A stretch of 26,116 nucleotides of DNA from a virus, in IMG/VR virus record IMGVR_UViG_3300042888_000081, positions 1 through 26,116 of that record; one strand, 5' to 3'. The position numbers and the translations under genes are program-made. Every line of letters begins with the position of its first letter. Position 1 is the first letter of the stretch. Positions 1-26,116 of the stretch are shown here, one piece after another. A model generated the notes under the pieces. That model saw only the letters and a list, made by a program, of their open reading frames with translations, did no database searches and was not told the DNA's origin.

Positions 1-2
1 AG

Positions 3-1076
3 CGCATCAAGGGATCGAAAGACAAGATCGACCCAAACGCTGACGCCTATGTCATGTCCTACGCTATGGCTGGGAAGTTTGACTTGAAGCCAGAGGTGCT
101 GGTGCTGGACGAGGCAGACGCATTGAAGACGCTATCGTCTGAGCGCACCAAGGCTATCTTTGGGGTGCGCTGCAAGATGGACGAGTGCCTAGCTGATGGT
201 GTGCCTTACGTCTGGTTTCTGACTGGGACGCCGATCAGGCGCTACGCCGACGATTTGTATCCCGTGCTGCAAGCGTTCTGGCCCAATATGCTCAAGAAAT
301 ATTTTGGCGTATCGTCGCTGTCTGGCTTCCAGCAACAATTCTGCGTGACGCAGATGCGGCGTTTCCATCCGCGCCAGCCTATGAAAGCGACAGTTATAGG
401 CAACAAGAACGAAGACCAACTGCGTGACTTCATCTACACGAACAAGATCGCCGTCAGGCGCACGATGTCGGACGTTTCCGCCTATATGCCGCCCCTGACT
501 ATCAGGACAGTCACAGTGGACTACGACAACAGCGAAGAACTGCGCGAGGCGACAGGCGAGGCAGTCTATGCCGGAGAGGCTGACCCGATTATGGCGAAGG
601 CCCGCAGACTGCTTGGCGTTGCCAAGGCGAACTATGTGGCAGAGTATGTCTACGATGTCTGGGAACAACTGACTTGCCCTGTGCTGATCCTGTATTGGCA
701 CAAGGACGTAGGCAACGCGCTGGCAAATTATTTCGAGGGCAAGAAGCTGAACGTGCGGAAGATCGACGGCGCAACTTCGCAAGACAAAAGGGCCGAGGCA
801 GAGTCAGCATTCAACGCGCAAGAGTGCGACATACTGCTGGGCCAGATCGCGTCTATGGGTGTCGCCATCAACTTACAGAAAGGCAGTCACTATGCCGTTT
901 TCGCAGAGCGTGATTGGTCCCCCGCTGCCCAAGAACAGGCTATGCGCCGTCTTTGGCGGCTTGGTCAGGATACTCATGTGCAGATCGACATTTGCGAGGC
1001 AGAGCATCCAATGGATGAGGCTGTAGGCATGGTCGTCGCCCGCAAGGGCAAGTCAGCCACCAAGATCATAGACTGA
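3..1076 (+). CDS. SNF2-family DNA helicase/translocase, 5' end outside the window
   Basis: This is the C-terminal part of a superfamily 2 SNF2-like ATPase, which uses ATP to translocate on duplex DNA in phage replication or recombination. The reading frame is open from the first bases, upstream of the first ATG at 54, so the gene starts to the left and the Walker A region is missing. Visible motifs are motif II (VLVLDEADAL, near nt 96-125), motif III (TGTP, about nt 222-233), and a C-terminal helicase lobe with ILLGQIASMGVAINL followed by QEQAMRRLWRLGQ, the SNF2-type motif V/VI with its arginine pair. The C-terminal half resembles the small helicases found in podovirus replication modules. 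It opens the early + strand block. Family assignment is firm; exact role is inferred from position. Confidence 0.9.
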   Translation, partial: RIKGSKDKIDPNADAYVMSYAMAGKFDLKPEVLVLDEADALKTLSSERTKAIFGVRCKMDECLADGVPYVWFLTGTPIRRYADDLYPVLQAFWPNMLKKYFGVSSLSGFQQQFCVTQMRRFHPRQPMKATVIGNKNEDQLRDFIYTNKIAVRRTMSDVSAYMPPLTIRTVTVDYDNSEELREATGEAVYAGEADPIMAKARRLLGVAKANYVAEYVYDVWEQLTCPVLILYWHKDVGNALANYFEGKKLNVRKIDGATSQDKRAEAESAFNAQECDILLGQIASMGVAINLQKGSHYAVFAERDWSPAAQEQAMRRLWRLGQDTHVQIDICEAEHPMDEAVGMVVARKGKSATKIID

Positions 1077-1078
1077 CT

Positions 1079-1156
1079 ATGCGCGAGATCATTTACGAAG
1101 CCGTTGGCCTAGCCGCACTGGTCTACGCCGGATACCTAATAGAACTGTGGAAGTAA
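1079..1156 (+). CDS. Possible 25-aa single-span membrane peptide
   Basis: A 25-codon frame begins 2 nt after the helicase stop codon and ends just before the next gene. The peptide is MREIIYEAVG followed by a hydrophobic LAALVYAGYLI segment and ends ELWK, which would make one short membrane helix. It has no strong Shine-Dalgarno sequence, so it would depend on coupling to the helicase stop. Its TAA overlaps the Shine-Dalgarno region of the next gene. Phage early regions often carry such mini-proteins, but nothing beyond hydrophobicity and tight spacing supports it. Confidence 0.35.
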   Translation: MREIIYEAVGLAALVYAGYLIELWK

Positions 1157-1158
1157 GA

Positions 1159-1488
1159 ATGCGTGTGAGAATACAAGGTGTGATTTACGACACACTCGAA
1201 ACAGCAGCGACGGCGTTTAACGTCACTGAGCAGACCATCCGCCGTGCGCTGTGCGAAGATAGAGAAGCTCGCCTCAAAGTCAGACCTGCTGACTGCAAAA
1301 GGGGAAGGCCGCAGCCGTTTACTATTGAGGGGATCACATGGCCGAACCAAAAAGCTGCCAATACGGCCTTGGGTCTGCCGTTCAACTGCATCACACAAGC
1401 CGTGAATAGAAACAGCGCGGTGTCATTGGCAAAAGTTGCAGCAGCGGCCCGCGCTTACAAGAAAAAAATAAACTTGGAGGAAAAGTAA
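1159..1488 (+). CDS. Small protein with two NUMOD1-like HTH repeats (paralogue A)
   Basis: A 109-aa protein. I chose the ATG at 1159 over the in-frame GTG at 1147 because GGAAG lies 5 nt upstream and because the resulting MRVRIQGVIYDT matches the start of the neighbouring paralogue (MRVRVRGTIYQS). It contains two copies of a roughly 45-residue unit: GVIYDTLETAATAFNVTEQT near the N-terminus and GITWPNQKAANTALGLPFNC in the second half. The pattern of a short beta turn (G-x-x-Y/W), then an A-A-x-A-L/F-G helix, then a second helix, resembles the NUMOD1 DNA-binding module usually attached to HNH or GIY-YIG homing endonucleases. No nuclease domain is present. A DNA-binding accessory or regulatory role is inferred. 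The stop overlaps the next start by one base. Confidence 0.72.
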   Translation: MRVRIQGVIYDTLETAATAFNVTEQTIRRALCEDREARLKVRPADCKRGRPQPFTIEGITWPNQKAANTALGLPFNCITQAVNRNSAVSLAKVAAAARAYKKKINLEEK

Positions 1489-1796
1489 TGCGAGTAAGAG
1501 TCAGAGGCACGATCTATCAGTCAGTTACAGAGGTCGCAGAAGCCTTTGGGATGACCCGCGAAGGCGTCTACGGGGCAATTTACAGGAACAAGACTGACTT
1601 GCTTGGCTTGGGCAAGACTAGCCCAAAGAAGACAGTCATAGGCGGCGTCGAGTTTAGGTCCATCAGCGCAGCAAGTAAGGCACTAGGATTTGACCGCCGC
1701 TTCTTGCAAGATGTGAACAGAGACGGCGGACCACAAAGAAAAGCGCGACTCGAAGCCGCCATTGCGGCTTATCTTGAAAGGATGAAGCAGCCATGA
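1488..1796 (+). CDS. Small protein with two NUMOD1-like HTH repeats (paralogue B)
   Basis: A 102-aa protein whose ATG overlaps the TAA of the previous gene (TAATG), with GGAGG upstream. It is a clear paralogue of its neighbour, with the same opening and the same two-unit plan: GTIYQSVTEVAEAFGMTREG in the first half and GVEFRSISAASKALGFDRRF in the second. The tail is a basic and alanine-rich helix ending in YLERMKQP. Sequence divergence between the two copies is high outside the motif positions, so the duplication is probably old or the two have different DNA targets. There are no catalytic motifs. Binding DNA through the helix-turn-helix units is inferred from the NUMOD1-like pattern; what it regulates is unknown. 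Confidence 0.72.
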   Translation: MRVRVRGTIYQSVTEVAEAFGMTREGVYGAIYRNKTDLLGLGKTSPKKTVIGGVEFRSISAASKALGFDRRFLQDVNRDGGPQRKARLEAAIAAYLERMKQP

Positions 1797-2008
1797 CTTC
1801 GATGACAATCAAGCACGTTATCATCAGGAGTCACGCTGCTTATAGCAGTTCTGACATACCAGAACGATCTGTAAGTCTGACTTGTCCACCTTGGGAAAAA
1901 CCTGATGCAGAGCATACAAATAAAGCTGTTAAACTTGCTCAAGCGCGCAAAACAGTTGCTCTCGACACAGAGAGACAGCGAGTTAAAGGCAAGTCTGGAC
2001 GAGATTGA
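1793..2008 (+). CDS. Hypothetical 71-aa early protein
   Basis: The start ATG overlaps the TGA of the preceding gene (ATGA), which suggests coupled translation; a second in-frame ATG lies at 1802. I do not recognise the protein. The first half is mixed polar (MTIKHVIIRSHAAYSSSD), the middle has a CPPWEKP stretch and the end is a basic helix (KAVKLAQARKTVALDTERQR). Its last 104 nt overlap another plausible small frame read one base over (1905-2045), so one of the two may be spurious, or both may be used. Support comes from the overlap with the upstream gene only. Confidence 0.42.
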   Translation: MTSMTIKHVIIRSHAAYSSSDIPERSVSLTCPPWEKPDAEHTNKAVKLAQARKTVALDTERQRVKGKSGRD

Positions 2009-2045
2009 AGACTTGGTAAAAAGGCTCTTGCGCGGTGACAGATGA
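1905..2045 (+). CDS. Possible 46-aa charged helical protein overlapping the upstream frame
   Basis: A 46-aa frame starting at ATG 1905 inside the preceding ORF and ending at TGA 2045. It would encode MQSIQIKLLNLLKRAKQLLS, then a strongly amphipathic stretch around residues 25-42 (LKASLDEIEDLVKRLL), typical of a short coiled coil. The weak GGGA upstream (about 1893) is the only ribosome-binding hint. It extends past the competing frame, so at least its last 37 nt are not otherwise coding. A further 22-codon frame starts at 2042 with an ATGA overlap, but that one is too short to claim. The helical composition makes this frame look genuine; there is no family match. Confidence 0.4.
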   Translation: MQSIQIKLLNLLKRAKQLLSTQRDSELKASLDEIEDLVKRLLRGDR

Positions 2046-2061
2046 CTGCGCTAGGACTGTG

Positions 2062-2159
2062 GTCGGGGGGGCGCATCCAAGCGGCAATGGACGTTTTGAA
2101 GCAATGGTAAGTTGACGGACTGCGCTACGGCCCAATCAATAGAAACCAAGCCCCCCGAC
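2062..2159 (+). repeat. Perfect 9-bp GC-rich inverted repeat before the DUF6378-like gene
   Basis: GTCGGGGGG at 2062-2070 is the exact reverse complement of CCCCCCGAC at 2151-2159, separated by 80 nt. The right arm ends seven bases before the GGAGAG ribosome-binding site of the gene that starts at 2176. In the transcript this could form a long-loop stem just upstream of the ribosome-binding site. It may be an early-mRNA processing or attenuation structure; function is unproven. Confidence 0.45.
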
Positions 2160-2175
2160 GAATTTGGAGAGAACG

Positions 2176-2475
2176 ATGACTTCTGTGCGAGAGAATATCC
2201 TAAGTCAGGCATCGGATATAACAGCGGGCGACCGCGAAAAAGACTACGGCAATCCGCACGACAACCTGACTAACATGGCGAGGCTTGTCCAAGCCTACTT
2301 GTTCGGGAAGCACGGCATCGAAGTAGATTTGGATTCTGAGGACATGGCTTGGATCATGTTGCTGCTGAAAGTTGCGCGATCATCCACGGGCTACAAGCAC
2401 GACAACTATGTGGACGCCGCAGCCTACGCCGCCATCGCTGGCGAATGCCGAAATACTATCAACGATAGGGCTTGA
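2176..2475 (+). CDS. DUF6378-like phage protein
   Basis: A 99-aa protein. The ATG at 2176 is preferred over an in-frame TTG at 2164 because GGAGAG sits five bases upstream. It shows the hallmarks of the small all-helical family common in phages: an N-terminal ILSQASDITAGDREKDYG block, then a mid helix LVQAYLFGKHG, an acidic DLDSEDMAWIMLLLKVAR helix and a final D-x-x-x-D-A-A-x-Y-A-A element around residues 80-90. Proteins of this shape are often compared with MazG-like all-alpha NTP pyrophosphatases because of the acidic helix and terminal D-x-x-D, but activity is not shown here. It sits between the small-gene cluster and the recombination nuclease, so a nucleotide-metabolism role in replication is plausible. 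Confidence 0.8.
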   Translation: MTSVRENILSQASDITAGDREKDYGNPHDNLTNMARLVQAYLFGKHGIEVDLDSEDMAWIMLLLKVARSSTGYKHDNYVDAAAYAAIAGECRNTINDRA

Positions 2476-2508
2476 CAGCCTATAGACTACCGCACTACTC
2501 TATATCCA

Positions 2509-2589
2509 GACAAACACACACGACACGTTAACTACTATGACCATGACCAGCGCACCACGCAACGGCCCCATGTTCAGTCTGTGTTTGTC
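2509..2589 (+). repeat. Perfect 10-bp inverted repeat in the leader of the nuclease gene
   Basis: GACAAACACA at 2509-2518 is the exact reverse complement of TGTGTTTGTC at 2580-2589, with 61 nt between. It lies in the 137-nt gap before the Cas4-like gene, and the right arm ends 23 nt before its ATG. The gap otherwise holds only an unconvincing 18-codon frame. It could be a transcript processing site or a bipartite operator; sequence alone does not tell. Confidence 0.45.
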
Positions 2590-2612
2590 CTAACGCAAAC
2601 TGGAGGGCTACT

Positions 2613-3635
2613 ATGGCAATCGACCTATTCAAGTATATCGAAGAAGGTGTCGCGCTGAACAAGTCAGCGTGGCCGCTGTTTGGTGAAGATGACGTTTACC
2701 TTGACCGCAATTCGGTCCTGACCGCTTCCGAAAATCTGCGCTGCTTGCGCGAGTTGAAGTTCTCCAAAACCACACCCCGCGAAAGCGACAAGTGGGGCAT
2801 GGCAGAACGGGGCCACGCCGTCGAGGCATGGGTCGTCGAGCAACTGCGCCGCGCTCATTTGCCGATCACATTAGCTGGCTCAGATCAGCGGTCTTTCCTG
2901 CACGATGAGAGCGGCCTGTCTGGCACTCCAGATGGCGTTGCGTGGGTCGACGGCAAGGCAATGCTAGTTGAGTTCAAGTCAGTTGATCCACGCACCAATC
3001 TGGAAGCGATGACGGCTCCTAAGCCGCAGCACTTGGCGCAAGTTCAGCAAAATATGTGGCTGTTGCATATGCACGATACTCCTGTCGATGAAGCGATGGT
3101 GCTGTATGTCGATGCCTCTGACTTCCAGCGGCACAAGCAATTCAACGTGGCATACGACAATGGCGACATGGCGCGGCGGGCAGAAATCCGTGCGGCGATC
3201 TTGTTCGACACTGAAGTCATGAATTTGCCCGCAGAGGGCTTGACCAACAACGGCTGCACCTACTGCGCCTTCAAAGAGGAATGCAGCGTCATTCAGGTTG
3301 CCAAGGGCGAGAAGCGCAAGTCCGACAAGCCGTCGATGCCTGTCTTCGCCCCTCGCGGCATCACTGAGTCAGTCAGGGAATACGGCTCCATCAAGGAGCA
3401 GATCAAAGATTTGGAAGCCCGCGCAGACGCGCTGTCGGCTACCATCAAGGAGTATGCAACAGGCGAGAACCAGATGGAGTTCGACACTGCTGCCTACAGC
3501 GTCAAAGTCACGGAAGTGGCTGGGCGTAAGACACTGGATACTGCGGCCTATGCGAAGGCCACTGGAGTCAGTGCAGACGGCTTCTACAAGGTCGGTAAGC
3601 CGTCCGTCCGTCTCGAAGTTACAGCAAAAACCTAA
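2613..3635 (+). CDS. PD-(D/E)XK exonuclease, Cas4/RecB-like with Fe-S cysteines
   Basis: A 340-aa nuclease of the PD-(D/E)XK superfamily, expected to resect DNA ends in phage recombination or host DNA breakdown. The core is visible in order: RGHAVEA (H68, E71), GTPDG (D107), LVEFKS (E120-x-K122) and HLAQVQQNMW (Q143, Q145 and Q146), the usual metal-binding and lysine set. Cysteine 44 near the start and C215, C218 and C224 (CTYCAFKEEC) match the four-cysteine layout that binds a 4Fe-4S cluster in Cas4 and AddB. Residues about 255-340 form a helix then a beta-rich tail (GRKTLDTAAYAKATG) also seen in phage YqaJ-like exonucleases. The start is supported by GGAGG. There is no CRISPR context, so a recombination role fits better than adaptation. 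Confidence 0.87.
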   Translation: MAIDLFKYIEEGVALNKSAWPLFGEDDVYLDRNSVLTASENLRCLRELKFSKTTPRESDKWGMAERGHAVEAWVVEQLRRAHLPITLAGSDQRSFLHDESGLSGTPDGVAWVDGKAMLVEFKSVDPRTNLEAMTAPKPQHLAQVQQNMWLLHMHDTPVDEAMVLYVDASDFQRHKQFNVAYDNGDMARRAEIRAAILFDTEVMNLPAEGLTNNGCTYCAFKEECSVIQVAKGEKRKSDKPSMPVFAPRGITESVREYGSIKEQIKDLEARADALSATIKEYATGENQMEFDTAAYSVKVTEVAGRKTLDTAAYAKATGVSADGFYKVGKPSVRLEVTAKT

Positions 3636-3655
3636 ACATAGCCAAGGAGAACATC

Positions 3656-4366
3656 ATGGCAAACGAAGTAACCACCTCGCCGTTCGGCGGACCTATCGCT
3701 CTCGTCAACGCCCAAGCAATGGCAGATGCAGTCACAGCATCCGCAGCGCAGGGCCAGATCGGCGGCGCACCTGACGGCTCTGTCTACCTCAACTTCACTG
3801 GTAAGCGCGGCGTCTACGAGTTCGGTAAGGACAAGGAAGACATCGACGCCAGCGAATTGTGGCTGGTGAACATCGCGTCTTTCGAGGATGGCTATGTTTG
3901 CTGGAAGGGCGGCAAGACCATCGCCACCCGCATGGCGAACATCTACGGCGAACAGCGCATCCCGCAGCCCGCCTCTGATGAGCAAGGCCCGTTCAACACC
4001 ACGCAGGGCGAAGGCTGGTTTGCAGCCAAGTCGATGGTCGTCAAGTCGCTTGAGGCAGATGATCGCCAAGGCTACTGGAAGATCAACTCCAAGAGCGGCG
4101 TGGCTGTCTTCGCTGACTTGCTCCAGCAAGTAGGTGAGCGCCTTCGCGCTGGGCGTCCGTCTTGGCCGCTGGTCAACATGGGCAAAGAGAAGTTCGAGGC
4201 CCAAGGCCAGAAGAACTACAAGCCCGTGCTGACTGTCTACGGCTGGCTGTCTGACGCTGCCGTGTCTGAATTGGCGGCTGACGCTGATGCAGATATTGAC
4301 GGGCTGATCCGCTCGTCGGAAGGCGGCGGCGTTCCCGCTGCTCGTCGTCGTCGCGGCGTCCTGTAA
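3656..4366 (+). CDS. Conserved replication-module protein, candidate ssDNA-binding/annealing partner
   Basis: A 236-aa protein with a strong AAGGAG ribosome-binding site, starting 20 nt after the nuclease. I do not recognise a named domain. A mixed alpha/beta body contains YLNFTGKRGVYEFGKDKED, a WKGGKTIATRM element and aromatic residues (W, Y, F) suited to stacking on single-stranded DNA. The C-terminal 30 residues go from an acidic DADADIDG stretch to a basic AARRRRGVL end, unlike the acidic tail of classical SSB. Position between an exonuclease and a DNA polymerase is where phages keep their ssDNA-binding protein or annealase. That placement is the main basis for the suggestion; the function is inferred. 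Confidence 0.65.
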   Translation: MANEVTTSPFGGPIALVNAQAMADAVTASAAQGQIGGAPDGSVYLNFTGKRGVYEFGKDKEDIDASELWLVNIASFEDGYVCWKGGKTIATRMANIYGEQRIPQPASDEQGPFNTTQGEGWFAAKSMVVKSLEADDRQGYWKINSKSGVAVFADLLQQVGERLRAGRPSWPLVNMGKEKFEAQGQKNYKPVLTVYGWLSDAAVSELAADADADIDGLIRSSEGGGVPAARRRRGVL

Positions 4367-4375
4367 ATAAAAAAT

Positions 4376-4401
4376 AGCCCCCAGTGACCAAACTGGGGGC
4401 T
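4376..4401. terminator. Perfect 10-bp hairpin, terminator-like, T-tract only in the antisense direction
   Basis: AGCCCCCAGT (4376-4385) pairs with ACTGGGGGCT (4392-4401) over a GACCAA loop. The stem begins nine bases after the stop codon of the 236-aa gene. Read on the + strand it is preceded by an A-rich run but followed by AAGTTAACC, a poor U-tract. Read on the - strand it is followed by ATTTTTTATTTA, a textbook intrinsic terminator. It may partly terminate or process sense RNA and fully stop antisense RNA from the opposing late operon. Confidence 0.75.
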
Positions 4402-4456
4402 AAGTTAACCTCGGCAGGGAGGTAAGTCTGCTAGGACCAAGGAGGATATTAGTGCT

Positions 4457-6247
4457 ATGGATAAGTCAGGTCAATACAAACTTGTGACCACGCACGAACA
4501 AGTGCAGCAAGTCATCAAAGAAATCACAGACTCAGGTGCAGTCCACGCGCTGGACTTCGAGACTACAGGGCTGCGGCCCGACAGCAGCAAGGTGCGTCTG
4601 ACTTGCATCAGCGGCCCCGCTGGCAACTACGTCATCGACCACTTGCTGTGCAAGCCGTTCACCTACTACGCCAATCTGCTGGCTGACGCCTGTCCGTGGG
4701 CAGTGTTCAACGCTGGCTTCGAGGGGCGCTGGTTCGACTTCGCCACTGACGGGCCGGACGTTGTGCTGTTCGATGTCGGCGTCATGTCCAAGGCGAAGCT
4801 GGGCGGTCGCCCGTTGTCGCTGGCCGACATGGTGCGGCGCGATCTGGGCAAGACACGCGACAACAAGCACCTTCAGGTGTCTGACTGGTCGCAGCGGGAA
4901 TTGTCGCTGGAGCAGTATGACTACGGCTTTGAGGATGCAGAGGACACCTACAACCTCTACACGATGTGGGCGGCTGCGCTGACGGCGGAGCAGATGGCGG
5001 GCTTCTACGTCCTGAATGACGCATGGCGCGGCACGGCGGAGATGGAAGACACAGGCATGACCATCGACGAGGAGCATCACAGCCGCCTTATCAATATGTG
5101 GTCAGTGCGGCGCGTGGTCGCTGAGAAGGTGCTGCGCCGCTACACGCCGCCAGAAATTATTGAGAACCTACGCTCAAAAAAGCAAATCTCTGACTTCCTG
5201 AAGACTGTCATGGACGAGACAAGTCTGCGGTCGTGGCCGAAAACAGACAAGTCAGAGCAACTCCAGACTGACCGCAAGCAATTGCGTCAGGCGTCCTTTC
5301 GTTCACCCTACCCGTTCTCGCGCTGGCTGGCGGCGATGATCGTGTTCAACCGCGCAGACAAGTATCTAGGCACTTACGGCGAGACGCTGCTGACAAAGCA
5401 GCGGCTGGCTGGCCGTGTCTACGGGCGCTTCAATATCGCTCAAGCCGTCACTGGCCGCTACTCGTCGTCCAGCCCCAACCTTCAGAACATCCCGCGCAAT
5501 CCGCTGGTGCGGCGATCCTTCATCGCCCCGCCCGACACAGAGATGGTGCTGGCCGACTACAGCGGCATCGAACTGCGCGTCTTGGCGGAAGTAAGCAACG
5601 ACAAGCAGCTAAAGCAAGATGTGATCTTTGGGGACGTTCACGCCGAATCGGCCATCACACTGTTCAAGGTCGATCCCGCTGAGTTTAAGGCCCGCCTGAA
5701 GGCCAAAGACCCCCGCGCTAAGGAGATGCGCTCAAAGGCCAAGGCATTCAGCTTCCAGCTTACCTACGGCGCGGGCAACGCTGCTCTGGCTATGGTCCTG
5801 CGCTGCTCTGACGGCGAGGCGGCGGAATACGTCGACAAGTGGGCGGCGCGGTATCCCTACGCCTACGCGCTGCGCTTCCAGATGTTCGATCAGATGAACG
5901 CCACAGGGCTGCTGCCGATCAAGTCTGGCCGCACAGTCTACGTTCACAAGAACGAGCGGTCGCTGCCCGTGGCATCGAACTACCCAATCCAAGGCGCTGC
6001 CGCTGATGTGATGTATCGCGCAGTCACGCGCATGAGTTTCAAAGTCTACGAACTGCCATTCAAGGCGCGGATGCTAGCGTCGATCCACGACGAATTGCTG
6101 ATGTTGGCGGAGACAGGGCGCGGCGAGGAACTGCGGGAAATCATGGTCGAGGAGATGAGACAGGCTTGGCTGGACATTTTCCCCAATGCTGAAACGGCAA
6201 ACCTATCGGAGAGCGCAGTCGGCCAATCTTGGGCGGCGAAGCCCTAA
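4457..6247 (+). CDS. DNA polymerase, family A (with 3'-5' exonuclease domain)
   Basis: A 596-aa replicative polymerase. The N-terminal proofreading domain has Exo I (ALDFETTGL; D33, E35), Exo II (VFNAGFEGRWFD; N85) and an Exo III region (YGFEDAEDTYN) around residue 160. The polymerase domain shows TGRYSSSSPNLQNIP, motif A (LADYSGIELR, D367), motif B (KAFSFQLTYG, K429 to Y437) and motif C (SIHDELL, H544-D545-E546). There is no 5'-3' exonuclease domain, and the length is in the usual range for podovirus polymerases of the T7 or HMO-2011 kind. AAGGAGG lies about ten bases before the ATG. It is the central gene of the early module and would work with the primase-helicase and the presumed ssDNA-binding protein. 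Confidence 0.97.
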   Translation: MDKSGQYKLVTTHEQVQQVIKEITDSGAVHALDFETTGLRPDSSKVRLTCISGPAGNYVIDHLLCKPFTYYANLLADACPWAVFNAGFEGRWFDFATDGPDVVLFDVGVMSKAKLGGRPLSLADMVRRDLGKTRDNKHLQVSDWSQRELSLEQYDYGFEDAEDTYNLYTMWAAALTAEQMAGFYVLNDAWRGTAEMEDTGMTIDEEHHSRLINMWSVRRVVAEKVLRRYTPPEIIENLRSKKQISDFLKTVMDETSLRSWPKTDKSEQLQTDRKQLRQASFRSPYPFSRWLAAMIVFNRADKYLGTYGETLLTKQRLAGRVYGRFNIAQAVTGRYSSSSPNLQNIPRNPLVRRSFIAPPDTEMVLADYSGIELRVLAEVSNDKQLKQDVIFGDVHAESAITLFKVDPAEFKARLKAKDPRAKEMRSKAKAFSFQLTYGAGNAALAMVLRCSDGEAAEYVDKWAARYPYAYALRFQMFDQMNATGLLPIKSGRTVYVHKNERSLPVASNYPIQGAAADVMYRAVTRMSFKVYELPFKARMLASIHDELLMLAETGRGEELREIMVEEMRQAWLDIFPNAETANLSESAVGQSWAAKP

Positions 6248-6261
6248 ACACTACATCTTGT

Positions 6262-6297
6262 AGCCACTAGGGGTTGACCCCCCCATATTGTGTGGCT
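6262..6297 (+). repeat. Nested inverted repeats in the leader of the resolvase gene
   Basis: In the 104-nt gap after the polymerase, AGCCAC (6262-6267) pairs with GTGGCT (6292-6297), and inside it GGGGT (6270-6274) pairs with ACCCC (6277-6281) across two bases. The inner element looks like a small dyad operator and the whole could fold as a branched hairpin. No convincing promoter was found next to it. The gap ends in a strong AAGGAGGG ribosome-binding site for the gene at 6352. Confidence 0.4.
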
Positions 6298-6351
6298 TCA
6301 CAGATGACTACAAAAAGATCAGTATCACAGTTCTGCTAAGGAGGGACCACC

Positions 6352-6876
6352 ATGTTCACTATCGGAGTTGACCCCGGATCGCCGCTGACTATCGGCGTTC
6401 TGTTGGAAGGCAAACCATACAAATGCTACAGCGGCGAAGAAGTCGCTGTGCAGATCGTCAAGGCTGGGCGCAAGAGCGCCTCTTGGATCAACCAAGCCGC
6501 CTTGATTACCACGATCCTGCGGATGCTCAAGGCGCTGGCGGCTGAACACAATTACCAGCCAATGGTCATCATTGAGCGCGTCACGATCCGCCCTAACGAG
6601 AGCCTGAGTGCTGGCGTCCCGTTTGTTGGGTCGATGTTCTTGACGGAAGGCATCTGCGCTGGGCTAAAGCTGCCCTACAAGCTAGTGCCGCCGTCAGTCT
6701 GGAAGCCAGCGATGAAGATCGCCGTCACGCTCCAGAATCCCAAAGAGCCAGCGCGGCTTCGTGCCATCGAAACATGGCCGGACGATGCTGGCTACTTTGC
6801 CCGTAAACTTGACCACAACCGCGCTGAGTCGCTGCTGATGGCAAAATACTGGGAAGACATTGGGTCAACCAAATGA
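6352..6876 (+). CDS. RuvC-like Holliday junction resolvase
   Basis: A 174-aa RNase H-fold nuclease of the RuvC type, expected to cut branched DNA made during phage replication and recombination before packaging. Motifs: beta-strand 1 with IGVDPG (D7), a strand carrying VIIERV (E75), and the C-terminal helix LDHNRAESLLMAKYW (D154, H155, E159), giving the four-residue acidic metal site. Length matches the family. A strong AAGGAGGG precedes the start. The stop overlaps the next start by four bases (ATGA), so it is coupled to the primase-helicase. Confidence 0.87.
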   Translation: MFTIGVDPGSPLTIGVLLEGKPYKCYSGEEVAVQIVKAGRKSASWINQAALITTILRMLKALAAEHNYQPMVIIERVTIRPNESLSAGVPFVGSMFLTEGICAGLKLPYKLVPPSVWKPAMKIAVTLQNPKEPARLRAIETWPDDAGYFARKLDHNRAESLLMAKYWEDIGSTK

Positions 6877-8951
6877 ATATGCACCAAGTCATCACATCTG
6901 CTGACTTGATCGAAGCAGCACTGGACTGGGCCGAAATGGGCGTCCCAGTGTTTCCAACAGGCGACGACAAGCGGCCACTGACCCAAAATGGCTTTTACGA
7001 TGCAAGCACCAATCCAGATCACATTCGGAAAATGTTTTTGGACGCTGGAAGCCGTTTGCATGGTATCGGCGCAAGGATGGGGGAAGCCTCTGGCTTGTTC
7101 GCCATTGACGCCGACACCTACAAGGACGGAGAGGCGGGCGATGCGGCGAAGAAGTATGTCCTTTGGCTGTCGCAGTCGGGCTTCATGCCCAAGACACGGG
7201 TCCACGCCACACGGAACGGCGGGCGGCATTACATCTTCTCGTCGGACATTGAGTTCCCCAACTGCAAGCCGTCCAAGGGCGTCGAGGTAAAGGGCGAGGG
7301 AGGCTATATCGTCGTTCCCCCCTCTCCGGGTTACACTGTAGTCAGCGAAGGCGCTGTAGCGGCCTCTACGGGCCTCCTAGACCATCTTCGCTCTGCTAGG
7401 GTAGCCCAAGCCGCCACGCCCATAGAGGCGCTAAAGAAGAACATCCTGACGGGGGATGACTTCCACGACAGTCTGACTCAGCTTGCAGCTAAGATGTCGT
7501 CTGCGGGCGAGCCTATGGAGTCTGTGCAAGCCACACTGCTGGGGCTGATGAACGCCTCAGTCGCCGCCAACCCAAAGCACCCACGGCACGACCGCTGGGA
7601 GCCTATCATGGCAGACAAGAGCGGCGAGTTGACGCGCATCGTCGGCAGCGGCCACTCGAAGTTCAACACAGTCTCGAAGACAGACGGGCTGCGCGATGCC
7701 GCCCCCGTCTGGCTGAAGGAAATGGCTGCTACAATGTTTCCGGCCACGCGCATCGAAAACGCGCTGGTCCCTGTGGTGGTGGCTGCGTCCTACGGCGACG
7801 ACTTTCCGTTCGCTGGCAAGCGCGGCTATTTCGGCCACGAAGACTTAGACGTTCTGACTGAGGAGTTCATCATGCACCCGATCTACCATGCGAGCGAAGT
7901 CACGCTGATTTCGGCTGATCCCAAGGCAGGGAAGACACTGGTAAGCCAGACCCTCGCCATGCACATCGCCGCTGGGCTTAACTTTGACGACACGCTGACT
8001 GTGACAGAGCGCCGCCCCGTGCTGTATTTCGCCCTTGAGAGCCAGACGGCGATCAGGAAGCGCCTGATGGCGTGGAAAAAGTACCACGATCCGATGGGCG
8101 ACAAATACACGGACGAGATGACGTTCCCGTTTTACACAGTCGAGGAGAGCATCAACCTTCTGGACGAGACAGCGAGGCTGAATTTGGTCGAGCAGATCAA
8201 GGCAGCGGATGCTTGGTGGCTGAAGAAGGGCGAGAAGCACCTTGGCGTCATCGTCATTGACACGCTGACTAAGGCGATGCCCGGAGGAGATCAGAACAGC
8301 GTCGAGGATACGTCTGCGGTGTTCGATGTCATCGCCAAGATCAAGGACGCTGGCATCAAGGCAGCGGTGGTCATCATCCACCACAACACCAAGAATGGCA
8401 GTGGGCCACGCGGTTCGAGCAACATTCAGGCTGAACCTGACACGCTGCTGACTTTGACCAAGAACGAGGAGACAGACCAACTCGAACTGAAAATCCTGAT
8501 GGCGCGGTCTATCGACGACGACAAGACGTTCCTGTTCGACATCGTGACTGAGAAGTTGGGCATCAGCAATCAGGGCTACGAGATTACAGCGCCTGTGCTG
8601 CTTCCGGGGTCCAAGTCAGTGAACGAGGCAGCAGATGCTGCAAGTGAAATGCTGCGGATCGAAATGATGTATCAGCCGCTCTACGCCGCTGTTGCCGCTT
8701 ACGGCACGGGCGTTGTGCCGTTGAAGCGGATGCACGAGCATTTGAAAGAGGCGCTGAAGGACACGAACCTGTATTCCAAAGCGACAAAGATGCGGGCTGA
8801 CGCTGCTGACTTGAGTTCGTTCTTGCTGGGGCTGTTTCCATCGACGGGCAAGAATGTCGCTGGCGGCTACAACGTGATGGTAGAAACAAAGGACAACCGC
8901 TACGGCTCTCCTCTGGTCACGTTCTTCCGCATCTTCAAGCTAGAAAGCTGA
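6873..8951 (+). CDS. Prim-Pol primase fused to RepA-like replicative helicase
   Basis: A 692-aa two-part replication protein. Residues about 10-170 are a bifunctional primase-polymerase (Prim-Pol) domain: FAIDADTYK supplies the D79-x-D81 metal pair, GGRHYIF (H119) the nucleotide-binding histidine, and KGEGGYIVVPPS a conserved strand-turn. Residues about 190-270 are a helical linker. Residues about 335-560 form a RecA-fold hexameric helicase of the RepA kind: Walker A ADPKAGKTLV (K354, T355), Walker B GVIVIDTLTK (D463), then VVIIHHNTKNGSGPRGSSN as the downstream sensor region. The final 100 residues are helical and may contact partners. It makes primers and unwinds DNA ahead of the family A polymerase. 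It is the last gene of the + strand block and its stop abuts the stop of the opposing gene. Confidence 0.92.
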   Translation: MNMHQVITSADLIEAALDWAEMGVPVFPTGDDKRPLTQNGFYDASTNPDHIRKMFLDAGSRLHGIGARMGEASGLFAIDADTYKDGEAGDAAKKYVLWLSQSGFMPKTRVHATRNGGRHYIFSSDIEFPNCKPSKGVEVKGEGGYIVVPPSPGYTVVSEGAVAASTGLLDHLRSARVAQAATPIEALKKNILTGDDFHDSLTQLAAKMSSAGEPMESVQATLLGLMNASVAANPKHPRHDRWEPIMADKSGELTRIVGSGHSKFNTVSKTDGLRDAAPVWLKEMAATMFPATRIENALVPVVVAASYGDDFPFAGKRGYFGHEDLDVLTEEFIMHPIYHASEVTLISADPKAGKTLVSQTLAMHIAAGLNFDDTLTVTERRPVLYFALESQTAIRKRLMAWKKYHDPMGDKYTDEMTFPFYTVEESINLLDETARLNLVEQIKAADAWWLKKGEKHLGVIVIDTLTKAMPGGDQNSVEDTSAVFDVIAKIKDAGIKAAVVIIHHNTKNGSGPRGSSNIQAEPDTLLTLTKNEETDQLELKILMARSIDDDKTFLFDIVTEKLGISNQGYEITAPVLLPGSKSVNEAADAASEMLRIEMMYQPLYAAVAAYGTGVVPLKRMHEHLKEALKDTNLYSKATKMRADAADLSSFLLGLFPSTGKNVAGGYNVMVETKDNRYGSPLVTFFRIFKLES

Positions 8952-10937
8952 CTAGCGCCCCCGCATAGAGCGTTCTGCCGCTGTTCCCATTTGCACCCCA
9001 GAGCGTAGCAGTTCTGGGTCGATGGGCTGCGGCTGAGAGCGGCTTAGATATTGCTGGATTTCGCGCATAGCATCATCAGTAGACTGGCCCGTTTTGGTTG
9101 CCCAGTTGACAATTTGGTCGTTAACCAGACCAAGACCGCGAACGCCCATTGCCCGCCCTTCACGACCAAACGCACCTTGGAATGCGCCGCCCATCATTTT
9201 GCGTTCAGCAATCTGCGCGGCCATAGTTATGAGATCAAGCCCCATACGAATTGGCGCAATTCCGCTGCCTTTTGCGCTCGCTGCTTCTTTGCTTACTGCT
9301 TTCCAACTATCCAAGAACTCTCTGTTGGTTGCAGAAATAGCGTTAATGCGCTTGCTGACATCGACAAACTGCTGCCCTGTTCCGGGGCCAAACAGCGAGT
9401 CGATGATTTCCAAGTCAGCGTTGGATTTTGTCGGCCCGATGCGAGCAAACTCTTTTTCCGCCCCTCCTGCATCGACGCCCTCAAACTTTGCTTTGCGCCA
9501 GCCTTCTGCATAAGCCTGTTTCTGCTGCGGCGTAAAACCAGCGACCATTTCGCGCAAGTCAGTCAGAGACTGTCCCTTCAGCCCTTTTTTACCAAGGTCG
9601 TAACCATTGCTATAGGCAGCGTCGAAAGAATATTGCCCAGAGTAAATGTCTGCGGCAGTCCTGATCTCAGGCACATAGCCTTTGAGCGTCTCATTGATCT
9701 GCTTGGATATCTCAGTCAGGTGGCGCTTAGTCTTTGCATCTGCTGCGCCGTCAGTTGTGTCTTTGATGCGAGCGTCAACAGAGTCTTTGATGTCAAGTAG
9801 ATCACGCGCCGTCATGCGGTCGCGGACAAATCCACCTTTTCCGTCAGGCACGAGCGGGGTCTTGATTCTGATGGATTCGATAAGGGCGTCACGCGCAGTT
9901 TTCATTCCGGCAATGGGCTTTGTGCCAAATGCGTCTGTGACGATGGTTTCAAACGTGTCCCCTTTGAACTTTACAGGGCTGTTGTTCAGCCCTTGCTCAT
10001 AGATCGCCTTCGCTTGGTCTAGGGTAAGTTTGGTTTCGACGCCTTTTTCATTGATGCTGCGGGGAGTTTTGAAAATGCTATCCCATTCAGTCAGCGCCAA
10101 GTCAGCAATGTTCCGCTGCGGCGAAGTCGCCGTGTTGAAGGCGGACGCCGCAGTTTCTATCGACGCCTCTGGGTTGACTGCTTTGGTCACACGCGGACGC
10201 AGCAGATCGACATCAGCCAAAACCGCGTCAGGGCCAAGGCGGTCCATTTCACTTTGCAGCGTAGCGCCAATGTTTTCTGGCGCTACGCCGCTGCGCTGCA
10301 TTTGCTGCGAAATCTGCTCTGCCGCACGTTGTTGGACATTGAGTTTTGGTGCAAGCCAGTCGTCAATTTTGCCGAGGCCAGTCATAACAGACTTACCAGC
10401 CAGAGCGCCGCCAGCACCTAGCAAACCACCAGCAGTGGTGTCCATGCCTTGGCCTTGCGCGTAGACGCTGCCTTCTGCCGCTCCAGTCAGGATAGAGCCA
10501 AGCCAGCCGCCTAGTTTTTGCGCCGCAGGAGTGCCAGCCAGTTTTTTAACTGCTGCAACTTCTGCGCCGCCAGTAGCTATGCCACCAGCGATTTCTGGAA
10601 CCATGCCCATTATGCCTAGGCGCTCAGACGCCGCTGCTTCAGCCGCAAGCTGGTTCTGGCGACCAGTCTCAAAGTCGCCGCCAAGCATCACGTTGATAGC
10701 ACCTTGAATGTTCGGTGACTGGCCGATAGTCAGCCCGCGCCCTGCCATAAGGGCAACATCGCCTAACTGTTGGATGTTCTCTCCGACAACTTGTTTAGTT
10801 GTGTCCAAGAGTGTCTTGGGTTGGTTTTGGCGGACGCGGACTGCTGCCTCCAGCATTTTTCTCGCGCCGTCAGCATTTCCAGCATCTTTTAATTTAGTGG
10901 CCGCTGCCATCAGTTCTTCATAAGTAGGACCAGCCAT
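8952..10937 (-). CDS. Putative internal virion / DNA ejection protein (661 aa)
   Basis: The last gene of the late operon. The N-terminus (TYEELMAAATKLKDAGNADG, then ARKMLEAAV) has the helical hairpin with an A-G-D/N-x-x-A-A/G-R pattern seen at the start of many phage ejection proteins. Residues about 105-200 are alanine/glycine-rich and hydrophobic (LLGAGGALAG), suited to crossing or lining a membrane channel. The rest is long helical sequence with few motifs. It overlaps the preceding lysozyme-bearing gene by one base (TGATG), and together they look like the T7 gp15/gp16 pair in arrangement, though no sequence similarity to T7 can be claimed. A role in forming the conduit for DNA entry is inferred from composition and context. 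Confidence 0.62.
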   Translation of the reverse strand: MAGPTYEELMAAATKLKDAGNADGARKMLEAAVRVRQNQPKTLLDTTKQVVGENIQQLGDVALMAGRGLTIGQSPNIQGAINVMLGGDFETGRQNQLAAEAAASERLGIMGMVPEIAGGIATGGAEVAAVKKLAGTPAAQKLGGWLGSILTGAAEGSVYAQGQGMDTTAGGLLGAGGALAGKSVMTGLGKIDDWLAPKLNVQQRAAEQISQQMQRSGVAPENIGATLQSEMDRLGPDAVLADVDLLRPRVTKAVNPEASIETAASAFNTATSPQRNIADLALTEWDSIFKTPRSINEKGVETKLTLDQAKAIYEQGLNNSPVKFKGDTFETIVTDAFGTKPIAGMKTARDALIESIRIKTPLVPDGKGGFVRDRMTARDLLDIKDSVDARIKDTTDGAADAKTKRHLTEISKQINETLKGYVPEIRTAADIYSGQYSFDAAYSNGYDLGKKGLKGQSLTDLREMVAGFTPQQKQAYAEGWRKAKFEGVDAGGAEKEFARIGPTKSNADLEIIDSLFGPGTGQQFVDVSKRINAISATNREFLDSWKAVSKEAASAKGSGIAPIRMGLDLITMAAQIAERKMMGGAFQGAFGREGRAMGVRGLGLVNDQIVNWATKTGQSTDDAMREIQQYLSRSQPQPIDPELLRSGVQMGTAAERSMRGR

Positions 10938-13714
10938 CAGTTGTTCCCTCCTGTAAGGGTGCTGTCGTAAAGTGCTTTTTCTGCTGGGGTTAGCGCATTT
11001 GGATCAAGCGGTTCTGCTGGATTGTCCCACATAGTGATGACACCTTCATCAATCGGCGTGACACCGAGGTATTTGATTTCGCCTGACTTTACATCATAGC
11101 GTTGCCCATAGAACTCTTTTTCTGCATCAGTCAGCTTATCGTTGGCTTTGATTTGCTCAACTGTGCCGTAGGCGCTGTCTAGAACGTAATTGTTTAGCAC
11201 ACGCGCATTTTGGCGCAGCAACGCCGGATCGCCTTTTATGTCCAGTTTACCTAGAAGGTCACGCAAAGCGTCAAGTTCGGGCGCAGTGGTAGCGCCAAAT
11301 CCTGTCGCACCACTGGGCGAAGCCGCTTTCATCGCGGTAATATTCGAAATAATGCTGTTCGCATCAAGTTGCGGGATCAGAACGCTCTCGACATTGTATG
11401 TATCGCTTCCGGGTATGAGAGCGGCTCCAGCACGTTGAATACCGCCAAGCATCCCGGCTTCCCAGTCAGCAGTCGCTTTTAGAATGTCTGAAACAGTGGA
11501 AGTCGTGACGCTTGCGCCAGTGTCAGCGCGAGCAAGGCTCTTAGCGAGGCTGGCTGCTTTTCCTGTTTCTGCGTCAGCAAGTTCGCGGTGTTTCTTTTCG
11601 TTTTCTAAGGTAGCGGACTCTAGGTTTGCTTGCGCGGTCGCAAGATCGACTTTTGCTTTTTCTGCATCAGTAGGAGCAGAGGCTCTGAGTTCGTCAATTG
11701 TTAGCTGCGCTTCTTGGACCTTGAGGTCAGCAAGTGCTGCTTCAGCCGAGATTTTCTTGTTTACGTCAGTCTCTTGAGCAATAGTTTGCTCAAGTTGTTG
11801 CCTGTTCGTAGCCAATTCAGTTTTCTTTAGCGCAAGTTCGGTAGGCGCGGCCTCTGCGGCTTGGGCCGTTGCTTGCCCCGTAGCTGCTGTGCCAGCTTCA
11901 GTAGCAGCTAAGGTAGCTGCTTGTTGCGCGAGGTCGCCCGGAAGCAGTGCCGCTTTTGCCGCATCATTTACGGAGCCAAACATAGTGCCAAACGCACTAC
12001 CCACAGTCCCCGCAGGAGCGCCACCAGCCGCAGGAGCGCCGCCACTAACCGCAGGAGCGCCGCCAGCCGCAGGGACGCTATTGACAGTAATCGTTCCATC
12101 TGGCGCAATCGTGACACCAGCAGCTTTTTGTTCCTGCTCTAGAACAGCGCGTGTAGCAGTGGCTTCGTCTTCACCAAAAGCATTCATACGAGCGGTAATC
12201 TTGGCTTGGAACTCGTAGCCTTTGTCGCCGCCAGCAGCAGGAGTTGCGGACTTTATGGCGTCAGCCAAAGACATATTAGGGTCAAGTTCCATCAGACTAG
12301 AAGCAGTACGCAAGACTTGATCTGGGTGTTCTCTCATGCGCTCAATAGCGGCAACACGTTGTTCTGCTGCTGCCGCCTTTTCGTCTTCCGCTTTGCGAGA
12401 CGCCTCTGCAACTTTGGCAATATTTGTTACAGATAAAACAGTGGGGATGTCTGCTCCGCCACGGATCGCTTCCACAGCAGACGCCTGAGCGTCTTCACTA
12501 AGGCCCAAGTCTGCGGCATCTTGCCGCCCGATAAGGTCAGCCAAACTACCATTAGCTTGTTCTGTTTTCAATCGCTGGGCGTCAGCTTGCTGCTCAATGC
12601 GGTCGCGCTCGCGCTTGCTGAACACATCGTTAATGCTCATAGTTCCGGCAGCAACCGCCCCTGCCATGTCAGAGTCACCAGTCTGACTGTAGATGAGCGA
12701 TGCGCCAGCCCGCGCGCGTTCCCGGTCGCGCATATCCAACACGTTCTGGCGGCGGCGGGTGTCAGCGTTGGCAGCGATGTTCGACAGATCAACTTGACCG
12801 CCTTGCGACAAGGCAGACAGGCCCTGACTAAGACCGCGCCAGATGTCTTTGCGCCGTGCGGCTTTTTCGTCTTCAGCAGCAGTCGGATAAAGCGACGAGA
12901 GGATGCTCTCAACAGTCTGTGGCAGCGCACCGCCCGCAGCCGCTTCTGGTGCGCTCATCGTGCTGGTTCCGATGTTCATGCCCGCCCCAGCCATTGCCGG
13001 ATCGTAAGGCTGGCCGCTCATGCGGGCTGCTTCGTTGGCGCTTTGCGCGGAGTGCGAGACGCCGGGGCGCAGGAACTGGTCTGTAAAGACAGTTGCTGCT
13101 GACTGGGCGTCAGGGGATTGGATCAGTGCGTCATAGGCTGCTCGCTCAGGGCCAGCAAATTCGCTCATCATAAAGTCAAGCTGCGCGTCAGGGTTGTTTA
13201 CGTCCTTGCCGTTTTCGGCGGCGTACCGCTCAAAGGCGATGCGGCGAGGCCCAGTCAACTGGTACAGACCAAAGCCACCACGCGACCCCGGAACAACAGG
13301 ATCGCGCTCGTTGATCGACGGGTCTAGGCCACTTTCCGACCCCATACCAGCGACGATGCCTTCTGCTACAGGCCGCGACATACCGCGCTTTTGAATTTCT
13401 CGGATGTAGTATTCTTCTGCGTCAGAAGTTGTCTTAGGCAGGGGCGTAGCAGGGACGCCGCCAGCTTGCAGAGTCATGTCGCGGGGTGGCTGTGGGATGG
13501 TTCCGCCAGCGGGAGCAGTGTAGTCTACTTCAGTAAGAGACGGACGCCGTGGGGCGGGCGCACCTTCCCCCGTGTCGACACCTTGCGAAACTAGAATTGG
13601 CCGCGCAAGCTGGCTCATAACGCTACCGATGCTCGAAGCCTCATCGCCCCGCGCAGTCGCATAGTCTAGGAGAGCAGAGAGTGGGTTCTTGCTACGGCGA
13701 ACATTCATTGCCAT
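10937..13714 (-). CDS. Large internal virion protein with tail-lysozyme domain (925 aa)
   Basis: A virion protein that likely opens peptidoglycan during DNA entry. Residues about 95-240 match the phage tail lysozyme type (Phage_lysozyme2): an entry helix (EYYIREIQKRGMS), the catalytic glutamate in GMGSESGLDP (E127), and RGGFGLYQLTGPRR, the G-x-x-Q substrate-binding turn of lytic transglycosylase-like folds. After residue 240 come alanine-rich helices, a Gly-Ala-Pro repeat linker near residues 545-575, then a long charged coiled coil (for example LATNRQQLEQTIAQ) around 630-740, and a helical C-terminal region. A lysozyme domain fused to a very long helical protein parallels T7 gp16. AAGGA precedes the ATG. 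It is coupled to the following ejection-type gene. Confidence 0.78.
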   Translation of the reverse strand: MAMNVRRSKNPLSALLDYATARGDEASSIGSVMSQLARPILVSQGVDTGEGAPAPRRPSLTEVDYTAPAGGTIPQPPRDMTLQAGGVPATPLPKTTSDAEEYYIREIQKRGMSRPVAEGIVAGMGSESGLDPSINERDPVVPGSRGGFGLYQLTGPRRIAFERYAAENGKDVNNPDAQLDFMMSEFAGPERAAYDALIQSPDAQSAATVFTDQFLRPGVSHSAQSANEAARMSGQPYDPAMAGAGMNIGTSTMSAPEAAAGGALPQTVESILSSLYPTAAEDEKAARRKDIWRGLSQGLSALSQGGQVDLSNIAANADTRRRQNVLDMRDRERARAGASLIYSQTGDSDMAGAVAAGTMSINDVFSKRERDRIEQQADAQRLKTEQANGSLADLIGRQDAADLGLSEDAQASAVEAIRGGADIPTVLSVTNIAKVAEASRKAEDEKAAAAEQRVAAIERMREHPDQVLRTASSLMELDPNMSLADAIKSATPAAGGDKGYEFQAKITARMNAFGEDEATATRAVLEQEQKAAGVTIAPDGTITVNSVPAAGGAPAVSGGAPAAGGAPAGTVGSAFGTMFGSVNDAAKAALLPGDLAQQAATLAATEAGTAATGQATAQAAEAAPTELALKKTELATNRQQLEQTIAQETDVNKKISAEAALADLKVQEAQLTIDELRASAPTDAEKAKVDLATAQANLESATLENEKKHRELADAETGKAASLAKSLARADTGASVTTSTVSDILKATADWEAGMLGGIQRAGAALIPGSDTYNVESVLIPQLDANSIISNITAMKAASPSGATGFGATTAPELDALRDLLGKLDIKGDPALLRQNARVLNNYVLDSAYGTVEQIKANDKLTDAEKEFYGQRYDVKSGEIKYLGVTPIDEGVITMWDNPAEPLDPNALTPAEKALYDSTLTGGNN
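12010..12073 (-). repeat. Short tandem repeat encoding a Gly-Ala-Pro linker
   Basis: Units of 18, 21 and 18 nt starting CCGCAGGAGCGCC on the + strand follow one another, then a partial fourth copy. All lengths are multiples of three, so the frame is kept. In the 925-aa protein this gives repeats of the form GGAPA. It is probably a flexible linker between the N-terminal enzyme half and the coiled-coil half, and a likely site of length variation between relatives. Confidence 0.75.
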
Positions 13715-13724
13715 GTCGTTTCCT

Positions 13725-14423
13725 TTACAGTCCCTTGAGGCCAGCAGCGAGGCTTAGGAAGTCCATAACACCGGGCTTATAGCTTCCTGTGGTCGTGGTC
13801 GCGTTTGCAAGCGGAGAGCCAGACAGAGCGCCAGTCAGCATTTGCAAGTAATTGTTGGGAGCGCCAGTGTAGTTGCTGAACATCGCCATAGCATCGTTAA
13901 GGCGCTGTTGCTCCATCCGCTGCTGATCCATACCGCGATTATACTGGTTCGACTCCAGCGTGTTGCCCATGTTGAAGGCAGAAGTACCAAGGTTAGCCAG
14001 TGTCCCTGCCCCAGAGAGCATCCCGCCCGCGCCAGTGAAGCGGTTGGCAATGTCTCCACCAGCTAGGTTAGCGGCAGTGTTGAAGCCCTGCATACGCAGA
14101 TCGCCACTCAGATTGCCGATATTGCGCTGGGCTTCTGAGTTGGTTGTCGCTTCCACGAGGCCGTGACGCGAACCGCCAAACGCACCAGACCGCGCTGCAT
14201 TCGCAGCATTTTGCTGCTGCTGCATCTGAGTCAGGCGGTTGACATCGTTAGTGGCGTTGCCGATGACTTCATTCGTGTACGGATTCATGTACGTTGGCAT
14301 TCCAGACGCGATGGTCGGGACGTTAGAATAGGCGTTGATAGCCCCAGTTGTCGCGTTGCCAGCCCCAGTCAGGGCGTTGGCCGCTCCAGCGTAGGCATTG
14401 GTATTTGCTCCACCACCAGACAT
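13725..14423 (-). CDS. Putative internal virion structural protein (232 aa)
   Basis: A small-residue-rich protein (A, G, N, S, T and M abundant) with the block MNPYTNEVIGNATNDVNRL, then QMQQQQNAANAARSGAFGGS, a pattern I associate with virion proteins of podoviruses encoded beside ejection proteins. Many asparagine/glutamine and no charge clusters suggest an extended or helical assembly protein. A clean AAGGAG lies before the ATG. It sits between the poly-Gly protein and the tail-lysozyme protein in a run of ejection-type genes, so it may be the third component of the ejection complex. There is no enzymatic motif. The assignment rests on composition and neighbours. Confidence 0.55.
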   Translation of the reverse strand: MSGGGANTNAYAGAANALTGAGNATTGAINAYSNVPTIASGMPTYMNPYTNEVIGNATNDVNRLTQMQQQQNAANAARSGAFGGSRHGLVEATTNSEAQRNIGNLSGDLRMQGFNTAANLAGGDIANRFTGAGGMLSGAGTLANLGTSAFNMGNTLESNQYNRGMDQQRMEQQRLNDAMAMFSNYTGAPNNYLQMLTGALSGSPLANATTTTGSYKPGVMDFLSLAAGLKGL

Positions 14424-14433
14424 GACGTTCTCC

Positions 14434-15054
14434 TTATTTGGCCCGCGTTTTTACTGGACTAGCCAATGGGCGATTTAGAATCGACGATAGTATACCGCCT
14501 TGGAACGTAGGACCAGAAGTGCCGGGACCGCCGCCGTTAATCATATCCCTAAGACCAGTATAGGTGTTGGGGTAGTTCTGCTGATCGCGGTTAGTTTGAG
14601 CGCGACCAGAGGCAGTATAGTCACCACCGCCGCCCCCGCCACCGCCACCGCCGCCGCCAGAAGAATAGGGCTGCTGTGCTACGGCTGCTTGCGCTACAGG
14701 AGCGCCGTAAGCCATCGTGGGCGGAGCGCCAGTCTGCTGGTTGATGAACAGGGATTCGATGAAGGCTCGCTGCCCCGCAGGGATTTTAGCCAGAGCCGCT
14801 TCATAAGCGGCATAAGGGCTTAGGTTCGCGCCAGTCGGCACAGCCATTGTAGGCAGACCAAACGCTTCTGCGCCCAGATTACCACTTTGAATGGCGGCGA
14901 TCTGCCCCGGCTGCATCCCAGCGACTGTATCACCCGTGTAGGGGACGTAGCCGATCTGGCCGATCTTCTGTGCCATCGCCAAATTATCTAGAGCAGCGGC
15001 TTTCAACTGCGGGTCGATAGTGGTCGATGATGTCTTTTTTCCGCCGAGGCTCAT
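14434..15054 (-). CDS. Putative virion/ejection-associated protein with poly-glycine linker (206 aa)
   Basis: The N-terminal half has the recurrent phage pattern AMAQKIGQIGYVPYTGDTVA followed by GMQPGQIAAIQ, as found in proteins encoded next to podovirus ejection genes. The middle has a run of twelve glycines between two low-complexity segments (AQQPYSS and DYTASGRAQT), and the tail ends with a hydrophobic GGILSSILNRPL and a basic SPVKTRAK. The ATG overlaps the TGA of the upstream gp13-like gene by four bases and AGGAG is present. It is likely a structural protein with two mobile halves. Function unknown. Confidence 0.55.
   Translation of the reverse strand: MSLGGKKTSSTTIDPQLKAAALDNLAMAQKIGQIGYVPYTGDTVAGMQPGQIAAIQSGNLGAEAFGLPTMAVPTGANLSPYAAYEAALAKIPAGQRAFIESLFINQQTGAPPTMAYGAPVAQAAVAQQPYSSGGGGGGGGGGGGDYTASGRAQTNRDQQNYPNTYTGLRDMINGGGPGTSGPTFQGGILSSILNRPLASPVKTRAK
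14623..14658 (-). repeat. GGN microsatellite coding for twelve glycines
   Basis: Twelve consecutive glycine codons on the - strand (mostly GGC and GGT, one GGG), seen on the + strand as ACC/GCC/CCC triplets. Such a tract is prone to replication slippage in three-base steps, which would change linker length without breaking the frame. It may also confuse short-read assembly. Confidence 0.85.
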
Positions 15055-15443
15055 GGTTCGATACTCCTAACACAAGTTGTGAACTGCTCTGTCCAGCCGC
15101 CGCTGACTAGAACTCTTGACCACCCTTTGCGGCCTGAGAGAGTCAGTTTACAGCAACCAGCGTCACGAGCAGCCTGTTCGATTGTCGGTATCGTGTCCAC
15201 AATCTCAGTCAGGTCGCCCCCTGCGGCAAAGACATGATAATGCTTTTGGCGCGGATACTCAACAATTTCAGTGAGGGCGACACTATTATCTGTGGACCAG
15301 AGGCGAAGTCTGCCTTGAAGTACCATGATAGTAAGGTCATCGAAGGTATGAGTGCCGCCATTATGCTCCATTGCCGCCTCTAGTTCTGGACGAAAACGAT
15401 CCAAAATGTCGAGCAGCGACCTGACTTCAGCCACCACACTCAT
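15051..15443 (-). CDS. T7 gp13-like phage protein
   Basis: A 130-aa protein of a type widespread in podoviruses. The central block contains GRLRLWSTDNSVALTEIVEY (then PRQKHYHVF) followed by AGGDLTEIVDTIPTIEQAAR, then a DAGCCKLTLSGRKGWSRVL segment. The aromatic-glycine pattern and the late GRKGW motif resemble the acetyltransferase-like (GNAT-fold) proteins related to T7 internal virion protein gp13, although no acetyl-CoA loop is obvious. It overlaps the genes on both sides by four bases. Position next to ejection-type genes fits an assembly or internal-virion role. The family resemblance is from memory of the motif order, not from a search. Confidence 0.6.
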   Translation of the reverse strand: MSVVAEVRSLLDILDRFRPELEAAMEHNGGTHTFDDLTIMVLQGRLRLWSTDNSVALTEIVEYPRQKHYHVFAAGGDLTEIVDTIPTIEQAARDAGCCKLTLSGRKGWSRVLVSGGWTEQFTTCVRSIEP

Positions 15444-16141
15444 GTGATGACCCGACTGATCGCTATCGTTGTAGACGGGGAGGCAGGGGCGTAGGCAGTT
15501 GCCGTATGGGCTTCAAGGAAGCCGTTGGTGCGGTCGGTCGCCCACATGGCTTCGAGGTAATCACCAGCGGCAAACTGGAACAGGCTGTCTCGCGCTATGA
15601 CTGTAGTGCCGCCGTTGTTGTGCTGTGAAGCGACCATTGTGCTGCCGCTTACGTTGGTCCCGTTTACTTTCGGCCAGAAGCGCATCTCAACAGTAGAGGC
15701 GGTAGACGACGAAATCTGGGCTGTAAACGAGAGCCGATAAAGACCAGCGTTAGCAAAGACAAGTCGAGTCAGGTTTGCCGGATCGCGGCTGATGCCAGTA
15801 GCAAAGGCAGGAGCGTCGAACTGAATTGCGTAGGCCGTGTTAGCGGCGGCGGCGGTGACTGTTGCTGCCTTACCAAACAGAGCGTTACCCACGCCGTAAT
15901 CGTAGCCTTCTACGGCCAGACGATGCCACGCATTGTCTTTGGAGACGACAGGGTAGCCATCCTGATCCCACATAACGAGGCCGTCAGTCGTCGCTTTCTC
16001 GCCGCCTATCTGCTTCTGCAACAGGATAGTTTGCGCGTCCACGGACCCGCTGGTGGCGTCACGCAGGAAGTTGTGAACGTCAGTCGCCCAGCGCGTAATG
16101 TTGTCGCGGTTAGGAGTTGGGACGATAAAGCTGCGTCTCAC
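15440..16141 (-). CDS. Structural protein with C1q/TNF-like jelly-roll end (233 aa)
   Basis: Residues 1-30 are a helical RDNITRWATDVHNFLRDAT segment that probably docks onto the virion. Residues about 30-85 hold a short connecting region (VMWDQDGYPVVSKDNAWHRL). Residues about 105-233 have the strand pattern of a C1q/TNF-like jelly roll: GLYRLSFTAQI, MRFWPKVNGT, DSLFQFAAGDYLEAMWA and a final TIAISRVI strand. Such trimeric jelly rolls are used in phage tail and head decoration proteins. It is coupled by 4-nt overlaps to the nozzle-like gene upstream and the gp13-like gene downstream. Likely a tail appendage or short fibre; the exact place in the virion is unknown. Confidence 0.62.
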   Translation of the reverse strand: MRRSFIVPTPNRDNITRWATDVHNFLRDATSGSVDAQTILLQKQIGGEKATTDGLVMWDQDGYPVVSKDNAWHRLAVEGYDYGVGNALFGKAATVTAAAANTAYAIQFDAPAFATGISRDPANLTRLVFANAGLYRLSFTAQISSSTASTVEMRFWPKVNGTNVSGSTMVASQHNNGGTTVIARDSLFQFAAGDYLEAMWATDRTNGFLEAHTATAYAPASPSTTIAISRVIT

Positions 16142-17655
16142 CGAATACCTCCAGTTTTGACGTTCACTCGCATAGTGCCGATCTGCCAGCCAGCTTCCCT
16201 GCCTTCAAAGCGCAAAGCAAACTGACGGCCCCGCGCCCTGACTGGCGTAGGCCCAGTCAGATTGTATGGGCCGAATGAAAGAGCAGGAAGGTTTGGCATA
16301 TCTTGAGTCAGGATAGTCAGCGTGACATCGCCAGCAACTGCCTCGTCTGGGTAGAGGTAGTCGATGAAGGCTTGGCGGTCGCCTTGGCCGAGTTCAAGAG
16401 GACCAGTCTCGCAGTACGGGATGACGCCATCTACGATAGCAGTGCCGGGCAGTTCGTGGTTGTAGAGCAGCCCATCTGCCGACACCATCAGGGGGTAGGC
16501 AGTGGCGGCGTTGTCCACGGCTACGTTCCGCCCAATCTTGCCCTTGGTCCAGTGGTTGCCAGAGAAGTCGTAGCAGATGTAGGAGTCAGGCTCCCCAGTC
16601 GTGCTGGTCTTGGACTGATAGAGCCACCAGACTTCGTTGAAGCCGCGCAGCGAAAAGCCGAAAGTCTTGCTGTATTCTGTCTCGCTCAAGTCATTGTGGA
16701 AGAAGTCGATAACGTCTGACTCCAGCTTGTGGAGCGAGCCGTCATACATCCAGAAGTTTCGTTCTGCCGCCCACATGGCGAAGCGAGCAGTGGTGACGAG
16801 CGAAGTGGGAGAGATCAGGCCATTGTTGTCGCCCACGCGGTCAAAGCCGTAGATGTAGGGTGGGCCAAGGTAGCGGCCAGCGTAGACTTCGTTCTGACTG
16901 ATGATGAGCAGTTCGTTCATAATCTGGGTAATCGCCAGCAACGGCCCAGTTCCGGCCAGCGTGATCGACCCTGCTTGGTTTGTATTAGAAGGCGTCCAGT
17001 CAGTGTTGTCTTCCGAGGCAGACCACTGAACGATGCGGGCGTCAGTCGAATTACCGACCCCTATGACGATCCGCTCGTCAGTCACAAGGAAGTCCTGCAT
17101 ATCGGTCGGTGACGTAGCGATAACGAGTGCGGCAGGATCGCCCACAGTCCACTCGTAGAGTTGCCCGTCACCACGGAATTGGGCAAGCAAATTCTCGCCC
17201 CACAAGGCGAAGTCCCACGAGGCAGCAGGAGTTGGGACAGCACCAGTGAACGTGCGCGGAGTGCCGTATGAGCCAGCGCCGTAAGCAAACGTGCCATATC
17301 CAACTAATAGACCAGAATCCTTGGCTGCGGGCGTAAACCCAGCAGGAGTGATGGTCGATTTTGCCCCAGAGGAGTCAATGTAGTAGAGAGCGCGGTTCGT
17401 GCCGATGACAATATGTCGGCCTCCGGCATTATCAGTCCAAGCAAAGACGTTACGAGGGGCTTCGATTGTGGCGTCAGCGTAAAGGGCTGCGATGTTTGTG
17501 CCTGTAGCAGTTTTCCTGCGCTCCCAGCCGCCAATGACGCGGATCGACCCATCTTTCCAGCGCACAAGATTGGAGTCAGCCCAGCGCAGTTTCCCGCTAT
17601 AGGCTGTGCCGTTCTTGTAGACGCCCGGTTGTAGGCTGATGGGGATTAGAGGCAT
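16138..17655 (-). CDS. Tail nozzle/stabilisation-like beta-propeller protein (505 aa)
   Basis: The N-terminus (PGVYKNGTAYSGKLRWADSN, LVRW) is characteristic of a large set of phage proteins encoded just before podovirus ejection genes. The whole protein is built of repeated beta blades with recurring W/F and G-D/N turns (NVFAWTDNAGGRHIVIG, SWDFALWGENLLAQFRGDG, RNFWMYDGSLHKLES), in keeping with a beta-propeller such as P22 gp10 or the tail nozzle of short-tailed phages. It would close the tail channel and retain packaged DNA. AAGGAG lies seven bases before the ATG and a candidate promoter lies just upstream. Confidence is good for a structural tail role, moderate for nozzle specifically. Confidence 0.7.
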   Translation of the reverse strand: MPLIPISLQPGVYKNGTAYSGKLRWADSNLVRWKDGSIRVIGGWERRKTATGTNIAALYADATIEAPRNVFAWTDNAGGRHIVIGTNRALYYIDSSGAKSTITPAGFTPAAKDSGLLVGYGTFAYGAGSYGTPRTFTGAVPTPAASWDFALWGENLLAQFRGDGQLYEWTVGDPAALVIATSPTDMQDFLVTDERIVIGVGNSTDARIVQWSASEDNTDWTPSNTNQAGSITLAGTGPLLAITQIMNELLIISQNEVYAGRYLGPPYIYGFDRVGDNNGLISPTSLVTTARFAMWAAERNFWMYDGSLHKLESDVIDFFHNDLSETEYSKTFGFSLRGFNEVWWLYQSKTSTTGEPDSYICYDFSGNHWTKGKIGRNVAVDNAATAYPLMVSADGLLYNHELPGTAIVDGVIPYCETGPLELGQGDRQAFIDYLYPDEAVAGDVTLTILTQDMPNLPALSFGPYNLTGPTPVRARGRQFALRFEGREAGWQIGTMRVNVKTGGIR

Positions 17656-17676
17656 GGCAGAACTCCTTGATGCCTG

Positions 17677-17705
17677 ACTATAGCCTAAGCTATGACTTTA
17701 GCCAA
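17677..17705 (-). promoter_or_regulatory. Candidate sigma70-type promoter inside the late operon
   Basis: On the - strand TTGGCT (17705-17700) is followed after exactly 17 bases by TATAGT (17682-17677), four and five matches to the -35 and -10 consensus. The 53-nt gap it occupies lies between the metallophosphoesterase and the nozzle-like gene, one of the few real gaps in the late operon. A copy of the dispersed AGTCAG hexamer overlaps the -10 box. An ATAGC/GCTAT dyad lies in the spacer/-10 region. Confidence 0.42.
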
Positions 17706-17708
17706 TAA

Positions 17709-18830
17709 CTAGGATAGACTTGCGGTATAGCGCATGACCTCGCCGCGCTCACGATGCACAGTGATACATTTCATCGTGCTGCGGCCCGTGTAACCAAAGC
17801 CAGCGGCAGCGGCGTCTCTTGTCGTTATAGCCCTGTGGCTCTCCCACGACATCCCACCAATGTCTTTGCTGCTGTCTTGGTGGATGTGGCCGGAATCTAG
17901 ATACCGCCAGTATGTACGCCCCCAAATCGGGGCGTGAACATCGGCCACCTGTTGCACCAGCCGCTCTGGCTTGGTCTTGTCGCCGTGATGCGCGGCCAGC
18001 ATATTGCGGCCAAATTCCCAGACCCAGAGTTTGGCGGGATTGAAGTGAATAGTCACGCGCTCATCCATTTCGTAGCGCATGACCAAAGCGATTGCGAGCA
18101 TATGGGTAAAGTCAGGATCGTGGTTTCCGGCCAGCACAACAACGTCGATGTTTTTGTGCTTGGCTTTGGCTGCTTCGATCATGGAAACGTGCGCCCTGAC
18201 TGCGGCCATTGCAGCTTGGGCAAACCGCCCATCGACATCAAGGATATGGCCTGATGTTGGGGTCATGTTTTTGGAGTCGTTTTGATGGAGGGTGTCGCCC
18301 AAATTGAGGATGATCGCCCTATCGGTGTAAGGAGCAGCGTGGATGAGGGCGGAAGATGCCTCTAGGAGCCGTTGTGCGGCGATTGCGATGCTATACTCCG
18401 CACCCGTCTCGTCCTTCCACGCCTTCATACCGAAATGCACATCAGCGATCAGATAGCGAGGCAGTAGATCGTGCGCCACATTGTCGGGCATAGGCGCTGG
18501 TAGAGGGGCAGGGACAGAGCCAAGGGCTTCTTTAAACAAGTCAGCCCACGGAGTCAGATCATCTTCTGCGCGCTCTGATTTCCAGAAAACGCTGTCCCAC
18601 GATCCAGTTTCCTTGTTTTGGACGCGCCGCCAGCCGTGCTTGCCCGTATCGGTCGATAGGCCAGTGTTTTCAAGCGCAGATACAACGCCCTCGTCGGCGT
18701 TGAGCCACGCCTCTGCCGCAGCGTAAGCGCGGCGCACATAGTGCTTGTCGATCTGCAACTCGTTGGCCGCAGCAGTCTTGCTGCCGAGACGTTTGACGAC
18801 ATCGTAGATTTCACGTTGGCGGGGGGTCAT
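17709..18830 (-). CDS. Calcineurin-like metallophosphoesterase with N-terminal HTH (373 aa)
   Basis: Residues about 1-45 form a helix-turn-helix (RQREIYDVVKRLGSKTAAAN, ELQIDKHYVRRAY) like those on DNA-binding phage proteins. From residue 125 the five blocks of a two-metal phosphoesterase follow: ADVHFG (D130, H132), LGDTLH (D179), AGNHD (N236, H237), AAHHGDKTK (H281/H282) and SGHIHQ (H315, H317). The family includes Mre11/SbcD nucleases and various nucleotidases; the attached DNA-binding domain favours a nucleic acid substrate. The ATG overlaps the o-spanin stop by four bases, so it is expressed late with the lysis genes, which is an odd place for a DNA enzyme. The substrate is unknown. Confidence 0.87.
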   Translation of the reverse strand: MTPRQREIYDVVKRLGSKTAAANELQIDKHYVRRAYAAAEAWLNADEGVVSALENTGLSTDTGKHGWRRVQNKETGSWDSVFWKSERAEDDLTPWADLFKEALGSVPAPLPAPMPDNVAHDLLPRYLIADVHFGMKAWKDETGAEYSIAIAAQRLLEASSALIHAAPYTDRAIILNLGDTLHQNDSKNMTPTSGHILDVDGRFAQAAMAAVRAHVSMIEAAKAKHKNIDVVVLAGNHDPDFTHMLAIALVMRYEMDERVTIHFNPAKLWVWEFGRNMLAAHHGDKTKPERLVQQVADVHAPIWGRTYWRYLDSGHIHQDSSKDIGGMSWESHRAITTRDAAAAGFGYTGRSTMKCITVHRERGEVMRYTASLS

Positions 18831-19048
18831 TTACTGCATCCTACGTCAATCTGCTGGATCAGTAGCGCCCCCGTAACCAAGGAGCGTGGGCCACCATCCG
18901 CCGCCAGCGCCGCCGCGTGGAATGTACGGCTCTGCGCCGTGCCATCACAGATCGCGCTGTCGTTCAGCGCGGCGGCGCAGCCACTCAGCAGCAGCGTCAG
19001 GGTCAGGCACAGGCCCAACTGAGTTGATCCTCTTGGAAGTTTCGGCAT
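18827..19048 (-). CDS. o-spanin (Rz1-like outer-membrane lipoprotein)
   Basis: A 73-aa protein with a short basic start, a hydrophobic core (LGLCLTLTLLL) and a lipobox LLSGC with C24 as the lipidation site, leaving a mature peptide of about 50 residues. Its first 104 nt lie inside the neighbouring upstream gene in another frame, the embedded arrangement typical of Rz/Rz1 spanin pairs. It would reach across the periplasm with the inner-membrane partner to fuse membranes at lysis, which also indicates a Gram-negative host. The mature part is less proline-rich than classic Rz1 and has two further cysteines that could form disulfides. Stop overlaps the next start (ATGA). Confidence 0.75.
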   Translation of the reverse strand: MPKLPRGSTQLGLCLTLTLLLSGCAAALNDSAICDGTAQSRTFHAAALAADGGPRSLVTGALLIQQIDVGCSK

Positions 19049-19160
19049 AGCCTTTCAACTCCTCGATTTTCGCTGCTGACTTTCCTGCTGACTTTCCTGT
19101 AAACCATGCGGCAAACAGAGTCAGAATAGGTTTCAGCAGCGAGGCAATGAGCGAACTCAT
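18945..19160 (-). CDS. Candidate i-spanin (Rz-like), 71 aa
   Basis: An N-terminal hydrophobic segment (LIASLLKPILTLFAAWF, residues 4-20) is followed by a Gly/Lys/Ser-rich stretch and then a charged helix (AAKIEELKGYAETSKRI) and a PDPDAAAEWLRRRAERQ end. One membrane span plus a short periplasmic helix is the topology of an inner-membrane spanin, and the o-spanin gene begins inside it. It is short for an i-spanin; the separate 84-aa frame (74 aa from the preferred start) before the endolysin has a similar plan and is the alternative. The ATG overlaps the holin stop by four bases. Confidence 0.62.
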   Translation of the reverse strand: MSSLIASLLKPILTLFAAWFTGKSAGKSAAKIEELKGYAETSKRINSVGPVPDPDAAAEWLRRRAERQRDL

Positions 19161-19324
19161 GCCTTGCGCTTGGCGATCACAGACCAGACTGCAACGATGA
19201 TCGTCGCAGCAGCGCCGCCAACAGTGGTAGCAGTTTCGCTATCAATGAAGCCTTTGCCGACCAGATAGCCGCCGAGGGCCGCTGCAAGTGCGCGGGCGAT
19301 GCCGCCGATTTCAGTTGCCGTCAT
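19157..19324 (-). CDS. Holin, 55 aa
   Basis: A 55-codon frame between the endolysin and the spanin pair, overlapping each by four bases (ATGA at both ends). The peptide starts MTATEIGGIARALAAALGGY, contains a first hydrophobic helix at about residues 6-24, a short polar turn (GKGFIDSETAT), and a second hydrophobic helix (VGGAAATIIVAVWSVI) before a basic KRKA end. Two membrane spans with a small soluble loop and a positively charged C-terminus is a common small-holin design. Together with endolysin and spanins it completes a lysis cassette. It is assigned from topology and context. Confidence 0.8.
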   Translation of the reverse strand: MTATEIGGIARALAAALGGYLVGKGFIDSETATTVGGAAATIIVAVWSVIAKRKA

Positions 19325-19875
19325 TTTTTCATTCCTTTGACCAGCGCCACAATGGCGTGGAAGATTACAGCCAAAACTGATTCTGCTTCAGCCTTTTCTG
19401 GCGTGGTGACAGTGTGCATATCTGCACTGACTGGAGTCAGAAACAACGCGATCTCCGCCTCACGGCGATTGACCAGACCTTTGACCACCTCCCCTCCAGC
19501 CTTATTCCACATTCTAAAAGCAGCAACAGCTTTGTCTTTATTTCCAGCGTTCAGTTCCCGCAGTACAGTGGATTTAGCAAATGCGCCTGTCCCGATGTTG
19601 TAGGCCAAACACACACACGCACCGCGCTCATTCTGGTTGATCTTAGCTGTGATGAGCGCGTCCACTGTATTTGCGAACTTGTCCACGCCCTGCCTCAACA
19701 GGTCTTCCGCCCGTTCTTGCGTGATTGTCATGCCGTAAGCTGGCTTGACGCCGACATCTGCCCCCGCAGTTGTGCCGTATCCGATAGTCCAGATGCCCAC
19801 GATGTCTTGGTAAGCAACCAGCTTGCAGCCCTCGAACCGCTTTATCAGATCAATGGTGGCCTGATTGACGCTCAC
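19321..19875 (-). CDS. Endolysin, GH24 (T4-type) lysozyme with hydrophobic C-terminal tail
   Basis: A 184-aa muramidase that cuts the glycan strands of peptidoglycan at lysis. The catalytic trio has the same spacing as T4 lysozyme: E15 (KRFEGCK), D24 (AYQD) and T30 (WTIGYGTT). AYNIGTGAFAKSTVLREL and the GLVNRREAEIALF helix are also typical. There is no N-terminal signal-anchor, so export should depend on the holin. After residue 150 it carries an extra segment ending in SVLAVIFHAIVALVKGMKK, hydrophobic enough to bind the membrane, which is unusual for the family. Start is GTG, overlapping the previous stop (GTGA), with GGGAG upstream. Confidence 0.93.
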   Translation of the reverse strand: MSVNQATIDLIKRFEGCKLVAYQDIVGIWTIGYGTTAGADVGVKPAYGMTITQERAEDLLRQGVDKFANTVDALITAKINQNERGACVCLAYNIGTGAFAKSTVLRELNAGNKDKAVAAFRMWNKAGGEVVKGLVNRREAEIALFLTPVSADMHTVTTPEKAEAESVLAVIFHAIVALVKGMKK

Positions 19876-20096
19876 TTACGCATCTCCCTCTGGATTTCAT
19901 CTAGCTTCGTCAGGACGTTGGCAAAGCCATCCTTGATTTCCTTAAGTTCGCGGTCGTGACCTTGCTTGGTCAGATTGTGTTCCGATTTCATGACGGCGAT
20001 TTCAATCTCGTGGCCCTGCGTCATCTTGTAGTGCATCCACACAAAGGCAACGATTGGGATCACCGCAAATTGCAGCAGGAGTCGCGCTAGTTCCAT
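19872..20096 (-). CDS. Small membrane protein with coiled coil, lysis cassette
   Basis: A 74-aa protein from the ATG at 20096, chosen because AGGAG lies nine bases before it; an in-frame GTG at 20126 would add ten residues and overlaps the upstream stop. Residues 2-22 (ELARLLLQFAVIPIVAFVW) form one membrane helix. The rest is highly charged and helical (EHNLTKQGHDRELKEIKDG, KLDEIQREMRK), a probable coiled coil. An N-terminal span followed by a coiled coil is an i-spanin topology, but a holin regulator or XhlA-like lysis accessory is also possible. It is coupled to the endolysin by GTGA. Confidence 0.65.
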   Translation of the reverse strand: MELARLLLQFAVIPIVAFVWMHYKMTQGHEIEIAVMKSEHNLTKQGHDRELKEIKDGFANVLTKLDEIQREMRK

Positions 20097-20122
20097 TAAG
20101 TCCATCTCCTGCTGCATATCAA

Positions 20123-20440
20123 TCACTCACTTGGATAGGGGAAACGGGCCTTGATCTCTGCGACCTTGGCTTGCCATTCCTCAAGGGTAGCTTCACCGCG
20201 CTGAGACATGAAGAGTAGCGGGTCGGATTCCTTGGTATATGCTGCGGCACGTTTGGCTTCTTGCTCTTGCTGTGACGGCACATAAGGCGAAGGCGCGCTG
20301 AACGTCGAGCCATCGTAAAGCCAATTTGGACCTACGCCTTCAGGCAATAAAACCCAGCCCTGCTCTGCGGCAAAGTCTGCTTCTGATAAGACAGCGTTAA
20401 CCACAACGCCGCCTTCAATTACGCCATATGAACTTACCAT
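20123..20440 (-). CDS. Tail fibre assembly-like protein (105 aa)
   Basis: I prefer the ATG at 20440, with GAGG seven bases upstream, over one five codons earlier. The start overlaps the end of the glycine-rich fibre gene by seven bases. The N-terminal half contains [19 protein letters not shown] and a [17 protein letters not shown] turn, which are typical of small proteins encoded directly after tail fibres. The C-terminal half is helical ([35 protein letters not shown]). Position and motif agree with a chaperone or cap for the adjacent fibre. It lacks a named catalytic or binding site. Confidence 0.65.
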
Positions 20441-21789
20441 GTGTAGACCTCGCAATATCCCGCACCGCCTGCACCACCAGTACCGCCAAGAAAGCCAGTG
20501 CGTGTCGAACCGCTACCTCCCCCGCCGCCGCCGGGGAATGCACCAGCGCCGCCCGCAGCGCCGTTAGCTGTCTGGGCTGAACCGCCGCCGCCGCCGCCGC
20601 ATCCTGCTGATGTTGCCGCCCCGCCCGCAGTGGGTGCAGATGCGTTAGATGTTCCTGCTGTGCCTACGCCTGCGAGGTAATTAGATTCACCCCCCGCTAT
20701 TGGCGCGTATAGAATGTTAGTAGAGCCTTCCCCACCTCCAGAGCCACCTCCACCACCGCCAAGCGCAGATGATCCAACGGGACCAGCAACTAAACTAAGC
20801 ACGCCAGCACCACCACCCCCCCCATAATAAGCAGAAGTTCCCACCCACGAAGCACCAGACCCAGTTAGCATTATAGTGGTAAGGCCAGAAGACCCAGATC
20901 CTGCATTTTGCGCCGACCCGCCAGCTCCACCAATACTATTAGTTCCAGCCCCAGTTTGCCCACCGCCGCCACCAGAAGCAGATACAAGCGCAGCAAATGT
21001 AGTTGTGCCACCAGCATTACCATTAGTGGCAGATGCCCCACCTGTACCACCAGCTCCAATTGTTACCGTGATTGATCCGTTTATCTGAGTTCCAAAAAAC
21101 CATTTTTCATAATAGGCACCACCTCCACCACCGCCACCACCATTTTTATATGTAGAAACCGCTAAAGGACGCCCGCCAGCACCTCCACCACCACCACCCC
21201 AAACACGAACAAGCACCAGAGATGCCCCAGCGGGCTTAGTCCATGTGCCTGAAGATGTGAAAGTTTGAATACTAACAACAGAAGCTAAAGCAACAATAGC
21301 TTGAGACACACGCAGCGGCGTCATCAGCGTTGCGTTATCCGTGCCAGCCTCTGCTTCAGCCTGAGAGGCTAGACTAGGTATGTTTGCAAGAACAAAAGCA
21401 GTCGTAGCAACTTGTGTGGTATTTGTGCCAGTAGTCGCGGTAGGTGCTGTAGGAGTACCAGTTAGTGCTGGAGAAGCTAGAGGTGCTTTTGCGTCAAGTT
21501 GGGTCTGGATAGCAGACGTGACCCCGTCAACGTAACCAAGTTCGGTTGCAGTCAAACCAGCGGGGGTTCCAGTCAGCTTATTGAGTTCAGCAGCCGTTGG
21601 CGTGACAGCCGTGCCGTCGATCTTCCACAGGCCACCCGACAGGTTCGGCTTTGCCTTCTGCGCACCCGTGCCACCAAGGAGCGCATCGACCGCATCGAGG
21701 TCCGCGTTGACTTTAGTCCCCCATGTGTCCGCACTGGCCCCAACTTCTGGTTTGACTAGGCTGTAGTTTGTCGTGGTTGTATCAGCCAT
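20434..21789 (-). CDS. Glycine-rich tail fibre / receptor-binding adhesin (451 aa)
   Basis: Residues 1-40 ([20 protein letters not shown], then [15 protein letters not shown]) are a common phage fibre attachment start. Residues about 60-160 hold fibre linker elements ([25 protein letters not shown]). From residue 180 there is a W-x-K-P strand pair then a long glycine-rich domain with runs of G alternating with short loops up to the end ([11 protein letters not shown]). This resembles the polyglycine-II sandwich of the Salmonella phage S16 gp38 adhesin, where loops between glycine strands contact the receptor. The loops are the likely host-range determinant. It is a paralogue of the next gene over its glycine-rich part. 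Local base use is more AT-rich than in neighbours. Confidence 0.8.
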
Positions 21790-21800
21790 CTATCCTGTCC

Positions 21801-23327
21801 TTACGAAATTACAATCTGGAACCAGACATTTGTAGTATCTGGATTTACGGGAGTATAGCCTGAACTGCTTGTCGGAACAACAGGCGTGTAAGTCACAGTC
21901 TGATCGTCGATATTAGACCAAGCCCTGACTAGGACTGTGCCAACTGCTCCAGTGGCTGAAACACCAGAAATGGCAAGCAGGACTGCCGCAGTTCCAACTG
22001 CGCCAGTGGCAGAGACACCGCTAACTAGGACGTTAGTCGTGGTCCTAACTGTGACTGACTCGACGGCCACAGCAGCCTCTAGCCCCGTAATGGTCACTGG
22101 AGCAGACCCTGTGACTACAGGGCTACCTACTGCACCTGTGCCACTGACGCCTGTGATAGTAATTGGCGAAGTCACAGTGACATCACCAACGCTGCCTGTG
22201 GCGTCAACACCAGTTACAGGCACAGAGATGTTGATCAGAACAGAAACAGTTCCGACAGAGCCAGACGCGGCCAGCCCGGTCAGCGTGACGCTAGAGCCGC
22301 CGACAACGGAAACCGTGCCGACTGTGCCGGTACCTTCGCTGCCAGTTGCGGTTGTGTTGGATGCGCCAGCCGCTGCGAGAGAGCCGACAGCGCCAGTTGC
22401 AGATACGCCTGTTGTGGTTACTGCACCTGCTGGAGTATAAGTTATAACAATTAGACCTTGAGCGCCAGCGCCCGAAGTTATGTTACTAGCGTTGCTGGAA
22501 ATACCACCACCGCCACCGCCAGCACTACCACCAGCAAACCCTACATAAGTTCCGGCTCCGTCAGTTGCTCTGTGGCCACCACCACCGCCGCCGCTGCCAA
22601 GACCATTTGGCCTTGATATATCAAAGCCGATGCCGCCATTGCTACCAATAGTAAAAGTACCATATTGCCCTAGACCAGCAGTTCCGCCAGACCCTGCACC
22701 GCCAGACCCGCCGTCTGTTGCACTATCAGTACCCCCGCTAACGCCGTTGTTCCCAGCGCCATTAGGTCCACCAGCACCGCCACCACCACTAGCAAATCCA
22801 ATAACTGCGCCAGATACAGTTTGAGCGCCGCCGCTGCCGCCAGCATATTGTGTGCTGCCGATTGCACCTATTGTAGATGCACCCGTGCCGCCAGCAGCCG
22901 TTAATGTTATTGCCGCAACCCCGCCACCACCACCATTTGCTGCGACTAATGATAATGCTTGTAAAGCATTGCCAAACCAAGTTGCGCTGCCAGCGTTCCC
23001 GTTTGTGTTGCCAGTAGATGTTCTTGTAACGCCCGCGCCGCCCGCACCGATTTGATAAGTGACAGTGCCAGATAAGGTCTGGTTAGTGGCTTTTGAATAG
23101 CCTCCGCCACCACCGCCTGTGCCGTATCTTTGGCCAGCACCGTTTCTGCTGCTGCCACCAGAGCCGCCACCGCCAATGACCTCAATGCTGTTATTGGAAT
23201 TGTTCCAATTGGCTGGGACTGTAAAAGATGTCCCTGCGGTTAGAATTATTGTAACTGTAGTTAGGGCTGCGTTTGCTCCCCCATCATCCGCTAGGGGCGT
23301 AGCGGCTAAGGGGAATGAGCCAAGCAT
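21801..23327 (-). CDS. Glycine-rich structural protein with Val-Ser-Ala-Thr-Gly repeats (508 aa)
   Basis: Residues about 25-295 are a glycine-rich domain similar to that of the neighbouring fibre: both have an IGAGGxG turn, a TNGNAG motif, then a strand and a GGGGG run. Residues about 305-470 contain about eight copies of a 20-residue unit of the form TGVSATGAVGTVSV, likely short beta strands stacking into a rod. The last 35 residues (DQTVTYTPVVPTSSSG and NVWFQIVIS) form a strand-rich cap. There is no typical fibre N-terminus, so it could be a decoration or side-fibre subunit. AAAGGA precedes the start and part of it lies in a hairpin. Confidence 0.72.
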   Translation of the reverse strand: MLGSFPLAATPLADDGGANAALTTVTIILTAGTSFTVPANWNNSNNSIEVIGGGGSGGSSRNGAGQRYGTGGGGGGYSKATNQTLSGTVTYQIGAGGAGVTRTSTGNTNGNAGSATWFGNALQALSLVAANGGGGGVAAITLTAAGGTGASTIGAIGSTQYAGGSGGAQTVSGAVIGFASGGGGAGGPNGAGNNGVSGGTDSATDGGSGGAGSGGTAGLGQYGTFTIGSNGGIGFDISRPNGLGSGGGGGGHRATDGAGTYVGFAGGSAGGGGGGISSNASNITSGAGAQGLIVITYTPAGAVTTTGVSATGAVGSLAAAGASNTTATGSEGTGTVGTVSVVGGSSVTLTGLAASGSVGTVSVLINISVPVTGVDATGSVGDVTVTSPITITGVSGTGAVGSPVVTGSAPVTITGLEAAVAVESVTVRTTTNVLVSGVSATGAVGTAAVLLAISGVSATGAVGTVLVRAWSNIDDQTVTYTPVVPTSSSGYTPVNPDTTNVWFQIVIS

Positions 23328-23337
23328 TTATGTCATC

Positions 23338-23362
23338 CTTTAACAGCGGACAAGGGTTAAAG
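23338..23362 (-). other. Hairpin between two fibre genes covering the stop codon
   Basis: On the - strand CTTTAAC and GTTAAAG arms of seven bases flank an 11-nt loop. The first arm contains the stop of the S74 fibre gene and the second runs into the AAAGGA ribosome-binding site of the 508-aa gene. Folding would partly hide that site until the upstream ribosome arrives. It has no U-tract, so it is not a terminator. Confidence 0.4.
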
Positions 23363-24436
23363 CATCTTCAACGCTGCAACGTCCGCTTGTAGGGCTTGGA
23401 TCATTTGCTGCTGTTCTTGAACAGCTTTTGTCAGTGCTGCGATAATTGCGCGGTCGTAGAAGCCATAGTATCCATCGGTTCCCATAGGGGCCGAAGATGG
23501 GATGACATCCTTAGTTTCATCAGCAAAGAAGCCAAGTTCAACGGCGGCATCATCGCCACGATTTTCAATGTCATCCAGCCATTTGTAGGCCACAGGACGC
23601 AGTTGCATAATCTCAGCAAGTCCAGCGATAGATGCTTCTGGCACTTCTTGCTTTAGGCGACTGTCGGATGCTGCGGCGAGAACGCCAGTAGAAGTTGCGG
23701 TGACAGTGCGTGTGCCTGATCCTGCGAGGTTGTTAATGGTAACAGCGCCAGCACTACTGATAACAAATCTTGTATTTGTGTTCAGATCAGCCCCACTAGC
23801 CGCAATGCGGTAGGAGTTGTCAGAATTGTATAGACCAGTCAAAAAAGCAGCTGCGCCTGTTTTTAGAAAACCTAAAGTGGGTGATCCTGATCCAGCCTGT
23901 TCAACTTGAACCTGTGCGGTTTGATCAGTGTCGCTGCGATAAACGTGTAGCAACTTGTCAAAACTCGAAGCCCGCGAAATTGTATTAATTCCCACGCGAC
24001 CACTGCTGTCCACCCGCACACGCTCTGTGCCGCCAGTAACAATGGCCCACGCATCGGCAGAAGGTCTATACACGCCAGTATTTTTGTCGCTGTCAAAAGT
24101 ATAAGACGGCAAACTTACTGTGCCATCTCCAGCATTTATAGTCGTTAAATCTTCCGCCGCGACCGTACCAAAGACCACCGCAGAGCCTGTCAACGACAGC
24201 AGCGACCCAGTGCTAGACGATGTAAGCGTCCGCGATAGGGTCGTGCCGGATGTGTTAAAAACACCTGTGCCGATTTCCCAATTCAGTCCATCCTCAATCG
24301 TGTAGCGAACCGTCTCGCCACTGAGCAAACCAGCCGCAGCGAATGATTGAAAACCTGATGACGCGGAGCCAAGCGTAATTGTGCCTGTCCCCGTGGTCGA
24401 TGTCGTCATCTTGGCGCGGTTGACTAATCTAGGCAT
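23357..24436 (-). CDS. Tail fibre with C-terminal S74 self-cleaving chaperone
   Basis: A 359-aa fibre. Residues 1-95 (NRAKMTTSTTGTGTITLGS) are a common N-terminal fibre module. Residues about 110-255 are a beta-rich shaft with the TDSDKNTGVYRP-like turn found in S74 fibres (FDSDKNTGVYRPSADAW). The C-terminus from about residue 255 is an intramolecular chaperone of the peptidase S74 type: SDSRLK (S257, D258, K262) marks the self-cleavage site, and QLRPVAYKWLDD with the LGFFADE turn follow. It ends in a coiled coil (QQQMIQALQADVAALKML). The chaperone trimerises the fibre and is then cut off. The start overlaps the stop of the gene before it (TAATG). Confidence 0.88.
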   Translation of the reverse strand: MPRLVNRAKMTTSTTGTGTITLGSASSGFQSFAAAGLLSGETVRYTIEDGLNWEIGTGVFNTSGTTLSRTLTSSSTGSLLSLTGSAVVFGTVAAEDLTTINAGDGTVSLPSYTFDSDKNTGVYRPSADAWAIVTGGTERVRVDSSGRVGINTISRASSFDKLLHVYRSDTDQTAQVQVEQAGSGSPTLGFLKTGAAAFLTGLYNSDNSYRIAASGADLNTNTRFVISSAGAVTINNLAGSGTRTVTATSTGVLAAASDSRLKQEVPEASIAGLAEIMQLRPVAYKWLDDIENRGDDAAVELGFFADETKDVIPSSAPMGTDGYYGFYDRAIIAALTKAVQEQQQMIQALQADVAALKML

Positions 24437-24894
24437 TACGCAATCCGAATGATGGCCGTCGATGCAGCGGCTGCGGGGAACACGATGCTGAAGTCGCCAG
24501 CGGTCGAGGTCTTAGCCGAGCCGAAGTCCAAGATGACCACAGCCGGGTTCGTCAGGCCAGCCGACGATGTGGTATTCGGCGTCGAGTTGTAGATCATCGC
24601 ACCGTAGGCCGTGATGGTCGCCGTGGTGAACGTCAGGTCGGAGAAGTCGGTAAATGCCGTCGTGCCTGAGTTTACCGCCGTGACGTTGGTTAATGTGCCG
24701 CCGCCGGCAGCATAAGATCCAGACGCGCCGACCTCGTTGGTGGCCGTGTAGGCCGTGGTCGCCGCCGTAAAGCTGGGCGTGTTATCGTACAGAGCCAACT
24801 TAAACGCATCGCCTGTCGTCAGCGTGAAATCGTGGCATCCCTTCAAGAGTTCCGTCTTGAACGATGTGGTCATAAAATTTCCGGAAAATGCCAT
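24436..24894 (-). CDS. Conserved virion-associated protein (152 aa)
   Basis: The N-terminus FMTTSFKTELLKGCHDFTLT and the following GDAFKLALYDNTPSF strand are those of a small protein found beside the fibre genes of many phages. The rest alternates short beta strands and Thr/Ser/Ala turns (TFTTATITAYGAMIYN, AVVILDFGS), so a small jelly-roll or sandwich structural unit is likely. GAGG lies seven bases before the chosen ATG; homologues often begin at the internal M8 (MTTSF). It ends one base into the S74 fibre gene. Its place in the virion is unknown. Confidence 0.6.
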   Translation of the reverse strand: MAFSGNFMTTSFKTELLKGCHDFTLTTGDAFKLALYDNTPSFTAATTAYTATNEVGASGSYAAGGGTLTNVTAVNSGTTAFTDFSDLTFTTATITAYGAMIYNSTPNTTSSAGLTNPAVVILDFGSAKTSTAGDFSIVFPAAAASTAIIRIA

Positions 24895-24895
24895 G

Positions 24896-25198
24896 TCAGA
24901 GCCTCCTGATGAGTTCAGCTAGGTCAGGTCGACCTGCATCGTTGAGCGCATTATACACAGTTGTACGGTCGCTGGCGATAGCCTCGCGTATGTAGGCCGT
25001 CACAACCTTTTCGATCTGACTTTTGAATGCAAAAGCCTGATCTCTGATTGCCGGAGGCGCAGCTTCGGCAACGTGCATTAACTTGTCCGCGCACCGCGCC
25101 GCCACTTCTTCTGGGGTAAACCCTCGGTTGTGGGTCGTGTACACGGACACAATCGGCGGCGCAGGAAAATCCATAGACATAGCTTGAGTCAGGCTCAT
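24896..25198 (-). CDS. Hypothetical phage protein (100 aa)
   Basis: I do not recognise a named family with certainty. After an N-terminal strand region (PAPPIVSVYTTHNRGFT) the protein is helical, with PEEVAARCADKLMHVAEAAP then a long helix (RDQAFAFKSQIEKVVTAYI) and a final DAGRPDLAELIRRL. Small proteins with this plan are often found between the head-tail adaptor and tail genes of podoviruses. The ATG overlaps the adaptor stop by four bases (ATGA) and the stop lies one base before the next start. A structural or assembly role is inferred from position only. Confidence 0.6.
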   Translation of the reverse strand: MSLTQAMSMDFPAPPIVSVYTTHNRGFTPEEVAARCADKLMHVAEAAPPAIRDQAFAFKSQIEKVVTAYIREAIASDRTTVYNALNDAGRPDLAELIRRL

Positions 25199-25821
25199 GC
25201 AACAACTCCCGGCATGGGGGCGCGCAGCGGGCTTCCCGCATAACGACGACCAGCTTCAGCGTTAATGACAGACGCAAGCGTCTCGTCATACTCATTCTTC
25301 CATAGTGCCACACGTTCGTCCTCTTTTAAATAAGTAGGAGTGTGGCGCAGGACGGCGTAGGTGTAGAGGTCGAGATAGTCATCGGCCAGCCACGAAGTGT
25401 TGGTGGCCGCAAAGTCAGGGATTTTGCTGTAGTAAGTCAGGATGACTGAGCGGGCTGGATTGTCGGAAGCCGACATTGGCCCGACAAAAAAGATCGCGTC
25501 CCCAGTGATAGTGTAGACTGGCTGAAACGTGCTGGCGTTTATCAGCTTGATGCGCTCGCGCTCAAATGGCGAAACATACTGCATGGGCGCAGGAGGACTA
25601 TCAGATGTGATTGTCCGCATTTCTAAGTAATTAGAAGGTAAACCAATCATGTCAGAAGTCAGGGCGGTGCTTGCGACGACAACCATGCGCTGAATCCGCA
25701 GATCGCGGTTCAGGCGGGCGTGACCCATGTTGATGATGTTGTCGAGGTCTGCCTCGAACACTGTGTCGCCGTTCCGCAAAAGGAACCGCGCAAGGTAGGC
25801 TTTGAAGTCAGCGTAGTTCAT
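25195..25821 (-). CDS. Head-tail adaptor (gp4/gp11-like tail tubular protein)
   Basis: A 208-aa protein of the podovirus head-tail adaptor kind, which forms a ring between portal and tail nozzle. It begins with a helix (YADFKAYLARFLLRNGD), then DLDNIINMGHARLNRDLRIQ, the typical helix carrying L-N-R-D-L-R, followed by a beta region (MIGLPSNYLEMRTIT) and a helical end with TYLKEDERVALWKNEYDETL. Length is close to T7 gp11 and P22 gp4. Genes to its right (portal, capsid) would lie outside the window. Coupled by 4-nt overlaps to the genes on both sides. Confidence 0.78.
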   Translation of the reverse strand: MNYADFKAYLARFLLRNGDTVFEADLDNIINMGHARLNRDLRIQRMVVVASTALTSDMIGLPSNYLEMRTITSDSPPAPMQYVSPFERERIKLINASTFQPVYTITGDAIFFVGPMSASDNPARSVILTYYSKIPDFAATNTSWLADDYLDLYTYAVLRHTPTYLKEDERVALWKNEYDETLASVINAEAGRRYAGSPLRAPMPGVVA

Positions 25822-26114
25822 TTCTGATGCACCCTTAGTCTAGCCCACGTTCCATCGCGTAATTTTGTTTTAGCATAGATTGCCCACTCACGCGACCCTA
25901 CTGACGCGCCGCACTCTTTTGCCCATTGCTGGGCGATCAGGACAGGCACTGTGCCAAGGTATTTGCCCCCAGCGGGGCCAGTGTTAGGGCGCAGCGTCTC
26001 CGCTGCATCCTTGGCTGCGTCTAAGATGCCCTGCACATCTTGCGTTTTGACGAAGTGAAACTGCGTCCCATTTGGATTGAGATACAGTTTTTCAACGATG
26101 GGCGAAGATGGCAG
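25818..26114 (-). CDS. Hypothetical phage structural-region protein, 5' end outside the window
   Basis: The frame is open from the right edge; the GTG at 26036 is internal because the residues upstream of it (IVEKLYLNPNGTQFHFVKTQ) read as normal protein continuing into DVQGILDAAKDAAE. The remaining part has a central WAKECGASVGSREWAIYAKT segment and a basic LRDGTWARLRVHQK end. No domain recognised. Encoded just upstream of the head-tail adaptor, it may be a head or head-completion accessory. It overlaps the adaptor start by four bases. Confidence 0.6.
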   Translation of the reverse strand: MPSSPIVEKLYLNPNGTQFHFVKTQDVQGILDAAKDAAETLRPNTGPAGGKYLGTVPVLIAQQWAKECGASVGSREWAIYAKTKLRDGTWARLRVHQK

Positions 26115-26116
26115 GA

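Follow-up and report, generated by a model that had tools for sequence, protein, structure and literature searches.

The window studied here, the whole 26,116-nucleotide stretch of viral DNA that was analysed (positions 1 to 26,116 of IMG/VR record IMGVR_UViG_3300042888_000081), carries near its left end two adjacent small genes, NM1 and NM2, which each encode two copies of a unit resembling NUMOD1. According to the available text of two papers, homing endonucleases are the usual carriers of this module (PMC1564403, PMC3943268), and the question raised by the locus is what such units do in two phage proteins that stand apart from any nuclease. The initial annotation had placed the ORFs of the two genes at 1159-1796, where they are indeed found, with the following neighbours.

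3-1076, + strand: SNF2-type helicase, C-terminal part, cut by the window edge (PF00271 7e-9, PF00176 4e-7, phrog_62)
1079-1156, + strand: micro-ORF of 25 aa (MREIIYEAVGLAALVYAGYLIELWK), read from the sequence, directly upstream of NM1
1159-1488, + strand: NM1, ORF of 109 aa with two NUMOD1-like units, residues ~2-38 and ~53-89
1488-1796, + strand: NM2, ORF of 102 aa, paralogue of NM1, with two NUMOD1-like units, residues ~2-38 and ~48-84
1793-2008 and 1905-2045, + strand: two small conserved ORFs, with no Pfam match at E<=0.01
2176-2475, + strand: DUF6378 gene (PF19905 1.5e-22), the downstream neighbour, which heads the replication series

NM1 has a conserved KRGRP linker and a C-terminal helix, while NM2 has a TxPKK linker and a C-terminal helix formed by residues 82-100. 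The units are spaced by ~46 residues in NM2 and by 51 in NM1, and the pI values of the two proteins are 10.0 and 10.4. An in-frame GTG at 1147 is a possible alternative start for NM1; the orthologue alignments begin at the ATG. The NM1 and NM2 frames share 1 nt (TAATG) and NM2 shares 4 nt with the next ORF, and thus the three genes are probably translationally coupled. When the four units were compared pairwise as 35-residue segments, all six pairs scored above shuffled sequences, with p values (5e-5 to 1.7e-3) that are flattered by a register chosen by eye. Both these tests and the AlphaFold models described below agree with two module copies per protein, as initially annotated.

To which family the units belong is answered more clearly by the orthologues than by the window itself. 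In Pfam, NM2 of the window matches I-TevI_DNA-bd (E 3.4e-4), NUMOD1 (E 9.4e-4) and I-HmuI_NUMOD-like (E 1.7e-3), all below cut-off; with NUMOD1 (PF07453) it scores 19.8 bits and NM1 14.1 bits (E 0.058), the cut-off being 22.8. NM2 of contig L013 exceeds the cut-offs of the same three families (29.7, 28.6 and 31.0 bits, respectively), and that of NUMOD1 is also passed by NM2 of L009, L011 and L012 and by NM1 of L048; it is missed by NM2 of L022, L025 and L048 and by NM1 of L012 and L013. At E<=1, I-HmuI_NUMOD-like is matched by all 11 NM2 orthologues, Sigma70_r4_2 by 10 and NUMOD1 by eight, and among six NM1 sequences DUF7552 is matched by six, HTH_DeoR by five (L012 above its cut-off) and NUMOD1 by four. 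These scores place some orthologues firmly in the family and the window's own copies weakly, and it is in this form that the annotated NUMOD1-like module holds. Since many orthologues match general HTH families too, HTH is a safer label than NUMOD1. NCBIfam gave weak generic HTH matches for NM2 and nothing for NM1, PHROGs weak matches alone for either, and PDB sequence profiles no useful match. At the genome level, the NUMOD1 profile run over ten records gave no match above cut-off, and weak matches appeared in 11 of 14 control genomes; given this noise, the family claim is carried by the protein-level scores of the orthologues. A match of the profile at 18729-18782 of record G000 is an HTH within another protein, of 373 aa, and was left out of the count.

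Structure prediction against NUMOD1/HTH folds had been named as a check. The AlphaFold models predict a hairpin followed by two helices twice in each protein, that is, the hairpin-then-HTH fold of the NUMOD1 / I-TevI type. They were computed from inputs of 13 and 14 sequences, with a mean pLDDT of 83.7 for NM2 and 77.8 for NM1; the pTM values are 0.49 and 0.44, respectively, and the relative placing of the two units in the models is therefore not reliable. Unit 1 of NM2 aligns with 8b6e (Z 5.7, 32% identity, 40 residues), with I-TevI bound to DNA (1i3j, Z 5.2) and with I-HmuI (1u3e, Z 4.0), and unit 1 of NM1 with 1i3j (Z 4.9, rmsd 1.4, 37 residues) and 8b6e (Z 4.9). Z values below 6 over ~40 residues are weak evidence alone, and with values this modest the case rests on the agreement of sequence with fold. 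In the models the second units resemble general HTH folds only: taken together with the C-terminal helix, unit 2 aligns in NM2 with MuB (2mqk, Z 4.7), Cro, SinR and proteins like them, and in NM1 with MerR-like folds (Z up to 2.8). A Foldseek search of the PDB gave no significant match, the best having E 0.58 and MerR-type regulators coming top. A comparison with predicted viral structures put three uncharacterised phage proteins of 102-116 residues closest (34-42% identity, E 4e-10 to 9e-9); a protein named Nuclease-associated modular DNA-binding 1 is also near, and named homing endonucleases first appear at rank 10.

Could the pair then be what is left of a homing endonuclease after decay of its nuclease part, retained as inert decoys that bind DNA, as had been suggested? 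The usual company of the module speaks for such an origin, as do HNH-type genes that occur separately in some NM-bearing records: HNH_3 exceeds its cut-off in one of 14 (G004, where it lies ~4.3 kb from NM2), with a weak match in G015, and HNH does so in one of 14 (G012, at a distance of ~16.6 kb), with weak matches in G015 and G001. In G015, an HNH-like frame of 88 residues (L048:6332-6598, minus strand; HNH 0.038 and Ntox28 0.0044, both sub-cut-off) overlaps the 3' end of NM2 from the opposite strand. Moreover, a sister phage that lacks NM genes carries a free-standing HNH_3 + AP2-like endonuclease gene in the same interval between the helicase and DUF6378 genes (L028:3472-4050; AP2 sub-cut-off). 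However, none of the matches in NM-bearing records falls within an NM protein, and GIY-YIG was found in none of these 14 records, many of which are fragments. NM1 and NM2 themselves have no GIY-YIG or HNH match in Pfam at E<=10, in keeping with the annotated stand-alone module of four units over two proteins. Furthermore, two units run from the Met onward in all 11 NM2 and 7 NM1 aligned sequences. The dN/dS ratio is 0.18-0.21 for NM1 and 0.07-0.40 for NM2 (listed pairs with dS<1) and reaches at most 0.51 over all listed pairs, the listing being restricted to pairs with pS 0.02-0.72 and the remaining pairs dropped; such values, well below 1, indicate that both proteins are maintained by purifying selection. 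Group I introns are covered by Rfam, and a scan of the window at E<=1 gave no match; the NM genes sit in a series of overlapping genes. A decayed homing endonuclease is thus disfavoured by selection, by the two-unit architecture starting at the Met and by the absence of GIY-YIG from the 14 records, and we regard it as very unlikely.

The history of the pair was addressed with a phylogeny of the units, another check that had been proposed. In a tree of 47 units over 44 columns, with many unresolved forks, each of the four unit sets requires a single change (support 99/98 and 96/90 for the first and second units of NM1, 83/83 and 54/94 for those of NM2), 15 rows belonging to no set being left uncounted. 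First units group closer to first and second to second, and although this deep fork is weak (46/20), the simplest reading of the tree would be a tandem duplication of one two-unit gene. The duplication is probably older than the overlapping arrangement, since both genes also occur ~1 kb apart, in other gene orders, in two contigs (L012/L049 and L048). NM2 alone was found in 7 of the 14 NM-bearing contigs (L008, L009, L022-L025 and L042), and some of these phages can therefore do without NM1. The leader that elsewhere precedes NM1 runs straight into NM2 in L023, as might result from a deletion joining the two similar gene starts; alternatively, NM1 may have been inserted in the other phages. 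Faster divergence of the second units was considered and dropped, being present in NM2 (units 1 and 2 averaging 64% and 56% identity, respectively, 11 rows) and absent in NM1 (73% and 74%, 7 rows). Scans of bacterial genome contigs, and of plasmids with NM2 of L012, gave no relative; they were pattern-seeded, and distant relatives may escape them.

The two genes lie next to replication genes. After DUF6378 come, on the + strand and in this order, a RecE/Cas4-like exonuclease, a phrog_9528 protein, a family-A DNA polymerase, a Holliday-junction resolvase and a Prim-Pol/AAA protein, and because of these replication genes the left part of the window is presumably an early region. The 25-aa product of the micro-ORF is hydrophobic and possibly membrane-spanning, and a similar stretch sits before NM1 in L007, L011 and L013 and before NM2 in L023. 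The DNA polymerase ORF of a sister phage (L034:8291-10906) has 871 aa against the usual ~600 and probably carries an intein (Intein_splicing 2.1e-7, 31.3 bits, cut-off 35.8).

What occupies the interval between the helicase and DUF6378 genes when the pair is missing? In all five NM-less sister loci where it is readable (L028, L029, L034, L036 and L040), the last gene before DUF6378 is an unrelated HTH gene, whose product in L028 matches HTH_28 and HTH_8 below cut-off. Over 18 records, this gene was found in seven of seven without NM genes (one find being partial, at a contig end), in none of ten with them, and together with an NM-like gene in MW202675 (L002), where the two adjoin (6001-6360 for the NM-like gene, 6314-6577 for the HTH gene) and neither is annotated. 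As two small ORFs separate NM2 from DUF6378 in the NM phages, the interval is shared and the exact place differs. The alternation could mean that a small DNA-binding protein is favoured in this interval, but it is confounded by phylogeny, the contigs being related, the events few and some records fragments.

Small phage genes of patchy distribution often act against the host or its defences. The NM genes are both small and patchily distributed, and their products could, for example, occlude or mimic a DNA site of the host. Occurrence in unrelated phages of one host family, however, fits an anti-host role and a regulator alike, and we hold the former to be improbable.

The position of the pair also bears on whether NM1 and NM2 serve replication, as accessory or origin-binding proteins, instead of regulating transcription. 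Replication genes are neighbours not only here: among relatives in other phages, Pyei1 p22 adjoins a DnaA-like initiator gene, R4C_045 sits between primase genes, and Psul1_p21, which comes after CI/Cro genes, is annotated as a putative replication protein. The accessible part of PMC6536676 presents a replication role for Psul1_p21 as a hypothesis of its authors. An inverted repeat with 10-bp arms, GACAAACACA...TGTGTTTGTC, lies at 2509-2589 between the DUF6378 and exonuclease genes, and, with one mismatch allowed, each of the 14 contigs examined from the window's clade has it (12 bear NM genes and 2 are cut before the interval). Yet sister phages that share these replication genes have no NM genes, and the repeat tracks phylogeny: as a pair of arms it was found in none of nine other sister contigs examined, and it is absent from L048 and L049, which hold both NM genes. 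As a candidate operator it was, on account of this distribution, downgraded to a lead. A search for operators among 11-mers common to L049, L048 and the window's clade gave four hits, none convincing. A role in replication instead of transcription is possible though rather unlikely, and its probability makes up the second half of that of our preferred reading, given below, without adding to it.

Just upstream of the DUF6378 gene, at 2043-2163, we also observed a conserved element that looks like a structured RNA. Over 10 distinct sequences, its 26 pairs are paired in 97.7% of cells, with double-sided changes at three pairs, two of which lie in a 7-bp GC stem. In 500 shuffles, the 7 double-changed cells were never reached, three such pairs were reached by 54 and the number of pair types by 413. 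The Rfam scan of the window (E<=1) gave no match to this element.

The sites that the proteins read had been sought, as a speculation, in a dispersed hexamer. AGTCAG, with its complement CTGACT, is indeed abundant, with 88 copies in the window against 13.9 expected from a first-order Markov model (e.g. at 1278, 1499 and 1519), and its flanks show little conservation and a mild preference for A before the hexamer. Across 30 contigs, each represented by the stretch available and counted after exclusion of duplicate loci of the same contigs and of the named phage loci L001-L003 and L050-L054, it is enriched 4.1- to 12.5-fold in 28, among them 12 of the 14 that bear NM genes. However, enrichment of 4- to 7-fold is also seen in all 16 contigs without an NM hit; two of these (L021 and L027) begin beyond the interval and the other 14 include several fragments, and a search of the whole record for nine of the 16 gave no NM gene at E<=10. 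Conversely, the two exceptions, L049 (2 copies against 6.1 expected) and L048 (5 against 4.5), hold both NM1 and NM2 in other gene orders, and NM1 of the L049 contig, as read from L012 on that contig, keeps the helix AFNVTEQTIRR without change. Seven stretches, taken from six other phages in which NUMOD1-like proteins stand alone, have 0-3 copies each. By this double dissociation the hexamer and the genes are separable, which contradicts the proposal, and we find it scarcely credible that NM1 and NM2 read AGTCAG.

We consider it likely that NM1 and NM2 bind DNA with two heads each, have no enzymatic activity and belong to an early/replication operon, acting as transcription regulators or as replication accessory factors. 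Each head would consist of a beta-hairpin and helix-turn-helix and enter a major groove in the manner of the I-TevI C-terminal domain. The basic linkers (KRGRP in NM1 and TxPKK in NM2) would probably lie in the minor groove between half-sites. Tandem duplication of a two-unit ancestor would have given two proteins that bind different short sites. They might regulate transcription of the early operon, possibly their own, in the way the I-TevI domain represses its own promoter, or they might act as replication accessory factors, and one protein may serve both. The portion of PMC2988022 at hand reports that the I-TevI DNA-binding domain works independently as a repressor. A role in transcription is plausible, falling slightly short of an even chance. 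Direct support covers the two-unit architecture, the family via some orthologues, the resemblance in fold seen for the first units, purifying selection, the gene overlap and the position beside replication genes; DNA binding, groove geometry, early timing, a regulatory role and the preference for transcription over replication are what we infer. Among the three roles initially suggested, that of early regulators is thus the best supported, its DNA binding and timing belonging to the inferred part.

In this locus, the DNA-reading module of homing endonucleases is an ordinary, selected phage gene pair. Its natural variation, with two paralogues, 14 contigs and the genes both present and absent, makes a study of recognition feasible, and a stand-alone, repeatable hairpin-HTH unit would make a simple DNA-binding scaffold. 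More speculatively, Alphaproteobacterial phages might have domesticated the module repeatedly, as a modular family of repeats without a nuclease, with two or three units in each protein and duplicated genes, that provides exchangeable origin or operator readers with one short site per unit, a possibility that we advance tentatively.

Known systems offer several points of comparison. The NM units share a hairpin and HTH with NUMOD1 (PF07453), I-TevI_DNA-bd (PF20987) and I-HmuI_NUMOD-like (PF22083) of homing endonucleases; unlike NUMOD1-type enzymes, the NM proteins have no nuclease domain and carry two tandem units. MP1412_53, a GIY-YIG protein with a weak NUMOD3 match in Pfam, has, by our reading of its sequence, one such unit at the C-terminus. 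The unit is also found alone in 8b6e, a short chromatophore-targeted protein of Paulinella (sCTP-23166), the protein aligned above with the first units; it differs from the NM proteins in being eukaryotic, short, of one unit and imported into an organelle. As far as the available text of PMC12176269 goes, that family binds double-stranded DNA.

Relatives are found in phages. With NM2, tblastn retrieved Pyei1 (E 2e-5) and R4C (E 4e-4). Weak or short matches also occur in Streptococcus phages (E 0.1-0.4) and Enterococcus phages (E 6e-3, 33 residues), and in Pseudomonas phages (E 0.07-0.2) and a Burkholderia phage (E 1e-3) the matched proteins carry an endonuclease annotation. From tblastn and annotation together, phages of Paracoccus, Ruegeria, Dinoroseobacter and Rhodobacter encode proteins of two or three units that show no nuclease match, and the Rhodobacter phage relatives already carry the label helix-turn-helix DNA binding. 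The open-licence literature, as far as it was searched and accessible, yielded one proposal of a replication role for a phage NUMOD1 protein (PMC6536676) and no experiments on one that stands alone. In Pyei1_p22 (L001:3761-4339), a Cys/His-rich segment (HGTIRGYVTHGCRCDVC), which may bind zinc, precedes the two NUMOD1-like units.

The NM proteins resemble RcKickapoo_15, R4C_045, Tedan P67b_00014 / 00047, Psul1_p21 and Pyei1_p22 of Rhodobacteraceae phages, which likewise stand alone and have several units: two or three hairpin-HTH-like units each, no nuclease match at E<=0.01 and, for several of them, a place adjoining early or replication genes. Identity to the NM proteins is 31-38% over the matched parts where tblastn found them. 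Some differ in having three units or extra terminal parts, and their genes occur in the tblastn results singly or as a dispersed pair, whereas NM1 and NM2 form an overlapping tandem pair. With at least two units each, no nuclease and separate genes, NM1 and NM2 are a further example of a kind of phage protein that has already been annotated in Rhodobacteraceae phages.
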